Positions 1 to 64,000 of a stretch of 64,000 bases of DNA are shown here, one piece after another (position 1 is the first letter of the stretch; each line of letters opens with the position of its first letter). A model generated the notes under the pieces. The model had not been told where the DNA came from and searched no databases. It worked only from the letters and a program-made list of their open reading frames with translations. The DNA is from Herbiconiux sp. Lineage in GTDB: Bacteria; Actinomycetota; Actinomycetes; Actinomycetales; Microbacteriaceae. Both the position numbers and the translations under genes were made by a program. Location: the NCBI RefSeq assembly GCF_023264855.1, contig NZ_JAHFUW010000002.1:1-64000 (forward strand). The letters run 5' to 3'.

Positions 1-702
1 CCCGGCGCCGACTTCCCCGGCCGCACCCTGGGCATCATCGGCCTCATCCTCGCCTTCGTGGCGACCATCGTAGGCATCATCGTCTCGGCGATCGCGCTCA
101 GCCAGTCCCGAGCGGCAGGACTGCGCAACACCCCCGCGCTGATCGGCGTGATCGCCGGATCGGCCCTCACGGCCGTCGGCCTGGTGATCGGCCTGGTGGC
201 CGTCATCCTGGGCATCACCGGCGGGCTTACCGCGATCGGCCTGGCAGCGGGTGCAGGATCCGGCACCTCGCAGGGTCCCGTCGACCCCGAGCCCGTACCG
301 GGAGATCCGCTGCCCGGTGCCGAGGGCACCCCCACCGACGTGTTCGACCTGCGGATCGGCGACTGCTTCCAGGAGGTCGGCGAAGGCGACGATCCGCTCT
401 TCGAGGTCGACGTGGTCGACTGCGCCGAGCCGCACTACTACGAGGTCTTCGACGAGGCCACGCTGCCCGACACCGCCGACAGCGCCTACCCGGGCGACGA
501 CAAGATGCAGGTCGCGGCCGATGCCGCCTGCTACGACGGCTTCGCCGACTTCGTGGGGATCGAGTACGAGGAGTCGTTCCTCGACTACTGGTACCTCTCG
601 CCCACCGAGAGCTCGTGGGAGTCGGGCGACCGCTCCGTGCTGTGCTCGGTGTTCGACCCCGACCACGTCACGACGGGCACGCTGGAGGGCTCGGCCGAGT
701 AG
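1..702 (+). CDS. Septum_form-domain membrane protein, 5' partial
   Basis: The reading frame is open from base 1, so the true start lies upstream; the GTG at 58 is probably internal. The N-terminal part shows two hydrophobic segments (about codons 10-35 and 45-75), as in DUF4190-type membrane anchors. A Gly/Pro-rich linker follows, then an extracytoplasmic domain with the DLRIGDCF and VDCAEPHYYEVF signatures of the Septum_form family, including paired cysteines. The family is common in Actinobacteria and is loosely linked to septum formation; no enzymatic role is known. It is convergent with the ABC permease gene, 45 bases away. Family assignment is fairly sure; function is not. Confidence 0.75.
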   Translation, partial: PGADFPGRTLGIIGLILAFVATIVGIIVSAIALSQSRAAGLRNTPALIGVIAGSALTAVGLVIGLVAVILGITGGLTAIGLAAGAGSGTSQGPVDPEPVPGDPLPGAEGTPTDVFDLRIGDCFQEVGEGDDPLFEVDVVDCAEPHYYEVFDEATLPDTADSAYPGDDKMQVAADAACYDGFADFVGIEYEESFLDYWYLSPTESSWESGDRSVLCSVFDPDHVTTGTLEGSAE

Positions 703-747
703 CGCTCGCCCAGGCTGCTCGGATCGCCCGGCCTCGTCCGCGTCGCG

Positions 748-1623
748 TCAGGACAGGATGTCCTTCGTCGAGAACCGCGCGTACGCCAGCGCCCCGAACA
801 CGGCCACGTAGGCCAGCTGCAGCAGCGCGTTCTCACCGAACGACGACCACTCGATCGGCTGCCGCAGCAGGTCGGCGAAGTCGAGCCAGTGGTAGCTGAA
901 GAGCCACGGATGCAGCCACTCGGTCTGCGAGAGCTGCCCGAGCACCTGCGCCACGATCGAGAGCACCACGGTGGCGGCCATGGCCCCGACCGGCGCATCC
1001 GTCAGTGTCGAGATGAACAGTCCGATCGCGCTCAGGCCGAGCAGCCCCACGGTCACGTAGACGGCGATCAGCAGCGAGCGGCCGAGCGACTCGGCCACGC
1101 TCACGGTGTCGCCCGAGAGCAGGGTCACCGGCCCCACGGGGAACAGCGCGACGCCGATCAGGATGCCGGCCAGCGACACCGTCACGGTCGCGGCCAGGCA
1201 GAACACGGCTGCGGCGGCGAACTTCACCAGCAGCAGGCGGATGCGCCCCACCGGCGCCACGAGCAGGTAGCGCAATGTGCTCGCACTCGCCTCGCCCGCG
1301 ATCGAGTCGCCGGCCACCACGCCCACCGTGAGCGGCAGGAACAGCGGGATCGACACCACCAGCGCGGTCATGGCCACGAACAGGCCGTTCTGCGTGATGC
1401 GGTCGAGGAAGGCGGGCCCGCGCCCGTCGCCCCCGTCGGTGAGACGGATGGCGACGGCGATCAGGATGGGCACCGCCGCGAGCGCGCCCAGCATCGCCCA
1501 GGTGCGCCGCCGCCGGAACAGCAGCCCGAGTTCGGAGAGGAAGAAGCCGAAGCCGACCGAGCGCCGAGCCCGCCGCTGCTCGAGGTCGCCCTGGGCGCGC
1601 GGTGTGGTCTCACTGAGCGACAT
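748..1623 (-). CDS. ABC-2 type transporter permease
   Basis: The 291-residue protein has about six hydrophobic segments and a basic N-terminal cytoplasmic stretch, typical of ABC-2 permeases that act with a DrrA/CcmA-like ATPase. Its ATG start overlaps the end of the ATPase gene by 14 bases, so the two are translationally coupled and should form one exporter. The substrate cannot be told; such pairs export lipids, drugs or peptides. It is the last gene of a three-gene unit that starts with the LolA-like protein. Confidence 0.8.
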   Translation of the reverse strand: MSLSETTPRAQGDLEQRRARRSVGFGFFLSELGLLFRRRRTWAMLGALAAVPILIAVAIRLTDGGDGRGPAFLDRITQNGLFVAMTALVVSIPLFLPLTVGVVAGDSIAGEASASTLRYLLVAPVGRIRLLLVKFAAAAVFCLAATVTVSLAGILIGVALFPVGPVTLLSGDTVSVAESLGRSLLIAVYVTVGLLGLSAIGLFISTLTDAPVGAMAATVVLSIVAQVLGQLSQTEWLHPWLFSYHWLDFADLLRQPIEWSSFGENALLQLAYVAVFGALAYARFSTKDILS

Positions 1624-2794
1624 CGAAACCCTCCCCCGTCAGCGACACGAAGAGGTCTTCGAGCGAGGGCTGCTCCACGGTGAATCCGCGGACGGGGACT
1701 CCGGCGGCCACCAGTGAGGCCACCACCTGCTCGGGAGCAATCCCCTGCGCGAGCTCGGCCTCCAGCACAGTGTCGCCACCTTCGTTCGGTCGCATTTTTG
1801 TGTCCATCCCCGCCTCTTCAGGCACATTTTTGCGACCGATCGCGGGGGCTGTGCCCCCTGCGTCACCTGTGCCCGATGTGGGGGCGAGCGGATCGGGGCG
1901 GAGGCCGAGCGTGCGCAGCACCTCGGCCGCCGGCGCGAGCGCGGCGGCGGTGGTTCGCACGGTCAGACGGGGCGGGCCGGATGCGGCGCGCAGCTCGTCG
2001 AGGCGCCCTTGGGCGACGAGACGGCCCGCGCTCATCACGGCGGCGTGCGTGCACATCTGCTCGATCTCGGCGAGCAGATGGCTGCTCACGAAGACCGTGG
2101 CGCCGTCGGCCGCGAGCGAACGGATGAGGCTGCGCACCTCGCGCGTGCCCTGCGGGTCGAGGCCGTTGGTGGGTTCGTCGAGCACGATCAGCTCGCGCGG
2201 GGCGAGCAGCGCGTTCGCGATGCCGAGCCGCTGCTTCATGCCGAGCGAATAGGCGCGCACGGGCTTGCGGGCGGCATGGCTGAGACCGACGCGGGCGAGG
2301 GCCCGCTCGACGCGCGCCCGCCGGGTGGCCGAGGGGGCGAAGCCGTCGGCGGCATCCAGTCGGCGCAGGTTGGCGGTTCCGGAGAGGAAGGGGTGGAAGC
2401 CGGGGCCCTCGATGAGGGCGCCCACGCGCGGCAGCACCGACCCGAGCGAGCGTGGCATCGATTCGCCCAGCACCGCGATGTCGCCGGAGGTCGCGGTGGC
2501 GAGGCCGAGGAGCATCCGGATCGTGGTGGTCTTGCCCGATCCGTTGGGCCCGAGGAAGCCGAACACCGCACCGTGGGGCACGGCCAGGTCGATGCCGTCG
2601 ACCACGGTCTGCCGCCCGAAGCGCTTGGTCAGCCCCCGTGTGCGGATGGCGAAGTCACCGGTGGCGAACGGATCGCCGTCCATGTCGCTGCCGGCCCGTG
2701 CGTCGAAGTCGCGGCCCGGCTCCTCGCCGGGTGCGTCGCTCCCCTCAGCGCGGGGAACCGACGGGGCCTCGGTGCCCGCCGCGGAACCGGTCAC
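1610..2794 (-). CDS. ABC exporter ATP-binding protein
   Basis: This is a nucleotide-binding subunit with Walker A (GPNGSGKTT), the signature YSLGMKQRLG, Walker B (LIVLDEPTNGLDP) and the H-loop (SSHLL). The GTG start at 2794 overlaps the stop of the LolA-like gene (GTGA). About 45 residues precede the ATPase domain and are low-complexity. The C-terminal region, normally a short linker before the pSLEDlFvsLTG tail, carries about 40 extra residues. Part of these (positions 1786-1839) is encoded by an imperfect palindrome (see the repeat entry). It pairs with the downstream permease. Confidence 0.85.
   Translation of the reverse strand: MTGSAAGTEAPSVPRAEGSDAPGEEPGRDFDARAGSDMDGDPFATGDFAIRTRGLTKRFGRQTVVDGIDLAVPHGAVFGFLGPNGSGKTTTIRMLLGLATATSGDIAVLGESMPRSLGSVLPRVGALIEGPGFHPFLSGTANLRRLDAADGFAPSATRRARVERALARVGLSHAARKPVRAYSLGMKQRLGIANALLAPRELIVLDEPTNGLDPQGTREVRSLIRSLAADGATVFVSSHLLAEIEQMCTHAAVMSAGRLVAQGRLDELRAASGPPRLTVRTTAAALAPAAEVLRTLGLRPDPLAPTSGTGDAGGTAPAIGRKNVPEEAGMDTKMRPNEGGDTVLEAELAQGIAPEQVVASLVAAGVPVRGFTVEQPSLEDLFVSLTGEGFDVAQ
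1786..1839. repeat. Palindrome inside the ABC ATPase gene
   Basis: Arms TCGGTCGCA (1786-1794) and TGCGACCGA (1831-1839) are perfectly complementary. Inside them lie unpaired T-tracts and then GTG/CAC, which can pair again. The A/T-rich stretches stand out in a GC-rich gene. The segment is read in frame and gives a Lys/Met/Glu-rich linker unlike the Ala/Val/Leu-rich surroundings. It looks like an element inserted in frame into a tolerant linker; this is inference. Confidence 0.5.
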
Positions 2795-3951
2795 TGCCCG
2801 GCTGCCGCCGACTGCAGCGCCTCGGCCGGCACGGCGCCGGCCAGCACGCGGCCGTCGTCGGTGAGCAGCACCGACACGAGCGCGGTCTGCAGCACCTGGC
2901 CGCCGTCGACCGGCGTGAGCAGCTGCGCGATCAGCGGCGACGACGTGAGGTCGGCCGAGTCGGCTCCCACGGGGAGCGCGACGATCGTGTTCCAGCCCTC
3001 GCCGGTCACGACGGGTTCCGGATGCGCATCCGCGCCCTGGGGGGCCGCGGCGTGGTCGCCCGAGCCGTCTCCGGCATCCGTCGGCAGTGCCTTCTCGGTC
3101 ACCGCGGCGCCCTCGGGCGGGGTGAAGTCGAACAGGTCGGCCGATGGCGTGTCGAGCGAGAGCGAGCTGAAAGCGACGGAGAAGGCCGGCGTGGACGCCC
3201 CGCGGGCGAGCACCTCGACGCTCAACGGCAGGCCGGTCTCGGAGTCGACGGCGATCGAGACCGAGCCGACGAGGGTTTCGGATCCGCGCGGAGTCAGCAC
3301 GAGGTCGTAGGCGCTGCGGCCTGCCACCTCGGTGTCTGCGCCGAGCGAGACGTCGGTGGAGGGGTCGACCGCGTCGAGGAAGCCCTGGGCGAGTTCGGCC
3401 GGTGTCTGCACGGTGCCGGATGCCTCGGGGGCGCCCGCGCCGTCGCCGTCGCCGGAGCCGGCGTCGGCCGGGATGCTCGAGTGCACCACGGTGTTGTCGC
3501 TGGAGTCGTAGAGCCACAGCTCGGAGCCGTTGCGGATGGCGTCGCGCTCGGCCAGCTGGTCGAGCACCTGCACGCGGGCCTTCGTGGGCCCGTCGGCATA
3601 GACGCGGGCGGAGTGGCTGCCGGTGAGCAGCTCGAGAGCGGCCGACACGGTGGAGTCGGTGCTCGCGTCGCCCGATCCGGAGCCGTCCGATGAGCCACCG
3701 GATGCACCGGACGACGAGCCGCCCGGCACCGAGGAGAGGTCGGGCAGCCCGAGGTCGGCCGTCTGCTCGACGGTGCCCGAGAAGGTCTGCACGTCGGCCT
3801 GAGCGGCCAGCTCGAGAACCTGCTGCGCGGTCTTCTCGGGGAGGTCTGCGGATGCTCCGGCCGCGAACGCGCCGCCGGTCACCACCACGGCCACCACGGC
3901 GGGCACCGCCACTGCCGGAACCCATCGCTGCCACTTCGCCGTCGCTGCCAT
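2791..3951 (-). CDS. LolA/RseB-like exported protein
   Basis: A membrane-spanning or signal segment (about residues 10-33) is followed by a region resembling the LolA/DUF2092 fold: paired TFSGTVEQTADLGLPDL and later GRSAYDLVLTPRG, with a long Ser/Gly/Asp-rich insert. Actinobacterial members are exported and may bind lipid or sense the envelope. No lipobox cysteine is visible. I chose the ATG at 3951 because an AGGAGA stands 11 bases upstream; the GTG at 3960 would sit too close to it. Its stop overlaps the ATPase start, so protein, ATPase and permease probably work together in envelope export. Confidence 0.65.
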   Translation of the reverse strand: MAATAKWQRWVPAVAVPAVVAVVVTGGAFAAGASADLPEKTAQQVLELAAQADVQTFSGTVEQTADLGLPDLSSVPGGSSSGASGGSSDGSGSGDASTDSTVSAALELLTGSHSARVYADGPTKARVQVLDQLAERDAIRNGSELWLYDSSDNTVVHSSIPADAGSGDGDGAGAPEASGTVQTPAELAQGFLDAVDPSTDVSLGADTEVAGRSAYDLVLTPRGSETLVGSVSIAVDSETGLPLSVEVLARGASTPAFSVAFSSLSLDTPSADLFDFTPPEGAAVTEKALPTDAGDGSGDHAAAPQGADAHPEPVVTGEGWNTIVALPVGADSADLTSSPLIAQLLTPVDGGQVLQTALVSVLLTDDGRVLAGAVPAEALQSAAAGQ

Positions 3952-4034
3952 GCCGATCACATCTCCTGCTCGTGCGGGCCCGCTCGATGCGGCTCGCGTG
4001 CTGTGGCGGCGACGATACGCCGCGAAGCCGGGAG

Positions 4035-4445
4035 TCAGCTTCGGATGCGCAGGATGACCCGTGTCTTCTGGCCGCGGGCGACCAGGCGCTCGATGAAGAG
4101 GAAGATGCGGTATTCGGCCCGGTACTTGCGGGCGAACACCTCGCCGGCGGCGGCCACCTCGGCCGGGTCGTCGTGGATGGTGGCGACGGCCTCGACCGGC
4201 GGCACCGACTCGTCGACCTTGCCCGAGCGGCTGCAGGGGCGAAGCTCTACCCGTCCGCTGTTGCGCAGGCGCTTGACCTTGCCGCTGCCGGCGGGCGTCG
4301 TGACGAGCAGTTCGTCGCCCTCGCGCGCGATCCAGACCGGCGTCGACACCGCCTCGCCCGTGCGGCGGAACGTACTGAGCGAGACGAAGCGCTCGTCGCC
4401 GAGGGCGAGCAGGGCGCCGGATGCGGGCGCAGCGGATGAGGTCAT
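4035..4445 (-). CDS. PPOX-class F420-dependent oxidoreductase
   Basis: The 136-residue protein has the split-barrel FMN/F420-binding fold. Visible signs are the opening ALGDERFVSLSTFRRTGE, the TPVWI strand, the KVKRLRNSGRVELRPC segment and the C-terminal RYRIFLFIERLVAR-like end. Actinobacterial members of this class reduce substrates with F420H2; the substrate is unknown. The ATG at 4445 (MTSS) was preferred over the upstream start at 4490 because it begins just before the conserved fold. It is transcribed divergently from purL. Confidence 0.75.
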   Translation of the reverse strand: MTSSAAPASGALLALGDERFVSLSTFRRTGEAVSTPVWIAREGDELLVTTPAGSGKVKRLRNSGRVELRPCSRSGKVDESVPPVEAVATIHDDPAEVAAAGEVFARKYRAEYRIFLFIERLVARGQKTRVILRIRS

Positions 4446-4544
4446 GCGCGCGAGCCTACGCCCCCATGCCTCCGCAGAATCCCTCCACAATCGCGGCTCT
4501 CTCCACAGGTCGCCGTCGCGGGCCGCCGCCGAGCGCCGGGCCGG

Positions 4545-4550
4545 TAGAAT
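4545..4550 (+). promoter_or_regulatory. Probable -10 box of purL
   Basis: TAGAAT matches the actinobacterial housekeeping -10 element and lies 54 bases before the purL GTG. No clear -35 box is seen. An identical hexamer precedes mnhA at 40063. Confidence 0.4.
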
Positions 4551-4604
4551 CGAGGCGCATCCCTCCCCTGCACAACACCCCGCAACTCAAGGAGTCCTGG
4601 CCGC

Positions 4605-6899
4605 GTGAGCAATGCCGATACCGTCTCGAACGCCCTCGCGACCCCCGAGCGGGAGCAGCCCTACGAAGCGCTGGGCCTGAAGGCCGACGAATACGCGAAG
4701 ATCCGCGAGATCCTGGGCCGCCGCCCCACCAGCGGCGAGCTGGCCATGTACTCGGTGATGTGGAGCGAGCACTGCTCGTACAAGTCGTCGAAGATCTACC
4801 TGCGCCAGTTCGGCCAGAAGGTCAGCCCCGCTATGCAGAAGAACCTCATGGTGGGCATGGGTGAGAACGCCGGCGTGGTCGACGTGGGCGAGGGCTGGGC
4901 CGTCACCTTCAAGGTCGAGTCGCACAACCACCCCTCGTACATCGAGCCGTTCCAGGGCGCCGCGACCGGCGTGGGCGGCATCGTGCGCGACATCATCTCG
5001 ATGGGCGCCCGCCCCGTGGCCGTCATGGACCAGCTGCGCTTCGGCGCCATCGACAACCCCGACACCGCGCGCGTGGTGCACGGTGTCACGAGCGGCATCT
5101 CCTTCTACGGCAACTGCCTGGGCCTTCCGAACATCGGCGGCGAGACCTACTTCGACAAGGTGTACCAGGGCAACCCGCTGGTCAACGCGCTCTCGGTGGG
5201 CGTGCTCCGCCACGAAGACCTGCACCTGGCCAACGCCCGGGGCGTGGGCAACAAGGTCGTGCTGTTCGGGGCCCGCACCGGCGGCGACGGCATCGGCGGG
5301 GCATCCATCCTCGCCTCCGACACCTTCTCGGCCGGTGGGCCCACCAAGCGCCCCGCCGTGCAGGTGGGCGACCCCTTCGCCGAGAAAGTGCTGATCGAGT
5401 GCTGCCTCGAGCTCTTCCGCGGCGAACTGGTCGAGGGCATCCAAGACCTCGGCGCCGCCGGCATCTCCTGCGCTACCTCCGAGCTCGCCTCCAACGGCGA
5501 CGGCGGCATGTTCATCGAGCTCGAGAAGGTGCTGCTGCGCGATCCCTCGCTCACCGCCGAAGAGATCCTGATGAGCGAGAGCCAGGAGCGGATGATGGCG
5601 GTCGTCACGCCCGAGAAGCTCGAGGGCTTCCTCGCGGTCACCGCGAAGTGGGACGTCGAGACCAGCGTGCTCGGCGAGGTCACCGACACCGGCCGTCTCG
5701 TCATCAACTGGCACGGCGAGGAGATCGTCAACGTCGAGCCGCGCACGGTCGCGGTCGACGGGCCGGTCTACGAGCGCCCCGTGGCCTACCCCGCGTGGAT
5801 CGACGCCCTGCAGGCCGACTCCGCCGCGCGCCTGCCGCGCGCGACGTCGGGCGAGGAGCTCCGTGAGCAGTTCCTGCGCCTGCTCGGCTCGCCGAACATG
5901 GCGTCGAAGGAGTGGATCACCAACCAGTACGACCGCTACGTGCTCGGCAACACGGCACTCTCGTTCCCCGACGACGGCGGCATGATCCGCGTCGACGAGG
6001 AGTCGGGTCTCGGCTTCGCCCTGGCCTCCGACGCCAACGGTCGCTACTGCCAGCTCGACCCCTACCGTGGTGCGCAGCTCGCGCTGGCCGAGGCCTACCG
6101 CAACGTCGCCGTCACGGGCGCGACGCCCGTCGCGGTCTCCGACTGCCTCAACTTCGGCTCCCCCGAGAACCCCGAGGTGATGTGGCAGTTCTCGCAGGCC
6201 GTCGAGGGCCTGGCCGACGGATGCCTCGAACTCGAGATCCCCGTCACCGGCGGCAACGTCTCCTTCTACAACCAGACCGGCTCGCAGCCGATCCACCCCA
6301 CGCCGGTCGTCGCCGTGCTCGGCGTGATCGACGACGTGGCCCGCCGCATCCCGTCCGGCTGGCAGGACGAGGGCGACAACCTCTACCTGCTCGGCACCAC
6401 CCGCGCCGAGCTCGACGGATCGGCCTGGGCCGGCGTCATCCACGACCACCTCGGCGGCCGCCCGCCGCAGGTGTCGCTCGCCGACGAGGAGAACCTGGCG
6501 GGCCTGCTGCGCGCCGGCGCCGTCGAGGCGCTGATCGACTCGGCACACGACCTCTCCGACGGCGGACTCGGCCAGGCACTGGCCGAGTCGGTGCTGCGGT
6601 TCGGCATCGGCGCCCGGGTGTGGCTCGACGAGATCATCGAGCGCGACGGGGTGTCGGCATCCGACGCCCTGTTCAGCGAGTCGACCGCCCGCGTGCTGGT
6701 GGCCGTGCCGCGTGAAGACGACGTGAAGTTCAAGGGCCTGTGTGCGGGCCGCGGCTACCCCGTGCTGCGCATCGGCGTCACCGACGCCGAGAGCGACACC
6801 CTCGAGGTGCAGGGCCTGTTCTCCGTCTCGCTCGCCGAACTCGGCGGCGCCCACCGAGCCACCCTCCCCGCAGCCTTCGGTCCGGTCGTCGGCGGCTGA
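4605..6899 (+). CDS. purL: Phosphoribosylformylglycinamidine synthase subunit PurL
   Basis: This enzyme makes FGAM from FGAR with ATP and ammonia in purine synthesis, normally with PurS and PurQ, which are not in this window. At 764 residues it has the length of the stand-alone small PurL. Hallmarks are [12 protein letters not shown] near residue 50, [20 protein letters not shown] near 105, and the second-half DCLNFG and [11 protein letters not shown] motifs of the duplicated AIRS-like fold. The GTG start is set by AAGGAG about 11 bases upstream. purA lies 24 kb away. Confidence 0.97.
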
Positions 6900-6932
6900 C
6901 CCGCCTCCCCCCGCGGGGCGTGAGCGAAGGGC

Positions 6933-7268
6933 TCAGGAGGGGTCGGCGGCGGCGATCTTCTCGTGGTGGTGGATGACCTCGGCCACGATGAAGTTGAGGA
7001 ACTTCTCGGCGAAGGCCGGGTCGAGGTGCGACTCCTCGGCGAGACCGCGCAGGCGCTTGATCTGGCGGGCCTCACGCTCGAGGTCGGCGGGCGGCAGGCC
7101 GAACTCGGCCTTTAGGCGCCCCACGCCCTGCGTGAACTTGAACCGCTCGGCGAGCAGGTGGATGAGGGCCGCATCGATGTTGTCGATCGACTCGCGGATG
7201 CTCTCCAACCGCGCGTAGACATCCGCGTCGCCGTCGTAGCCGCCGTTCGGGTGCACCTGAGAATCCAT
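6933..7268 (-). CDS. Chorismate mutase (AroQ class)
   Basis: The 111-residue all-helical protein converts chorismate to prephenate for Phe/Tyr synthesis. It has the AroQ layout: LESIRESIDNIDAALIHLLAERFKFTQGVGRLKAE, then DLEREARQIKRLRGLAEE and a third helix with FLNFIVAEVIHHHEKI. The catalytic Arg, Lys and Gln/Glu positions appear to be present. No signal peptide is seen, so it is the cytosolic form. It stands alone between purL and a DMT transporter gene. Confidence 0.88.
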   Translation of the reverse strand: MDSQVHPNGGYDGDADVYARLESIRESIDNIDAALIHLLAERFKFTQGVGRLKAEFGLPPADLEREARQIKRLRGLAEESHLDPAFAEKFLNFIVAEVIHHHEKIAAADPS

Positions 7269-7277
7269 ACGAGAACT

Positions 7278-8249
7278 CTAGCCAGCTTCGCCGGAGCCCT
7301 CACGCGCCGAGGCCGTGGCGGCCGCGCGGGGACGCGAGGGCAGGTGCAGCCGCCCCTGCGCCAGCAGGATGCCGAGGAACACCAGTAGCGCACCGAGCGG
7401 TGCGTTCCAGCTCAGCGTCTCGCCGAGCAGCACGATGCCGAGGAACACCCCCACCACAGGAGTGACGTAGGTGACCGTCGAGGTGGCCGTCGGACCCCAG
7501 GCGTTCAGGATGTTCATGTACCAGAGGTAGGCCACTCCGGTGCCGAGCACCCCGAGCAGCACCAGGCTGAGCACGATCGGCAGGTTCAGCGTGATCGGCC
7601 CCAGCGCCACCACGGGCGTGAGCACGAGGAGGATGAGCGCGCCCATCCCCACCTGGAGGAATGCCGCCGTCAGCCCCGAGACCGGATGCCGGCTCGACAC
7701 GAAACGCCGGATGTAGCCGAAGGTGAAGCCGTAGCAGACAGCGGCCCCCAGGCAGGCGAGCTGCCCCGCGAGTTCGAGCGCGAGATCGCCGTGCGCCGCC
7801 TGGTTCGTGGCGAACGACCACGGCCCGATGATCACGACCACACCGACAATGCCGGCAACCACGCCGAACACCCGCGAACGGTTGAGCTTCTCGACCCGGA
7901 ACGCCAGGGTCACCATCAGCGCTGTGGTGATGGGCGTGACCGCGTTGTAGATGCTGGCCAGGCCCGACGAGACGTATTGCTCCGCCCAGGCGAACAGCAA
8001 GTAGGGGGCGGCGCATCCGGTGAGGCCGATCACCACGAAATGCAGGTAGACGGCCGGCGTGCGCGGCATGCGGGTTCGCGTGACCAGGATGAGCACACCG
8101 AGCGTGAGCCCGCCGAGCACGAGCCGAGTCCACGCGACCTGCCCGAACGAGATGCCCTCGAGGGCGACCTTCATGAAGAGGAAGCTCGCTCCCCACAGCA
8201 GTCCGAGCGCGGAGAACTGGAGGACTACGGAGAGGCGGTTCGGTGTCAC
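7278..8249 (-). CDS. EamA/DMT-family transporter
   Basis: The 323-residue protein has about ten hydrophobic helices in two EamA repeats. Typical motifs are LLWGASFLFMKVAL near the start and the repeat-two LGVLGTGVAYLWYMNIL and SYVTPVVGVFLG-like segments. Members export metabolites or amino acids; the substrate is not predictable. The last 30 residues are a basic/Ala-rich cytosolic tail. Confidence 0.85.
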   Translation of the reverse strand: MTPNRLSVVLQFSALGLLWGASFLFMKVALEGISFGQVAWTRLVLGGLTLGVLILVTRTRMPRTPAVYLHFVVIGLTGCAAPYLLFAWAEQYVSSGLASIYNAVTPITTALMVTLAFRVEKLNRSRVFGVVAGIVGVVVIIGPWSFATNQAAHGDLALELAGQLACLGAAVCYGFTFGYIRRFVSSRHPVSGLTAAFLQVGMGALILLVLTPVVALGPITLNLPIVLSLVLLGVLGTGVAYLWYMNILNAWGPTATSTVTYVTPVVGVFLGIVLLGETLSWNAPLGALLVFLGILLAQGRLHLPSRPRAAATASAREGSGEAG

Positions 8250-8262
8250 TCAGCGAGGCTAC

Positions 8263-8326
8263 CGCGTGGGTGCGACACCGCACCCACGCGAGCATCCATG
8301 CATCCGGAATTGGCTCTCCCGGATGC
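8263..8326. terminator. Two strong hairpins downstream of ohr
   Basis: CGCGTGGGTGCG (8263-8274) and its perfect complement (8279-8290) form a 12-bp stem with a 4-base loop. GCATCCGG (8300-8307) and CCGGATGC (8319-8326) form a second stem. Both lie between the ohr stop and the DMT transporter start and probably end ohr transcription. No T-tract follows, as is usual in actinobacterial terminators. Confidence 0.6.
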
Positions 8327-8337
8327 CAGAACGGCAG

Positions 8338-8757
<420 letters not shown>

Positions 8758-8831
8758 ACTGCTAGTTGACCACCACGAGCGCCGACGGCCAAACGCGTAT
8801 CGGGCGCGCCGCGCATCCGTTCAGCACTTGT

Positions 8832-9473
8832 TCAGCGGTTGCTCAGAACGACGGGTCGCCCGCCGCCCTGGGCCCGCACCCGCTCGAGCAGACCCTCGCG
8901 CACGGCGGGCCAGTCGTCGACGATCACCGAGAAGACGGCCGAGTCACGCCAGGATCCGTCGGCCCGCAGCACATCGCGGCGCACGATGCCCTCGAAGGTG
9001 GCCCCGAGCTTGGCGATGGCCGCCCGCGAACGCTCGTTGCGCACGTCGGCCTGGATCTTGACCCGCCCGATCCCGTGGTCGAACGCCTCGCCCAGGATGA
9101 GCAGCTTCGCCTCGGGGTTGACCACCGTTCCCCACACCCGGGGGTCGTACGCCGTCCAGCCGAGGTGAGCGGCCTCGCGCGCGAGCTCGAAGTCGCCGAG
9201 CGTCGAGGTGCCCACCAGCACGCTGTCGTCGGGACCGCCCTTCAGACGGATGCCGTAGGGGTTGCCGGACTCCCAGGCGTAGTAGTCCTCGGCCCAGTCG
9301 GCGAAGCCGGCCTCGCTGCCGCGGTACCCCTTCGGGCCGCCCCCGTACCCGCCGGCGAAGACCTCCGGATGCCCGATCGCCCGGTACAGCTCGGGCAGGT
9401 GCGCCCGGGTGAGCGGCTCGAGGCGGATGGACCCGCCCTCCAGGACGGCGGGAGCGGGGCGCTGGGCGGTCAT
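8832..9473 (-). CDS. GNAT-family N-acetyltransferase
   Basis: The 213-residue RimJ/RimL-like protein opens with IRLEPLTRAHLPELY. The acetyl-CoA-binding part is around EAFDHGIGRVKIQADVRNERSRAAIAKLGA, and the C-terminal part has FEGIVRRDVLRADGSWRDSAVFS. Such enzymes acetylate protein N-termini, antibiotics or small metabolites; the acceptor cannot be told here. It is a single gene, divergent from the DinB-like protein. Confidence 0.85.
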   Translation of the reverse strand: MTAQRPAPAVLEGGSIRLEPLTRAHLPELYRAIGHPEVFAGGYGGGPKGYRGSEAGFADWAEDYYAWESGNPYGIRLKGGPDDSVLVGTSTLGDFELAREAAHLGWTAYDPRVWGTVVNPEAKLLILGEAFDHGIGRVKIQADVRNERSRAAIAKLGATFEGIVRRDVLRADGSWRDSAVFSVIVDDWPAVREGLLERVRAQGGGRPVVLSNR

Positions 9474-9581
9474 GCACCGATTCTGCCACCCGCCTCCGTC
9501 ACGGGCGCCGCACCCGCGCTGCGGTCGCGTCTACTACCGCCATGGACGCCCACCACCCTCGGGCTGTGCCACGATGAACCC

Positions 9582-10190
9582 ATGAGCAGCGCAGCCATGT
9601 TCTTCCACTCCGCCTCGGCCTTCCACGACCTCGTGACGCGGATCCCCGCCGCGAGCTGGGACGAGCCGGCCCTCGGTGAATGGACTCTCCGCTCGCTCGT
9701 GGGCCACACCACCCGGGCCATCCTCACCGTCGAGAGCTACCTCGCGCTGGACGACCCCGGCTTTCCCAACGTGGCGAACGCCGAGGCCTACTACGCCCGG
9801 GTCTACCGCGACCTGACCGACCCGGCGTCGGTCGCCGCCCGCGGGGTCGAGGCCGGCATCTGGCTGGGCGCCGATCCGGCCCAGGCCGTGGCCGACGCGC
9901 TCGCCCGCGCGATGGCGCTGGTGGACACCGCGGGCCCCGAGCGCATCGTCTCGATCGGCGGGCTCGGCATCGAGCTCGGCGAATATCTGCGCACCCGCGT
10001 GTTCGAGCTCGTGGTGCACTCGATCGACATCGCGGATGCCGCCGGCGTGCCCCACGGCCAGCCGGCCGACGCGGTGGCCGCCACCCTGCACCTCGCTGCC
10101 GGCGTCGCCGCGGCGCGAGGCGACGGCGAGGCACTGCTGCGCAGCCTCACCGGCCGCGCGACCATGCCCGAGGGCTACTCCGTGGTCTGA
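9582..10190 (+). CDS. DinB-like/MDMPI family protein
   Basis: The 202-residue protein resembles the mycothiol-dependent maleylpyruvate isomerase N-terminal domain. The conserved PALGEWTLRSLVGHTTRAI carries the first metal-binding His, and a later segment (RTRVFELVVHSIDIADA) carries a second. In Actinobacteria these four-helix proteins are metal enzymes that often use mycothiol; the reaction here is unknown. The ATG at 9582 was chosen because the conserved fold starts right after it. It converges on the marR-like gene across a 20-bp-stem hairpin. Confidence 0.75.
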   Translation: MSSAAMFFHSASAFHDLVTRIPAASWDEPALGEWTLRSLVGHTTRAILTVESYLALDDPGFPNVANAEAYYARVYRDLTDPASVAARGVEAGIWLGADPAQAVADALARAMALVDTAGPERIVSIGGLGIELGEYLRTRVFELVVHSIDIADAAGVPHGQPADAVAATLHLAAGVAAARGDGEALLRSLTGRATMPEGYSVV

Positions 10191-10209
10191 CTGGCCCCGG
10201 GCACACCCA

Positions 10210-10259
10210 GGTCGCTCGATCGCGTGCAAGATGCGTGGTTTGCACGCGATCGAGCGACC
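10210..10259. repeat. Perfect 20-bp inverted repeat, convergent junction
   Basis: Arms 10210-10229 and 10240-10259 are perfectly complementary over 20 bp, with a 10-base loop. The arm begins GGTCGCTCGATCG. It lies between the stops of two convergent genes, so it can act as a two-way terminator. It is the tightest of several long inverted repeats in this window (12061, 30448, 34672, 39921, 47112). Confidence 0.75.
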
Positions 10260-10269
10260 CGGCACGTGC

Positions 10270-10830
10270 TTACGGCGCCACCGCCGTGCCCAGAGAGGCA
10301 GGCGCCGGACCCGACGGGGCAGACTCGATGCTCGCGAGCGCGGCGCGCAGGGCGTGCACGACGGCCGCGCGTTCGCCGGCGGGCACTCCGGCCAGGAGGG
10401 TGCGCTCGAGTTCGAGCAGGCGGGGGAAGACGCGGTCGATGAGGTCTTCACCCGCGGGCGTGAGGGCGATCAGGGCGCCGCGGCCGTCGGCCGGGTTCGG
10501 CGCCCGGCCGACGAGCCGGCGCTCCTCGAGACCGCGGAGTCGTTTCGTGACGGCGGGGCCCGAGGCCAGCGACACCGTGCGCAGCGTGCCGGGCGACTGC
10601 GGAGCATCCGCTCTCCGCAGGGCCGAGAGGATGTCGAACTCGCCGCGGGTGAGCCCGAAGCCGGCCAGGAACTCGTCGCCCCGGCGGGTCAGCAGTGCGG
10701 CGGCGCGCAGGATGCGGCCGACCATGTCGATCACCTCGGTGTCGAGGTGCGGCGCCAGCCGCTGCCAGTCCGCGCGGATGGCGTCGACGTCGTCGAGGGA
10801 CGGCGCGAGACCCTCGGATGCTGTTCCCAT
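10270..10830 (-). CDS. MarR-family transcriptional regulator
   Basis: The 186-residue winged-helix regulator has the core FGLTRGEFDILSALRRA and the recognition region SGPAVTKRLRGLEERRLVGRAPNPADGRGALIALTPAG (DxR wing motif). MarR proteins are dimers that release DNA when they bind phenolic or oxidative ligands. It is divergent from a FUSC-type exporter, with a palindromic operator in the 82-base gap. This suggests it represses itself and the exporter. Confidence 0.88.
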   Translation of the reverse strand: MGTASEGLAPSLDDVDAIRADWQRLAPHLDTEVIDMVGRILRAAALLTRRGDEFLAGFGLTRGEFDILSALRRADAPQSPGTLRTVSLASGPAVTKRLRGLEERRLVGRAPNPADGRGALIALTPAGEDLIDRVFPRLLELERTLLAGVPAGERAAVVHALRAALASIESAPSGPAPASLGTAVAP

Positions 10831-10845
10831 GAACCCAGAGTACGA

Positions 10846-10863
10846 TAGTTCACGAGTAAACTA
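10846..10863. promoter_or_regulatory. Probable MarR operator
   Basis: TAGTT and AACTA form an inverted repeat around an 8-base centre (10846-10863). It is AT-rich against the local composition and lies between the divergent marR-like and exporter genes. Size and symmetry fit a MarR dimer site. Confidence 0.55.
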
Positions 10864-10912
10864 GTTCTGTTCCCGGTCGACGGCGCCCGCACCCCGACCA
10901 CAGAGAGACCTC

Positions 10913-12061
10913 TTGAGCACCGCATCCATTCCCCTCACCACTGGAACCCGTTCTCCGCGCACGCACGCACCGGCTGGGGCCGGGCTGCGCGGCACGCTGC
11001 CGCATCCGCGACGCCTGATCGAGTTCGGACCGCACGAGGGTGCCCACCGGGTCGCGCTGCGTGCCGGCATCGCGATGGCTGTGCCACTCGGGCTGCTCTT
11101 CGCCGCGGGCCGGCTCGACCTCTCGCTCTACGCCGTGTTCGGTGCCTTCACGGTGCTCTACGGTCGCTCGCACAGCCACGTGCCCCGGCTGCGGATGCAG
11201 GCCACCGCCGCCGTGGCGCTCGTGGCCGCCGTGGTGGCCGGCACCGCGATCTGCACGCTGCCCGGCCGGGAGTGGATCGTCGTCCCGGCCGTGGCCGTGG
11301 TGGCGGTCGGCACGACGTTCCTCTCCGACGCGCTCGCCTGGCATCCGCCCGGATCGCTGTTCTTCGTGTTCGCCCTCGCCGCCTGCGCCTCGGTGCCGGC
11401 GACGGCCGCGGCCATCCCGCTCGCCCTGGTTCTGGCCTCAGCGAGCGCCGCCTTCGGCATGCTGGTGTCGGTGGTGGGGCTCGCCCGGCCGGCGGCACGC
11501 CGGGTCGCGCCCACCTCGTGGCGGGTGTCGTTCGCGGAGGCCGCTGCACGCCTCGGCTCCGGACTCGGGCGGCGGATGCTGCTAGTGGGCGTCGCCGTGC
11601 TGGTCGCCGGAATCGTGCCGACCGTCTCGGGCCTCGGCCATCCGTATTGGGCGATGGTGGCCGCGGTCGCGGCCCTCGGAGCCGCCGACACCGCGGGTCA
11701 CCTGCTGCGGGCCGGCCACCGCGTTCTCGGCACCGTGCTGGGAGTCGCCTTGGCCGCGGTGCTGCTGGCCGTGGCGGGCGGCGCTCCGGTGCTGCTGGTG
11801 GCGCTGGTCGTGCTGCTGCAGATGGCCGCGGAGCTGTTCGTGCTGCGCAACTACGGGCTCACGGTGGTGTTCGTCACGCCGCTCGCGCTGATCATGGCGC
11901 AGCTCGCGCATCCGGTCGACGAGTGGGGCATGCTGCGCGACCGCACCGTCGAGACGCTGCTGGGCGCCGCGGTGGCGGTCGCCGCGAGCCTCGCCGCCAC
12001 CGCGCTCGCCGCCCGCCGCCGCCGCGTGACGACGGAGCTTCGGCCCACCTGCGGATCCTGA
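10913..12061 (+). CDS. FUSC-family/aromatic acid exporter-like membrane protein
   Basis: The 382-residue protein has two sets of about five hydrophobic helices, with segments such as RVALRAGIAMAVPLGLL and LYAVFGAFTVLYG near the start. The second set resembles the repeated FUSC domain (HPYWAMVAAVAALGAADTAG, RTVETLLGAAVAVAA). Relatives export aromatic acids or are linked to fusaric acid resistance. The start is a TTG after a purine-rich stretch (AGAGAGA). Pairing with a divergent MarR gene fits induction by a phenolic or aromatic compound. Confidence 0.75.
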   Translation: MSTASIPLTTGTRSPRTHAPAGAGLRGTLPHPRRLIEFGPHEGAHRVALRAGIAMAVPLGLLFAAGRLDLSLYAVFGAFTVLYGRSHSHVPRLRMQATAAVALVAAVVAGTAICTLPGREWIVVPAVAVVAVGTTFLSDALAWHPPGSLFFVFALAACASVPATAAAIPLALVLASASAAFGMLVSVVGLARPAARRVAPTSWRVSFAEAAARLGSGLGRRMLLVGVAVLVAGIVPTVSGLGHPYWAMVAAVAALGAADTAGHLLRAGHRVLGTVLGVALAAVLLAVAGGAPVLLVALVVLLQMAAELFVLRNYGLTVVFVTPLALIMAQLAHPVDEWGMLRDRTVETLLGAAVAVAASLAATALAARRRRVTTELRPTCGS

Positions 12062-12100
12062 CTCCGTCGAAACGGTGCCGCCGGCCGAAACTCCGTCGTT
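12061..12100. repeat. Degenerate ACTCCGTCG direct repeat
   Basis: ACTCCGTCGA (12061) and ACTCCGTCGTT (12090) stand as direct repeats at the convergent junction of the exporter and the LamG gene. The second copy is identical to the right arm of the inverted repeat at 34672-34744, so this may be a decayed member of the same set. Confidence 0.4.
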
Positions 12101-12128
12101 GCTCTCGCCCCCTGGGTTCGGTGGCGCC

Positions 12129-13013
12129 TCAGTCGTCCATCGCGGCGGTGTGCGCGGCGATCTGTGCGGCGGTGAGCTCGGAGTCCCACACGGCGATCTT
12201 GCCGATCGCACCGTCGAACCAGGAGCCGAAGTCACGCGTGCCGGCCCGGAATGGCGCCGATCCCCGCTCCGGCACGATGACCTGACCCCGGATGCTCAAG
12301 TCGTCCTGATCGCGCAGCACCCCATCGCGGTAGACCTTCGTGTACCCGTTCGGGTACGCCGTGCTCTTCGCATTCGCATTGATCACGAGCACGTAGTGGA
12401 TCCACTGGCCCGGCTCGATCGCGTCTTGGAAGTAGGAGCCCGCCCCGAGCCCTCCGGAGGTGTTGAACGAGTAGCCGGAGATGCGGTTGGGGCGCGTCTC
12501 GGTGTTGTCGAGCGAGTACATCCGCGAGACGTACTCGTGCTGCCCGGCCTCGCCCTTGCCCATCCAGTGCACGTACCCCGAGCCTTCGTCGTTCGGGAAC
12601 TGCAGCACGTCGGGGCGCATCCAGGCCTCGATGGTGATCACCCCGGCGGTGGCAGGGCTCAGCGCGTCGGCGTCCGGCGCCTCGAAGTACTGGGTCGCGC
12701 CGTCGAAGTCGACCGCGACATCGCCGTTGGGCAGGGTGGTCGCGGTGGGTGAGCCCGTGTAGGCGCCGTCGACGCCGGCCGAGCCGAGATCGGCCTCGGC
12801 TCCGCTCCCGGCGCCGCTCATCGTCCAGTAGACCGCCGGATCGTCGGCGAGCACGGCGGTGTCGTAGCCGGAGAGCGTGGTGGTACCGGCGACGGCAGCC
12901 GGCTCGGCGGCCGCAGCGGGCAGCGCGGGAGCCAGGCAGGTCAGGGCGAGGCCGAGAGCCAGGGCCAGCAGGGGGGCCGGCCTGCGGGTGCGGGTGAGGG
13001 TCGTGTGCTTCAT
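12129..13013 (-). CDS. Secreted LamG/concanavalin-like jellyroll protein
   Basis: The 294-residue protein has a signal peptide (basic start, hydrophobic 14-31, AAA cleavage near 36). A single laminin-G/lectin jellyroll follows: AVYWTMSGAGSG, VAVDFDGATQYFEAP, ITIEAWMRP, YVLVINANAKS, and the closing GAIGKIAVWDSELTAAQIAAH. No catalytic residues are recognised, so carbohydrate binding is the likely role. It is placed last behind four sugar-acid genes under a LacI operator, which suggests it captures the polymer whose breakdown products are used. RBS AAAGGA precedes the ATG. Confidence 0.75.
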   Translation of the reverse strand: MKHTTLTRTRRPAPLLALALGLALTCLAPALPAAAAEPAAVAGTTTLSGYDTAVLADDPAVYWTMSGAGSGAEADLGSAGVDGAYTGSPTATTLPNGDVAVDFDGATQYFEAPDADALSPATAGVITIEAWMRPDVLQFPNDEGSGYVHWMGKGEAGQHEYVSRMYSLDNTETRPNRISGYSFNTSGGLGAGSYFQDAIEPGQWIHYVLVINANAKSTAYPNGYTKVYRDGVLRDQDDLSIRGQVIVPERGSAPFRAGTRDFGSWFDGAIGKIAVWDSELTAAQIAAHTAAMDD

Positions 13014-13090
13014 GATCGTTCCTTTCGTGTACTGCGTCGAATCGAGCGGGATGGAGCCGATGGAGCGTGTCGAGGGTGGAACCGTGATGA

Positions 13091-14320
13091 TCACCAGTCG
13101 TGCATGGTGCCGTCGGGCAGGCGGTTGAAGGGCAGGTAGGCCCGCTGATACGGGAACTCGGCCGCCGCCTGCTCGTCGACGTCGACACCGAGCCCGGGGC
13201 GATCCGAGGGATGCAGGTAGCCGTCGACGAAGGTCATGCCCTGGTCGAAGACCCGATTGGTGCGGTCGCTGTGCAGCATGTATTCCTGGATGCCGAAGTT
13301 GTGGATGCTGAGACCCACGTGCACCTGCGCGGCGAATCCGATCGGCGAGACATCCGTCGGTCCGTGGAAGCCGGACTTGATCTGGTACTGCGCCGCGAAG
13401 TCCATCACCTTGCGCAGCGGCGAGACACCGCCGAAGTGGGTCGAGGCGGCGCGCACGTAGTCGATCAGCTGATTGCTGATGAGGTGCTGGAAGTCCCACA
13501 CCGTGTTGAACACCTCGCCGATGGCGAGCGGGGTGATGGTGTTGCGGCGAACCACCTCCAGCGCCTGAGGATTCTCGGCCGGGGTGCAGTCCTCGAGCCA
13601 GAACAGGTCGTAGGGCTCGAGCGACCGGCCGAGCCGCGAGGCCTGCAGGGGTGTCATCCGGTGGTGCCCGTCGTGCAGCAGGGGCAGCTCCGCACCGAAC
13701 TCGTTGCGCACCGCCTCGAAGACGGTCGGCAGGTGGCGCAGGTAGGCGCCGGTGTCCCAGTCCTCCTCGGTCGGCAGAGGCCCCCGGCCTGCCGGCTCGT
13801 AGTCGTAGCGCTCGCCGCTCGCCTGGGCCTGGGCGGCCACTCCGTAGACGGCATTCACGCCGGGGATGGCGGTCTGGATGCGCACCGAGCGGTGACCCTC
13901 GGCCAGGGTGGCGCGCACGGAGTCGAACAGTTCGGGCAGATCGCGACCGGAGGCGTGGCCGTAGGTGTGCAGCCCCACCCGGCTCGCTCCGCCCAGCAGC
14001 TGGTAGAGGGGAAGCCCGGCGACCTTGGCCTTGATGTCCCAGAGGGCCATGTCGACGGCGGCGATGGCGGCCATCGTGACCGGCCCCCGTCGCCAATACG
14101 CACTCCGGTACAGGAACTGCCAGGTGTCTTCGATGGCGTGGGCGTCGCGACCGATCAGCAGGGGCACCACGTGCTCGGCGAGATAGGTGCTCACGGCGAG
14201 CTCGCGCCCGTTCAGGGTGCCGTCGCCCCAGCCGACCACCCCGTCGTCGGTGGTGATCTTCAGCGTGACGAAGTTGCGGCTCGGACTGGTGACGATGACG
14301 TCGGCGGCAGCGATGCGCAT
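13091..14320 (-). CDS. D-mannonate dehydratase-type enolase-superfamily enzyme
   Basis: The 409-residue protein belongs to the ManD/RspA branch of the enolase superfamily, which dehydrates D-mannonate (or D-gluconate) to 2-keto-3-deoxygluconate. Visible are the N-terminal cap, YWRRGPVTMAAIAAVDMALWDIK, the metal-ligand segments LLHDGHHRMTP, FWLEDCTPAENP and AIGEVFNT, the STHFGGVSPLRK strand, and the C-terminal PSDRPGLGVDVDE. It adjoins a fructuronate-reductase-type gene, which would make its substrate. Some family members are slow or inactive on mannonate, so the substrate is not certain. Confidence 0.85.
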   Translation of the reverse strand: MRIAAADVIVTSPSRNFVTLKITTDDGVVGWGDGTLNGRELAVSTYLAEHVVPLLIGRDAHAIEDTWQFLYRSAYWRRGPVTMAAIAAVDMALWDIKAKVAGLPLYQLLGGASRVGLHTYGHASGRDLPELFDSVRATLAEGHRSVRIQTAIPGVNAVYGVAAQAQASGERYDYEPAGRGPLPTEEDWDTGAYLRHLPTVFEAVRNEFGAELPLLHDGHHRMTPLQASRLGRSLEPYDLFWLEDCTPAENPQALEVVRRNTITPLAIGEVFNTVWDFQHLISNQLIDYVRAASTHFGGVSPLRKVMDFAAQYQIKSGFHGPTDVSPIGFAAQVHVGLSIHNFGIQEYMLHSDRTNRVFDQGMTFVDGYLHPSDRPGLGVDVDEQAAAEFPYQRAYLPFNRLPDGTMHDW

Positions 14321-14375
14321 GGTTCCTCCTGGTGATGCGGTCGGTCTGATCTGGTCGATCTGGTCGGTGGTTCGG

Positions 14376-15722
14376 TCAGCGGAGCGGATGCCCCGGCGGC
14401 TGTTCCGGCAGGGTGCGGCGGATCTCTTCCACGAGATCGAGGACGCCGTCGTCGTCCGCCCACGGCCGGTGCAGCTCGGCGATCCCGTCGCGCAGCTGCG
14501 GGCTGCCCGTGAGGTGCGCCGCCACCGCCCGCAGGGCCGCGCGACCGCTCCGGCCGGCTGCTCGCTCGGCGAGAACGGTGGGGACGATGCGGATGCGCAG
14601 CTTCTCCCCGCTGCCTTGGGCGATCTGCGCCAGCCGATGATCGATCCCGGGCTCGGCGAAACGCTCGGCCAGCTGCGCCCGGTAGCCCTCCACGGAGCCG
14701 GCCTCTGCCGGGACCAGGCGGGCCGCCTCGTCCCATAGGGCTTCGACCCGTCTCCGCAGCTCCGGATCGGCGAATGCCGCGCGAACGGTCTCGTGCCCGC
14801 GCAGCCTCCCCTCGAGCGCCAGCAGGGTATGCGCGGCGTTCAGCAGCAGCAGCTTGCGCGTCTCGAACGGCACCACGTCGTCCACGACGAGCGCCCCGGC
14901 CCGCTCCCAGGCGGGCCGTTCAGCGGCGAAGGAATCCTCGAGCACCCACTCGCGGTGCCGCTCGGTCAGCACCGCCGCGTCGTCGGCGACACCGGTCAGG
15001 TGCTCCGCGAGCTCCCGGACACGGGCGTCGGGTCGGGGAGTGATCCGGTCGACGGCGGTCGACGGGAATGCGATCTCCCGCTCGATCCAGCCCGCCAGGG
15101 ACTCATCGACCTCTCCGGCCAGCCCCAGGACGGCCGCTCGTGTCGCGGCACCGTTGCCCGCGAGGTTGTCGCAGGAGACGACCGTGAGCGGGCCCGTCGA
15201 GGCGCGCCGCACGGCGAGCGCGTCGACGATCCGGCCCGGCGCGGTCGCCAGGCCGCCTGCACACTCTCCTCGCAGCGCTGCGATGTCGGAGCGCACCTCG
15301 TCGTCGCGGAGGTCGAGCCTGCCATCGGCGCCGAGGCGGTATCCGCGCTCGGTGATCGTCAGGGTCAGCACGCTGACCCGCGGATCGGCCACGGCCGACC
15401 GGAATGCGCCACGGTCCTGACCCGAGCGCACCGAGGAGAGCTGCTCGATCAGCTGGGCACCCGGACGGGCGCCCGCCTCCAGGAGCGTGTACACGCCGTC
15501 CTGCCGTTCGAGCGCGGCCTCCACCGGGGAGCGGCCGGTGAACGCGGCGATGCCCCATCGGCGTTCGGGATCCACCTCGGCCGTGAACGCAGCCTGGTGA
15601 GCTCGATGGAAAGCTCCGAGCCCCAGGTGCACGATGCCGGTCGCCGGCGCCGGAGCACTGCGCTCCGGCCGGAGGCGGTGCTGGGCGCCGGATGCCACGC
15701 CGGTGACGCTCAGGCGAGCCAT
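14376..15722 (-). CDS. Mannitol dehydrogenase family; fructuronate reductase type
   Basis: The 448-residue NAD-dependent long-chain polyol dehydrogenase has the Rossmann start IVHLGLGAFHRAHQA, SCDNLAGNG, and the catalytic K-x4-N-x2-H motif in RKLLLLNAAHTLLAL. With the ManD-type gene downstream, reduction of D-fructuronate to D-mannonate (UxuB role) is the best guess; mannitol or arabinitol oxidation is the alternative. Its start overlaps the end of the DapA-like gene by 13 bases. No uronate isomerase (UxaC) is seen. Confidence 0.78.
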   Translation of the reverse strand: MARLSVTGVASGAQHRLRPERSAPAPATGIVHLGLGAFHRAHQAAFTAEVDPERRWGIAAFTGRSPVEAALERQDGVYTLLEAGARPGAQLIEQLSSVRSGQDRGAFRSAVADPRVSVLTLTITERGYRLGADGRLDLRDDEVRSDIAALRGECAGGLATAPGRIVDALAVRRASTGPLTVVSCDNLAGNGAATRAAVLGLAGEVDESLAGWIEREIAFPSTAVDRITPRPDARVRELAEHLTGVADDAAVLTERHREWVLEDSFAAERPAWERAGALVVDDVVPFETRKLLLLNAAHTLLALEGRLRGHETVRAAFADPELRRRVEALWDEAARLVPAEAGSVEGYRAQLAERFAEPGIDHRLAQIAQGSGEKLRIRIVPTVLAERAAGRSGRAALRAVAAHLTGSPQLRDGIAELHRPWADDDGVLDLVEEIRRTLPEQPPGHPLR

Positions 15723-16747
15723 CGGTCACGGTTCTCGGCCACGAAGTGCTGATCGAGCAGATCGGGGAACCCGGTCAAGACCTCGGCGATGAGTTCGGAC
15801 TGCCCGGGAGAGACCCGCTCCTGCGACGAGAGGCAGGTCGAGCTCTGCAGCAGTCCCTGCTGACGGAGCACCTCGTTCACCCCCGCCACGCACCCGGCGA
15901 AGCCGCCGAGCACGTCGAAGACGGCCGCGTTGACCTCCACGAGGTCGCTCGCGCTCGCGAGCGTAGAGAGCGACACCGATCCGGCGTCCGCCTCCGCGAC
16001 CGCCCTCGCGCGCAGCCGGGCGGCCGCTCGCGCCCCCACCGCCCACTGGCCGAGCAGCCCGCCACGGATCCGCACCTCACGCTGCTGCCCACCCACGGTG
16101 ACGCGCGTGGGCGTCACGAGGTCGTGCACGATCGCGTCGTCGTTACCGGTGAGCAACGCCACCTCGTTCCACCGATCGTGCTCCGCGAGCGCCCGGGCGA
16201 CATCGTTGGTGCGGTAGCGGTCGAAGGGGGCCGCCTTGACGGCGACGGTCGAGGGCTGGTCCAGCAGCGACGCCCAATACGAGCGGCCCAGTCGCATCCC
16301 GCCGACGTCGTCCTGCAGGTAGAAGCCGATGGTCGGCAGCACCTCGCCGACCGCGGCGGCGCGCTCCAGGAGGGACTGCTCGGTCCGCTCGGTCATGCCC
16401 CAGGGGCACAGCAGCACGGCGTCGTAACCGAGCCCGGCCGCCAGCTCCGCCTCCTCGACCGCCTGCCGCACGTCTCCGACGAGACCGGCCACGAGCACCG
16501 CATCCCAGTCCGCCCGGTCAGCGCTCTCGGCGGCTCCGGCCCAGACGGTGCCGAGCAGGCCGCGGTCCTCGTGCACGTCGAACTGCGTCGTGTGCACGCC
16601 GACGGCCACGCCGTCCACGCCCGACTCGGCGTAGTACCGGGTGAGTGCGGTCTGAGCACGCTCGTCGAACCGGCCGTCGGCATCGAGGGCGAGCGGATGC
16701 GCCGGGATGCTGACCCCGGCCTGCAGGCGCCCCTGGAGCGTGCCCAT
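15710..16747 (-). CDS. DapA-like (class I pyruvate-type) aldolase family protein
   Basis: The 345-residue TIM barrel has the DHDPS/N-acetylneuraminate lyase layout. Lys171 in TVAVKAAPF is the expected Schiff-base lysine, Tyr143 in IGFY the expected proton shuttle, and SGVDGVAVGVHTTQF the substrate-loop region. Next to mannonate dehydratase and fructuronate reductase genes it may cleave a 2-keto-3-deoxy sugar acid to pyruvate and an aldehyde. This would replace the KDG kinase and aldolase, which are absent. The start shares one base with the upstream stop (TGATG). Confidence 0.7.
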   Translation of the reverse strand: MGTLQGRLQAGVSIPAHPLALDADGRFDERAQTALTRYYAESGVDGVAVGVHTTQFDVHEDRGLLGTVWAGAAESADRADWDAVLVAGLVGDVRQAVEEAELAAGLGYDAVLLCPWGMTERTEQSLLERAAAVGEVLPTIGFYLQDDVGGMRLGRSYWASLLDQPSTVAVKAAPFDRYRTNDVARALAEHDRWNEVALLTGNDDAIVHDLVTPTRVTVGGQQREVRIRGGLLGQWAVGARAAARLRARAVAEADAGSVSLSTLASASDLVEVNAAVFDVLGGFAGCVAGVNEVLRQQGLLQSSTCLSSQERVSPGQSELIAEVLTGFPDLLDQHFVAENRDRWLA

Positions 16748-17802
16748 CAGTACGCCCCCGCCCGCTGCTGGAACTTGGTGGCCTTGCCGAGCTGACGGTT
16801 GCCCGAGCCGACCCAGTCGGCCACCCAGCCGATCAGCGTGCGCAGCGCCACGGTCGGATACCCGTAGAGCTCGAAGCACTCGCTCGCGTCGATCAGCAGC
16901 GCATCCGGGGCCTCCTCACCCCGGAACACCACCTCGCGGCCCATCCGCTCGGCCAGGAGGCCGGCGATCGTGCGCACCGGAACCGTCTCGGGCCCGGTGG
17001 CGTTGAGGATGCGGGCGGGCGAGGAGGCGAGCTCGATGCTGCGCAGTGCCCACGAGCTGATGTCGCCCTGCCAGGCCACGTTCACCGCCGGCATCGTGAC
17101 GTCGACCGGATCGCCCGCGGCGATGGTGGCCGCGATGTCGGCGATCACGCCGTAGCGCAGCTCGCAGGCGTAGTTGAGCCGGAAGATCGTCGTCGGCGTG
17201 CCCCATTCGGCGGCCGCATAGCCGAAGAGGCGCTCCCGGCCGAGGCACGACTGGGCGTACTCGCCCACGGGCTCGGTCGCATCCGTCTCGCTCGACCCGC
17301 CGCCGGCCAGCGGACGGAGACCGTAGACGTTGCCGGTGGAGTACACCATCGAGGGAACTCCGCGGTAGCGATCGGCGACCAGGGCGGGGATCGCGGCGTT
17401 CGACCACCAGGTGCGGTGCTCGGCTCCCACGGTGCCGAACTTCATCGCGGCCAGGTAGTACAGGCCCGCCGCCTCCGGCAGCGCCGCGTAGACGGAGGGA
17501 TCGGCCAGATCGGCCGAGACGGTGCGGATGCCGTCGGCCTCCAGCAGGCGGCGGTTCTCGGCGTCGCTCCACCGGGAGACCGCGATCACCTCGGCGGACG
17601 AGCCCTCCGCGTCGAGGGCGGCGCGGGCCATCCGGGCCATCGTCGGCCCGATCTTGCCTCCCGCACCGAGCAGCAGGACATCGCCGCCGAGCGCGGTGAG
17701 GGCGGAGCCCACGCCCGCACCGGGCCGGGCGAGCAGGGCGTCGAGCTCGGCCTCGGAGGACGGGGCGGGCGCGGCGTGGGCGGGAGGTGGTGCGGGGGTC
17801 AT
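16747..17802 (-). CDS. NAD-dependent epimerase/dehydratase
   Basis: The 351-residue extended SDR shows DVLLLGAGGKIGPTMARMAR (dinucleotide-binding Gly motif), VSADLADPS, and VYSTGNVYGLRP with the active-site region. The canonical YxxxK is not clean: the sequence is EYAQSCLGRERLF, in which Tyr is followed by Gln-Ser-Cys rather than Lys at +4, so catalysis may differ. It is the first gene of the sugar-acid operon, with an AAGGAG RBS and a LacI operator 32 bases upstream of the ATG. Sugar or sugar-acid oxidation or epimerisation is likely. Confidence 0.7.
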   Translation of the reverse strand: MTPAPPPAHAAPAPSSEAELDALLARPGAGVGSALTALGGDVLLLGAGGKIGPTMARMARAALDAEGSSAEVIAVSRWSDAENRRLLEADGIRTVSADLADPSVYAALPEAAGLYYLAAMKFGTVGAEHRTWWSNAAIPALVADRYRGVPSMVYSTGNVYGLRPLAGGGSSETDATEPVGEYAQSCLGRERLFGYAAAEWGTPTTIFRLNYACELRYGVIADIAATIAAGDPVDVTMPAVNVAWQGDISSWALRSIELASSPARILNATGPETVPVRTIAGLLAERMGREVVFRGEEAPDALLIDASECFELYGYPTVALRTLIGWVADWVGSGNRQLGKATKFQQRAGAY

Positions 17803-17833
17803 GGTAGGACTCCTTCTGGATTGATACGAGGCG

Positions 17834-17849
17834 GTGCAAACGTTTGCAC
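17834..17849. promoter_or_regulatory. LacI-type operator O1
   Basis: A perfect 16-bp palindrome, GTGCAAACGTTTGCAC, with the central CG typical of LacI/GalR sites. It lies in the 94-base gap between the lacI-like stop and the epimerase start, so it should control the epimerase-aldolase-uxuB-manD-lamG operon. The same core recurs at 23333 and 25767. Confidence 0.85.
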
Positions 17850-17896
17850 GACCAGATCGACGGATGCGCCCGCCGCAGCGGTCGGTCAGCGCCGGG

Positions 17897-18889
17897 TCAG
17901 CGGGGCGCCGGCCCTGTGGATCCGCGGTACACGGCCGTGGCCCGAATGGCGATGGAGACCTCGCGGTCCTGTTCGCCGTCGGGGTCGAGCAGCCGTTCCA
18001 TCGCGAGCCGGCCGACCCGGTCGCTGTGGCCGGCGACCGTGGTCAGCCCGGGCTGCACCAACTCGGCCAGCACGTCGTCGTGACCGACCACGGAGATGTC
18101 GTCGGGCACCCGTCGACCCTGGCGCCGGAGCCCTTCGATGAGACCCGAGGCGAGCACGTCGTCGAAGGCGAACACCGCGGTCGCCTCGCTCCGCACCACC
18201 GCGTCCGCTGCCGCGATGCCGTCCGGATAGGTGGCCACCGTGTCCGGCAGCACGACGAGCTCCGATCCCGCCGCCGCGGACCGCTCGGTGAGCGCCTTCA
18301 GGCGCTGACGGTTGGCCCACGAGCCCGACGGGCCGGGCAGGTAGGCGAGCCGGTGGTGGCCGAGTCCGCTCAGGCGCTCGACGATCTCTCCGAGGGCCGG
18401 CTCGGAGTCCGTCACCACCGAAGGCACGCCCTTGACCACCCGGTTGATCAAGACGACCGGGATGAGTTCGGCGACCTCGCGGATGTGCGCGGAGCTCATC
18501 CGCGGCGCGCAGAGGATGAGCCCGCGCGACTGCCGCGCGAGCTGATCCGCCACCTGGCGCTCGATCTCGGCGCTGTCGTCGGTGTCGGCGACGAGCACAC
18601 CGACGCCCGAGCTCCGGGAGCGGCCCTGCGCGGCTTTCAGGAGAGTGGTCATGTAGGGGTTGGTGATGTCGGGCACGATCAGCCCGACGTTCGCGGCGAC
18701 GCCCGTGATCAGCGCCCGGGCCATCAGGTTCGGCGAGAACCGCAGCCGGGAGGCGACCTCCCGCACGTGCTGCACCGTGGCGGGCGAGAGCCGCTCGGGA
18801 TTGGTGAACACCCGCGAGACGGTCGAGATCGACACCCCGGCCGCGAGAGCCACGTCTTTCAGCTTCGTCGGTGCGGTGCGATCCGTCAT
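17897..18889 (-). CDS. LacI-family transcriptional regulator (island 1)
   Basis: The 330-residue protein has an N-terminal helix-turn-helix (KLKDVALAAGVSISTVSRVF, residues 9-28) and hinge, then a periplasmic-binding-protein-like effector domain (VGLIVPDITNPYMTTLL, FAFDDVLASGLIEGL, GHDDVLAELVQPGLTTV). Its ATG overlaps the stop of the Gfo/Idh gene (ATGA). It is therefore the last gene of the ABC importer operon and should regulate its own expression through operator O2. The effector is probably an imported sugar or its phosphate. Confidence 0.92.
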   Translation of the reverse strand: MTDRTAPTKLKDVALAAGVSISTVSRVFTNPERLSPATVQHVREVASRLRFSPNLMARALITGVAANVGLIVPDITNPYMTTLLKAAQGRSRSSGVGVLVADTDDSAEIERQVADQLARQSRGLILCAPRMSSAHIREVAELIPVVLINRVVKGVPSVVTDSEPALGEIVERLSGLGHHRLAYLPGPSGSWANRQRLKALTERSAAAGSELVVLPDTVATYPDGIAAADAVVRSEATAVFAFDDVLASGLIEGLRRQGRRVPDDISVVGHDDVLAELVQPGLTTVAGHSDRVGRLAMERLLDPDGEQDREVSIAIRATAVYRGSTGPAPR

Positions 18890-20127
18890 GGCGACACCTC
18901 CCCCGCGATCGTTGCCACGCTGTCATCGTAGGGCCGCGCCATCCTGCCGCTCCATTCTCCGAGCCCTGGACGTCGTCGCGCGTCGCCCGGGGCGAGTCCT
19001 GCTCCGGCCAGGAGGCCGCCGTCTTCGGCGGCCCGCTCGATCGCCTCGGTGATCCCCGGCAGCGTGACCAGGCGTTCGCCGTCGCGGTGGATCACGACGG
19101 CGTCGGCGGCGAGCGCCACCGGTTCGCCGGCCGTGTCCACGACGGCCGAGACCAGGCGCACGAAGGGCTCGGCGGCCGAGGCGTCAAGAAGCGGATCGGC
19201 CGGCCCGTGCGGATCGAGCACGGCCGCCCTCAGGGCGGAGCGGTGCGCACGCGGGGGGAGCTCGACCGTGTCGCCGCCCTCGAGCGAGACCGTCGCCGCC
19301 AGATCGCGCAGGCGCACCCTCAGCCGGCCTCGCTCGCCGACCAGCAGGAGCGCCGGCTCGACGACCCGGTCGGCCGCGGTGGTGCCGATCATCGTGACCT
19401 CCGGCCCCACCAGCGACCGGGCCCGAACGGCCGCGAGATCGTCGCTCTGGATCGGGCGTACCGAGGCGAGTTGCGCCTCGAGGGAGTCCAGCGCCCATCC
19501 CGGACAGATGCTCGAGGCCACCGCCAGAGCGGCGTGAACCACGTGGGCGAGCGGATTGAAGAGTGCTCCGTCGAAGACGGGCCGCCCGTCGAGTTCGCGA
19601 CGGCCCGCCCAGCGCGCCCGGGTGTAATAGGAGTCGGGGCGTTGCAGCGCCCCGAAGCCCGTGACCCGCTGGATCGGGCCGAGCGGATGCGATGACAGCG
19701 CATCCGTGACGGTGGAGACCACCCCCGGCGTCTGCTGGAAGCCGACCTCGAATCGGCGACCCGAGGCGCGCGCGACGAGGCGGTGGAGATCGGCGATGAG
19801 CGGAACCGGCGGCTTCTCGAGGTAGACCGAGCATCCGGCGGACAGCGTCTGCTCGGCCAGCGCGGCATGCGTGTGCGGCGGTGTCGCGATCACGACGGTC
19901 GTCGGGTGTCGACTCTCCAGCGCCTCGGCCAGATCGCCGCCCAGGTACGGCCTCGCGCCGCTTTCCGATACGAGCTCGGCGAGTCCGGCCGGCAGAGCGA
20001 TGTCGACCACGGCGCTGAGGTCGATCGCTCCGGCACGGTGCAGGTCGAGCAGGTCGTCGAGGTGCCGCCGTCCGTAGCCGGAGGCGCCCACGAGTGCGAC
20101 AGCCGGTCTCATCCCTCGAGAACTCAT
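18886..20127 (-). CDS. Gfo/Idh/MocA-family oxidoreductase
   Basis: The 413-residue NAD(P)-dependent sugar oxidoreductase has the Rossmann motif VALVGASGYGRRHL and the EKP motif (VYLEKPP, residues 102-108). The C-terminal domain includes FDGALFNPLAHVVHAAL, with the usual His region. The start at 20127 is set by an ATGA overlap with the permease stop; an internal ATG at 20112 is the alternative. It lies between the ABC importer genes and lacI, so it probably oxidises the imported sugar. Confidence 0.85.
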   Translation of the reverse strand: MSSRGMRPAVALVGASGYGRRHLDDLLDLHRAGAIDLSAVVDIALPAGLAELVSESGARPYLGGDLAEALESRHPTTVVIATPPHTHAALAEQTLSAGCSVYLEKPPVPLIADLHRLVARASGRRFEVGFQQTPGVVSTVTDALSSHPLGPIQRVTGFGALQRPDSYYTRARWAGRRELDGRPVFDGALFNPLAHVVHAALAVASSICPGWALDSLEAQLASVRPIQSDDLAAVRARSLVGPEVTMIGTTAADRVVEPALLLVGERGRLRVRLRDLAATVSLEGGDTVELPPRAHRSALRAAVLDPHGPADPLLDASAAEPFVRLVSAVVDTAGEPVALAADAVVIHRDGERLVTLPGITEAIERAAEDGGLLAGAGLAPGDARRRPGLGEWSGRMARPYDDSVATIAGEVSP

Positions 20128-21047
20128 CCTTTGAGGGCTCCCTCGGCGAGACCCGTGAAGACCTGTTTCTGCAGCAGGAAGTACACCAGCAGCGGCGGGA
20201 TCATCACGATCAGGGCGGCCGCGCTGATCACCCGCTGATCGGCCGAGAAGGCGCCGGCGAGGAACTGCACGCCCACGTTCACGGGATAGTTCGCCGGGTC
20301 GCTCAGGATCACGAGCGGCCACAGGAACTGATCCCAGCTGTCCAGGAAGCCCAGCACCGCCACCACGGCGATCGAGCCCCGCACCGAGGGCAGCATGATC
20401 GACCAGAAGGTGCGCACGGCTCCGGCGCCGTCCATCGTGGCCGCCTCCTCGATCTCGTCGGGGATCGCCAGGAAGGCCTGTCTCATCACGAGGATCGAGA
20501 CGATCGAGACCGCCTGCGGCAGCACCACCCCGAGCAGGGTGTCCTGCAGCCCGAGGCCCCGGGTCACCAGCAGCGTCGAGATCAGGATGACCTCGAAGGG
20601 CAGCGCCGCCGTGGCCAGCAGCACGCCGATGTAGAGGGCACGGCCCCGGAACGGGATCCGCGCCAGTGCATAGCCGGTGAGGGTGGCCAGCAGCAGATTG
20701 AACGTCACCCCCAGAAGCGCGATCGCTCCCGAGTTGAGCAGGTACCGCCCGAGCGGCACCGCGGTGAACGCCGTGACGAAGTTCTCCAGCGTCGGATCGG
20801 AGGGGACGAGGCTGCCGGGGAAGCCGACCGTGGCTTCGCCCGCGCCCTTCAGCGCGGTTCCGAGCTGCCAGAGCAGCGGACCGAGCACGACGGCCACGGC
20901 GATGATCATCAGCACCCAGCGGATCGTGCGCTCGAGGGGACCGATCGCGCCCCGCCGGCGACTGCGGCGGCGTGGTTTCGGCACCGGCGTGGGAGTCGTG
21001 GGAGCGGAAGAGACGGATGGCGCGGTGCGTGCGGCGGTGGTCGTCAT
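20124..21047 (-). CDS. Carbohydrate ABC transporter permease (MalG type)
   Basis: The 307-residue protein has six membrane helices after a basic, Pro/Thr-rich N-terminus. The EAA loop (EEAATMDGAGAVRTFW) is the contact site for the ATPase. It is the second permease of a type I sugar importer. Start and stop overlap its neighbours (ATGA at both ends). No ATPase gene is present in the cluster, so a shared MsiK-type ATPase encoded elsewhere is likely, as is usual in Actinobacteria. Confidence 0.9.
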   Translation of the reverse strand: MTTTAARTAPSVSSAPTTPTPVPKPRRRSRRRGAIGPLERTIRWVLMIIAVAVVLGPLLWQLGTALKGAGEATVGFPGSLVPSDPTLENFVTAFTAVPLGRYLLNSGAIALLGVTFNLLLATLTGYALARIPFRGRALYIGVLLATAALPFEVILISTLLVTRGLGLQDTLLGVVLPQAVSIVSILVMRQAFLAIPDEIEEAATMDGAGAVRTFWSIMLPSVRGSIAVVAVLGFLDSWDQFLWPLVILSDPANYPVNVGVQFLAGAFSADQRVISAAALIVMIPPLLVYFLLQKQVFTGLAEGALKG

Positions 21048-21976
21048 CGCAGACGTCCTTTCCGGGTGGCGGCCCAGGAGATCGAGGCGAACACCAGCAC
21101 GACCACGAACAGCACCAGGCTGATCGCCGAGGCGTAGCCCGCCTGCGTTCCGGGAGACACACCCTTGGTGAAGAGATAGAGCACGATCGTGGTCGACGAT
21201 GTGCCGGGGCCGCCGCCGGTGAGCACGTAGGGCTCGGTGAAGGCGCGGAGGGCAGCGATCGCCGCGAGGCCGGCGACCAGGCCGATGGTGCCGCGGATCT
21301 GCGGGATGGTGACGCTGATCGTGCGGCGCAGCCAGTTGGCCCCGTCGAGTTCGGCCGCTTCGTCGAGCTCGCGGGACACGTTCTGCAGGGCCGCCAGGAG
21401 GATCAGGGTGTAGAGGCCGCAGCCCTTCCAGACCGTCACGAGCACCGAGCTGATCAGGGCGAGGTGCGAACTGGTGAGGAACGGGATCGGCTCCGAGATC
21501 AGGTGCAGTCCCGAGAGGATCTGGTTCACCAGTCCGTTCGAGCTCAGCACGTACTGGAACATCAGTGCAACGACCGCCATCGGCATCACCAAGGGCGAGA
21601 ACAAGATGGGGCGCACGATCCCGGCCCCGCGCATCTTCGTGTTGATCAGGATGGCCAGGCCGAGCGAGATGCCCACCAGCAGGGGCGTCGCGAGCACGAT
21701 GTAGAGCCCCGTGTGCGCGGTCGCATCCCAGAACGCCGCCGACGCGAAGATGGTCGCGAAGTTCGCCAGACCCGTGAACACGCCCCCGCCGACCGTGCTG
21801 GCGTTGGTGAACGCGAGCACGAAGGTGTTGCCGAGCGGCAGGAAGAGGAAGGTCAGCTGAATGGCGAGCACGGGCCCGATGAAGAGCACGGGAACCCACC
21901 AGCGGTGGCGCCGGAGCGGGGCGCGGCGTGACGGCCGCCCCGCGCTCCGGCGGACCGTGCCCGCGGTGGCCGTCAC
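21044..21976 (-). CDS. Carbohydrate ABC transporter permease (MalF type)
   Basis: The 310-residue protein has six predicted helices and the EAA motif DEAAELDGANWLRR. It is the first permease of the importer; its GTG start overlaps the stop of the binding-protein gene (GTGA). With the other permease it forms the membrane channel. Confidence 0.9.
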   Translation of the reverse strand: MTATAGTVRRSAGRPSRRAPLRRHRWWVPVLFIGPVLAIQLTFLFLPLGNTFVLAFTNASTVGGGVFTGLANFATIFASAAFWDATAHTGLYIVLATPLLVGISLGLAILINTKMRGAGIVRPILFSPLVMPMAVVALMFQYVLSSNGLVNQILSGLHLISEPIPFLTSSHLALISSVLVTVWKGCGLYTLILLAALQNVSRELDEAAELDGANWLRRTISVTIPQIRGTIGLVAGLAAIAALRAFTEPYVLTGGGPGTSSTTIVLYLFTKGVSPGTQAGYASAISLVLFVVVLVFASISWAATRKGRLR

Positions 21977-23271
21977 TGGACCCGGCTCTGCAGCAGTTCG
22001 GTGAGCTGCGTCTGGGCGGCGGCGAGGGCGTCCTTCACCGGAGTCTCACCGGTGATCGCGGTCTGCACCGACGACCAGAGCGTGTTGGCGTACTCGGCGT
22101 CGACCGCCGGGGGCTTGGCCATGGTGCCGCCGTCGAAGAGGCTGGCCGCGACGATCCCGCGCGCCTGGGTGGCGGCGTCGGTGGGCTCGGCGCTGAAGAA
22201 CGGATCCTGCAGCGATTCAGCAGTGCTGGGGAACACCGAGGACTGCTCCGCGAGCGCGAGCTGGTTCTCCGGGCTGGTCAGGAACTCGGCGAAGGCCACG
22301 GCGGTGGCGGCGTTCTTCGAGGTCTGCGGCACGGCGAGACCGTGGGCCACCACCCAGGTCGTGCTCTCCTGAGCGCCCAGCGGCTGGTCGATGGTGATGG
22401 CGTCGAAGACCTGGGGCGCGTTCTGCTGGATGATCTTCAGGCGCGAGGGGCCGGTCTCCAGATACGCGGTCTCACCCTGTGAGAAGGTGTCGATCTCGGT
22501 GCGCTGGGCAGCGGTGACCGAGTCGGCGGGGATGCCGCCGTCGGTGTAGAGATCGGCGAGGTTCTGCAAGAACTCCTCGGCCTCCGGGGTGTCGACGATC
22601 GCCTCGGTGGAGTCGTCGTTCACGAGCGGCACGCCCAGGCTCAGCAGGTAGTTGGGGAAGCCGATCGAGGTGGGCTGGAAGCCGGCCTTGCCGGTCTTCT
22701 CCGCGATCTCCTTCGAGACCTCGAGGAGTTCGGTGTAGCTGGTGGGTGCCGCCGGGGAGCCCGCCTGCTGCACGAGCGCGGAGTTGGACATCAGCACCGG
22801 CGAGTTGAGGTACCACGGCAGCGCGGCGACGGCGGTGGCGCCGTAATCGAACGACTCCCAGGCCGAAGCGACATACCGGTCTTGGAGATCGGCGGCCTGC
22901 ACCGACATGTCCAGCACGCGGCTGTCGCGGCCGAGCGGGGCGAGGGTCGCCGCGTCGAGATCCATCACGTCGGGCAGTGTTCCGGCGGCGGAGTCGGCAC
23001 TGACCTTGCGGGCCGCCTGGTCGCTCGGGATGTCCGTCCACTTCACCGTGGTTCCGGGGTTCTCCGACTCGAACTGGTCGATGGCCGCGTTGATGTACTC
23101 GTCGAAGGTCGGCGAGAGCTGCATGGTCTGGAAGGTGATGGTGCCTTCGACGGCGCCCGAGACATCCGCTTCGGCGCCGGTTCCTGAGCCGAGGCCACAG
23201 CCGCTCAACGCCACCGCCACTGCGGCGGCCGTCGCGGCGGCGAGGCTGATTGTTCTGGTCTTGCGTTGCAT
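21973..23271 (-). CDS. Extracellular sugar-binding lipoprotein (SBP family 1)
   Basis: The 432-residue protein begins with a lipoprotein signal peptide (lipobox LSGC, Cys25), followed by a Gly/Asp-rich linker. The mature domain is of the MalE/UgpB type: FESENPGTTVKWTDIPSD, AAGTLPDVMDLDAATLAPL and WYLNSPVLMSN are typical. The ATG at 23271 follows a clear AGGAG. It is the first gene of the importer operon, with LacI operator O2 62 bases upstream. The substrate is probably an amino-sugar- or uronate-containing oligosaccharide, inferred from context only. Confidence 0.88.
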   Translation of the reverse strand: MQRKTRTISLAAATAAAVAVALSGCGLGSGTGAEADVSGAVEGTITFQTMQLSPTFDEYINAAIDQFESENPGTTVKWTDIPSDQAARKVSADSAAGTLPDVMDLDAATLAPLGRDSRVLDMSVQAADLQDRYVASAWESFDYGATAVAALPWYLNSPVLMSNSALVQQAGSPAAPTSYTELLEVSKEIAEKTGKAGFQPTSIGFPNYLLSLGVPLVNDDSTEAIVDTPEAEEFLQNLADLYTDGGIPADSVTAAQRTEIDTFSQGETAYLETGPSRLKIIQQNAPQVFDAITIDQPLGAQESTTWVVAHGLAVPQTSKNAATAVAFAEFLTSPENQLALAEQSSVFPSTAESLQDPFFSAEPTDAATQARGIVAASLFDGGTMAKPPAVDAEYANTLWSSVQTAITGETPVKDALAAAQTQLTELLQSRVQ

Positions 23272-23332
23272 GGGCACTCCTGGTCGGGAAGGGTGACGAG
23301 ATGGTTCCGAACGATGTGGCGCTAACGCTTTG

Positions 23333-23346
23333 TGCAAACGTTTGAT
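23333..23346. promoter_or_regulatory. LacI-type operator O2 and overlapping promoter
   Basis: TGCAAACGTTTGAT (23333-23346) differs from the perfect O1 core only at its right end. It sits between the divergent binding-protein and GH3 genes and ends 11 bases before the GH3 ATG. GATAAA (23344-23349) overlaps it and could be the -10 box of a leaderless GH3 transcript. Confidence 0.75.
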
Positions 23347-23357
23347 AAAAAGTAGCC

Positions 23358-24935
23358 ATGCATCTTCACTCCCGTCAAGCTCCTGTTCCGAAACTTCTCG
23401 AAGCCGAAACGCCGGACCTGCCCCTACGGCGCCGGATCGCCGCCTGCATCCTGGTGATGCCGGGCGTCGGCCCGGACGGACTGCCCGACGCCGACACCCT
23501 GGCCGCGGTCCGCGCCGGGGTGGGGGCATTGCACAGCGTCGTCGACATGCGGGCGAGCGCCGCCGCACGCTACCACGCCGCCATCCGCGCCGAGGCGGAG
23601 GGAGCGGGCGTCCCTTCGCCGCTGATCAGTGGAAACCTCGAATCCGGCATCGGCTACAGCCTCGGCCGCACCGGTACCGACCTGCCGTATCCGCGCGGGA
23701 TCGCACTCGCCGACGACCCCGGGCTCGCCTACCGGGCGGCACTGCTCGCCGCCCGCGAAGCCCGCGCGGTGGGCTACGACTGGACCTTCAGCCCCACCGT
23801 CGACGTGCGCACCACCGACGACGACCCCATCCTCGGCGTGCGAGCGTTCGGCGTGGGCACGGAGTCGACCGGCGACCTGGGTGCCGCCCAGGTGCGCGGC
23901 TTCCGCGACGGCGGGATGATCGCCTGCGCGAAGCACTTCCCGGGGCATGGCGACAGTGCCGTCGACAGCCACCTCGGCCTGCCCGTGATCGATCGCGATC
24001 GCGCCTCCCTCGAGGACGTGCACCTGCCGCCGTTCGCCGCGGCCATCGCGGCGGGCGTGCAGACGATCATGGTGGGGCACGTGGTGCTGCCGGCGCTCGG
24101 GGTCGAACAACCGGCGAGCCTCTCGGCCGTGGTGAACCGCGAATGGCTGCGGAACCGTCTGGGCTTCGAGGGTGTGATCATCTCCGACTCGCTGCGGATG
24201 GCGGCGATCAGCGCGCGATGGACCCCGGCCGAGGCCGCCGTGCTCGCCCTGGCGGCCGGCGCCGACGTGGCGAACTCCAAGTGCGAGGCGGGACGGCTCT
24301 CCGAGCTGGTGGACGCCGTGGCCGGCGCGGTGGCCGAGGGACGCATCTCCGAGGCCGAGCTTAGCCGGTCGGCCGAGCGGATGGCCGCGCTGCGCGACGA
24401 CCTCGCCCACGACCGCTCGCATCCCGGGCAGACACCGCTGCCGACGCCCGGATCGCTGGATCGCGCGCTGACGTGGCACGACCCGGCTCGGCCCGGCACC
24501 GTCGATGTCGCCGGCGGGATCGACTCGGCCGGGGAACTGCTCGTGATCGGGGACTCCCCCTTGGCCGCGCGACTCGCCGAAGCGGCCGTCGCGCGAGGCG
24601 TGACCGTCGGGCACGACCAGCGCGAGGCCTCGGCGGAACGGGTCGCCGAGCTCGCCTCGACAGACGGCGACCGGATGCTCGTGCCGGTGCTCCTGCCCGG
24701 CACGAGCGTGTCCCCGGGCGAACGACGCCGGATCTCCGCCGTGATCGCGGAGGCGGCATCCGGACCCTCCACGGCGACGGTGATCGTGAACGGGATGATG
24801 GCCGCATCGGGGCTCGCCTCACCGGGAGTGGCCGTCATCGTGGCCCCGGCTGTGGACGCCTTCGGCATCTGCAGCGAGGCCGCGGTCGAGGCGGTGCTGG
24901 ATCACCTCACGGGAGCCGGAGGAGCTCGCCGGTGA
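23358..24935 (+). CDS. GH3-family beta-N-acetylhexosaminidase (NagZ-like)
   Basis: The 525-residue protein has the GH3 TIM barrel with the NagZ signature KHFPGHGDSAVDSH (the His-Asp pair acts as acid/base) and the nucleophile Asp in IISDSLRM. A C-terminal alpha/beta domain of about 170 residues follows. There is no signal peptide, so it should hydrolyse imported GlcNAc-containing oligosaccharides in the cytosol. It is divergent from the importer and followed (on the other side of a Gfo/Idh gene) by nagB and nagA. No ribosome-binding site is seen before the ATG. Confidence 0.87.
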   Translation: MHLHSRQAPVPKLLEAETPDLPLRRRIAACILVMPGVGPDGLPDADTLAAVRAGVGALHSVVDMRASAAARYHAAIRAEAEGAGVPSPLISGNLESGIGYSLGRTGTDLPYPRGIALADDPGLAYRAALLAAREARAVGYDWTFSPTVDVRTTDDDPILGVRAFGVGTESTGDLGAAQVRGFRDGGMIACAKHFPGHGDSAVDSHLGLPVIDRDRASLEDVHLPPFAAAIAAGVQTIMVGHVVLPALGVEQPASLSAVVNREWLRNRLGFEGVIISDSLRMAAISARWTPAEAAVLALAAGADVANSKCEAGRLSELVDAVAGAVAEGRISEAELSRSAERMAALRDDLAHDRSHPGQTPLPTPGSLDRALTWHDPARPGTVDVAGGIDSAGELLVIGDSPLAARLAEAAVARGVTVGHDQREASAERVAELASTDGDRMLVPVLLPGTSVSPGERRRISAVIAEAASGPSTATVIVNGMMAASGLASPGVAVIVAPAVDAFGICSEAAVEAVLDHLTGAGGARR

Positions 24936-25749
24936 TGCGCTCCAGGAGCGCCACCGGATCGACCAGACGTCGGCGCCACGCCTCGTCGTGCCGGGGAGCG
25001 GCGCACTCGGCGAGGAACCGGTCGATCGAGCGCTCCAGGTAGTCGGGGGCTGGTGCGAGCGCAACGGATCGGTCACCGATCGCCACAGCGAAGCCGTCGG
25101 GCCCTGCGGGTTCGGTGAACCGCAGCTGCACCCGCTCGCCCACCTGCGCCAAGACCTCCCCTCGAACGGGGCCGCGCCACACCTCGAGCGGCACGGTCTC
25201 CGCGAGCGCCCCCGGTCGCAGCTCCTGGAGGATCTGGGCGTGATGGCTGCCGTAGAAGGCCAACCCTCCCCAGGGCGATGCGGGATCAGCGGGCCCACTG
25301 ACGCGCAGGAGCGGCGCGGGCCCGGCGCCCGGATCCCCGGCCTCGAGCACGGAGGCGAGGGCGGGCGCCGTGCGATAGCCCGAGTCGGCGAGCAGCGCCA
25401 CGCCGCATCGCCGCGCCCGCTCGGCCAGCTGCTCGGCGGCATCCCGCGTCAGGGCGAGCGGCTTGTCGACGAGCACCGGCAGGCCCGCGTCCAGCAACGG
25501 GAGCACTCGCGCAGGGCGCTCCCCCGCGGCCCGGCCGAACTCCAGCACCGCATCGGCGAGACCGATCAGGTCTTCGGGCCGCTCGACCACCGAGACGTCC
25601 GGGTGCAGCACGCTCCGCAGCTCGCTCGAAGGCGTCCTCCCCTCGGCCGCGATCGCCGTGAGGCGATGGCAGGCCGGGTCGAGCGTCGCGATGTGCCGCG
25701 CGATCCGAACGGGTCGCGAGCTGTCCAGACCGGCGAGGGCGATTCTCAT
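24907..25749 (-). CDS. Gfo/Idh/MocA-like protein, short form
   Basis: The 280-residue protein starts MRIALAGLDSSRPVRIARHI, where the usual GxGxxG is replaced by GLDSSR, a variant seen in some family members. The EKP-type motif reads DKPLAL. A short C-terminal domain contains FYGSHHAQILQEL, with a His pair in the usual active-site region. It overlaps the 3' end of the GH3 gene by 29 bases, tail to tail. Its promoter faces nagB across operator O3. Oxidation or lyase action on an amino sugar is possible; uncertain. Confidence 0.7.
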   Translation of the reverse strand: MRIALAGLDSSRPVRIARHIATLDPACHRLTAIAAEGRTPSSELRSVLHPDVSVVERPEDLIGLADAVLEFGRAAGERPARVLPLLDAGLPVLVDKPLALTRDAAEQLAERARRCGVALLADSGYRTAPALASVLEAGDPGAGPAPLLRVSGPADPASPWGGLAFYGSHHAQILQELRPGALAETVPLEVWRGPVRGEVLAQVGERVQLRFTEPAGPDGFAVAIGDRSVALAPAPDYLERSIDRFLAECAAPRHDEAWRRRLVDPVALLERITGELLRLP

Positions 25750-25766
25750 GAGAGCTCCTTGCGTTG

Positions 25767-25781
25767 TGCAAACGTTTGACA
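25767..25781. promoter_or_regulatory. LacI-type operator O3 with -35 box
   Basis: TGCAAACGTTTGAC (25767-25780) shares its first 13 bases with O2 and 12 with O1. A consensus -35 TTGACA (25776-25781) overlaps its right half and points to nagB. The site lies between the divergent Gfo/Idh gene and the nag operon. Confidence 0.8.
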
Positions 25782-25827
25782 TTATCGTGCACTGATACGC
25801 CTTGATCCATTCTGGAGGTTCTCCACC

Positions 25828-26577
25828 GTGCCCACCACGACCGAATACGCGCCGAGCGTTCAGACCCACCCGAACCGAGCGGTGCTCGGCGAGAAGGCCG
25901 CCGCCGAGGCGGCCGCGATTCTTCGTGAACGCCTCGCCGCACCCGGGACGGCGCGGATCATGCTCGCCGCCGCCCCTAGCCAGGAGGCGACCCTGCGCGC
26001 GCTCTCCGAAGCCGAGGGCATCGACTGGAACCGGGTGCACGCTTTCCACATGGACGACTACCTCGGCCTGTCCGCTGATGCCCCGCAGGGCTTCGGCAAC
26101 TGGCTCGAGCGCCACTTCGTGGCGAACACCCCCGGTCTCGGCTTCGAACGGATGCGTCCCGACGGTGACCCCGAGAGCGAGGCCGAGCGCTATGCCGCGG
26201 CGATGGGAGACGAGCCTTTCGATCTGGTGCTGCTGGGTCTCGGCGTGAACGGCCACCTGGCCTTCAACGATCCGCCTGCGGACTTCGACGATCCCCGCGC
26301 AGTGCGCGTCGTCGAGCTCGACCCGGTCAGCCGCCAGCAGCAGGTCGATGAAGGGCACTTCCCCGACTTCGGCTCGGTGCCGCCCCGGGCGCTCTCGGTC
26401 ACCATCCCGCGGTTGCTCGACACCCATGTCGTGATCGCCTCGGTTCCGGGTGCGCAGAAGCGGCAGGCCGTGATCGACTCGCTCGAGCAGCCGATCGGTG
26501 GCGAGCATCCCGGAACGGCTCTGCGCCGGCATCCTCGCGTGCACCTCCACGTCGACCTCGAATCGGCTCCGGTGTGA
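25828..26577 (+). CDS. nagB: Glucosamine-6-phosphate deaminase
   Basis: The 249-residue protein converts GlcN-6-P to Fru-6-P and ammonia. Motifs are HAFHMDDYLGL (catalytic Asp region) and LGLGVNGHLAFNDPP (catalytic His/Glu region). The GTG start is set by GGAGG 10 bases upstream. It heads the operon nagB-SIS-nagA-sdaA-gluconokinase, all overlapping or nearly so, under operator O3. Length and motifs fit the family, though it is at the short end. Confidence 0.9.
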   Translation: MPTTTEYAPSVQTHPNRAVLGEKAAAEAAAILRERLAAPGTARIMLAAAPSQEATLRALSEAEGIDWNRVHAFHMDDYLGLSADAPQGFGNWLERHFVANTPGLGFERMRPDGDPESEAERYAAAMGDEPFDLVLLGLGVNGHLAFNDPPADFDDPRAVRVVELDPVSRQQQVDEGHFPDFGSVPPRALSVTIPRLLDTHVVIASVPGAQKRQAVIDSLEQPIGGEHPGTALRRHPRVHLHVDLESAPV

Positions 26578-27341
26578 CCCCGAGTTCCCTGGGCGCCGGC
26601 TACGCGGGTGCCGTCGCCGACCTGCACGGCGCGATCCTGGCCACCAATGCGGCGGCCGTGGCCGGCGCGGCGTCGGCGGTGGCCGGCCGCCTGGCCGAGG
26701 ATCGGCTGGTTTTCGTCGCCGGCCCCGGGGCGCACTCGCAGCTGGCCGTGCAGGAGGTGTTCTGCCGACCCGGCCTTCCGGCCGGTCTCGTGCCGGTCAT
26801 CGACCGGGCGACCCTGCTGACCGAAGGCGCCTTCCGGTCAACGGCGCAGGAGCGCACGCCGGGGCGGGCGGAGCAGATCCTGGCCCCGTACGAGATCACG
26901 CGCGACGATGTCGTGCTGCTCGTGAACGCCTCGGGGGTGAATGCGACCGTGATCGACCTCGCTCGCGCGCTCCGGAGCCGCGGGGCCGTCGTGATCGGCT
27001 ACTCCTCGGTGCGCTGCGAGCAGGCGATCCCGGATGGGCATCCCGCGCGCTCGGAGCCGGGGGTCGCGCTCTCGCTCCTGGCCGACATCCACATCGACAC
27101 GCTCGTGCCGCCCGGGGACACGGTCGCGGTCGCCGGTGTGGGAGAGGTACCTCTCGCCACGACCGCCAACGCGTTCGCCCTCACCTGGACACTGCTCGAA
27201 GCGGGGGCGATCCTCGACGCGGGAGAGCACGACGCCACCTCGGCCGCGGCATCACGGTGGGCATCGAGCTACCGCCCGGGTGGCGATGCCCGCAACGCCG
27301 AACTCGCCGTCCGCTATCGTGACCGGGTGGAGGCCCTGTGA
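26574..27341 (+). CDS. SIS-domain phosphosugar-binding protein
   Basis: The 255-residue protein has the SIS fold: DRLVFVAGPGAHSQLAVQEVF (first phosphosugar loop), DVVLLVNASGVNATVIDLARALRSRGAVVIGYSS (second half) and a C-terminal helix region. It resembles the UPF0309-type SIS proteins found in amino-sugar clusters, whose reaction is not established. GTGA overlap with nagB and with nagA shows tight coupling. It could isomerise or bind an aminosugar phosphate, or act as an etherase-like enzyme; MurQ itself is longer. Confidence 0.75.
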   Translation: MTPSSLGAGYAGAVADLHGAILATNAAAVAGAASAVAGRLAEDRLVFVAGPGAHSQLAVQEVFCRPGLPAGLVPVIDRATLLTEGAFRSTAQERTPGRAEQILAPYEITRDDVVLLVNASGVNATVIDLARALRSRGAVVIGYSSVRCEQAIPDGHPARSEPGVALSLLADIHIDTLVPPGDTVAVAGVGEVPLATTANAFALTWTLLEAGAILDAGEHDATSAAASRWASSYRPGGDARNAELAVRYRDRVEAL

Positions 27342-28486
27342 GCAGCGCGACGAGATCCCTCGAGGGCCGCTCCGCCGAGGCGCCGGAGATCGTGCGCGTC
27401 GAGATCGCCGACGGCCTGATCACCGCGGTCTCGCGCCGTCCCTCCCACGACCGGTCGCTCCCGGTGCTCGCACCCGGCCTCGTCGACACGCAGGTCAACG
27501 GCTACGCCGGTCTCGATGTCAACAGTGACGACGTGACGCCGTCGACCCTCGCCGCCCTGACGGACCGCCTGCGCGCGGTCGGGGTCACCACCTGGGTCCC
27601 CACCGTCATCACCGGGCCGGAGGAGCGCATCCTGCACGCCCTCGACTGCATCCGGCGTGCGCGCGCCGCCGATCCGGGGGTGCGCGACGCCATCCCCTGC
27701 GCGCACGTCGAGGGCCCGTTCATCTCGCCGGACGACGGGGCTCGCGGGGTGCACGATCTCGAGTGGATCCGGCCGCTGGACGCCGAAGAGGTCGAGCGCT
27801 GGCGCCGGGCCGGGCCGGTCGGCATCGTCACCGTCTCACCGCACGCCGACCACGCCGGAGAGCAGGTCGCGCGCATCGCCGGAGCCGGGATCGCCGTCTC
27901 GATCGGCCACACCTCGGCCGACCACGCCCACATCCTGGCCGCCGTGGACGCCGGCGCCCGGCTCGCGACGCACCTGGGGAACGGCATCCCGACCATGCTG
28001 CCCCGGCACCCCAACGCGATCTGGTCGCTGCTGGCGGACGAGCGGATCACGGCCGGACTGATCGCCGACGGTCATCATCTCCCGGCCGAGACGCTCGTGG
28101 CCATGATCCGGGCCAAGGGCGATCACGGCGTCTTCCTGGTGTCGGACCTCACCGCGATCGGAGGGCTCTCCGCCGGGGCGCACACCACCCCGGTGGGCGG
28201 CCGGGTCGTGCTGAGCGACGACCTGCGGCTCTCCCACGCCGGGAGCGACCTGCTCGCCGGCGCCGCCGCCACCCTCACCGACGGCGTACGGCGACTGGCG
28301 GGCCTTCCCGCGATCGGACTCGGGACGGCACTCCGGCTGGCCTCGGAGAATCCCGCCAGGATCGTTCCGGGCGGTCGACCCGCACTGGGCCGCCTGGAGC
28401 CCGGAGCGCCGGCCGACCTGGTGCTCCTGGGCGGCGACGAGCTGCGAGTCGACGACGTGTTCGTCGGCGGCGTACCGGTCGCCTGA
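27338..28486 (+). CDS. nagA: N-acetylglucosamine-6-phosphate deacetylase
   Basis: The 382-residue amidohydrolase removes acetate from GlcNAc-6-P. Visible are APGLVDTQVNGYAGLD, the metal ligand Glu in AHVEGPFISP, the His ligands in SIGHTSAD and ATHLGNG, and the catalytic Asp in LVSDLTA. The VNG in the first motif, where many members have HxH, is the single-metal variant seen in E. coli-like NagA. The start overlaps the SIS stop (GTGA). Confidence 0.92.
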   Translation: MSSATRSLEGRSAEAPEIVRVEIADGLITAVSRRPSHDRSLPVLAPGLVDTQVNGYAGLDVNSDDVTPSTLAALTDRLRAVGVTTWVPTVITGPEERILHALDCIRRARAADPGVRDAIPCAHVEGPFISPDDGARGVHDLEWIRPLDAEEVERWRRAGPVGIVTVSPHADHAGEQVARIAGAGIAVSIGHTSADHAHILAAVDAGARLATHLGNGIPTMLPRHPNAIWSLLADERITAGLIADGHHLPAETLVAMIRAKGDHGVFLVSDLTAIGGLSAGAHTTPVGGRVVLSDDLRLSHAGSDLLAGAAATLTDGVRRLAGLPAIGLGTALRLASENPARIVPGGRPALGRLEPGAPADLVLLGGDELRVDDVFVGGVPVA

Positions 28487-28487
28487 G

Positions 28488-29840
28488 ATGGCCGGCGTCT
28501 ACGTCTCCGCTCTGGAGATGTTCTCGATCGGCATCGGCCCCTCGAGCTCCCACACGGTGGGCCCGATGCGGGCCGGGGCGGACTTCGCCCGTGAGCTCGA
28601 CGCCCTGACCGCCGCCTCTCCCGAAGCGCGACCCGATCGCATCCGGTGCCGGCTGCACGGGTCGCTCGCGGCGACGGGCATCGGCCACGGGACCCCGGAT
28701 GCGGTCATCGCCGGACTGCGCGGGTTCGCGCCCGAGAGCTGCGATCCCGCCGACGTGCACGGCCAGTGGGCCCGCCTCGCGGCCGGCGGATCCGTCGCCG
28801 CCGCCGGGGTGCAGCTCGTGCGCGACGACTTCGACTTCGAGCCGTTCGCGCGCCAGCACGGGCATCCGAACGCCCTCACGCTGCTCGCCTGGCAGGGCGA
28901 GGATCTGCTGTGCTCGATCACGTATCTCTCGGTCGGCGGCGGTTTCATCGAGCGGGCGGGCGGCCTCCCCCAGCCGGCCGCGGCGACGCGGGCGGTCTCC
29001 TGCTACCACACCGCGCGCGAGCTGCTCGAGGAGTGCGGCGGCGACCGCAGCATCGCCGACCTGGCCCTCGCCGACGAGGTCGCGCTGCACGGTCGCGACC
29101 GGGCCATCGCCGGCCTGGACGCCATCTGGTCCGCCATGCGGTCGTGCATCGACAGCGGGATGTCCGCCACGGGTGTGCTGCCCGGCGGCCTGGGCGTGCG
29201 CCGGCGCGCCCAGGCGATGGCCACTCAGGTGGCCGGGAACGGCCCGGCGGCGCACGCCGACGATCAGCTCACGCTCTACGCGCTGGCCGTGAACGAGGAG
29301 AACGCCGCCGGTGGACGCGTCGTCACCGCCCCCACGAACGGGGCCGCCGGTGTTCTCCCCGCCGTCCTGAACCACCACGTGGTCAGCACGGGCGCCTCGA
29401 TGGCCGAGGTGCGGGCCTTTCTGCTCACGGCAGCGGCGATCGGTTCGATCGTGAAGGCCAATGCCTCCATCTCGGGCGCCGAGGCCGGCTGCCAGGGCGA
29501 GGTCGGATCGGCCTGCGCGATGGCGGCGGCCGCGCTCTGCGCCGTACGCGGCGGCTCGGTGGCGCAGGTCGAGAACGCCGCCGAGATCGCGATGGAGCAT
29601 CACCTCGGCCTCACCTGCGACCCCGTCGGCGGCCTCGTGCAGATCCCGTGCATCGAGCGGAACGCCGTGGCGGCGTCGACCGCCCAGACCGCCGCGCGCA
29701 TCGCCCTGCTGGGCGACGGCACGCACGTGGTGAGCCTGGACACGGTCATCGAGACCATGCGGCAGACCGGGCAGGACATGTCCTCCCGGTACAAGGAGAC
29801 CTCGGAGGGAGGGCTGGCGATCAATGTCGTCGAGTGCTGA
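28488..29840 (+). CDS. sdaA: L-serine ammonia-lyase, single-chain iron-sulfur type
   Basis: The 450-residue enzyme makes pyruvate and ammonia from L-serine. It opens with [24 protein letters not shown], the beta-domain signature, and continues with the alpha domain. Cysteines for the 4Fe-4S cluster lie in [10 protein letters not shown] and [12 protein letters not shown]. It starts one base after nagA. Its place in a nag operon is unusual and suggests serine, or a serine-like hydroxy-amino acid, is released from the same substrate. Confidence 0.93.
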
Positions 29841-30435
29841 CCGACCGGTGCGGGGAGCGGAACCGGCCACCCCGGCCCCTCCCGGGCGTCGCGCGGCGGA
29901 GCTGGTCGTCGTGGGCGGCGTCTCCGGATCGGGCAAGTCGACCGTGGGCGCCCTCCTGGCCGAGCGGTTGGCGGTGCCGTTCCTCGATGCCGACTCGCTG
30001 CATCCGGAGGTCAACGTGGCGAAGATGGCCTCCGGGATCGCCCTTACCGATGCCGACCGGGAGCCCTGGCTGGTGCGGATCGGCGAGGAGCTCGGCCGGC
30101 GCCGCGACACCGGGCTCGTCGTGGCCTGCTCGGCGCTGAGGCGGAGCTACCGCGACACGATCCGCTCTACAGCCCCTTCGGCACTGTTCATCGCGCTCAC
30201 CGGATCGCGCGAGCTGATCGCGGCGCGGATGCTCGCCCGCCGGGACCATTTCATGCCGGCATCGCTCCTGGACTCGCAGCTGGCCGCGTTCGAAGCACTC
30301 GACCCCGGCGAAGCGGGTGCCACACTCGAGGTCGCGGCCTCCGCCGACGAGGTCGCCGCGGCCGCATTCCGCGCCATCCGCCCGGGGTCGATGCACCCGG
30401 GTGCCCGCTCCGTTCGGAGAACTCCCGCCTCCTGA
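29824..30435 (+). CDS. Gluconokinase (GntK type)
   Basis: The 203-residue P-loop kinase has Walker A GGVSGSGKST (residues 31-40), DADSLHPEVNVAKMASGIALTDADREPWL (substrate loop) and CSALRRSYRD. These match gluconate kinase, which makes 6-phosphogluconate. It overlaps sdaA by 17 bases and ends the operon. The first 25 residues and the last 20 are extra compared with the family core. It could act on gluconate or a related aldonate from the ManD/UxuB branch. Confidence 0.88.
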   Translation: MSSSADRPVRGAEPATPAPPGRRAAELVVVGGVSGSGKSTVGALLAERLAVPFLDADSLHPEVNVAKMASGIALTDADREPWLVRIGEELGRRRDTGLVVACSALRRSYRDTIRSTAPSALFIALTGSRELIAARMLARRDHFMPASLLDSQLAAFEALDPGEAGATLEVAASADEVAAAAFRAIRPGSMHPGARSVRRTPAS

Positions 30436-30447
30436 CGGGGGTGCACC

Positions 30448-30538
30448 GAAGCGGGCGAGGAACGGATGGAGTTCTCGGCGCCGGAGCCGAACGGATGGAT
30501 GCACAGCCCGCTTCTAGCGGATCACTCCATCCGTTCGG
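30448..30538. repeat. Complex inverted repeat between gluconokinase and purA
   Basis: AACGGATGGAGT (30461-30472) pairs with ACTCCATCCGTT (30524-30535). A second copy of the left motif, CCGAACGGATGGA (30488-30500), pairs over 13 bp with 30526-30538, giving two alternative folds. GAAGCGGGC (30448) pairs with GCCCGCTTC (30506). The genes on both sides end here, so a two-way terminator is likely. Confidence 0.65.
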
Positions 30539-30562
30539 CGGCGGGGGAGACCGCCGCCCGCG

Positions 30563-31849
30563 CTACTGCAGCAGGTCGTGGCGGGTGACGATGGCGTCGC
30601 GGCCGGGGCCGACGCCGATGGCCGAGATGCGCGAGCCGCTCATCTCTTCCAGAGCCAGCACGTAGCGCTGGGCCGCGAGGGGCAGCTCGTCGAAGGCTCG
30701 CACACCGGTGATGTCTTCGCTCCAGCCCTCGAACTCCTCGTAGATGGGCACGGCGTGGTGGAAGTCGGTCTGCGAGACCGGCACCTCGTCGACCCGCACG
30801 CCGTCGACGTCGTAGGCGACACAGACCGGGATGCCCTCGAGACCGGTGAGCACGTCGAGCTTGGTGAGCACGAAGTCGGTCACGCCGTTGATGCGCGCGG
30901 TGTAGCGGGCGATCGGCGCGTCGTACCAGCCGGTGCGGCGCGGGCGGCCCGTGGTGGTGCCGAACTCGAAACCCTTCGAGCGCAGGAACTCGCCCGACTC
31001 GTCGTCCAGCTCGGTGGGGAACGGGCCGGCGCCGACACGGGTCGTGTAGGCCTTCACGACGGCGATCACGCGGTCGATGCGGTTCGGCGCGACACCCGAC
31101 CCGGTGGCCGCTCCGCCCGAGGTGGCGTTCGAGGAGGTGACGAAGGGGTAGGTGCCGTGGTCGACGTCGAGCATGGTGGCCTGGCCGCCCTCGAAGAGCA
31201 CGGTCTTGCCGTCGCGGAGCGCGCGGTCGAGCACCAGCGAGGTGTCGGCCACCATCGGGCGCAGGCGCTCGGTGTACGACAGCAGGTCGTCGACGACCTC
31301 GTCGACCGCGATGGCCCGGCGGTTGTACACCTTCACCAGGATGTGGTTCTTCAGGTCGAGCGCGCCCTCGACCTTCTGGCGCAGGATGCCCTCGTCGAAC
31401 AGGTCTTGCACCCGGATGCCGACGCGGTTGATCTTGTCGGCGTAGGCCGGGCCGATTCCCCGCCCGGTGGTGCCGATCTGGCGCTTGCCGAGGAAGCGCT
31501 CGGTCACCTTGTCCATCGTGCGGTGGTAGGCCGTGATGACGTGTGCGTTGGCGGAGACGAGCAGGCGCGAGACATCCACCCCGCGCGAACCGAGTGCCTC
31601 GAGCTCGTGGAAGAGCACCTCGACGTCGACGACGACGCCGTTGGCGATGACCGGGGTGACGCCCGGGGTGAGGATGCCCGAGGGCAGCAGGTGCAGGGCG
31701 TACTTCTTGTCGCCCACCACCACGGTGTGGCCGGCGTTGTTGCCGCCGTTGAACTTGACGACGTAGTCGACACGGCTGCCGAGCAGGTCGGTGGCCTTGC
31801 CCTTGCCCTCGTCGCCCCACTGGGCTCCGATCAAGACGATCGCTGGCAT
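30563..31849 (-). CDS. purA: Adenylosuccinate synthetase
   Basis: The 428-residue enzyme joins IMP and aspartate with GTP on the way to AMP. Near the N-terminus are QWGDEGKGK (phosphate loop) and [11 protein letters not shown]; later [13 protein letters not shown] and the C-terminal [11 protein letters not shown]. Full length. The single gene is preceded by a 168-base gap and is divergent from the small thioredoxin-like gene. Confidence 0.97.
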
Positions 31850-32017
31850 GTGGATTCCCTCCGGGTTCGGAAACAGACTGTTCCGAAGTCGCAGTCGATG
31901 TCAGTGCCCGACGGACGGTGCCGGTTGACAGTCGATTCTATCGTGGGGTGGCTCGGAGCATCCGGGGGACCGCCGGGGCTGTGGAATCTTCCGGCCGAAA
32001 GCGGGGTTGTGCAGAAC

Positions 32018-32293
32018 ATGCCCGAACTCACCGTCACCCTCTGGAGCTCGAGCTTCTGCGGCGCCTGCACGAGCACCAGGCAGACCCTCGACGCGATCGC
32101 CCCCCTGCTCGGCGAGCGCGTCGCCTGGCGTGAGATCAACGTGGCGGATGCCCCCGACGAGGCCGAGCGTCTGGAGATCGCGGCGACTCCCACCGTGCTC
32201 GTGACGGACGCCTCCGGCGCCGAACGCTTCCGCGCCGCCGGAGTCCCCACCACCGCCCAGGTGCTCACGGCCCTCGCCGCCGCCCTCCCCTGA
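32018..32293 (+). CDS. Small thioredoxin/glutaredoxin-like protein
   Basis: The 91-residue protein has LWSSSFCGACTSTRQ with the redox pair Cys14-Gly-Ala-Cys17, the cis-Pro ATPTVLV (Pro58) and a C-terminal helix. The CGAC centre differs from the thioredoxin CGPC. It may reduce disulfides or mycothiol mixed disulfides; the partner is unknown. The ATG at 32018 was chosen; an in-frame GTG nine bases upstream is possible. Confidence 0.78.
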   Translation: MPELTVTLWSSSFCGACTSTRQTLDAIAPLLGERVAWREINVADAPDEAERLEIAATPTVLVTDASGAERFRAAGVPTTAQVLTALAAALP

Positions 32294-32307
32294 GCCGGGC
32301 GCGTTCG

Positions 32308-33264
32308 CTAGACGCGCGGGGTGACGGCCAGCAGCGCGCCCGACTCCATCGCCACCCACACGGTGCCGTCGGGGGCCACCGCGAGACCGTGCGGCTCGGA
32401 GTGCACGTCGGAGAGGTCGAGAACCTCGATGGAGCCCGACGGCGTGATGTGGCCGAGCTGGTTCGCGCCCCAGAGCGTGAACCAGAAGCCGCCGGCCTCG
32501 CGCGGGTCGGGCACGATGGCGTGCGGCTTCGCCTCCGACCAGGGCAACGGATGCTCGGTGAACCGGCCGTTGCGGTCGACGCGCGCGACCTTGCCGGCCA
32601 GGATCTCGACGAACCACGCCGATCCGTCGGGCGCCGTGGTGATGCCCACGGGCCCGGCGTGCGGGGTGGGGACGTCGAACAGCACCGGGGCGGAGTCGCC
32701 GCCCCGCACGTAGCCGATCGCGTTCGCCTGGTTGGCCGTGAACCAGAGGCTGTCGCCGGCCGAGGCGATCATCGACACGAAGCCCTCGTCGGTTCCGGAG
32801 CCGAACTCCGTCACGGCGCCGAGGATGTCGATGCGGCCGAGGGCGTCCTGCCCGAGCTCGGTGAACCAGACCGTTCCGTCATGCTGCACGGTGATGCCGT
32901 ACGGCTCGGCGCCCTCGGTGGGGGCGGCGACCTCGAGCTTCACGGATGCTTCGCCCGCGGCATCCGGGCCCAGCAGCAGCACCCGACCTCCGGTGGTGTC
33001 GGTCACCCACACCGAGGTCTCGTCGGCGACGGCGAGCTGCGAGGGCTGCGCCCGGGAGTGGTGCGTGTGCTGAGAGGAGCCGGCGTCGACCGCCCCGAGC
33101 TCGAGCCGCTGCAGCGTGCCGCCCGCCGGCGGCAGCCGCAGCACGGCGCCGGCGTGCACGAGCGTGCACCACACCGCGCCGTCGGGCGTGACGGCCACGG
33201 CGTACGGACCCTCGGCGGCCTCGGCGACGGGATGCACGGCCACGGTTCCGAGGGGGATGCTCAT
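32308..33264 (-). CDS. Vgb-like (virginiamycin B lyase family) beta-propeller
   Basis: The 318-residue protein is built from repeated blades of the type GPYAVAVTPDGAVWCTLVHAGAVLRL, PYGITVQHDGTVWFTELG, PVGITTAPDGSAWFVEI, and PHGLAVAPDGTVWVAM. True streptogramin lyases have this fold and cleave type B streptogramins. Many similar propellers have other roles, so resistance is not claimed. No signal peptide is visible. Confidence 0.75.
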   Translation of the reverse strand: MSIPLGTVAVHPVAEAAEGPYAVAVTPDGAVWCTLVHAGAVLRLPPAGGTLQRLELGAVDAGSSQHTHHSRAQPSQLAVADETSVWVTDTTGGRVLLLGPDAAGEASVKLEVAAPTEGAEPYGITVQHDGTVWFTELGQDALGRIDILGAVTEFGSGTDEGFVSMIASAGDSLWFTANQANAIGYVRGGDSAPVLFDVPTPHAGPVGITTAPDGSAWFVEILAGKVARVDRNGRFTEHPLPWSEAKPHAIVPDPREAGGFWFTLWGANQLGHITPSGSIEVLDLSDVHSEPHGLAVAPDGTVWVAMESGALLAVTPRV

Positions 33265-33549
33265 GTGCCGAGCCTACCCACGGCCCGCTCGGCCGTGACG
33301 GAGCCGGCTGCGACGGCGACGAGGTGCGGTTCGCCCCGGCGAGCCTCAGGCGAAGCTCCGCCATAGTGCACGAGCTCGGGCCGGAACTCGCTGGAGTGGA
33401 CCGCACCACCCCACCGGAACCCCGGAATCTGCTGAGTGCCGGAATCCGTGAGCGCGTGCGGGAGTTCGCTTGGGGGTGGCACGCGCGCACCGACGCGCAG
33501 CCTGCACCACCGCCCCACCCGAACGACCGAACGACCAGACAGGACCTCC
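33265..33549. other. 285-base divergent intergenic region
   Basis: The space lies between the propeller gene and the Old Yellow Enzyme gene. It holds no convincing ORF. The 11-mer TCGCTGGAGTG (33388-33398) is shared with the inverted repeat at 47172 and the surrounding bases are also similar, so a single arm of that element may be here. Promoters for both genes should be here but none is clear. Confidence 0.4.
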
Positions 33550-34626
33550 GTGAAGCTCTTCACCCCCCTCGCCGCCGGCGCCCTCGACCTGCCCAACCGC
33601 CTCGTGATGGCGCCGATGACCCGGCTGCGCGCCGACGAGCAGGGTGTTCCCGGCGCGCTGATCGCCGAGCACTACGCCCAGCGGGCCAGCCTCGGCCTGA
33701 TCGTGAGCGAGGGCGTGTTCCCGAGTGCCGAGTCGAAGGCCTACGCCGGCCAGCCCGGCATCGCCACCGACGAGCAGGCGGCCGGCTGGCGCACGGTGGC
33801 CGACGCCGTTCATGCCGCGGGCGGGCGCATCGTGATGCAGCTGATGAACGGCGGCCGGGTCACCCACACCGGAATCACCGGCACCGAGCGGATCGTCGCC
33901 CCCAGCGCCATCGCGATCGACGGCGAGACCCGCCTGCCCAACGGCGAGAAGGCCCCGTACGGCGTGCCGCACGCGCTCACCACCGAGGAGCTGGCGACCG
34001 TGCGCGACGAGTTCGTGGCCGCCGCCCGCCGTGCCGTCGACGCCGGCTTCGACGGGGTCGAGCTGCACTCCGCCAACGGCTACCTGCTGCACGAGTTCCT
34101 CTCGCCCGCGTCGAACCAGCGGACGGATGCCTACGGCGGCTCCCCCGAGGCCCGCGCGGCGTTCGGCATCGAGGTGGCGCGCGCCGTGGCCGCCGAGGTC
34201 GGGGCCGACCGGGTGGGCATCCGCATCTCGCCGAGCCACAATATCCAGGACGTGCTCGAGACGGATGCCGACGACGTGCGCGCCACCTACGGCGCCCTGC
34301 TCGACGGGCTCGCGCCGCTCGGACTCGCCTACCTCAGCATCCTGCACGCCGACCCGGCCGGCGACCTGGTGCAGGAGCTGCGCTCGCGCTTCGGCGGCGT
34401 GGTGATCGTCAACTCGGGCTTCGGCGACGTGACCACGCGCGAGCAGGCGCTGGCGCTGGTGGAGGACGACGTGGCGGATGCCGTGGCCGTGGGCCGCCCG
34501 GCGATCGCGAACCCCGACCTGGCCGAGCGCTGGCACGGCGGCCACCACGAGAACACCCCCGACCAGGCCACCATCTACGCGAGCGGCGCCGAGGGCTACA
34601 CCGACTACCCGCGCCTCACCGCCTAG
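33550..34626 (+). CDS. Old Yellow Enzyme-type alkene reductase
   Basis: The 358-residue FMN-dependent ene-reductase shows LPNRLVMAPMTRLRAD, FDGVELHSANGYLLHEFLSP, SNQRTDAYGGSPEARAAF, and a C-terminal phosphate-binding region around AVAVGRPAIANPDLAERW. It reduces activated C=C bonds with NAD(P)H; the natural substrate is unknown. The GTG start follows AGGACCTCC, and the conserved fold begins five residues later. Confidence 0.92.
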   Translation: MKLFTPLAAGALDLPNRLVMAPMTRLRADEQGVPGALIAEHYAQRASLGLIVSEGVFPSAESKAYAGQPGIATDEQAAGWRTVADAVHAAGGRIVMQLMNGGRVTHTGITGTERIVAPSAIAIDGETRLPNGEKAPYGVPHALTTEELATVRDEFVAAARRAVDAGFDGVELHSANGYLLHEFLSPASNQRTDAYGGSPEARAAFGIEVARAVAAEVGADRVGIRISPSHNIQDVLETDADDVRATYGALLDGLAPLGLAYLSILHADPAGDLVQELRSRFGGVVIVNSGFGDVTTREQALALVEDDVADAVAVGRPAIANPDLAERWHGGHHENTPDQATIYASGAEGYTDYPRLTA

Positions 34627-34671
34627 GCACCCGCGCGCTCCCTTCCCCGACGCTCGCGGCTAGCGCGCAGT

Positions 34672-34744
34672 AACGACGGAGTGTGGGGCCGGATGCCGGC
34701 AACGACGGATGCTGGGCCCGAATCAGGCCGCAGACTCCGTCGTT
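34672..34744. repeat. Inverted repeat with ACTCCGTCGTT arms
   Basis: AACGACGGAGT (34672-34682) and ACTCCGTCGTT (34734-34744) are perfect 11-bp arms. A second left copy, GCAACGACGGA (34699-34709), can pair instead with 34736-34746. It lies between two convergent genes. Its right arm is identical to the copy at 12090. Confidence 0.65.
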
Positions 34745-34793
34745 GCCGCGGGAGCGCCGCAGGCGCGGCGCAGGCGCGGCGCGGCGCGCGGGA

Positions 34794-35189
34794 TCAGCCG
34801 GCGGGGCCGAGGAGCACCGCGAACAGGGCCACGGCGCCGCCGACGATGAAGAGCATCGTGCCCAGCTGCATGGTGCGGCTCTTGTTGCGGCTCGCCGTGG
34901 GCACGTCGACCTCGAGGATCGGGCAGCCCGACCAGCCGATCAGCCCGACGCTGAGCGCGACCAGGAAGGCGCCGATCCACCACAGCGGTTGCAGATCGCC
35001 CGGCAGCTGAGCCGGGCGCCAGCCGGAGGCCAGCAGCATGCCCGTCGTGAGCGCGGCGGAGCCGGCGGCCACCGCGAACCAGGCGGTGCCCGTCCACATG
35101 ATGCGCTGCACGTTCTTCTCGGGCGTCATGAGATCGTGCAGGACTATCGGAGTCGTTTCTCGAGTCACTCCTCTATTGTGGACCCTCAT
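34794..35189 (-). CDS. Small membrane protein of unknown function
   Basis: The protein is about 131 residues with three hydrophobic segments: around WTGTAWFAVAAGSAAL, LWWIGAFLVALSVGLIGW and MLFIVGGAVALFAVLLG. I do not recognise a family. The N-terminal TPIVLHDLMTPEKNVQRI is hydrophilic. The start is uncertain: the ATG at 35189 or 35129, or a GTG at 35168, with no strong RBS for any. Confidence 0.55.
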   Translation of the reverse strand: MRVHNRGVTRETTPIVLHDLMTPEKNVQRIMWTGTAWFAVAAGSAALTTGMLLASGWRPAQLPGDLQPLWWIGAFLVALSVGLIGWSGCPILEVDVPTASRNKSRTMQLGTMLFIVGGAVALFAVLLGPAG

Positions 35190-35206
35190 TTGTGGACCCG
35201 TGTCAA

Positions 35207-36208
35207 CTACCCGGTTTCCCGGGCCCGTTTGGCCCGCGCCAGCTCCACCAGCTGCCGGTCGCGCCAGGCCCGTTTCGCGTCGAGTTCGGCGCGCGGCCAC
35301 GTCTGCTCCCGTTGCGCCAGCAGCCCGCCGTCGAGCACTCGCTGCCAGTCGACCGTCTCGGTCTGGGCCGCGCCGAGCCGCTGGTAGAGCTCCTCGTAGC
35401 GCTCGACGTACTGCGCGATGCCCTCGGGCGCGTTGAGGTCGATCGTGCCGAACACGCCCAGCACCGACCAGCGCGGGGCGAGTGCCCCGATCACGGCGTT
35501 GTCGACGTCTTGCGCGCTCACCGCGCCGGACGCCACCAGCCGGAACGCCTCGTGCAGCACGGCCGCCTGCAGCCGGTTCACCACGAAGCCGTCGAGCTCC
35601 TCGCGCAGCTCGATCGGCTCCATCCCGGCGCTCTCCAGGATCGCCCGTGCCCGCCCGATGGCCTCGGCCGAGGTCCACGGCGCCGGCACGAGCTCCACGG
35701 CCGTGTGCAGATGCGGCGGGTTGAACGGATGCGCCACGAGGGTGCGTTCGCGCCCCGGCACCTCGGCCGTGAACAGCGACGGCATCAGCGCGGAGGTCGA
35801 CGAGGCCAGGATGGCGTCGGCCGGCGCGTGCTCGGCGATCCGCGCGAACACCTCGGCCTTGATCGAGGCCACCTCGGGCACACACTCCTGCACGTAGTCG
35901 GCCTCGCGAACGGCCGCGGCGAGGTCACCCGAGGTGCTCACGCGCTCGATCGCGTCGAGCGCGTCGAGATCGGCGAGCAAGGTGCGGACGACTCCGTCGA
36001 CCCGGTCGAGAGCAGCCTCGTCGAGGTCGAACAGCACCACGTCGTGGCCGGCCCGGGCGAACAGGGCGGCCCAGGCGCAGCCGATCAGCCCGGCGCCGAT
36101 CACGGTGACCTTCACGTGCAGCGCTCCCGCGCCCGAAGGCGATCCGGAATCCGTCGCCACGACCGCGCCTGCACCCGCCTGCGCGCCCGAAGGCGATCCG
36201 GCGCTCAC
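35207..36208 (-). CDS. 3-hydroxyacyl-CoA dehydrogenase-fold oxidoreductase
   Basis: The NAD-binding motif VTVIGAGLIGCAWAALFARAG and the conserved ASSTSALMPS and HPFNPPHLHTAVELVP (catalytic His region) place it in the 3HCDH family. At about 300 core residues it resembles L-gulonate 3-dehydrogenase or carnitine dehydrogenase more than beta-oxidation enzymes. The GTG at 36208 overlaps the upstream SDR stop (GTGA). It would add 31 residues containing two copies of GSPSGA. The GTG at 36115 would start right at the Rossmann fold. Confidence 0.8.
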   Translation of the reverse strand: MSAGSPSGAQAGAGAVVATDSGSPSGAGALHVKVTVIGAGLIGCAWAALFARAGHDVVLFDLDEAALDRVDGVVRTLLADLDALDAIERVSTSGDLAAAVREADYVQECVPEVASIKAEVFARIAEHAPADAILASSTSALMPSLFTAEVPGRERTLVAHPFNPPHLHTAVELVPAPWTSAEAIGRARAILESAGMEPIELREELDGFVVNRLQAAVLHEAFRLVASGAVSAQDVDNAVIGALAPRWSVLGVFGTIDLNAPEGIAQYVERYEELYQRLGAAQTETVDWQRVLDGGLLAQREQTWPRAELDAKRAWRDRQLVELARAKRARETG

Positions 36209-36990
36209 AGGTACTCCACGTTCCCGCAGAGGCTGATCGCCTGTCCCGAGATGTTCCGCCCCGCCGACGAGGCGAGGTACGCCACCAGCAGCGCGACCTC
36301 CTCCTCGCTCACCATCGTGTGCAGCGAGGTCTTGTCCAGCAGCTTGTCGAGCGCCTCCTCCGGCGTGATGCCGAGAGCGGATGCCCGTGCCGCGGTGGTG
36401 CGGCTGAAGCGCTCGCTGTCGACGAAGCCGGGCAGCACCGCGTTCACCCGGATGCCGTCGGGGCCGAGTTCGCGGGCGAGGGACTGCGTGAGCCCGTCCA
36501 TCCCGAACTTCGAGGCGTTGTAGGCGGCGCGGAGGGCGTAGCCGAGGCGGCCGGCCACCGAGGAGATGTTCACGATCGAGCCGCGCGAGGCGGTCAACGC
36601 CGGCACGGCGGCCTGGGAGCACAGGAATGCGCCGGTGAGGTTGATCGCGAGCGTCGACTCCCACTCGCCGAACTCGATGTCGACGAGCTTCGCCGTGGGC
36701 CCGGCGATGCCGGCGTTGTTCACGAGCAGGTCGAGGCCGCCGAGCGCCTCCTCGGTCTCGGCCAGGAGCCGGGAGACCTGCGCGGGGTTGCTGACGTCGC
36801 AGACGGATCCGGTGCGCCCGGGCACGGCGGCCAGGTGCGCCTCGAGCCGCTCGACGTTCGTGCCGCAGACGTGCACCCGGGCGCCGAAGCCCTCGAGGGC
36901 CGTGACGATCGCGAGGCCGATGCCCGAGGTGCCGCCGGTGACCAGCACCCGCAGTCCGGGGTCGGGCGTGAGGGAGAAGGTGCCGCTCAT
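36205..36990 (-). CDS. Short-chain dehydrogenase/reductase (sugar-acid type)
   Basis: The 261-residue SDR has TGGTSGIGLAI, LVNNAGIAG, ISSVAGRLG and the active-site YNASK. Its ATG at 36990 was chosen because the Rossmann strand begins 15 residues later. It lies beside fucose/rhamnose-type genes, so oxidation of a 2-keto-3-deoxy sugar acid is possible. It is divergent from the mutarotase. Confidence 0.82.
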   Translation of the reverse strand: MSGTFSLTPDPGLRVLVTGGTSGIGLAIVTALEGFGARVHVCGTNVERLEAHLAAVPGRTGSVCDVSNPAQVSRLLAETEEALGGLDLLVNNAGIAGPTAKLVDIEFGEWESTLAINLTGAFLCSQAAVPALTASRGSIVNISSVAGRLGYALRAAYNASKFGMDGLTQSLARELGPDGIRVNAVLPGFVDSERFSRTTAARASALGITPEEALDKLLDKTSLHTMVSEEEVALLVAYLASSAGRNISGQAISLCGNVEYL

Positions 36991-37118
36991 CGGGCACCGC
37001 CTGCGAGGAAGGAGGGCTGCATGGGAGAACTGCTTTCTGTCGACGGCGACGGGGAGGGAACCCGGCCGCTCGGCCATAGGGTGGAGGGGATCTGGCGGCT
37101 CATCGAGGAGGACGAGGC

Positions 37119-37445
37119 ATGGCACTCAGGATCGGTTCGAGAATCGGCCTGCGGCCCGAGAAGCGCGAGGAGTACCTGGCGCTGCACCGGGAGGTCTGGC
37201 CCGAGGTGCTCGCGAAGCTCACCGAGGTGGGCATCCGCAACTACACGATCTTCCTGCAGGGCGACGAGCTGTTCAGCTACTACGAGTTCGTCGGCGACGA
37301 CCACGCCGCCGCGCAGGCCGCGCTGGCGGCCGACCCGCGCACCCAGGACTGGTGGCGGCTCACCGACCCCTGCCAGCAGCGCCTGCCGGGCACCCCCGAG
37401 GGTGCCCAGTGGCAGGAGCTGACCGAGGTCTTCCATCTGGAGTGA
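37119..37445 (+). CDS. L-rhamnose/L-fucose mutarotase family protein
   Basis: The 108-residue ferredoxin-like protein interconverts the anomers of a 6-deoxy-hexose. Typical are LRPEKREEYLALHREVWPEVLAKLTEVGIRNYTIFL, LFSYYEFVGDD and DWWRLTDPCQQRLP. The family includes both rhamnose (RhaM) and fucose (FucU-like) users. The L-fucose-type dehydrogenase and lactonase downstream favour fucose. The next open frame after its TGA is the truncated SDR, in the same frame. Confidence 0.87.
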   Translation: MALRIGSRIGLRPEKREEYLALHREVWPEVLAKLTEVGIRNYTIFLQGDELFSYYEFVGDDHAAAQAALAADPRTQDWWRLTDPCQQRLPGTPEGAQWQELTEVFHLE

Positions 37446-37451
37446 CCCGCC

Positions 37452-37535
37452 TCAGGATGCCGCGGCGGCGGCCTCGGTGACGCCCGCCCAGTAGCTGCCG
37501 AACGGGTACGCGAACTCCTCCAGCGTCTCGACGAC
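37452..37535 (-). pseudogene. 3' remnant of a lost gene, possibly L-fuconate dehydratase
   Basis: On the minus strand the sequence reads an open C-terminus, LEEFAYPFGSYWAGVTEA, ending in TGA at 37452. The pattern (YPxGxxW near the end) resembles the C-terminus of L-fuconate dehydratase-type enolases, but this is from memory of the family and weak. The rest of the gene is missing: its 5' side runs straight into the truncated SDR. Right boundary is approximate. Confidence 0.4.
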
Positions 37536-38006
37536 GAGGAGTGGCTGCGGGTTCTGAACATCAACGTGGTCGGATCGGCCCGCACCGTGCGGCACGCGAT
37601 GCCGCACCTGCGCGAGTCACCGCACGGTGCCGTGGTGTTCACCACGTCGATCGCGGCCTGGGCCGGCATCCCGCAGCGCGTGCTGTACTCGGCCTCGAAG
37701 GGCGCGATCCAGGCCATGACGCTGGCGATCGCAGCCGACAGCCTCGAATTCGGCGTGCGCGTGAACGCCGTCGCGCCCGGCACCGCCGACACCCCGTGGG
37801 TGGGGCGTCTGCTCGACTCGGCCACGGATCCGGATGCCGAGCGCGCCGCGCTGGAAGGCCGCCAGCCCTCGGGGCGGCTGGTGCAGCCCTCCGAGGTGGC
37901 CGAGGCGGTGGCGTACCTGGCCTCGCCGAGCTCGGGCAGCACCAACGGCGTCGTGCTGGCCGTCGACGGCGGAATGTACTCGCTGCGGCCCCGGCCGCGC
38001 GGCTGA
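37530..38006 (+). pseudogene. SDR gene lacking its N-terminal third
   Basis: The frame begins within an SDR at EEWLRVLNINVVGSART (normally near residue 100) and continues through the active-site YSASK to the C-terminal VLAVDGGMYS. The dinucleotide-binding GxxxGxG and NNAG motifs are missing. The first usable start is GTG 37566, without an RBS. A deletion has joined it to the end of the minus-strand remnant. The product would lack the cofactor site. The downstream lactonase starts on its stop (TGATG). Confidence 0.75.
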
Positions 38007-38881
38007 TGTCCGGCACAGTACCGGCGTCCAGCCGGCCGTGGATGATCGACGCGCACCAGCACTTCTGGGATCCTCGGGTGCGGGCGTATCCGTGGATGGA
38101 CGAGTCGGTCGCCGCGATCGACCGGCCGATCGGGCCCTCCGACCTCCGGGAGGCGATCGCCGGTACTCCCGTCGCCGGCTCCGTCGTGGTGCAGGCCCTG
38201 CACGACCTCGGCGAATCGTTCGAGCTGCTCGAGATCACCGCGCGCGAAGACGTCGTGCTCGGCGCCGTGGTGTGGGTCGACCTGGCCGCTCCGGATGTCG
38301 CCGACCGCCTCGCCGAGCTGCGAGAACACCCGGGGCACCTGGCCGGCATCCGGCACCAGGTGCACGACGAGCCGGATGCGGACTGGCTGCGCCGGCCGGA
38401 GGTGATCCGGGGCCTGAAAGCGGTTCAGGATGCCGGACTCGCCTTCGACCTGCTGATCCGGCACCGCGAGAGCGCGGCCGCCCTCGCCCTGGCCGAAGAG
38501 CTGCCCGGCCTGACGCTCGTGCTCGACCACGCCGGCAAGCCCGCCATCGCCTCGGACGAGTGGGACGACTGGCGGCAGTGGTTCGGCCGGCTGGCCGCCC
38601 TGCCGAACGTGAACTGCAAGCTCTCGGGGCTGGTGACCGAGGCATCCTGGACCGGCTGGCGCGAGCAGGGCCTCGAGCGCTACGGCCAGCACGTGCTCGA
38701 CGCCTTCGGTGCCGAGCGCACCCTGTTCGGCTCGGACTGGCCGGTGAGCCTGCTGGCCGCGCGCTACGACGAGGTCGTCGACCTCGCCTGGCGGAGCGCA
38801 TCGTCACTCTCCGACGCCGAACGCACCGCCGTGTTCGCCGGAAACGCCCGCCGTATCTACGCCTTGGAGGAGACCTCGTGA
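38006..38881 (+). CDS. Amidohydrolase, L-fuconolactonase type
   Basis: The 291-residue amidohydrolase-2 protein begins MIDAHQHFWDP (metal-binding HxH) and has AGIRHQVHDE, LVLDHAGKP and LFGSDWPVSLL. These fit the lactonases that open L-fucono- or rhamnono-lactone. Its ATG shares one base with the SDR stop (TGATG). It should act after the aldo/keto reductase-type sugar dehydrogenase next in the operon. Confidence 0.82.
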   Translation: MSGTVPASSRPWMIDAHQHFWDPRVRAYPWMDESVAAIDRPIGPSDLREAIAGTPVAGSVVVQALHDLGESFELLEITAREDVVLGAVVWVDLAAPDVADRLAELREHPGHLAGIRHQVHDEPDADWLRRPEVIRGLKAVQDAGLAFDLLIRHRESAAALALAEELPGLTLVLDHAGKPAIASDEWDDWRQWFGRLAALPNVNCKLSGLVTEASWTGWREQGLERYGQHVLDAFGAERTLFGSDWPVSLLAARYDEVVDLAWRSASSLSDAERTAVFAGNARRIYALEETS

Positions 38882-39903
38882 CCGATCAGACTGCTGCCGC
38901 CGCATCCGGTGCCGGCACGACCGCGGCACCTCTCGCCGCCCGCCGCCCGTTCGGACGAGGCGGCCTCACCGTCGGGCCGCTCGGCTTCGGCGCGGCGCCC
39001 ATCGCCAACCTCGGCCGCACCGTCAGCGAGGAGGATGCCCGGGCCGCGGTCGAGACCGCCTGGGAGGCGGGCGTGCGGTACTACGACACCGCCCCGCACT
39101 ACGGCGTCGGACTCGCCGAGGAGCGCCTCGGCCGGGTGCTCGCCGGGAAACCGCGCGACGAGTTCGTGCTCTCCACCAAGGTGGGGCGGGTGCTCGAGCT
39201 GAACCCGGGTGGGCCGCGGCACGACGACGAGGGCTTCGACGTGCTCTCGCCGCTCGTGCGCCGCCTCGACTACAGCCGCGACGGGGTGCTGCGCTCGATC
39301 GAGGACAGCCTCACCCGCCTCGGTCTCGACCGCATCGACGTGGTGTTCGTGCACGACCCGGACGACTTCGAGAGCGAGGCGCTGGAGGGCGCGTTCCCGG
39401 CGCTGGAGGAACTGCGCTCGCAGGGCGTGATCACCTCGTACGGCGCCGGCATGAACCAGTCGGAGATGCTGTCGCGATTCGTGCGCGAGACCGACCTGGA
39501 CATCGTGATGTGCGCCGGCCGGTACTCGCTGCTCGAGCAGGGAGCGCTCGCCGATCTGCTGCCCGAGGCCGAGCGCCGTGGGGTCTCGGTGGTGGCGGCC
39601 GCGGTGTTCAACTCGGGGCTGCTGGCCCGCGCGCGCCCCGCGGCGACCGCGACCTACAACTACGCGCCCGCGCCGGCCGCACTGCTCGAGCGCGCCAACC
39701 GTATCGCCGACGTGTGCGAGTCGTTCGGCGTCACCCTGCCGGCGGCCGCCCTGCAGTACCCGCTGCGGCATCCGGCCGTTCCCACGGTCTGCGTCGGCGC
39801 GCGCGACGCCGCGCAAATGGCGCGCAACGCCGCCCTCTTCGACACCCCCGTGCCCGAGTCCCTCTGGGCCGCGCTCCAGGACGCCGGCCTCCTCTCCTCC
39901 TGA
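38878..39903 (+). CDS. Aldo/keto reductase, L-fucose dehydrogenase type
   Basis: The 341-residue protein has LTVGPLGFGAAPIANLG, the active-site YYDTAPHYGVGLAEERLG (catalytic Asp, Tyr region), and IDVVFVHDPDDFES. This is the D-threo-aldose/L-fucose dehydrogenase branch, which oxidises the sugar to its lactone with NAD(P). GTG start overlaps the lactonase stop (GTGA). Together with the mutarotase and the lactonase it forms the top of an oxidative deoxyhexose route. Confidence 0.85.
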   Translation: MTDQTAAAASGAGTTAAPLAARRPFGRGGLTVGPLGFGAAPIANLGRTVSEEDARAAVETAWEAGVRYYDTAPHYGVGLAEERLGRVLAGKPRDEFVLSTKVGRVLELNPGGPRHDDEGFDVLSPLVRRLDYSRDGVLRSIEDSLTRLGLDRIDVVFVHDPDDFESEALEGAFPALEELRSQGVITSYGAGMNQSEMLSRFVRETDLDIVMCAGRYSLLEQGALADLLPEAERRGVSVVAAAVFNSGLLARARPAATATYNYAPAPAALLERANRIADVCESFGVTLPAAALQYPLRHPAVPTVCVGARDAAQMARNAALFDTPVPESLWAALQDAGLLSS

Positions 39904-39920
39904 CCGCATCCGCGCATCCG

Positions 39921-39996
39921 AAACGAAGGAGTTTTTGCCGACGCGCCGAGCGCCCGGTGCTCCCGGCCCGCGTGTCCGGCAAGAACTCCTTCGTTT
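39921..39996. repeat. Inverted repeat before mnhA
   Basis: AAACGAAGGAGTT (39921-39933) pairs perfectly with AACTCCTTCGTTT (39984-39996), and TTGCCG (39935-39940) with CGGCAA (39977-39982), leaving a 36-base loop. It lies between two genes on the same strand and may end the fucose operon. The arm resembles the other ACTCC-type arms. Confidence 0.65.
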
Positions 39997-40062
39997 TGGA
40001 TGGCGCCTCCGCCTCTGCAGCCTGAGAGTCGGAGTCCGGGGCAGGGCACCCCTCGGCCCGGG

Positions 40063-40068
40063 TAGAAT
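40063..40068 (+). promoter_or_regulatory. Probable -10 box of the mnh operon
   Basis: TAGAAT lies 36 bases before the mnhA GTG, with AGGAG in between. It is the same hexamer as before purL. Confidence 0.4.
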
Positions 40069-40104
40069 GGAATTCCTGCCCTCTCCCCGACATGAGGAGT
40101 CCGC

Positions 40105-43100
40105 GTGATCCTGGTCCTGCTGCTGTTCGCAGGGCTTGCAGCGCTCACGCCCGCTCTCACCCGGGTGCTCTCGACGAGGGTCTTCTACGTCATCGCGGCG
40201 CTTCCGGCGGCCGCTTTCGCGTACACGCTCACCCAGACGAGCGCCGTGCTCGCGGGCGAGACCGTCACCCAGTACGTGCCGTGGATCCCCCAGCTCGGCA
40301 TCGCGTTCTCGTTCCGGGTCGACACGCTCAGCTGGCTGCTCGCCCTCGTCGTCACCGGCGTCGGCGCCCTCGTGCTGATCGACTGCGCCCGCTACTTCAG
40401 CCCACGTGAACCGCAGCTCGGCCGCTTCGCCGCCTTGCTGCTCGCCTTCGCCGGCACGATGTACGGCCTGGTCACCGCCGACGACATCTACATCATGTTC
40501 ATGTTCTGGGAGATCACGAGCGTGCTCTCCTACCTGCTGATCGGCCACTACACCGAGCGCAAGGAGAGCCGCGGCGCCGCCCTGCAGGCACTGCTCGTCA
40601 CCACCTTCGGCGGGCTGGCCATGCTCGTCGGCATCGTCCTGCTCACGGGGGACGCCGGCACCACGAGCATCGCGCAGCTGGTGGCCGACCCTCCCCCCGG
40701 CAGCGCCCTGGTCACCACGGCGATCATGCTCATCCTGGTGGGCGCGCTGTCGAAGTCGGCGCTCGTGCCCTTCCACTTCTGGCTGCCGGCCGCGATGGCC
40801 GCCCCCACCCCGGTGAGCGCCTACCTGCACGCCGCCGCGATGGTGAAGGCCGGCATCTACCTGATCGCCCGCCTCGCGCCCGGGTTCGCCGACACCCCGG
40901 GCTGGACCCCCGTGCTCGTCACGCTCGGCGTCTGGACGATGCTCGTGGGCGCCTGGCGCTCGCTCCGTCAGAACGACCTCAAGCTGCTGCTGGCCTACGG
41001 AACCGTGAGCCAGCTCGGTTTCCTCACCGTCGTCGTGGGCTTCGGAACGCGGGATGCGGCTCTCGCGGGTGCGGCCCTGCTGCTCGCCCACGCCCTGTTC
41101 AAGGCCACGCTCTTCCTCGTCGTCGGCATCGTCGACCACGACGAGGGCACCCGTGACCTGAGGGAGATCTCCGGGCTCGGCCGGCGCCGGCCCGTGCTGG
41201 CCGCCGTCGCCCTGATCGCGGTGGCGAGCATGGCCGGCATCCCGCCGCTGCTCGGCTTCGTGTCGAAGGAGGCTGTGCTGAGCGCGTTCCTCTCGGCCGG
41301 TTCCGGTGCCGACGGCACCGATCTGCAGCTGTGGGGCTGGATCGCGCTGATCGGCGTGGCCCTCGGATCGCTGCTCACCGTCGCCTACAGCGCCCGCTTC
41401 TTCTGGGGCGCGTTCCTCACCAAGAAGGGTGAGGCCCACGCCGCGGATGCCGCCCGCCGCGCCGCCGCAGAGGCCGACGGCCACGCGCACGCGCCGTCCC
41501 GCGGCATCCTGATCGCCCCCATCGTGCTCACCCTCGCCACGATCGCCGGCGGCCTGTTCGCCGCCCAGCTCAGCCCGGCGCTGGAGACCTACGCCGACAC
41601 CATCCCGCACGACTTCGCCTACGTGGCGGGAGCATCCGGAGCCGAGGCCGGTCACGGCACCTACCACCTCGCGCTCTGGCACGGCTTCGAGCCGGCCCTC
41701 GGCATCTCGGCCCTCGTGATCGCCGGAGGCCTCGCCCTGTTCGCCCTGCGCAAGCCCTTCGCCCGCCTGCAGAAGAAGGTGCCGCCGCTGGTCGACGCCG
41801 CCCGCAGCTACTGGTCGATCGTGCACGCCGTCGACCGCGCCGCCGCCCGCGTGACCCTGTTCGCCCAGAAGGGCGGTCTGCCGCAGTACCTCGGCACGAT
41901 CCTGATCGTGTTCGTGATCTGCCTGGGCCTCGCCACCGCCTTCAACCGCAGCTGGCCGAGCGAGATCGTGCTCTTCGACTACCCGGTGCAGCCGTTCGTG
42001 GCCGCCGCCATGGCCGTGGCCGCCATCATGGCCGCGCGCGCCACGCACCGGCTCGCCGCCGTGCTGCTGGTGGGCGTCACCGGTTTCGGGATGGTCGTGC
42101 TGTTCGCCTTCCACGGGGCGCCCGATCTGGCCCTCACCCAGGCGCTGGTCGAGACCGTCACGATCGTGGTGTTCGTGCTGGTGCTGCGCCGGCTGCCGCC
42201 GAAGATCGCCCAGCACAACAAGCCGGTGCGCCGCGGGCGTCGCATCCTGATCGGCACGGCCGTGGGTGTGACCATGGGCCTCGTGGGCTTCATCGCCCTC
42301 GGCGCCCGGCAGGCCGGCAGCCTCGGCGACGAGCTCGCCCGGCTCTCGGTGGAGGAGGGCCACGGCCAGAACATCGTGAACGTGATGCTGGTCGACATCC
42401 GCGCCTGGGACACCATGAACGAGCTCAGCGTGCTGATCGTGGTGGCCACCGGCGTCGCGAGCCTGATCTTCATCACCGGGCGCAACTTCACCATCCCGCG
42501 CCTGCGCGAATCGCGCGGCCGGCGGCAGGGCTCGCAGCGCGCGGAACTGGTCGACGATCCGCACACCACCGACGAGGCTCCGGATGACCGGCAGCACTCG
42601 TGGCTGCTGGGCGGCCGCACGCTGGCGCCCGAGAACCGCTCCCTGGTGCTCGAGGTGCTGGTGCGCCTGATCTTCCACCCCGCCATCGTGGTGTCGATCT
42701 TCCTGCTCTTTGCAGGGCACAACCTGCCGGGCGGCGGCTTCGCGGCCGGCATCCTGGCGGGCCTCGCGCTGATCGCGCGCTACCTCGCCGGTGGCCGCTA
42801 CGAACTCGGCGAGACGCTGCCGATCGGGCCGGGGGTGCTGCTCGGCGCCGGCATGCTGCTGGCCACCGGCACCGCGGTGGGCTCGCTCTTCCTGGGCGCG
42901 GACGTGCTGACCAGTGCCTACTTCTCGGCAGAGGTGCCCCTGCTCGGGTACGTCTCCTTCGGCACCTCGACCATCTTCGACATCGGCGTGTACCTCGTGG
43001 TGATCGGCGTGGTGCTCGACATCCTGCGCGCCCTCGGCGGCGAGGTCGACCGGCAGCAGGCGGAGGACGACGTGGACGCCTCGCCCGATGACCACTCGGT

Positions 43101-43260
43101 TACTGCCGACGAGGCCGACACCCGGGGCCGGGTCGCCGGTCGCGACACCAACGGCGCCGAACGCGGCACCCGAGGCGCCCGCGCCGCCGAGGCCCGCACG
43201 CAGACCGCTTCCCGCACCCCCTCCGACACGGAGCCCGACCCGATCGGAGGCACCGCATGA
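40105..43260 (+). CDS. mnhA: Na+/H+ antiporter subunit A (MnhA/MrpA)
   Basis: The 1051-residue protein is a NuoL-like multi-helix subunit with KSALVPFHFWLPAAMAAPTPVSAYLHAAAMVKAG (proton-path Lys and His) in its first half. The C-terminal third carries the DUF4040-like part and a fused MnhB domain (VLVRLIFHPAIVVSIFLLFAGHNLPGGGFAAG). A hydrophilic tail of about 60 residues rich in Asp/Glu/Arg/Ala follows. It couples Na+ export to H+ import with the other Mnh subunits. The fusion explains why no separate mnhB is present. Confidence 0.95.
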   Translation: MILVLLLFAGLAALTPALTRVLSTRVFYVIAALPAAAFAYTLTQTSAVLAGETVTQYVPWIPQLGIAFSFRVDTLSWLLALVVTGVGALVLIDCARYFSPREPQLGRFAALLLAFAGTMYGLVTADDIYIMFMFWEITSVLSYLLIGHYTERKESRGAALQALLVTTFGGLAMLVGIVLLTGDAGTTSIAQLVADPPPGSALVTTAIMLILVGALSKSALVPFHFWLPAAMAAPTPVSAYLHAAAMVKAGIYLIARLAPGFADTPGWTPVLVTLGVWTMLVGAWRSLRQNDLKLLLAYGTVSQLGFLTVVVGFGTRDAALAGAALLLAHALFKATLFLVVGIVDHDEGTRDLREISGLGRRRPVLAAVALIAVASMAGIPPLLGFVSKEAVLSAFLSAGSGADGTDLQLWGWIALIGVALGSLLTVAYSARFFWGAFLTKKGEAHAADAARRAAAEADGHAHAPSRGILIAPIVLTLATIAGGLFAAQLSPALETYADTIPHDFAYVAGASGAEAGHGTYHLALWHGFEPALGISALVIAGGLALFALRKPFARLQKKVPPLVDAARSYWSIVHAVDRAAARVTLFAQKGGLPQYLGTILIVFVICLGLATAFNRSWPSEIVLFDYPVQPFVAAAMAVAAIMAARATHRLAAVLLVGVTGFGMVVLFAFHGAPDLALTQALVETVTIVVFVLVLRRLPPKIAQHNKPVRRGRRILIGTAVGVTMGLVGFIALGARQAGSLGDELARLSVEEGHGQNIVNVMLVDIRAWDTMNELSVLIVVATGVASLIFITGRNFTIPRLRESRGRRQGSQRAELVDDPHTTDEAPDDRQHSWLLGGRTLAPENRSLVLEVLVRLIFHPAIVVSIFLLFAGHNLPGGGFAAGILAGLALIARYLAGGRYELGETLPIGPGVLLGAGMLLATGTAVGSLFLGADVLTSAYFSAEVPLLGYVSFGTSTIFDIGVYLVVIGVVLDILRALGGEVDRQQAEDDVDASPDDHSVTADEADTRGRVAGRDTNGAERGTRGARAAEARTQTASRTPSDTEPDPIGGTA

Positions 43261-43787
43261 GCGCCTCCCTCACCCTCGTCGTGCTGATGGCCGTGATGTA
43301 CGGCACCGGCGTCTACGTGATGCTCGAGAAGAGCCTCACGCGCATCCTGATCGGCTTCCTGTTGGTGGGCAACGCCACCAACCTGCTGATCTTCATGATG
43401 TCGGGGCGCTCGGGCAGTTCGCCGCTCGTGGGCGCCGACGGCGTGGCCGCGGAGGACATGGTCGATCCGCTGCCCCAGGTGCTGATGCTCACCGCGATCG
43501 TGATCAACTTCGGCATCACGGCCTTCATCCTCGCCCTGATCTACCGCTCCTGGTGGCTGTCGAACCTCGGCGACGAGGGCGACGACGTGCTCGCCGACGA
43601 AGACGATCAGGATGCGCTCGAGCAGGACGAGGCCGAGATCTTCCACGCCTCGCTCGACGACGACGACCTCGCCGTGCGGCACGTGCTCGAGGAGGGCGCG
43701 GAGTCGGACGACGATGACGACGACGATCCGGATCGGCCGCCCACCACCGAAGAACCCAGCGAGCAGGAGAGGGACGTGATGCGATGA
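43257..43787 (+). CDS. mnhC: Na+/H+ antiporter subunit C
   Basis: The 176-residue protein has three NuoK-like helices (LVVLMAVMYGTGVYVML, ILIGFLLVGNATNLLIF, VLMLTAIVINFGITAFIL). A long acidic tail follows, including a run of aspartates and prolines, beyond the usual length of about 115. It starts on the mnhA stop (ATGA) and ends on the mnhD start. Confidence 0.93.
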   Translation: MSASLTLVVLMAVMYGTGVYVMLEKSLTRILIGFLLVGNATNLLIFMMSGRSGSSPLVGADGVAAEDMVDPLPQVLMLTAIVINFGITAFILALIYRSWWLSNLGDEGDDVLADEDDQDALEQDEAEIFHASLDDDDLAVRHVLEEGAESDDDDDDDPDRPPTTEEPSEQERDVMR

Positions 43788-45418
43788 TGAACGCCCTCGT
43801 GCCCCTGCTCGTGATCGTGCCGCTGGTCGGTGCCGCCATCACGCTCATCCTCGGCCGCTACCCGCGCCTGCAGATCGCCATCTCGGTCAGTGCGCTCACG
43901 CTGGTGACCGTCTGCGCCGCCGTGCTGCTGGCCGTGGTCGACCAGACCAGCGAGCCGATCGTGGTGAAGGTCGGCGGCTGGGAACCGCCGTTCGGCATCG
44001 TGCTGGTGGTCGACCGGCTGTCGGCGATCATGGTGGTGGTCTCGGCGCTGATGCTGCTCGGCGTGCTCATCTTCGCGGTGGGCCAGGGCATCGCCGACCG
44101 CGACCGCGACACCCCGGTCTCGATCTTCCATCCGACCTACCTGATCCTCGCCGCGGGCCTGTTCGACGCCTTCATCGCGGGCGACCTCTTCAACATGTAC
44201 GTGGGCTTCGAGATGCTGCTCGCGGCCAGCTACGTGCTGCTGACCCTCGGCGGCACCGGATCGCGCATCCGCGCCGGAACCACCTACGTGGTCGTCAGCC
44301 TGGTGTCGTCGCTGCTGTTCCTGGGGGCGATCGCGCTGATCTACGGCGCGACCGGCACGGTCACCATGGCGCTGCTCAGCGACCGCATCCGGGAACTGCC
44401 GCTGGACGTGCAGGTCATCCTGTGCGCCGCGCTGCTGATCGGGTTCGCGGTGAAGGCGGCCGTCTTCCCGCTCTCGTTCTGGCTGCCGGACTCGTATCCC
44501 ACCGCGCCCGCCCCGGTCACCGCGGTCTTCGCGGGGTTGCTCACGAAGGTGGGCGTCTACGCCATCATCCGCACCGACAAGCTGCTGTTCTTCGACGTGC
44601 CGCTGCTGATACCCCTGCTCATCGTCGGCGGGCTGACGATGCTGATCGGCATCCTTGGCGCCCTGGCCCAAGCCGACGTGAAGCGGCTGCTCTCGTTCAC
44701 CCTGGTGAGCCACATCGGCTACATGATCTTCGGGGTGGCGATCGGCACCGAGCTCGCCACGGGCGCCACGATCTACTACATCGTGCACCACATCATGGTT
44801 CAGACGGCGCTGTTCCTGGTGGTGGGGCTGATCGAGCGGGTGGGGCACTCGACCTCCATCACGAAGCTCGGCGGGCTGCTGAAGGCTTCGCCCTTCGTGG
44901 CGATCCTGTTCTTCATCGGGGCGCTCAACCTCGGTGGCATCCCGCCGTTCTCGGGCTTCCTCGGCAAGATCGGCCTGTTCGAGGCCGGTGCGGCGGCACC
45001 CGGTCCGCTCGTCTACGTGATGATCGGCGCCGGAGCCGTCACCTCGCTGCTCACCCTGTACGCGCTCATGCGGGTGTGGAACATGGCGTTCTGGCGGCCG
45101 GCGAAAGACGTCGAGGGCTACCAGTCGCGGCTGCTGACGTCGCTGCAGGAGAGCCCGGATGCCGTGGTCGGCACCGCGACCGGCGTGCGTGCCGCGAAGG
45201 GCACCGTCCTCGGATCCTCGAAGCTGATGGTGGCGGCCACCACCGGACTGGTGGCGCTGACACTGTGCCTCACGGTGTTCGCGGGGCCGCTGTTCGATCT
45301 GGCGCAGCGGGCGGCCGGCAACGTGGCGACACCCGAGAACTACGTCGACTCGGTCTTCCCCGACGGGGTGCCCGGGTCGAACGGCACCGACTCCGGCTCC
45401 CCGGGAGGCAACCCGTGA
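43784..45418 (+). CDS. mnhD: Na+/H+ antiporter subunit D
   Basis: The 544-residue NuoN-like subunit has about 14 helices, with FWLPDSYPTAPAPVTAVFAGLLTKVGVYA as the conserved channel segment. It is essential for proton movement in the Mrp complex. It overlaps both neighbours by four bases. Confidence 0.94.
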   Translation: MMNALVPLLVIVPLVGAAITLILGRYPRLQIAISVSALTLVTVCAAVLLAVVDQTSEPIVVKVGGWEPPFGIVLVVDRLSAIMVVVSALMLLGVLIFAVGQGIADRDRDTPVSIFHPTYLILAAGLFDAFIAGDLFNMYVGFEMLLAASYVLLTLGGTGSRIRAGTTYVVVSLVSSLLFLGAIALIYGATGTVTMALLSDRIRELPLDVQVILCAALLIGFAVKAAVFPLSFWLPDSYPTAPAPVTAVFAGLLTKVGVYAIIRTDKLLFFDVPLLIPLLIVGGLTMLIGILGALAQADVKRLLSFTLVSHIGYMIFGVAIGTELATGATIYYIVHHIMVQTALFLVVGLIERVGHSTSITKLGGLLKASPFVAILFFIGALNLGGIPPFSGFLGKIGLFEAGAAAPGPLVYVMIGAGAVTSLLTLYALMRVWNMAFWRPAKDVEGYQSRLLTSLQESPDAVVGTATGVRAAKGTVLGSSKLMVAATTGLVALTLCLTVFAGPLFDLAQRAAGNVATPENYVDSVFPDGVPGSNGTDSGSPGGNP

Positions 45419-46017
45419 AGGCGCGGATCGTGAGCGGCCTCGTGCCCTTCCTCGGCCTGGTGCTGCTCTGGATGCTGCTCTGGGGGCAGTTCACCTGGCT
45501 CGCGCTGGTGACCGGAGTGCTGCTGGCCCTGCTCGTCTCGGCCGTGTTCTACCTCCCGGCGGTGCGGCTCAGCGGACGGTTCAATCCGTGGCGGGCGCTG
45601 GTGTTCTTCCTGCGGCTGGTGTGGGACATCGTGCGCGCCTCGCTGCAGATCGCGTGGCTCGCCGTGGGCCCGGGCTACCGGCCGTCGAACGCGATCATCG
45701 CGGTGCCGCTGCGCACCCGCTCCGACCTCGTGATGACGTTCACGGCCGAGGCGGTCTCGCTCGTACCGGGGTCGATCGTGCTCGACATCGACCGGGAGTC
45801 GGCCACGCTGTATCTGCACGCGCTGAACGTGCACTCGGTGTCGGAGGTGCCGGCGCTCAAGCGCGAGGTTCTGGCCACGGAGCGGCGCCTGATCCTGGCC
45901 GCGGGTTCGGCCGACGATCTCGCGCGGCTGCGCGAGGCCGAGGCCGGCTCGGGACCGAGCTCATCGACCGGTGCCGCATCCGGAACTCCGTCGACGCGGG
46001 AAGGAGGCGCCTCGTGA
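45415..46017 (+). CDS. mnhE: Na+/H+ antiporter subunit E
   Basis: The 200-residue protein has hydrophobic segments at about 8-50 and a conserved soluble part, VWDIVRASLQIAWLAVGPG and PGSIVLDIDRESATLYLHALNV. The GTG at 45415 is set by the GTGA overlap. A Ser/Gly/Glu-rich tail of about 30 residues is extra. Confidence 0.9.
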   Translation: MKARIVSGLVPFLGLVLLWMLLWGQFTWLALVTGVLLALLVSAVFYLPAVRLSGRFNPWRALVFFLRLVWDIVRASLQIAWLAVGPGYRPSNAIIAVPLRTRSDLVMTFTAEAVSLVPGSIVLDIDRESATLYLHALNVHSVSEVPALKREVLATERRLILAAGSADDLARLREAEAGSGPSSSTGAASGTPSTREGGAS

Positions 46018-46277
46018 TCGTCGTCGTCATCATCGCCGGCCTGCTGATGGCCGTCGGCGCCATCGGGGCCATCTGGCGCATCATCCGCGGGCCGTCGGCT
46101 CTCGACCGCATCATCGCCTCGGATGTGCTGGTCGCCACGGCGATGATCGCGATCGGCGCGGAGATGGCCATCAACGGCCACACCGACAACCTGCCCGTGA
46201 TGCTCGGTCTCGCGCTGTTCGGCATCGTGGGCTCGGTCAGCGTGGCGCGCTTCATCTCCTCGAGGGACGACACATGA
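46014..46277 (+). CDS. mnhF: Na+/H+ antiporter subunit F
   Basis: The 87-residue protein has three helices and the IIRGPSALDRIIASDVL motif typical of MnhF. GTGA overlap with mnhE and ATGA overlap with mnhG. Confidence 0.9.
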   Translation: MIVVVIIAGLLMAVGAIGAIWRIIRGPSALDRIIASDVLVATAMIAIGAEMAINGHTDNLPVMLGLALFGIVGSVSVARFISSRDDT

Positions 46278-46666
46278 CCCCGGCCGACCTCTTCTCCTTC
46301 GACATCGACGGCGTGCCGGGCATCGGCATCCGGGACATCGTGACGGCCGTGCTCGTGCTGCTCGCGGCCCTGATGTGCTTCGCGGCGGGTGTCGGCCTGC
46401 TGCGCTTCCCCGACGTGCTCTCCCGGCTGCACGCGGCCACCAAGCCGCAGATCCTCGGCCTGATCGCGATCGTGGCGGATGTGGCGGTCACCAACCCCTC
46501 CCTCGGCACCATCACGCTCGCGGTCGCCATCGTGTTCTTCCAGGCGCTCACGGCCCCCGCCTCGGCGCACATGGCCGGTCGCGCGGCCTACCGCACCGAC
46601 CACTTCCGCCGCGACCTCCTCGTCATCGACGAGTTCACCCCCCGCGACCCCCGCTCCGACATGTAA
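46274..46666 (+). CDS. mnhG: Na+/H+ antiporter subunit G
   Basis: The 130-residue protein has three helices and the conserved GLLRFPDVLSRLHAATKPQILG. It ends the operon. All six genes (A, C-G) overlap, which fits one transcript and equal assembly of the complex. Confidence 0.9.
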   Translation: MTPADLFSFDIDGVPGIGIRDIVTAVLVLLAALMCFAAGVGLLRFPDVLSRLHAATKPQILGLIAIVADVAVTNPSLGTITLAVAIVFFQALTAPASAHMAGRAAYRTDHFRRDLLVIDEFTPRDPRSDM

Positions 46667-46684
46667 CACAAACCGTACATTCTC

Positions 46685-46699
46685 CGAATGTCGCATTCG
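46685..46699. promoter_or_regulatory. Palindromic operator before the hipB-like remnant
   Basis: CGAATGTCGCATTCG is a perfect palindrome with a 3-base centre. It overlaps an upstream CATTC-TCC-GAATG inverted repeat, and GCGTTACAT repeats follow at about 46699 and 46727. Such clustered sites fit self-repression by a HipB-like protein. Confidence 0.5.
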
Positions 46700-46772
46700 C
46701 GTTACATTCCCCATCACGTACGCCCTGCGTTACATCCAGCCAGTACACGACCGGCGTGATTCGAGGGAGACG

Positions 46773-47108
46773 ATGCGTGCGCGGATGACGGACGACGTCG
46801 GGCGAATCGCCCGCCCGCGCCGCCAGGACGAAAAGCGATCGCAATTCGGGGTCGCCGAGGCAGCCGGCGTCACTCGCTGATGGTGGGTGCGCTTCGAGCA
46901 GGGCCGAAGCGACGTGCCCCTTCGGAACGTGATGACTGTGCTGGCCGTCTTGAAGCTCGATCTGGCACTCGAAGCGCACGGACAGCACCCGCAGCCCAGC
47001 GCTGATCGCATCGCGATGCCGATGATAGAGAGGGAGGCTCGGTCGGCGGGGCCCACTGGCCTCGACCGATCCGGATCACGAGCTGGTGGAGGTGCTGAGC
47101 CGAGCTAA
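46773..47108 (+). pseudogene. HipB-like HTH regulator with an internal stop
   Basis: The frame reads DVGRIARPRRQDEKRSQFGVAEAAGVTR, then TGA at 46878-46880, then WWVRFEQGRSDVPLRNVMTVLAVLKLDLALEA in the same frame. The joined sequence matches a HipB/Xre helix-turn-helix protein (AGVTR-x-W-VRFEQGR). A single sense-to-stop change in the middle of the HTH region explains it. No hipA follows. The intergenic space 46667-47198 otherwise holds only its operator and the inverted repeat at 47112. Confidence 0.75.
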
Positions 47109-47111
47109 GGC

Positions 47112-47185
47112 GTTCACTCCAGCGAGGTTCGGGGCCAGTACCCCTCCCGGGGGCGGCAGTCGGCCTCAGGGTCGCTGGAGTGAAC
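47112..47185. repeat. Inverted repeat with GTTCACTCCAGCGA arms
   Basis: Arms 47112-47125 and 47172-47185 are perfectly complementary over 14 bp; the loop is 46 bases. It lies between the decayed hipB gene and the convergent methyltransferase gene. The right arm shares the 11-mer TCGCTGGAGTG with 33388. Confidence 0.7.
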
Positions 47186-47198
47186 TCGGCCGGTGGCC

Positions 47199-47996
47199 TC
47201 AGCGGCGGGTGATCACGAGCAGGTGGTCGGAGCGGGTGCCGGTCTCGCCGTCGGGGCCCTCCAGCTGCTGGTCGGCGTACTCGACGGTGGCGATCCAGGT
47301 GGCGTCGGCGGGCAGCTCGAGCGCCTCGAGGGTCTGCGCGGCGGTCGGCAGCACCACGTCCGAAGGCGGGCCGGCGAAGGGCGGGAAGGTGGCGTGCGAG
47401 AGCAGCACCAGGCGGCCGCCGGGCGCGACGGCGGCCCAGGCGCGGCGCAGGATCTGCTCGCGGTCCAGCCGCACCATCGAGTGGAAGAAGGATGCGGTGA
47501 CCAGGTCGTAGGTGCCGGTCGGGAAGTCCTCGTTGAGGTCGTGCTGCTCGAAATGCACGGATGCGCCGGCCGGGAGTTCGCCCGTGCGGAACGCCTCCTC
47601 GGCGAGCGCGCGGCATCCGTCGACCGCCACCTGCGAGACATCCACCCCCGTGGCATCCCAGCCACGGTGGGCGAGCCAGAGCGCGTCGGCGCCGAGCCCG
47701 CACCCGAGGTCGAGTGCCCGGGGCCGCGGACCGTCACCGAGTCCGGTGGACGGCGCATCCGGGAGCGCGTGCGCCAGCAGGGCGTTCACCTTGCCGCTCC
47801 AGCGCGGGCCGGCGCGGTAGAACTCGTTCCAGGTGTCGGCCACGTCGGCATCCCGATCCACCGGCGGCCGCCCGCCGGCCCCGTGCTGGTGCCCCTGCTC
47901 GTGGTGGGCGTGCGAGGTTTCTTGCGCGTGCGTGTTCTCGCGGTCGGGGTGGGTGGTCTCGGCGTCGTGTTCGGTCACAGCCCCACTGTGCCGCAC
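47199..47996 (-). CDS. Class I SAM-dependent methyltransferase with His-rich N-terminus
   Basis: The 265-residue protein has the SAM-binding motif ALDLGCGLGADALWLA near residue 95 and later FHSMVRLDRE and AVAPGGRLVLLSH. The first 50 residues are rich in His, Glu and Asp (HAHHEQGHQHG), which suggests metal binding. The core resembles small-molecule or chalcogen/thiol methyltransferases (TehB-like). The GTG at 47996 has GAGG upstream; the GTG at 47978 is an alternative. Confidence 0.82.
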   Translation of the reverse strand: MRHSGAVTEHDAETTHPDRENTHAQETSHAHHEQGHQHGAGGRPPVDRDADVADTWNEFYRAGPRWSGKVNALLAHALPDAPSTGLGDGPRPRALDLGCGLGADALWLAHRGWDATGVDVSQVAVDGCRALAEEAFRTGELPAGASVHFEQHDLNEDFPTGTYDLVTASFFHSMVRLDREQILRRAWAAVAPGGRLVLLSHATFPPFAGPPSDVVLPTAAQTLEALELPADATWIATVEYADQQLEGPDGETGTRSDHLLVITRR

Positions 47997-48069
47997 AGTC
48001 GCCTCATCAGCACAATCCCGTGCCGAATCGGCACACGCCCTTCCCCCGAGGCCGGGCTAGCCTGGTGGG

Positions 48070-48813
48070 ATGCTCACCGCCGGAGTCGACCTCGCCGCCG
48101 AGAGCAAGGGCACGGCCCTCGCCGTTCTCGACTGGAGCAGCGCCGGGGCGACCCTGACGCAGCTGCACCTCGGCGTCGACGACGGCCGGATCGTCGAAAC
48201 GGCCGGCTCCGTCGCCAAGCTCGGCATCGACTGCGCCCTGGGCTGGCCGGACGGCTTCGTCGACTTCGTCGTGGCGCACTCCGACCCCGCCTCCGAAGCC
48301 CGCTTCGACGGCGGCCTCGACTGGCGTCGCACCCTCGCTTACCGCGAGACCGACCGCCGCGTGCGCGAGGTCACTGGGCGCTGGCCGCTCAGCGTCTCCA
48401 CCGACCGGCTGGGCCTCACCGCGATGCGCTGCGCCGGCCTGCTCGGCCGACTCCGCGATCGAGGGCTGGATGCCGATCGCTCGGGCTCCGGGCTCGTCGC
48501 CGAGGTCTACCCCGGCGCCACCCTGCGGCTCTGGGGCTTCGACACGACCGGCTACCGAACCGGCGCGGAGAGCCGGGGCCTGCTGCTCGAGCGCCTCACG
48601 GCGGCTGCCCCGTGGCTCGACCTGCGAGGGCGGGAGGCCCTCATGGTCTCCTCGGGCGACGCCTTCGACGCCGTAGTCGCAGCGCTCGGCGCCCGTGCCG
48701 CCGCCCTCGGGCTCGCGGATGCGCCGGGCCCCGCCGACCTGGAGCGCGCCCGCCGGGAGGGCTGGGTCGCCCTCCCCACGGTGCCCCTGACGGCGCTCGA
48801 CCCGCGCACCTAA
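48070..48813 (+). CDS. DUF429-domain protein (RNase H-like fold)
   Basis: The 247-residue protein begins TAGVDLAAESKGTALAVLDW, with an Asp and Glu as in RNase H-like nuclease folds. It has AKLGIDCALGWPDGFVDFV, RRTLAYRETDRRVREVTGRWPLSV, EVYPGATLRLWG and SSGDAFDAVVAALGARAAALG (late Asp). The family role is unknown. Converges on the LuxR gene. Confidence 0.78.
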   Translation: MLTAGVDLAAESKGTALAVLDWSSAGATLTQLHLGVDDGRIVETAGSVAKLGIDCALGWPDGFVDFVVAHSDPASEARFDGGLDWRRTLAYRETDRRVREVTGRWPLSVSTDRLGLTAMRCAGLLGRLRDRGLDADRSGSGLVAEVYPGATLRLWGFDTTGYRTGAESRGLLLERLTAAAPWLDLRGREALMVSSGDAFDAVVAALGARAAALGLADAPGPADLERARREGWVALPTVPLTALDPRT

Positions 48814-48871
48814 GCCGCCCGCGCGGCGGTTCCCGGCGAATCGGCCCGGCCCGGCCCGCCGCGGCGCGACT

Positions 48872-48899
48872 CGGTGCGGTGCGGTGCGGTGCGGTGCGG
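48872..48899. repeat. Five-base tandem repeat (GGTGC)n
   Basis: CGGTG is repeated about five and a half times directly before (downstream of) the LuxR gene's stop codon. The unit is 5 bases, so slippage changes the spacing between the two convergent gene ends and not a reading frame. Confidence 0.8.
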
Positions 48900-50201
48900 C
48901 TAGGAGAGCAGGCCGGGGACGCGCGTCGCGGCGTCGATGGCGTCGGAGCGGCTGCTCACGCCGAGCTTGCGGAAGAGTGCGCTGGCCTGCGACTTCACGG
49001 TGTTCTTCGTGACGTGCTCGAGCACCGCGATCTCGTCGTTGGTGCGGCCGTCGACGATGTGCCGAAGCACCACCTTCTCGCGCCCCGTGAGCCGGGGGCG
49101 GGCGCGGGACGGCATCGATGTCACCGGGGCGTTCAGCAGGTCGAGCGTCGGATGCGCGAGCGACACCCCGGCGAGCGCAGCCAGGCGGGTGCGCTCCTCG
49201 GGGGTGGCCCGCAGGAACGGCGCCAGGTGGCCGTCGGGTTCGGCGAGGTCGAAGGCCGAGCGGAACAGCTCCCCGGCGATCTCGTCGTTGCCGAGGTCGA
49301 GGTTCGCGATCGCGGCCACGAGCGCCATGTTGATGGTGGTGCCGATGAGTCCGCGGCCGCCGTCGATGTACGAGGAGGCGAGCGAGGACGCCCGGCGCGG
49401 ATCGCCGTCGCGCAGCCGCGTCCAGGCCAGGGCCGAGGCGATCAGCTCACCGCCGAGTTCGTCGGTGGAGCCGTGCGCGGTCTCGAACACGGTGCGGGCG
49501 CCGTCGACGTCGCCGACGGCCAGATACAGGTAGGCACGGGCCGCGCAGGTGAGCCAGGCGTTCATACCGCTGCTCCAGGTACGCGGGAAGTGCGCCCGCA
49601 CCGAGGAGTTCAGCCGGGCGAGGCCGGCCTGCGGGGAGCCCTTCGCGACGGCCTGGAGGCCTTCGGCGAAACTGTGGATCGCCCACGACGGCGCCGACTC
49701 GAGGAACTCCCCGTCGGCGAGCGCCGACTCCACCGCCGCCTCGTCGGCCCGGGCGAGACCCACCAGCGCCTGCGCCAGCCGGGTCGACGTCGCCGGCTCG
49801 CTCTCCCCGCTGATCCGCAGGCTCTCCACGATCCACTCGTCGGCGTTGCGCAGGTCGCCGCCGAAGGCGTGCACGATGCCCGCCGAACCCGCTGCGGACG
49901 CCGCGATCGTGCGCTGACCGTACAGCACGGCCTCGGCGTGCGTGCGCTCGTAGCCGCGCAGCGACTCCACCGAGCGCCCGGCCAGAGCGAGCGTGAGCGC
50001 CCATTCCAGACGGAGCGGCACGAGGCTCGGCCGCAGCGGCTCGAGGGCGGCATCCGGAACGTCGTGCAGCAGGTCGTGGCACTCCCGCACGTCGGACAGC
50101 GCCTCCGCGTAGCGGCCGGCCGACCGGGACAGCACCGACTCCGCCGTGAGACGCTCCAGGGCAGACCCCAGCCCGGGAATCACATCGGCCAGATCGGTCA
50201 C
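48900..50201 (-). CDS. LuxR-family transcriptional regulator with helical repeat domain
   Basis: The C-terminal 60 residues form the LuxR/FixJ helix-turn-helix (LTGREKVVLRHIVDGRTNDEIAVLEHVTKNTVKSQASALFRKLGVSSRSDAI). The first 350 residues are helical, TPR-like repeats (for example RAYLYLAVGDVDGARTVFETAHG). The STAND/LAL-type P-loop is absent, so it is a shortened relative of MalT-like regulators. The GTG at 50201 was chosen; 50246 (45 bases upstream) is possible. The signal and targets are unknown. Confidence 0.8.
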   Translation of the reverse strand: MTDLADVIPGLGSALERLTAESVLSRSAGRYAEALSDVRECHDLLHDVPDAALEPLRPSLVPLRLEWALTLALAGRSVESLRGYERTHAEAVLYGQRTIAASAAGSAGIVHAFGGDLRNADEWIVESLRISGESEPATSTRLAQALVGLARADEAAVESALADGEFLESAPSWAIHSFAEGLQAVAKGSPQAGLARLNSSVRAHFPRTWSSGMNAWLTCAARAYLYLAVGDVDGARTVFETAHGSTDELGGELIASALAWTRLRDGDPRRASSLASSYIDGGRGLIGTTINMALVAAIANLDLGNDEIAGELFRSAFDLAEPDGHLAPFLRATPEERTRLAALAGVSLAHPTLDLLNAPVTSMPSRARPRLTGREKVVLRHIVDGRTNDEIAVLEHVTKNTVKSQASALFRKLGVSSRSDAIDAATRVPGLLS

Positions 50202-50262
50202 ACCCCTGACGCTACCGGCAAGGCGCGCCGTACGCTCAGGGCTCACAGCGTGCGTGCGGGCC

Positions 50263-50292
50263 CTCGACAGCGAACGCTCGACGACTGTCGAG
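50263..50292. promoter_or_regulatory. Inverted repeat upstream of the LuxR gene
   Basis: CTCGACAG (50263-50270) and CTGTCGAG (50285-50292) are perfect 8-bp arms around a 14-base centre, 62 bases before the chosen start. It may be an operator or the end of the aldehyde dehydrogenase transcript. Confidence 0.4.
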
Positions 50293-50358
50293 AAGTCACT
50301 CAGCCGTCGAGCGGTGCAGCGGTCGGCGGCTGAGTGCCTTCCCGGCGCACGATCGGGC

Positions 50359-51870
50359 TCAGCCCGCCAGCACGAGCACCCCGTCGATGCGACGGGGGAT
50401 GGCCGTGTACTGATCGCGGAGTTCTTCGGGCAGCGCCGACTGCGGCGCGTTCTGCCAGGCCAGCGGGCGCAGGAAGCGGCGCACGGCGGTGACGCCCACC
50501 GAGGTGTGCTGCGAGTTGGTGGAGGGCCAGGGCCCGCCGTGCTGCTGTGCCCAGGTGACCCGCACGCCCGTGGGGTAGCCGTTGAACACGATCCGCCCGG
50601 CGCTCGCCTCCAGCGAGGGCGCGAGCTCGGCGATGACGTCGGTCTCCTCGTCTTGTACGTGCAGCGTGGCCGTGAGCGAGCGCGGGATGCGGCCGAAGGC
50701 CTCCGCCACCTGCTCGAGCGAGTCGTAGCGCGCCACCACGATCAGCGGGCCGAAGCATTCCTCGGCGAGCTCCGCACCGAGGTTCGCGGCCGACGTCTCC
50801 AACAGGGTGGGCGACACCGAGAACCCGGCGCCGGCATCCGGAACCGCCGTTCCCTGCGCCACCTCCACGGCCCCGGCCGCCTTCAGCCGCTCCTCGATGT
50901 CGCCGAACGAGCCCTGGATGCGGTCGTTCAGCAGCACCTGCGGCGCCGCGCCCGCGGTGAGCCCGGCGAGCGCGTCGACGATGGCCTGACCGGATGCCCC
51001 GGCCGGCACGAAGGCGATGCCGGGCTTCGTGCAGAGCTGGCCCGCCGAGCCGGTGTAGGAGGTGAACAGGCCCTCCGCGATGGCGCCGCCCCGGGCGTCC
51101 GCCGCCCCCGGCGACACCACGAGCGGGTTGATGCTGGAGAGCTCGCCGAAGAACGGGATGGGCTCCTCGCGGGTGTCGATCGCCTTCTGCAAGGCCTCGG
51201 CCGCACCGAGCGAGCCGGTGAAGCCGGCCGCCTTGATGGCGGGGTGCTTGACGAGTTCCACTCCGGCGGCCTGGCCGTAGACGATGCCGAAGGTGCCGCG
51301 GGGCGCGCCCACGGCCTCGGCCGCCGACTGCAGCACCTCGAACGAGCGCTTGGAGGTGAGCAGGTGCGATCCGTGCGCCTTCACGATCACGGGCGAGCCG
51401 GCCGCGATCGCCGAGGCGACGTCGCCGCCGAGCACCGAGAAGGCGAAGGGGAAGTTGCTCGAGCCGAACACGGCGACCGGGCCGATCGACACCAGCATGC
51501 GACGCACATCCGGGCCCGGACCGAGCGGTGTGTCGCCCGCGTGGTCGATCGCGGCCTCGACGAAGCCGCCCTCGCGCACCGCCTCGGCGAACAGCCGGAA
51601 CTGGAAGGCGCTGCGGCCCGATTCGCCCGTGAGGCGGGCGACACCGAGTCCGGTTTCGGCGTCGGCGGTGGCCACGAGCTCGTCGCGGGCGGCTTCGACG
51701 GCATCCGCCATGGCGTCGAGCAACTGGGCGCGGAACTCACGGCCGCGGCTCTGCAGCTCGTGCGCTGCGGTGGCGGCCCGGCCGGCGAGGGCGTCGACGC
51801 CCGCGGGCGTGGTGGGCTCGATCGTGGTGGCAGCGCTAACACCCGTGCGCGGATCGGTGGTCTTCAACAT
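50359..51870 (-). CDS. Aldehyde dehydrogenase (alpha-ketoglutaric semialdehyde type)
   Basis: The 503-residue protein belongs to the NADP+-dependent ALDH branch that includes alpha-ketoglutaric semialdehyde dehydrogenase. The catalytic Cys lies in SAGQLCTKPG, and the conserved KAAGFTGSLGAAEAL and FGSSNFPFAFSVLGGD are seen. The FAH-fold enzyme encoded upstream may make its substrate, as in non-phosphorylative pentonate routes. A LacI operator sequence lies inside codons 11-15 of this frame. Confidence 0.85.
   Translation of the reverse strand: MLKTTDPRTGVSAATTIEPTTPAGVDALAGRAATAAHELQSRGREFRAQLLDAMADAVEAARDELVATADAETGLGVARLTGESGRSAFQFRLFAEAVREGGFVEAAIDHAGDTPLGPGPDVRRMLVSIGPVAVFGSSNFPFAFSVLGGDVASAIAAGSPVIVKAHGSHLLTSKRSFEVLQSAAEAVGAPRGTFGIVYGQAAGVELVKHPAIKAAGFTGSLGAAEALQKAIDTREEPIPFFGELSSINPLVVSPGAADARGGAIAEGLFTSYTGSAGQLCTKPGIAFVPAGASGQAIVDALAGLTAGAAPQVLLNDRIQGSFGDIEERLKAAGAVEVAQGTAVPDAGAGFSVSPTLLETSAANLGAELAEECFGPLIVVARYDSLEQVAEAFGRIPRSLTATLHVQDEETDVIAELAPSLEASAGRIVFNGYPTGVRVTWAQQHGGPWPSTNSQHTSVGVTAVRRFLRPLAWQNAPQSALPEELRDQYTAIPRRIDGVLVLAG
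51827..51839. promoter_or_regulatory. LacI-type operator P1 inside the ALDH 5' end
   Basis: TGGCAGCGCTAAC is identical to the site at 57540 and matches the left half of the sites at 61737 and 62989. It falls within the first codons of the aldehyde dehydrogenase gene, where it could block transcription from the lacI-ALDH gap. Confidence 0.65.
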
Positions 51871-51921
51871 TGTGCGTCCTTTGGGAGTGGGGCTTCGAGG
51901 GGGTGAGAGAAGAAGGGGAGG

Positions 51922-53010
51922 TCAGGCGCTCTCGCGCGCCACGACCGAGAAGCCGAGATCCACCTCGGCGGTCTCGGCGGAGGTGTGGTTCATCCGGGCC
52001 AGCAGCAGCTCGCCGGCGACGGTGCCGATCTGGCGGTTGGGCACCGCGACCGTGGTGAGGGTCGGCACCAGGTGCCGGCCGATCTCGAAGTCGCCGAAGC
52101 CGGTGATCGCCAGGTCGTCGGGCACCCGGATGCCGCGGCGCGTGCACTCGAGCAGCGCACCGGCCGCGAACACGTCGCTGGCGAACATCAGCACGTCGGT
52201 CTCGGGGTGCAGCTTCAGCGTCTCGTCGAGCAGGCGCCGGCCGGTCTCGTAGTCGACGGTCGAGGTGCCGGAGTCGACCACGCGCACGGTCTCGCCGGGG
52301 AACAGCTCGGGCACGGCCTCCTCGAAGCTCGCGCGACGGGCGGCGGCACGGAAGTCGCCGCGCTGCAGCGATCCGGCGAACGTCGGATGCCGGTACCCGC
52401 GCTCGTGGGCAAACTCCACGATCGCGCGGATCGCGTCGCGGTTCGAGAAGCCGACCAGGCTGTCGATCGGGTCGTCGGTGAGATCCCAGGCCTCGATCAC
52501 GGGCACCTTCGACTCGCGCAGAAGGTGCGTGGTGTTGGCCGAGTGCTCGGTGCCGACGATGAAGATGCCGTCGGGGCGCCGGCCGAGGAAGGCCCGCACG
52601 AGCTCCTCCTCGTGAGCGGGGCGGTAACTGGTGGAGCCGATGAACAGCTGGTAGCCCGCGGGGGCGAGGATCTCTTCCAGGCCGTGCAGAGCATCCGCGA
52701 ACACCGAGGCCGAGATGGCGGGGATGATGGCGGCCACCGTCATGCTGCGGTTGGAGGCGAGGTTCGAGGCGGCGAGGTTCGGCACGTACCCGGTCTCGGC
52801 GATCGAGGCGCGCACACGCTCGAGTGTGAACTCGGAGACGAGGTCGGGGGTGCGGATGCTGCGCGAGACGGTCTGCGGCGAGACCTGCGCGTGCCGGGCG
52901 ACGTCGTCGAGCGTGACGGTGTTGGTGGAGCGGCGCGACTGGCGCGCACCCGGGGCCTCGACCGCGGGCGCGATCAGCGACTCGGCGACCGCCACCCCGT
53001 CGCTGCTCAC
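51922..53010 (-). CDS. LacI-family transcriptional regulator (island 2)
   Basis: The 362-residue protein has an unusual 30-residue N-terminal extension before the helix-turn-helix TVTLDDVARHAQVSPQTVSR (residues 31-50). The effector domain follows (VAAIIPAISASVFADALHG, FASDVFAAGALLECTRRG, GFGDFEIGRHLVPTLTTV); it resembles GntR-type LacI members. The GTG at 53010 overlaps the FAH stop (GTGA). It probably binds the GGCAGCGCTGCC-type operators at 51827, 57540, 61728-61750 and 62989-63014. Confidence 0.9.
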   Translation of the reverse strand: MSSDGVAVAESLIAPAVEAPGARQSRRSTNTVTLDDVARHAQVSPQTVSRSIRTPDLVSEFTLERVRASIAETGYVPNLAASNLASNRSMTVAAIIPAISASVFADALHGLEEILAPAGYQLFIGSTSYRPAHEEELVRAFLGRRPDGIFIVGTEHSANTTHLLRESKVPVIEAWDLTDDPIDSLVGFSNRDAIRAIVEFAHERGYRHPTFAGSLQRGDFRAAARRASFEEAVPELFPGETVRVVDSGTSTVDYETGRRLLDETLKLHPETDVLMFASDVFAAGALLECTRRGIRVPDDLAITGFGDFEIGRHLVPTLTTVAVPNRQIGTVAGELLLARMNHTSAETAEVDLGFSVVARESA

Positions 53011-54209
53011 AAGAGCTGCCGCCTGGCGAGGTTCGCCATCAGCGCGCCGATCCCGAACTGCCACGGTTCGCACCTCTCGCTCTGCTCGACCTGATTGACC
53101 AGACTACCCAGTCGGGCGGAGGAGATCCGCACGATGTCGCCGGTCTTGTGGGTGAAGCCGCGTTCGGGCTCGTCGCGGTCGACGATCGGCGCGAACATCG
53201 TGCCGAGCATCAGCACCGCGCCGTCCGGATACTGGTGGTGCGAGCCGAGCAGCTGCCCGACGAGCTCGAGCGGATCGCGGCTGATCTGCGCCATCTCCGA
53301 GCTGCCGTCGAGGCGGAAGCCGTCGTCGCCGGTGATCTCGAGGGTCACGGTCATGCTGCGCACGGCGTCGAGGTCGAACCCGTCGTCGAAGAGACGGATG
53401 AGGGGGCCGAGCGCGCAGGAGGCGTTGTTGTCCTTGGCCTTGGGCAGCAGCAGCGCCGAACGGCCCTCGACGTCGCGCAGGTTCACGTCGTTGCCGAGGG
53501 TCGCGCCCACGATCCGCCCGGCGGAGTCGACGATCAGCGCCACCTCGGGCTCGGGGTTGTTCCACTGCGAGGTGCTGAGCACGCCCACCTGAACAGCGGT
53601 GCCCATGGCCGAGAGGCTCGGGCCCTTGGTGAAGATCTCGGCGTCGGGGCCGATGCCCACCTCGAGGTACTGGCTCCACAGGCCCTCCCCCACGAGGTAC
53701 TCCTTGAGCGCGATGGCGGCCTCGGATCCGGGGCGCACCTCGCGCAGATCGGTGCCGATCTCGGCCAGGATGCTCTCCCGCATCCGGGCGGCGGCCTCGG
53801 CGTCGCCACGCACCCGCTCCTCGATCACGCGCTCGATCATCGAGACGGCGAAGGTGACGCCGGCGGCCTTCAGCACCTGGAGGTCGACGGGGGCGAGCAG
53901 CCACGGCTGCGACCGGTCGCGGGTGGCCGTAGTCGTATTGGCGTAGATCTCGTCGAAGCCGCCGAGCCGTGCGCCGTCGCGGGCGGCCTCGCGGGCGGCG
54001 ACGGCCGGCTGCGCCTGCTCGGTGAGCGCGCTCACGGTGGCGAACCGGTGGCTCAGGTCGAACACGCCCTCGTTGGTCACGAGCACGGGCGAGGGTCCGT
54101 GCGCCTCGGGCAGCCACACCCGCCCCACGAGCGTGCCCGCGTATCCGTCGCCCGGCAGCGCCTCGGTGGCGGTGCCCGCCCAGGGAGTGGTGGGGGTGGT
54201 GCTGGTCAT
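53007..54209 (-). CDS. Fumarylacetoacetate hydrolase-fold enzyme
   Basis: The 400-residue protein has a C-terminal FAH fold with metal and substrate residues in NNPEPEVALIVDSAGRIVGATLGNDVNLRDVEGRSALLLPKAKDNNASC. The family includes 2-keto-3-deoxy-pentonate dehydratases (KdaD-like) as well as hydrolases. Next to an alpha-ketoglutaric semialdehyde dehydrogenase type gene, the dehydratase role is the better guess. ATG with TAGGAG upstream. Confidence 0.82.
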   Translation of the reverse strand: MTSTTPTTPWAGTATEALPGDGYAGTLVGRVWLPEAHGPSPVLVTNEGVFDLSHRFATVSALTEQAQPAVAAREAARDGARLGGFDEIYANTTTATRDRSQPWLLAPVDLQVLKAAGVTFAVSMIERVIEERVRGDAEAAARMRESILAEIGTDLREVRPGSEAAIALKEYLVGEGLWSQYLEVGIGPDAEIFTKGPSLSAMGTAVQVGVLSTSQWNNPEPEVALIVDSAGRIVGATLGNDVNLRDVEGRSALLLPKAKDNNASCALGPLIRLFDDGFDLDAVRSMTVTLEITGDDGFRLDGSSEMAQISRDPLELVGQLLGSHHQYPDGAVLMLGTMFAPIVDRDEPERGFTHKTGDIVRISSARLGSLVNQVEQSERCEPWQFGIGALMANLARRQLL

Positions 54210-54250
54210 CGGGACTCCTACGGTCGGTGGGGGTGCGGGCGGAAGTGAGG

Positions 54251-55054
54251 CTAGCGGCGGTGGAAGACGCCCGCGCGCTTCTCGGCGAAGGCGGCTCGGC
54301 CCTCGGCAGCGTCGTCGGTGGCGAAGGTCACCGTCTGCAGGTCGCGCTCGTAGGCGATCGCCGCATCCTGGGGGAGGTTGAACGCGGCACGGAGGTTGGC
54401 CTTGGCCGTCTCCGCCGCGATCGGCGGCCGGGCGGCGATGGTGCGGCCGAGCTCCTGCGCCCGGGCCACGAGGCCCTCGGGTTCGACGAGTTCGGAGACG
54501 AGGCTCCAGCCGAGCGCGGTCTGCGCGCTGATCGGGTCGCCGGTCATGATCATCAGCGCCGCGTTGCTCGCCCCGATCGAGTGGGCGAGGAAGGTGCTCA
54601 TGCCGCCGCCGCCGATCCAGCCGAGCTTGATCTCGGGCGCCGCGAAGCTCGCGGTCGTCGAGGCGAGGCGGATGTCGCAGATCATCGCGGTCTCGAGCCC
54701 GCCGCCGAAGGCGTAGCCGTTCACCGCGGCGATCAGCGGCTTGCGCAGCTCCCGCAGGGCGTCGCAGTAGTCGACACGATTGCGGAAGTCCCACGGCGTC
54801 GCGTACTTGTCGAGCGAGCGGATGTCGGAGCCCGCGCAGAACGCCCGCTCGCCCGCGCCGGTCAGAACCACAGCGCGCACGTCGTCGCTGTCATTGGCCC
54901 ATTCCGCGGCCTCGACCAGCGCATCCGACATCTCCTGCGTGACGGAGTTGAGCTTCTGCGGCCGGTTGAGCGTGATGGTGAGCACGCGCTCGTCGAGCTC
55001 GAGCAGGATGTCGCCGGTGGCGAGCACGGGCAGTGGGGCGGATTCGCTGGTCAT
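54251..55054 (-). CDS. Enoyl-CoA hydratase/isomerase family protein
   Basis: The 267-residue crotonase-fold protein has ITLNRPQKLNSVT, the oxyanion-hole segments GAGERAFCAGSDI and GYAFGGGLETAMICDIRLAS, and APEIKLGWIGGGG with the active-site Glu. It starts one base after the stop of the binding-protein-like gene. With the CoA-transferase gene two genes upstream it implies an acyl-CoA intermediate. Confidence 0.87.
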   Translation of the reverse strand: MTSESAPLPVLATGDILLELDERVLTITLNRPQKLNSVTQEMSDALVEAAEWANDSDDVRAVVLTGAGERAFCAGSDIRSLDKYATPWDFRNRVDYCDALRELRKPLIAAVNGYAFGGGLETAMICDIRLASTTASFAAPEIKLGWIGGGGMSTFLAHSIGASNAALMIMTGDPISAQTALGWSLVSELVEPEGLVARAQELGRTIAARPPIAAETAKANLRAAFNLPQDAAIAYERDLQTVTFATDDAAEGRAAFAEKRAGVFHRR

Positions 55055-55055
55055 C

Positions 55056-56225
55056 TCAGACCCTTTCGGCGGTGCTGCGGGTGGGGACGGAGGCATCGGC
55101 GGCGGCGTGGCCGTCGATGGGTGCGGCCGCGAAGGCCTCGTTCAGGCGGCGGATGCCCGGCTCGATGCCGAGCTCACCGGTCACGATCTCGCGCACGATC
55201 GCCGAGGCCGCGGTCTGGAACGGGATGTAGCCCGCGAAGCGCGGCCGCACCCAGGAGTCGTCGAGGGTGGCGAGCGTCGAGCGGTAGAAGTCCGCGCTGT
55301 CGCGGTTCACCTCGGCGTCGAGCCAGGCCGCGCGGTTCGAGGGCTGCCCGGCGTGCTGCGGGATGAAACCGCGCTGCGTCTGCGGATCCATCAGGTGACG
55401 GATGTGCGCCACGAGTTCGGGAGTCACCTCGGTGTGTGCGCTCACGGCGAGGCCGGTGCCGCCGATGGTCGACCCGTGACGGCCGCCGGGCACCGCCACC
55501 GGGGCATCCGCGAATCGTATGCTCGGCGAGGAATACGTGACGTACCCGTAGACGAGCGGGCAGTAGGCGATGTCGCCGGCGGTGCTCATGCGCTCGAGCA
55601 GCCCGATGGGGTTGAGCCCGGAGGTACCTTCCGGCACGCGCTCTCCGATCCCCCGCATGACCTCGAGCGCGCGCGCGGCGGTCTCGTCGGTGACGATCGG
55701 GCCGTCGGCCGGATGCTGGGCGGGGGCTTCGCCGAAGGCGACACAGAGCGAGGCGAAGGTGAGGAAGGCGTGGGGGCCGGCCAGGGAGAGGGCCACGGGG
55801 GCCGAGCGGGCGAGGTCGGCGACCTCGGCCCAGGTGGCGGGCGGTGTCCCGAGCAGGCGGGAGTCGTGCACGGCCACCTGAGCGGCGGCGTCGAGCGGCA
55901 CCGCCCACTGGTAACCGTCGACGGAGTAGGAGTCGAACGAGGGGCCGACCGCCTGGTGCGACCAGCGCTCGATGTCGGCCGCGCCGACCACGGCATCCAG
56001 CGGTTGCAGCGAGCCGTGCTCGAGCGCCTCGCCGAGGTGCGGGTGGTCGAGCACGATCAGCTCGTAGTTCTGCGCCAGGTCGTCGATGGGGTGCGACTCG
56101 AAGCCCTCGAGCGGATGCGCGCTCCACTCCAGGTCGAGATCGCCGGCCTCCCGGGCCTCGGCCGCGGCCGCCTCGAGCGCGTCGCGGCCACGCGGGTGGT
56201 CCCAGGTGATGCCGCGCAGAGTCAT
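55056..56225 (-). CDS. Substrate-binding-protein-like protein without signal peptide
   Basis: The 389-residue protein begins MTLRGITWDHPRGRDALEAAAAEA and continues with LIVLDHPHLGEALEHGSLQPLD, YQWAVPLDAAAQVAVHDSRLLG and TPPATWAEVADLA. This is the two-lobe layout of family 1 extracellular sugar-binding proteins. There is no signal peptide, lipobox or membrane segment, and no ABC permease genes adjoin it. It overlaps the CoA-transferase stop (ATGA) and is one base from the enoyl-CoA hydratase gene. It is likely a cytosolic protein, perhaps a carrier or a subunit of the CoA enzymes; unproven. Confidence 0.75.
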   Translation of the reverse strand: MTLRGITWDHPRGRDALEAAAAEAREAGDLDLEWSAHPLEGFESHPIDDLAQNYELIVLDHPHLGEALEHGSLQPLDAVVGAADIERWSHQAVGPSFDSYSVDGYQWAVPLDAAAQVAVHDSRLLGTPPATWAEVADLARSAPVALSLAGPHAFLTFASLCVAFGEAPAQHPADGPIVTDETAARALEVMRGIGERVPEGTSGLNPIGLLERMSTAGDIAYCPLVYGYVTYSSPSIRFADAPVAVPGGRHGSTIGGTGLAVSAHTEVTPELVAHIRHLMDPQTQRGFIPQHAGQPSNRAAWLDAEVNRDSADFYRSTLATLDDSWVRPRFAGYIPFQTAASAIVREIVTGELGIEPGIRRLNEAFAAAPIDGHAAADASVPTRSTAERV

Positions 56226-57484
56226 GCGGGTTCTCGCACCGAAGCGGGCTCCGAGGCGGGCTCCGCCGACTCCGACGCCAGCACGCCGGCGGCCAGCAGC
56301 GAGTCGATGCGCGCCGCGTCCAGCCCCAGCTCGGCCACGATCTCGCGCGTGTGCTGGCCGGTCAGCGGCGCCCCGCGGTCGATACGCGCGGGCGTCTCCG
56401 AGAGCTTGTACGGGAATCCGGGGGTCTTCACGAGCCCCTCGGTGGGGTGCTCGTACTCGATGAAGGTGCCGTTGTGCGCGATCTGCTCGTCGTCGACGAG
56501 GTCTTGGTAGTCGTACACGGGACCTGCCCAGATGCCGGCCGCCGAGAAGGCCTCGAGCCAGTGCTCCGACGACTCGGTGGCGAGCCGCGCCGCGGTGCGC
56601 GAGAAGATCTCGTCGCGATGCGTCCAGCTGTCGGTCTCGGTGTCGAGCCCGGCGAAGAACGGATCGCCGATCACCTCGCCGAGCGCGTGCAGCTCGGGCA
56701 TCGCAAGCGCGATGTAGCCGTCGGCCGTGGCGAAGGCGCCGTACGGGGCACGGATGTAGACATGCGCGTGCGGTTCGGCGCTGCGCTTCTGCGCCACCCC
56801 GCCGACGGTGAACACCGAGAGCTCCTGCATCTGCAGCGTGGTGATGGCATCGAGCATGTTCACCGACACGAGCTGCCCCTGGCCGGTGCGCTCCCGGTGG
56901 AAAAGCGCGGCGAGCACGCCCTCGAAGGCGGTGGAGGCCGTGATGGCGTCGACCAGGTACTGCCCGGCCGGGGTAGGCGGATGCCCCGCGCTGCCGGCCG
57001 AGAGCATGGCGCCGCTCATCGCCTGCAGCAGCAGGTCTTGCCCCGGACGGTTGCGGTAGGGGCCGTCTTCGCCGTAGCCCGAGATCGACACGTAGACGAT
57101 CGACGGGTTGATCGCCTTCAGCGTCTCGTAGTCGACGCCGAGCCGGGCGGCGACGCCGGGCCGGTAGTTCTGCAGGAAGACGTCGGCCGTCTTCACGAGC
57201 TCGTACAGGATCTCCTTGCCGTCGGGCGACTTGAGGTCGACCCCGATGGAGCGCTTGTTGCGGTTCAGCGAGAGGAACGAGACGTTGATGCGATTGCCCG
57301 TGGCGCCGCCCGCCGCCGCGTGCCGCTGCCACTCGCCGGTGGTCGGCTCGACCTTGATCACGTCGGCCCCGAGGTCGCCGAGACGCTGCGCGGCGAAGGG
57401 ACCGGCCATGGCGATCGAGCAGTCGAGCACCCGGATGCCGGAGAGCACTTCGGGAGCCGAGTCTGCGGCGGTGGATTCAGTCAT
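56222..57484 (-). CDS. CaiB/BaiF family (class III) CoA-transferase
   Basis: The 420-residue protein has VLDCSIAMAGPFAAQRLGDLGADVIKVEPTTGEWQR, FLSLNRNKRSIGVDLKSPDGK, DVFLQNYRPGVAARLGVDYE, and the active-site Asp region GQYLVDAITASTAFEG. It moves CoA between organic acids. It is first in a CoA-transferase/binding-protein-like/crotonase/FAH/lacI run, behind operator P2 (57540). Confidence 0.9.
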   Translation of the reverse strand: MTESTAADSAPEVLSGIRVLDCSIAMAGPFAAQRLGDLGADVIKVEPTTGEWQRHAAAGGATGNRINVSFLSLNRNKRSIGVDLKSPDGKEILYELVKTADVFLQNYRPGVAARLGVDYETLKAINPSIVYVSISGYGEDGPYRNRPGQDLLLQAMSGAMLSAGSAGHPPTPAGQYLVDAITASTAFEGVLAALFHRERTGQGQLVSVNMLDAITTLQMQELSVFTVGGVAQKRSAEPHAHVYIRAPYGAFATADGYIALAMPELHALGEVIGDPFFAGLDTETDSWTHRDEIFSRTAARLATESSEHWLEAFSAAGIWAGPVYDYQDLVDDEQIAHNGTFIEYEHPTEGLVKTPGFPYKLSETPARIDRGAPLTGQHTREIVAELGLDAARIDSLLAAGVLASESAEPASEPASVREPA

Positions 57485-57539
57485 GGTGGGTTCCTCGCGC
57501 TTCGTGGGCTGCGCATCCGCCCGTGGACTCCACGGCGTA

Positions 57540-57552
57540 TGGCAGCGCTAAC
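57540..57552. promoter_or_regulatory. LacI-type operator P2
   Basis: TGGCAGCGCTAAC, the same 13-mer as at 51827, lies 56 bases upstream of the CoA-transferase ATG, in the 110-base gap after the DUF4432 gene. It marks a second promoter within the run of minus-strand genes. Confidence 0.75.
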
Positions 57553-57594
57553 ATCATGGTATCAGGGCCGTCCTGGATCGGCATCGCAGCATCC

Positions 57595-58722
57595 CTATTC
57601 GGGCTGACCGGCGATGGAGCGGATGGCGTCGCGCACCGCATCGACCTCGGCAGGGCCCTCGAGCACCCGGATGACCGTCGAGTACTCGCGGCGCTCGCCG
57701 TGCTCGAGGAAGGTCATCGAGCCGTCGTCGCGAGCCGCACCGTCGCCGCCCACGTGGTGGGTCGAGGGCTCCAGGCCCACGGCGTACTGGCCGGCGCGCA
57801 GGTTCTGCCACTCGAAGAAGTGCGGCATGCCCGCCGCGGTCCAGCTCACCTCGACGCCCCGGGCGCCGTCGGCGGCCAGCAGCGCCACGTGGTGACGGCC
57901 GTCCGCATCCGGCACCAGTTCGTGCTCGAACACCTGCTCGACGAAGCCCGTGATCGGTGCCGGCAGAATGCGGTACGAGACGCCCTGCTCGGCCGCCGAG
58001 TCGGAGGCCCAGAGCGTCTTGGCGATCGGCGCCACGAACTCGGTGCCCTCGTCGACGAAGGGCCAGCCGATGTTCAGGTGGTAGAGGAACATGTGCGGCG
58101 TCGGCTCGAAGCCGAGGTTGTCGACAACGTCGTGCAGGCGGATCTCGCGCCCGTCGAAGTCGAGCTCGATCGTGCGGGTGAGCCGCAGGTGCTCGCCGAA
58201 GGAGGTGGCCTGGATCACCTCGCCGACCACCCGCAACACCGGAGTGCCCGACGGGTCGGCGGCCGGCACCTCGCGCGCCTCGAGCAGCTTCGCCGGGATG
58301 GCGGTCAGCCGGCCGTGCAAGCCGTGCGTCACCGACTGCTTGGGCGGGTAGCCGTAGCGCGTGGCGTCGACCTCGCCGCCGAAGAGCGTGTGGTCGAGGC
58401 CGCCGCTGACCAGCAACCCGTCGAGAGCACGGAGCCACGAGAGCCCGCCCTCGTCGCTGTGCTCGTGCAGGCCCGGGTGCCGGAAGCCGTTGCCCGAGCG
58501 CCAGCCGAACGGCACGCCGCGCAGCGAGGCGGAGCCGAGGTCGAAGGCCCGGTCGACGAGCACTTCGAGTTCGAGACCGGCCGCGGTGCGCAGCTGCAGG
58601 GCGCGAACACCCCTCTCCACTCCGTCGTCGAGCACGACCGAGCGGATGCCCGCCACAGCCGACAGGTCGCCGGTGCGCCGTTCGAGGTCGAGCCGCGAGA
58701 GCTCGGTGCCGAAGATGTTCAC
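57595..58722 (-). CDS. DUF4432 (aldose-epimerase-like) protein
   Basis: The 375-residue protein has a galactose-mutarotase-like beta-sandwich: LEVLVDRAFDLGSASLRGVPFGWRSGNGF, HGLHGRLTAIPAK, PHMFLYHLNIGWPF, and HFFEWQNLRAGQYAVGLEPSTHH, with conserved His and Glu. The family is usually near sugar-acid catabolic genes and may act as an epimerase. It precedes operator P2 and follows an SDR gene. Confidence 0.83.
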   Translation of the reverse strand: MNIFGTELSRLDLERRTGDLSAVAGIRSVVLDDGVERGVRALQLRTAAGLELEVLVDRAFDLGSASLRGVPFGWRSGNGFRHPGLHEHSDEGGLSWLRALDGLLVSGGLDHTLFGGEVDATRYGYPPKQSVTHGLHGRLTAIPAKLLEAREVPAADPSGTPVLRVVGEVIQATSFGEHLRLTRTIELDFDGREIRLHDVVDNLGFEPTPHMFLYHLNIGWPFVDEGTEFVAPIAKTLWASDSAAEQGVSYRILPAPITGFVEQVFEHELVPDADGRHHVALLAADGARGVEVSWTAAGMPHFFEWQNLRAGQYAVGLEPSTHHVGGDGAARDDGSMTFLEHGERREYSTVIRVLEGPAEVDAVRDAIRSIAGQPE

Positions 58723-58750
58723 AGGGCCATCCCTCTTTCGTGTGTTGCCG

Positions 58751-59497
58751 TCATTTCATGACCCAGCCGCCGTCGACGTTGATGGTCTGACCCGTCACGA
58801 ACGACGAGTCGGGGCCCACCAGGAACGACACGACCGCGGCGAGCTCGGCATCCGTGCCCCGGCGCTTGATGGCCTGGTGCTCGATGACGTGCGCCGAGTA
58901 CTCGGCGGCGTCGCCCTGGATCTCCTCGGCCTTCGTGGGGAAGGCGCCAGGAGCCACCGCGTTCACGCGCACCCCGAACTCGCCGAGCTCGCGGGCAAGG
59001 GCACGGGTGAGCGCCACCGCGGCGCCCTTGGTGGAGACGTAGCTGGCCAGGTTCGACCAGCCGCCGTTCCAGGTGATCGAGCCGACGTTGACGATCGCCC
59101 CGGAGCGGCGCGCGACCATGCCGCGCGCCGCCACCTGGGCCGCGTAGAAGTAGCCCCGCTGGTTCACGGTGACGACGTCGTCGTACTCCGAGAGGGGGAT
59201 CTCGAGGAACGGCGTGCTCGGGTAGATCGCGGCGTTGTTCACGAGCGCCTCGACCGGGCCGAACTCCGCCTCCGTGGTGCTGATCGCCGCCTCGATGGCC
59301 GAGGCGTCGCGCAGGTCGACCTCGAGCATCCGTGCGCCGGCCCCGGCGGCCTCCACCAACGCCACCGTCTCGGCGAGCTCGACGCTCGGCCGCCCCAGCG
59401 CCCCGATGGCGAACCCGTCGGCCGCCAGCCGCAGGGCGGTCGCCCGCCCGAGCGCCCCGCCGGCCCCCGTGATCACCGCTACTTTGTCGTGCACCAC
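58751..59497 (-). CDS. Short-chain dehydrogenase/reductase
   Basis: The 248-residue SDR has VITGAGGALGRATAL, LVNNAAIYPS, VNVGSITWNGG and the active-site YVSTK, and it ends VDGGWVMK. NAD(P)-dependent oxidation of a sugar or sugar acid is likely, given the neighbours. Start follows the TIM-barrel gene by 46 bases. Confidence 0.87.
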   Translation of the reverse strand: MVHDKVAVITGAGGALGRATALRLAADGFAIGALGRPSVELAETVALVEAAGAGARMLEVDLRDASAIEAAISTTEAEFGPVEALVNNAAIYPSTPFLEIPLSEYDDVVTVNQRGYFYAAQVAARGMVARRSGAIVNVGSITWNGGWSNLASYVSTKGAAVALTRALARELGEFGVRVNAVAPGAFPTKAEEIQGDAAEYSAHVIEHQAIKRRGTDAELAAVVSFLVGPDSSFVTGQTINVDGGWVMK

Positions 59498-59543
59498 TGA
59501 ATTCTCCGTTCGATCCTTGCCTGGAATGCCGTTCCCCGATGCC

Positions 59544-60458
59544 TCAGATCGTGTACTTCTTGAGGATATCCGTGACGAACTGCTTGGCCCGGGGGATGTC
59601 GCTCTCGTCGAGGTGCTCGATGATCAGCGGCGCGTTCGGGCTCTGCTCGGAGAGGCGCTGCAGGTACAGCTCGTAGTCGAGCGAGCCGAGACCCGCAGCC
59701 GGCAGCTCGATCTCGCCGACACCGCGGAAGGTGTGCGAGGCCAGCGCGTCGTCGTCGCCGATGTCGGCGTGCTTCTCGCTCTTGTCGTCGCCCGCGCGCT
59801 TGACGTCTTTGGCGTGGGCCACTCGCACGCGGTCGCCGAGGGTGTCGAAGACCTCGTTGAGCACGAGCGCCTGGTCGTCGATGTTGGTGGCGTCGAAGTA
59901 GTTCGTCGGGTCCATCAGCAGCTCGAGGCCGGGGGTGCGGATGTCGTTGAACACGCGCACGGTCTCGCGCACCGAGCCGATGACGTTGTTCACGTAGGTC
60001 TCGAGCAGGAAGGTGGCGCCGTGGTCGTAGGCCTCCTGGGCCAGCTCGGCGAGCACGGTGCGCACCTGGTCGTAGGCGTCTTCGGAGCGGTTGTGCGGGT
60101 CGTGGTCCCACTCGCTCTCGGGGTTGAAGGTGCCCGACTCGGAGATGACGTACTTGCTGCCGAAGTTGCGGGCGTTGCGGATGATCTCCTTGAGGTACGC
60201 CACGTTGGCGGCGCGGTGCTCGGGGTCGGGGTGCACGATGTTGGTGTAACCCGAGATGGCCGAGATCGGCAGGTCGTGGTCGCGGAAGGTGTCGCTGACC
60301 AGCTTCGCCTTCTCCTTGGTGATCTGGCCCGCGCTCAGGTCGAGATCTTTGAAGTGCAGGTCGAGCTGCACCGTGTTGAAGCCCTGCGCGCGGATCTTCT
60401 CGGCGGTAGTTTTGAGGTCGTAGGGGTAGTAGGCGGTGAAGATGCCCAGCTGGATCAT
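59544..60458 (-). CDS. Sugar phosphate isomerase/epimerase-like TIM barrel
   Basis: The 304-residue AP-endonuclease-2-like barrel has metal ligands visible as Glu in FLLETYV, Asp in LMDPTNYFD, His in VAHAKDVKR and Glu in IIEHLDES. Such enzymes isomerise or epimerise keto-sugars and inosose. Next to a Gfo/Idh/MocA gene this is a common pair in inositol- or sugar-type routes. Confidence 0.85.
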   Translation of the reverse strand: MIQLGIFTAYYPYDLKTTAEKIRAQGFNTVQLDLHFKDLDLSAGQITKEKAKLVSDTFRDHDLPISAISGYTNIVHPDPEHRAANVAYLKEIIRNARNFGSKYVISESGTFNPESEWDHDPHNRSEDAYDQVRTVLAELAQEAYDHGATFLLETYVNNVIGSVRETVRVFNDIRTPGLELLMDPTNYFDATNIDDQALVLNEVFDTLGDRVRVAHAKDVKRAGDDKSEKHADIGDDDALASHTFRGVGEIELPAAGLGSLDYELYLQRLSEQSPNAPLIIEHLDESDIPRAKQFVTDILKKYTI

Positions 60459-60563
60459 GGCGTCATTGCTCCTTGTGTGATTCCGGTGGTGGGGTTGTGC
60501 GAAGTAGGGGTACGGATGCTCGTGCGAGGCGGGTGGGCCCCGCCGGGTTCGGAGTGGTCGGGT

Positions 60564-61670
60564 CTAGAGGGGGAACTCGTCGAGCCGAACCGGGCGCTTC
60601 TCGGCGATCGAGCGGTAGCCCGCCTCGATCAGCGCCATGGTCTTGACGTTGTCGGCGACCGAGAGCTCGGGCGCGGTGGCGGTGTCGACCGCGTACTGCA
60701 CCTGCTCCATCACGCCGATGAACGCGTGCGGGAACCAGTGTGTGTCCCAGCTCGGCTGCACCCACTGGCCGCCGGTGGTGAGCTTGGAGGCGTAGCGGAT
60801 GGTGGAGGGTTCGCCGGTGGGCCAGCCGATGGTGCCGTTGGCCACGCCCGCGGTGCCCTCGACGCGCCACTTGATGAAGAAGTCGTCGTCGTAGCCCTCC
60901 TCGCAGGGGCCGCCCCAGACATCCTCGACGCTGAGCGCCAGGACGTTCCCCGGGAAGCGCAGCGTGGAGACGACGATGCCGTCTTCGTGCTCGAACGTGG
61001 TGCGCGGGTCTTCGCGCACCACCGTGGTGATCTCGCTCGGGTCGCCGAAGAGGTACCGCAGCGCATCCAGGTGGTGCACGCTCATGTTCGCAAGGGTCAG
61101 CCGGTCGTAGCCCTCGAGGAAGCCCTGCCAGTGCGGCACGGCGTGCATGTCGATCTGCGCGAACACGGGGTCACCCAGGGCGCCGGCGTCGAGCAGCTGC
61201 TTGAGCACCCGGATCGACTGGTCGAAGCGCATGTTCTGGTTGACCGAGAGGATCTTCCCTGCCGCAGCGGCCTCGTCGCGCAGCGCGATCGCTTCGTCGA
61301 GGTCGAGCGCGAGCGGCTTCTGGGCCAGCACCGCCTTGATGTGCGGCTGGGCCAGCGCGGCACGGATGAGCGCCGGTTGCAGGTCGGGCGGATACGCGAT
61401 GTCGAGGATCTCGATGGCGGGATCGGCGATCAGCTGCTCGGGCGTCTCGTGCACGGTCGCGATGTCGTAGCGATCGGCCACCGCCTGAGCGTTGGCTTTG
61501 GTGCGGGAGGCGATGGCCACGACCGGGAACCCGGCCAGCTGGTACGCGGCGAGGTGCTGGTCGGCCATGATGGCGCCGGCGCCGATGCAGCCGATGCGGT
61601 GGCTGCGGCTGCGGATGTCGACATCCGGGGCGAGAGCATCCGGCGCGAGGGCATCGGGTGTGAGGGTCAC
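60564..61670 (-). CDS. Gfo/Idh/MocA-family oxidoreductase (island 2)
   Basis: The 368-residue protein has the Rossmann motif RIGCIGAGAIMADQH, the EKP-like motif as QKPLAL, and MSVHHLDALRYLFGDPSE. The His-rich HHLDALR segment includes the usual active-site His. The Glu of EKP is replaced by Gln, which is uncommon but seen. It is the first minus-strand gene of the island and is divergent from the first binding protein across a double operator. Confidence 0.85.
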   Translation of the reverse strand: MTLTPDALAPDALAPDVDIRSRSHRIGCIGAGAIMADQHLAAYQLAGFPVVAIASRTKANAQAVADRYDIATVHETPEQLIADPAIEILDIAYPPDLQPALIRAALAQPHIKAVLAQKPLALDLDEAIALRDEAAAAGKILSVNQNMRFDQSIRVLKQLLDAGALGDPVFAQIDMHAVPHWQGFLEGYDRLTLANMSVHHLDALRYLFGDPSEITTVVREDPRTTFEHEDGIVVSTLRFPGNVLALSVEDVWGGPCEEGYDDDFFIKWRVEGTAGVANGTIGWPTGEPSTIRYASKLTTGGQWVQPSWDTHWFPHAFIGVMEQVQYAVDTATAPELSVADNVKTMALIEAGYRSIAEKRPVRLDEFPL

Positions 61671-61727
61671 ATCATCTCCTTATCGCGTCGTTGCGACGGT
61701 TCGATCACACTAACGAAGTGTGTGTGA

Positions 61728-61765
61728 TAGCGCTACTGGCAGCGCTGCCATTGCCACGGTAGTGT
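61728..61765. promoter_or_regulatory. Double LacI operator P3 and promoter
   Basis: TAGCGCTA (61728-61735) is followed by the perfect 14-bp palindrome TGGCAGCGCTGCCA (61737-61750). TAGTGT at 61760-61765 lies nine bases further and should be the -10 box of the binding-protein gene. The palindrome then covers the -35 region. It also faces the divergent Gfo/Idh gene. Confidence 0.8.
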
Positions 61766-61807
61766 CGCTCCTGCGTTTCGTCAACAGTTCGTTTCAAAGG
61801 AGAAATC

Positions 61808-62941
61808 ATGCGATCACCCCACGGCCGCCGCATCCGCAAGGCCCTCGCTCTCACGGCCGGGGCCACGCTCCTGGCGTCGCTGGCCGCCTGCAGCACGGGT
61901 GGCGCGGGAAGCACCGATGCCGCCGGAGACGCGGCCGGCGGCGACTGCAACGTGGGCATCTCGATGCCCACCCGCTCGCTCGAACGCTGGATCAACGACG
62001 GCGAGGGCCTGCAGAAGCTGCTGCAGGATCAGGGCTGCACCACCGACCTGCAGTACGCCGACAACAAGACCGACCAGCAGATCTCGCAGCTGCAGAACCA
62101 GATCGCGGGCGGCGCGAAGATCCTCGTCATCACCGCCATCGACGGCGAGACGCTCGGCCCGGTGCTCGCCGAGGCCCAGAAGCAGGACGTGACGGTGATC
62201 GCCTACGACCGCCTGATCAACAACAGCGACGCCGTCGACTACCACACGGGCTTCGACAACGAGAAGGTCGGCGAGCTGCAGGCGACCTACATCGTCGACA
62301 GCCTAGGGCTCGAAGACGGCAAGGGGCCGTTCACCTTCGAACCCTTCGCCGGCAGCCCCGACGACAACAACGCCCGCTACTTCTTCTCGGGGGCGTGGGA
62401 CGTGCTGCTGCCCTACGTCGCGAACGGCCAGCTGGTCGTGCCCTCGGGCAAGGCGCCGGCCTCGAACGACGACTGGGCTTCGATCGGCATCCTGGGCTGG
62501 GGTTCGGATGACGCCCAGGCTGAGATGGAGAACCGCCTGTCGTCGTTCTACACCGGCGGCGAGAAGGTCGACGTGGTGCTCTCGCCCAACGACAGCCTCG
62601 CGCTCGGCATCGAGGCCGCCCTCAAGGGCGCCGGTTACTCGGCGGGCGAGGGCTGGCCGATCGTGACGGGCCAGGATGCCGACAAGGCGAACGTGAAGGC
62701 CATCCTGAGCGGCGAGCAGGCGATGACGGCCTGGAAGGACACCCGGGTGCTGCGCGAGCGCACCGCCGAGATGATCGCCTCGATCGTGGCCGGCACCGAG
62801 GTGGAGACCACCACCGAGTTCGACAACGGCGCCACCACGGTGAAGTCGTACCAGCTCGACCCCGAGGTCGTGGTGAAGGACGACGTGCAGTCCAAGCTCG
62901 TCGACTCCGGCTTCGTGAGCGCCGCCGACGTCGGCCTGTAG
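61808..62941 (+). CDS. Sugar-binding lipoprotein (ChvE/XylF type)
   Basis: The 377-residue protein has a lipoprotein signal (LAAC, Cys28). The Peripla_BP_4 domain follows: VGISMPTRSLERWINDGEGLQ, NQIAGGAKILVITAIDG, DRLINNSDAVDYHTGFDNEKVG and VLSPNDSLALGIEAALKG. This matches the multiple-monosaccharide (ChvE-like) binding proteins that serve a CUT2 importer. RBS AAAGGAG before the ATG. It is separated by 188 bases from a second, different binding protein. Confidence 0.92.
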   Translation: MRSPHGRRIRKALALTAGATLLASLAACSTGGAGSTDAAGDAAGGDCNVGISMPTRSLERWINDGEGLQKLLQDQGCTTDLQYADNKTDQQISQLQNQIAGGAKILVITAIDGETLGPVLAEAQKQDVTVIAYDRLINNSDAVDYHTGFDNEKVGELQATYIVDSLGLEDGKGPFTFEPFAGSPDDNNARYFFSGAWDVLLPYVANGQLVVPSGKAPASNDDWASIGILGWGSDDAQAEMENRLSSFYTGGEKVDVVLSPNDSLALGIEAALKGAGYSAGEGWPIVTGQDADKANVKAILSGEQAMTAWKDTRVLRERTAEMIASIVAGTEVETTTEFDNGATTVKSYQLDPEVVVKDDVQSKLVDSGFVSAADVGL

Positions 62942-62988
62942 GCGGGCGAGGCGTCCGGTCACGCCTCGGGAACGATCTGTCGCGAATC

Positions 62989-63029
62989 TGGCAGCGCTAC
63001 TGGTAGCGCTGCCATTTTTGCGCTAGTGT
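62989..63029. promoter_or_regulatory. Double LacI operator P4 and promoter
   Basis: TGGCAGCGCTAC (62989-63000) runs straight into TGGTAGCGCTGCCA (63001-63014); together they make a near-perfect 26-bp palindrome. TAGTGT at 63024-63029 has the same nine-base spacing as in P3 and should be the -10 box of the second binding protein. Confidence 0.8.
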
Positions 63030-63129
63030 CCCGAATCACACCCGTTGCGCACTACCTGTCCCTTGCACCGTTGCACGACCGGACACGCAGGCGCCGACAT
63101 CGTGACCCACCGATTTCAAGGGAGAAATC

Positions 63130-64000
63130 ATGCAAGGAACACAGCACACCCGTCGCCTCGTCAAGGCATCGGCCGTTCTGGCCGGCGCCTCGGCACTCGC
63201 CCTGCTCGCCGGCTGCACCAGCGCTCCGGCCGAGAACGGCGGAGCCGGCTCCACCGACGCCGGCGGTGACGGCAAGTTCGTGATCGGCTTCGAGCAGCCC
63301 CTCGGCGGACAGGCCTGGCGCGAGATGGGCCTGGCCTCGCTGCAGGCCCTGGCCAACAGCCCGGAGTACAAGGACAAGGTCGAGCTCAAGATCGTCCGCA
63401 CCAACGACAACGACGCCGCCCAGCAGAACGCGGCCATGCAGAACCTCATCGCCGACGGCGTCGACCTCATCCTCTTCGACCCGGCCTCCTCCTCCGGCGC
63501 CGACGCCGCCATCACCCAGGCTGCGGCCCAGGGCATCCCGGTCATCGCCAACGGCGGCCCCTACGACAACCCCGACGTCTACGTGGTCTCCACCGACTGG
63601 GGCAGCGCCGGCACCATCGGCGCCGACTGGCTGCTGAAGAGCCTCGGCACCGACAAGAACATCGCCGTGCTCGAAGGCCTGGCCGGCGTGCCGCTGAACG
63701 AGGGCACGATGCCCGGCGTGATCGAGACGCTCGAGGGCGGCGGCGCCACGGTCGTCGCGCAAGACACCAACGGCTGGAACGAGGCCACCGCCCAGGAGGC
63801 GATGAGCACCATCCTGCGATCGAACCCGGATGTCGGCGGCGTCTACTCCTTCCTCACCGGCGGTCAGGGCATCCCCGAGGCCTTCAAGGCCGCCGGGCTC
63901 CCCTTCGTTCCGGTGGTCGGTGGATCCGGCTACAACGGCGAGGCCTGCACGCTCGAGAAGTACGCCCCCGAGGGCCTGACCGGCGACATGGTGTTCGGCC
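63130..64000 (+). CDS. Sugar-binding lipoprotein (RbsB type), 3' partial
   Basis: The ATG at 63130 follows AGGGAG. The lipoprotein signal has the lipobox LAGC (Cys29). The Peripla_BP_4-like domain begins VIGFEQPLGGQAWREMGLAS, followed by NLIADGVDLILFDPASSSG and IPVIANGGPYDN. The frame is open to the end of the window (290 codons). It differs clearly from the preceding binding protein, so the two should see different ligands. The importer ATPase and permease genes are expected beyond the window. Confidence 0.85.
   Translation, partial: MQGTQHTRRLVKASAVLAGASALALLAGCTSAPAENGGAGSTDAGGDGKFVIGFEQPLGGQAWREMGLASLQALANSPEYKDKVELKIVRTNDNDAAQQNAAMQNLIADGVDLILFDPASSSGADAAITQAAAQGIPVIANGGPYDNPDVYVVSTDWGSAGTIGADWLLKSLGTDKNIAVLEGLAGVPLNEGTMPGVIETLEGGGATVVAQDTNGWNEATAQEAMSTILRSNPDVGGVYSFLTGGQGIPEAFKAAGLPFVPVVGGSGYNGEACTLEKYAPEGLTGDMVFG

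Follow-up and report, generated by a model that had tools for sequence, protein, structure and literature searches.

The window analyzed here, a 64,000-nucleotide stretch of DNA from Herbiconiux sp., carries three consecutive minus-strand genes encoding a class III (CaiB/BaiF-type) CoA-transferase of 420 aa (56222..57484) in which the CoA_transf_3 domain is found (PF02515, E 5e-109), a 389-aa protein related to solute-binding proteins (SBPs; 55056..56225), and a 267-aa member of the crotonase/enoyl-CoA hydratase family (54251..55054; PF00378, E 1.1e-59). The middle protein matches PF13416 above the cut-off, has no recognizable signal peptide in N-terminus tests, and belongs to a family that we call SBPc, a putatively cytosolic solute-binding-protein-like subunit. 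An earlier sequence-only reading had noted that the SBPc start overlaps the CoA-transferase stop by ATGA (56222..56225, minus strand) and that the crotonase starts one base after the SBPc stop; both are read directly in the window sequence, the second junction being a one-base gap with no overlap. Asp171 of the aligned segment, which we take to be the catalytic Asp of the class III family, is kept in at least 93% of the CoA-transferases in an alignment of 75, while Glu109 and Glu129 of the crotonase segment, presumably the catalytic hydratase glutamates, are kept in at least 93% of 34 crotonases and are both present in the window protein.

The sequence-only reading had set SBPc between a CoA-transferase and a crotonase, which stands, but it overlooked a 2-keto-3-deoxypentonate-type setting downstream, where the cluster continues with a gene resembling 2-keto-3-deoxypentonate dehydratases and, beyond a regulator gene, one for an aldehyde dehydrogenase, all on the minus strand. 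The former, FAH400 (53007..54212), is an FAH-superfamily enzyme and possible 2-keto-3-deoxypentonate dehydratase that matches 9kkt and 2q18; FAH-type KDP dehydratases are described in PMC6336799. A LacI-family regulator whose true start is uncertain (51922..53073) appears nearest to gluconate-type GntR, with a score below the cut-off (NF052440, 304 bits against 400). The aldehyde dehydrogenase (50359..51870; PF00171, E 2.6e-38), labeled KGSADH, scores far below the cut-offs of all listed curated models, KGSADH included, and it co-clusters with FAH400 in SBPc loci; from gene context, its substrate would be alpha-ketoglutarate semialdehyde. On the other side of the module, also on the minus strand, lie a DUF4432 (aldose 1-epimerase-like) protein (57595..58722; PF14486, E 1.3e-83), a short-chain dehydrogenase (58751..59497; PF13561, E 1.2e-50), a xylose-isomerase-like TIM barrel protein (59544..60458; PF01261, E 2.9e-26) with no match in a sequence search of the PDB, and a Gfo/Idh/MocA oxidoreductase (60564..61670; PF01408, E 8.8e-18). 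Divergent from these, a gene on the plus strand (61808..62941) encodes an exported lipoprotein, the SBP of a monosaccharide ABC transporter of the ChvE type (NF040907 ChvE, 425.5 bits, below the cut-off of 460), which has a hydrophobic leader ending in LAAC and is separate from SBPc.

Fold, conserved residues and export signals of SBPc

Sugar SBPs act outside the membrane with ABC permeases. The predicted fold of the window SBPc is that of a complete two-lobed sugar SBP (AF2, pLDDT 95), and the lack of a signal peptide noted earlier extends to the family: a hydrophobic leader is found in none of 75 SBPc proteins, even under the most generous start choice, compared with 17 of 17 control transporter SBPs from the same loci whose starts were likewise chosen to favor a leader. 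A lipobox-like pattern occurs in two of the 75 (L097 and L098), a weak test because just 2 of the 17 controls carry it. In alignment A2, which holds 69 of the 75 SBPc sequences and omits six, D60, G255, G256 and R327 are invariant; in the trehalose/maltose-binding protein 1eu8 they align with an Asp, a Gly-Gly pair and an Arg, presumably the residues that hold the sugar. Arg12 and Asp112 are also invariant, and His10 and His61 nearly so; strong conservation within SBPc covers W8, R12, W34, H61-P62, D112 and W301. The invariant Arg12 could bind a carboxylate.

SBPc thus shares the sugar-SBP fold with CUT1-type sugar-binding proteins (LpqY, 1eu8, SmoF) but differs from them in having neither a recognizable signal peptide nor an adjoining permease, and in lying between CoA enzymes. 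Could it nevertheless be an ordinary ABC-transporter binding protein that uses an unrecognized export route, or a decaying copy of one? The full sugar-SBP fold, together with the transporters, ABC type among them, that are present elsewhere in many SBPc clusters, would fit this idea; the leader comparison argues against it, as does the fact that a labeled same-strand permease lies within 300 bp of SBPc at 0 of 75 loci, neighbor labels being phmmer matches to annotated proteins that a divergent neighbor may escape. We regard it as highly improbable. Since the residues are invariant across phyla, decay is unlikely, and we rejected both a pseudogene and a simple loss of export on these grounds.

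Gene order and junctions across SBPc loci

The 75 loci analyzed come from several phyla. Left out were repeats or near-copies (L002, L004, L005, L014, L052), short loci that repeat longer ones (L001, L016-L044), two SBPc loci with no recognizable start (L003, L090), and L007, a weak match not confirmed in its own genome; fragments of genome G054 were not counted. A CoA-transferase lies in the fetched span of 71 of the 75 loci; in 61 it is on the same strand as SBPc and no more than 200 bp away, and in 68 loci a crotonase or a MaoC gene accompanies it. Ten loci have the CoA-transferase in the span at other positions, at 6.5 kb in L111. The three-gene order with its overlaps recurs across phyla with no labeled permease adjoining SBPc, the pattern that the sequence-only reading had named as support for its proposal. 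The crotonase partner that it had described is valid for the window's group, one of two in the family, but in most of the other group a MaoC takes its place, so that two non-homologous hydratases occupy one slot beside SBPc. The MaoC group is found in clusters of an L-fucose-like kind, and in many of these an enolase gene is already present. That reading had also named exported homologs beside ABC permeases as the observation that would count against it. Two weak matches (L148 and L149; 26% identity, E ~6e-11) have a lipobox and adjoin permease genes, and since both match exported SBPs better than they match SBPc, we found no such case within the family.

At the junctions of the three genes, overlaps of 4 bases or 1 base are commoner than at most other junctions. 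Such overlaps join 52 of 57 adjacent CoA-transferase>SBPc pairs, 24 of 32 SBPc>crotonase pairs and 16 of 20 SBPc>MaoC pairs, compared with 2/26 for crotonase>FAH400, 0/15 for Gfo>TIM, 1/5 for MaoC>CoA-transferase and 1/3 for UxuA>SBPc. Intermediate values were obtained for SDR>DUF4432 (8/15), FAH400>KGSADH (6/12) and FAH400>LacI (7/14), and an ABC permease pair reached 5/6. A CoA-transferase-SBPc fusion was rejected, as no fused gene was present among the ORFs scanned. Co-variation was likewise rejected as proof of a complex: distance correlations range from 0.77 to 0.88 across the pairs, and that of SBPc with the CoA-transferase (0.82) does not stand out (CoA-transferase/crotonase 0.88).

Four loci (L050, L078, L104, L110) have no CoA-transferase in the span. 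UxuA-type genes lie near SBPc in L050 and L111, and enolase-type genes in L104 and L110; the absence of a CoA-transferase from the spans of L050, L104 and L110, near sugar-acid dehydratase-type genes, would suit an SBPc that is itself an enzyme, its cleft having acquired catalytic residues for a dehydration, isomerization or lyase step on a sugar acid or its CoA ester. Candidate catalytic residues would be the invariant Arg12, Asp60 and Asp112 and the nearly invariant His10 and His61. Cyclohexadienyl dehydratase, which belongs to another SBP class than SBPc and is not known to have CoA partners, arose from an amino-acid binding protein, and SBPc would resemble it and other such enzymes in the recruitment of an SBP fold into metabolism. 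The evolution of enzymes from SBPs has precedent in PMC7683729. However, SBPc retains the Asp, Gly-Gly and Arg found in sugar-binding proteins, and its partners already have all the catalytic residues needed to transfer CoA and to hydrate, which makes an enzymatic SBPc unlikely in our judgment.

Sugar-acid setting and the proposed module

FAH400 is present at 31 SBPc loci, 12 of which also bear an enolase-superfamily gene. No enolase, UxuA, UxaA or IlvD gene was detected in the span of 19 of the 31, and none of the 31 has an IlvD/EDD or UxaA/GarD pentonate dehydratase in the cluster. This absence is not genome-wide, an idea that we discarded: the window genome has nine enolase-superfamily matches and one IlvD/EDD match, with no match to UxaA/GarD. 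Given the nine matches and the enolase-type genes at 12 of 31 loci, there is room for a conventional dehydratase. L009 and L077 are compact clusters composed of SBPc, CoA-transferase, MaoC, FAH400, aldehyde dehydrogenase, LacI and a metabolite/H+ symporter-type gene, in which no known sugar-acid dehydratase was detected; in the genome of L077, a further FAH400/aldehyde-dehydrogenase cluster (L140) lies about 20 kb away. FAH400 also occurs with a divergent CoA-transferase and no SBPc at five loci, four of them with a labeled crotonase. In L130, the one examined, this crotonase lacks both hydratase glutamates.

Our favored but tentative reading is that SBPc, having no export signal, is the middle subunit of a cytosolic CoA-transferase/SBPc/enoyl-CoA hydratase module for CoA-dependent sugar-acid dehydration. 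The sequence-only reading had likewise placed the fold inside the cell, perhaps holding an acid substrate for CoA transfer and hydration; the sequence tests support the first part, and the second is a hypothesis in our scheme as well. Counting against the scheme are the enolase-type genes, the four loci that have no CoA-transferase in the span, the additional FAH400 cluster near L077 and the low scores of the aldehyde dehydrogenase. Most likely, the module would replace the usual metal-dependent pentonate dehydratase in the window's group. Within a putative three-protein complex, a closing SBPc would grip and present its presumed ligand, a pentonate or similar sugar acid, whose carboxylate the CoA-transferase would convert to a CoA thioester. 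The hydratase, working in the dehydrating direction, would remove the hydrogen at C2 and the hydroxyl at C3, and the resulting enol would become a 2-keto-3-deoxy acyl-CoA, its CoA then being handed to the next sugar acid. The predicted product, 2-keto-3-deoxypentonate, would be freed, and the FAH-type dehydratase followed by the aldehyde dehydrogenase would convert it to alpha-ketoglutarate.

Enolase-superfamily genes beside the module, both at the 12 FAH400-bearing loci and in many MaoC-group loci, would also be consistent with a CoA-transferase/hydratase pair that epimerizes the sugar acid at C2/C3 by dehydration and rehydration for an enolase-type dehydratase, with SBPc selecting the substrate. 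This scheme is also in line with the carnitine system, whose CaiD enzyme long went by the name carnitine racemase. Yet no enolase was detected in L009 or L077, although both have FAH400 and the aldehyde dehydrogenase, and we consider epimerization improbable. Alternatively, the module's substrate could be an acid other than a sugar acid, or a late intermediate, with SBPc being an accessory chaperone or sensor of unrelated role and co-location reflecting a shared regulon only. The L009 symporter (TIGR00883, 384.8 bits, cut-off 443.45), whose family carries many organic acids, is compatible with this view; the concentration of overlaps on three genes and the retention of sugar-type pocket positions speak against it, and we think it quite unlikely.

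Relation to known systems and distribution

In the carnitine system, the class III CoA-transferase CaiB and the crotonase CaiD act on a 3-hydroxy acid as its CoA ester. The SBPc module resembles this pair in its enzyme types and in a presumed activation followed by (de)hydration, but differs in its sugar-acid setting, its extra SBP-fold subunit and the low score of the window CoA-transferase against the carnitine model (NF002914, 151.7 bits, cut-off 413). With the Weimberg and Route II pathways, the SBPc clusters share an aldehyde dehydrogenase gene and an FAH-superfamily gene resembling the KDP dehydratases of PMC6336799; they differ in having a CoA-transferase, SBPc and a hydratase where no IlvD/EDD or UxaA/GarD enzyme is detected. 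The word CoA has no occurrence in the main text of PMC6336799, which concerns non-phosphorylative pentose pathways, and searches of openly licensed PubMed Central papers for the CoA-transferase/SBPc/hydratase module or its setting showed no description of it.

A conserved family that is annotated by reflex as a transport part thus appears to serve intracellular metabolism. More broadly, and with some hesitation, we propose a widespread, undescribed route from aldonates to 2-keto-3-deoxy acids via CoA esters, carried out by SBPc bound to a CoA-transferase and a hydratase, without Fe-S or metal-dependent dehydratases. If true, this would add a fourth chemical solution for pentonate dehydration to the IlvD/EDD, enolase-type and UxaA/GarD enzymes, account for the CoA-transferase/hydratase pairs seen in the sugar clusters of bacteria that live in soil or with plants, and show that a binding protein can serve a CoA enzyme as its substrate-gripping subunit. 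A wide phylum scan with an SBPc profile found the family in at least 3 of 396 genomes, a lower bound because four candidates were scored per genome. Scans around a Rhodobacteraceae genome, with this seed included, found it in 2 of 144 genomes at class level and 6 of 150 at phylum level.

Organization of the SBPc gene cluster

SBPc, a solute-binding-protein-like family without a recognisable export signal, is represented in this Microbacteriaceae genome by a 389-residue protein encoded at 55056..56225 on the minus strand, in a cluster that runs on that strand from a Gfo/Idh/MocA oxidoreductase through a xylose-isomerase-like TIM barrel, a short-chain dehydrogenase (SDR), DUF4432, a class III CoA-transferase, SBPc, a crotonase, the FAH-superfamily enzyme FAH400 (53007..54212, minus) and a LacI-type regulator to an aldehyde dehydrogenase (KGSADH; 50359..51870, minus). 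The ATGA overlap between the CoA-transferase and SBPc genes and the one-base gap between SBPc and crotonase, both reported by the sequence-only reading, are exact in the window sequence. Since the cluster is divergent from a gene for a ChvE-type monosaccharide-binding protein, a sugar is probably first oxidised to its acid. An enolase-superfamily (MR_MLE_C) match also lies at 13166-13723, away from the cluster.

We compared overlaps under one rule for all gene pairs, taking a -4/-1 start wherever one exists. Such overlaps are found at the module junctions CoA-transferase>SBPc (52/57), SBPc>crotonase (24/32) and SBPc>MaoC (16/20), and in five of six ABC permease pairs, which are subunits of a single complex. 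They are intermediate at SDR>DUF4432 (8/15), FAH400>KGSADH (6/12) and FAH400>LacI (7/14), and low at crotonase>FAH400 (2/26), Gfo>TIM (0/15), MaoC>CoA-transferase (1/5) and UxuA>SBPc (1/3). This sequence pattern points to coupled synthesis of CoA-transferase, SBPc and hydratase, while falling short of proof of a complex.

Cellular location and likely ligand of SBPc

The overlap with the CoA-transferase gene fixes the SBPc start codon, and residues 3-8 already form the first strand of the structure model. Across the 75 SBPc loci analysed, the chosen start lies 4-12 residues ahead of the Trp8 motif in 71 and 14-26 in the remaining four. Even when any in-frame upstream start within 80 codons was permitted, and residues up to 12 beyond the Trp8 motif were covered, none of the 75 proteins had a hydrophobic leader; all 17 transporter SBPs tested from the same loci, with starts likewise picked to favour a leader, had one. 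With chosen starts and a 40-residue window, a single SBPc (L074) passed the hydrophobicity threshold. A lipobox-like pattern occurred in 2/75 SBPc (L097, L098) versus 2/17 controls, and is a weak test because so few controls match it. The proposal that this fold serves inside the cell also withstood a search for exported homologues beside permeases: the two lipoproteins that adjoin permeases are weak hits from outside the family, share 26% identity and score better against exported SBPs.

D60, G255, G256 and R327 are invariant in SBPc. In the trehalose/maltose-binding protein 1eu8 they align with an Asp, a Gly-Gly pair and an Arg, residues that we take to contact its ligand; a Trp of 1eu8 is replaced by Thr257 in SBPc. 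These matches make a sugar-like ligand likely. A carboxylate might be held by Arg12, which is also invariant and lies in the first loop.

Neighbours, phylogeny and spread

Neighbours were counted in spans of mostly 8-10 kb per side (shorter near contig ends), in 75 loci that include close relatives and are not independent draws. A CoA-transferase lies in span in 71, on the same strand within 200 bp in 61; a crotonase or MaoC is present in 68, and hydratase and CoA-transferase occur together in 68. No locus has a labelled same-strand permease within 300 bp of SBPc. The CoA-transferase and crotonase keep the expected positions, which we assume to be catalytic. In the SBPc tree, a single group with good support comprises 40 rows, all lacking FAH400 and most having MaoC as hydratase; FAH400-bearing rows make up the unresolved remainder, joined by L011, L053 and L054 and by L078, a long branch. 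L078 is one of four loci without a CoA-transferase and is unplaced; the other three fall inside the 40-row group.

Several arrangements vary. SBPc adjoins UxuA-type mannonate dehydratase genes in L050:6931-10164, with no CoA-transferase in span, and in L111:7986-10430, where one is 6.5 kb off and the UxuA reaches 544 bits (cut-off 191). In L051:8989-12461 (a Bacteroidota plasmid) and L095:7336-10795 (a Microbacteriaceae genome), SBPc is followed by two successive CoA-transferase genes, possibly a heterodimeric transferase. In Microbacteriaceae (L079-L102), the MaoC-type module is often clustered with L-fuconolactonase-like, rhamnose-mutarotase-like, enolase and aldo-keto reductase-like genes.

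SBPc matches (E <= 1e-10) occur in 49/299 Microbacteriaceae genomes, one of them (G103) counted only through an exported outsider to the family. Wide scans, whose counts are lower bounds and include the seed genomes, found SBPc in at least 3/396 genomes of the window's phylum and, around a Rhodobacteraceae genome, in at least 2/144 (class) and 6/150 (phylum). Named members belong to Actinomycetota, Alpha- and Betaproteobacteria and Bacteroidota. A search of 72,556 plasmid records gave 145 matches, including plasmids of Sinorhizobium, Azospirillum, Streptomyces, Variovorax, Roseibium and Persicobacter. Many large plasmids of S. meliloti and S. medicae have a match, with the setting viewed in L045 and L052 only; on S. 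meliloti pSymB (L045:7838-10131), argH and an amino-acid transporter gene are close to a CoA-transferase/SBPc pair, and the openly licensed PubMed Central papers searched yielded no phenotype for it.

FAH400 and a proposed route to its substrate

FAH400 (53007-54212) very closely resembles a FAH-family protein of solved structure, PDB 9kkt/9kkv (E 1.3e-127), which is listed under a name that says nothing about function. The part of PMC6336799 consulted describes Herbaspirillum FAH-superfamily enzymes (COG3970) that convert 2-keto-3-deoxypentonate to alpha-ketoglutarate semialdehyde, with an iron-dependent D-arabinonate dehydratase of the UxaA/GarD family in the same gene cluster. By analogy, FAH400 may catalyse the same conversion. 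At the 31 SBPc loci that bear FAH400, no IlvD/EDD, UxaA or UxuA gene was detected in span, and 19 lack a detected enolase-superfamily gene as well.

The layout of the locus is secure. What the sequence-only reading suggested as its function, perhaps holding an acid for CoA transfer and hydration, is here made more specific for a sugar acid, and is compatible with these data but unproven. The strongest objections are, first, the enolase genes in 12/31 FAH400-bearing loci and elsewhere in the window genome and, second, the SBPc loci without a CoA-transferase. L009 and L077 are the most compact clusters: each combines SBPc and FAH400 with a LacI-type regulator, CoA-transferase, MaoC, aldehyde dehydrogenase and a metabolite/H+ symporter-type gene (family searches run on L009 proteins). 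Their labelled hydratase is MaoC; a crotonase was looked for in both and not found. There, CoA-transferase, SBPc and MaoC are the sole candidates detected that could convert an acid, once imported, to the substrate of FAH400, with the caveat that the L077 genome carries a second FAH400 cluster ~20 kb away.

Microbacteriaceae contain 52 FAH400 matches in 48/299 genomes, and the 28 matches outside SBPc loci were fetched for neighbour comparison. Three of these (L121, L132, L133) have an IlvD-type gene and several an enolase-type gene. In five (L124, L127, L129, L130, L131) there is a divergent CoA-transferase, which ties such transferases to FAH400 for a second time; four of the five have a labelled crotonase, and four a lactonase-like amidohydrolase. 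Aligned by eye, the L130 crotonase is missing both hydratase glutamates.
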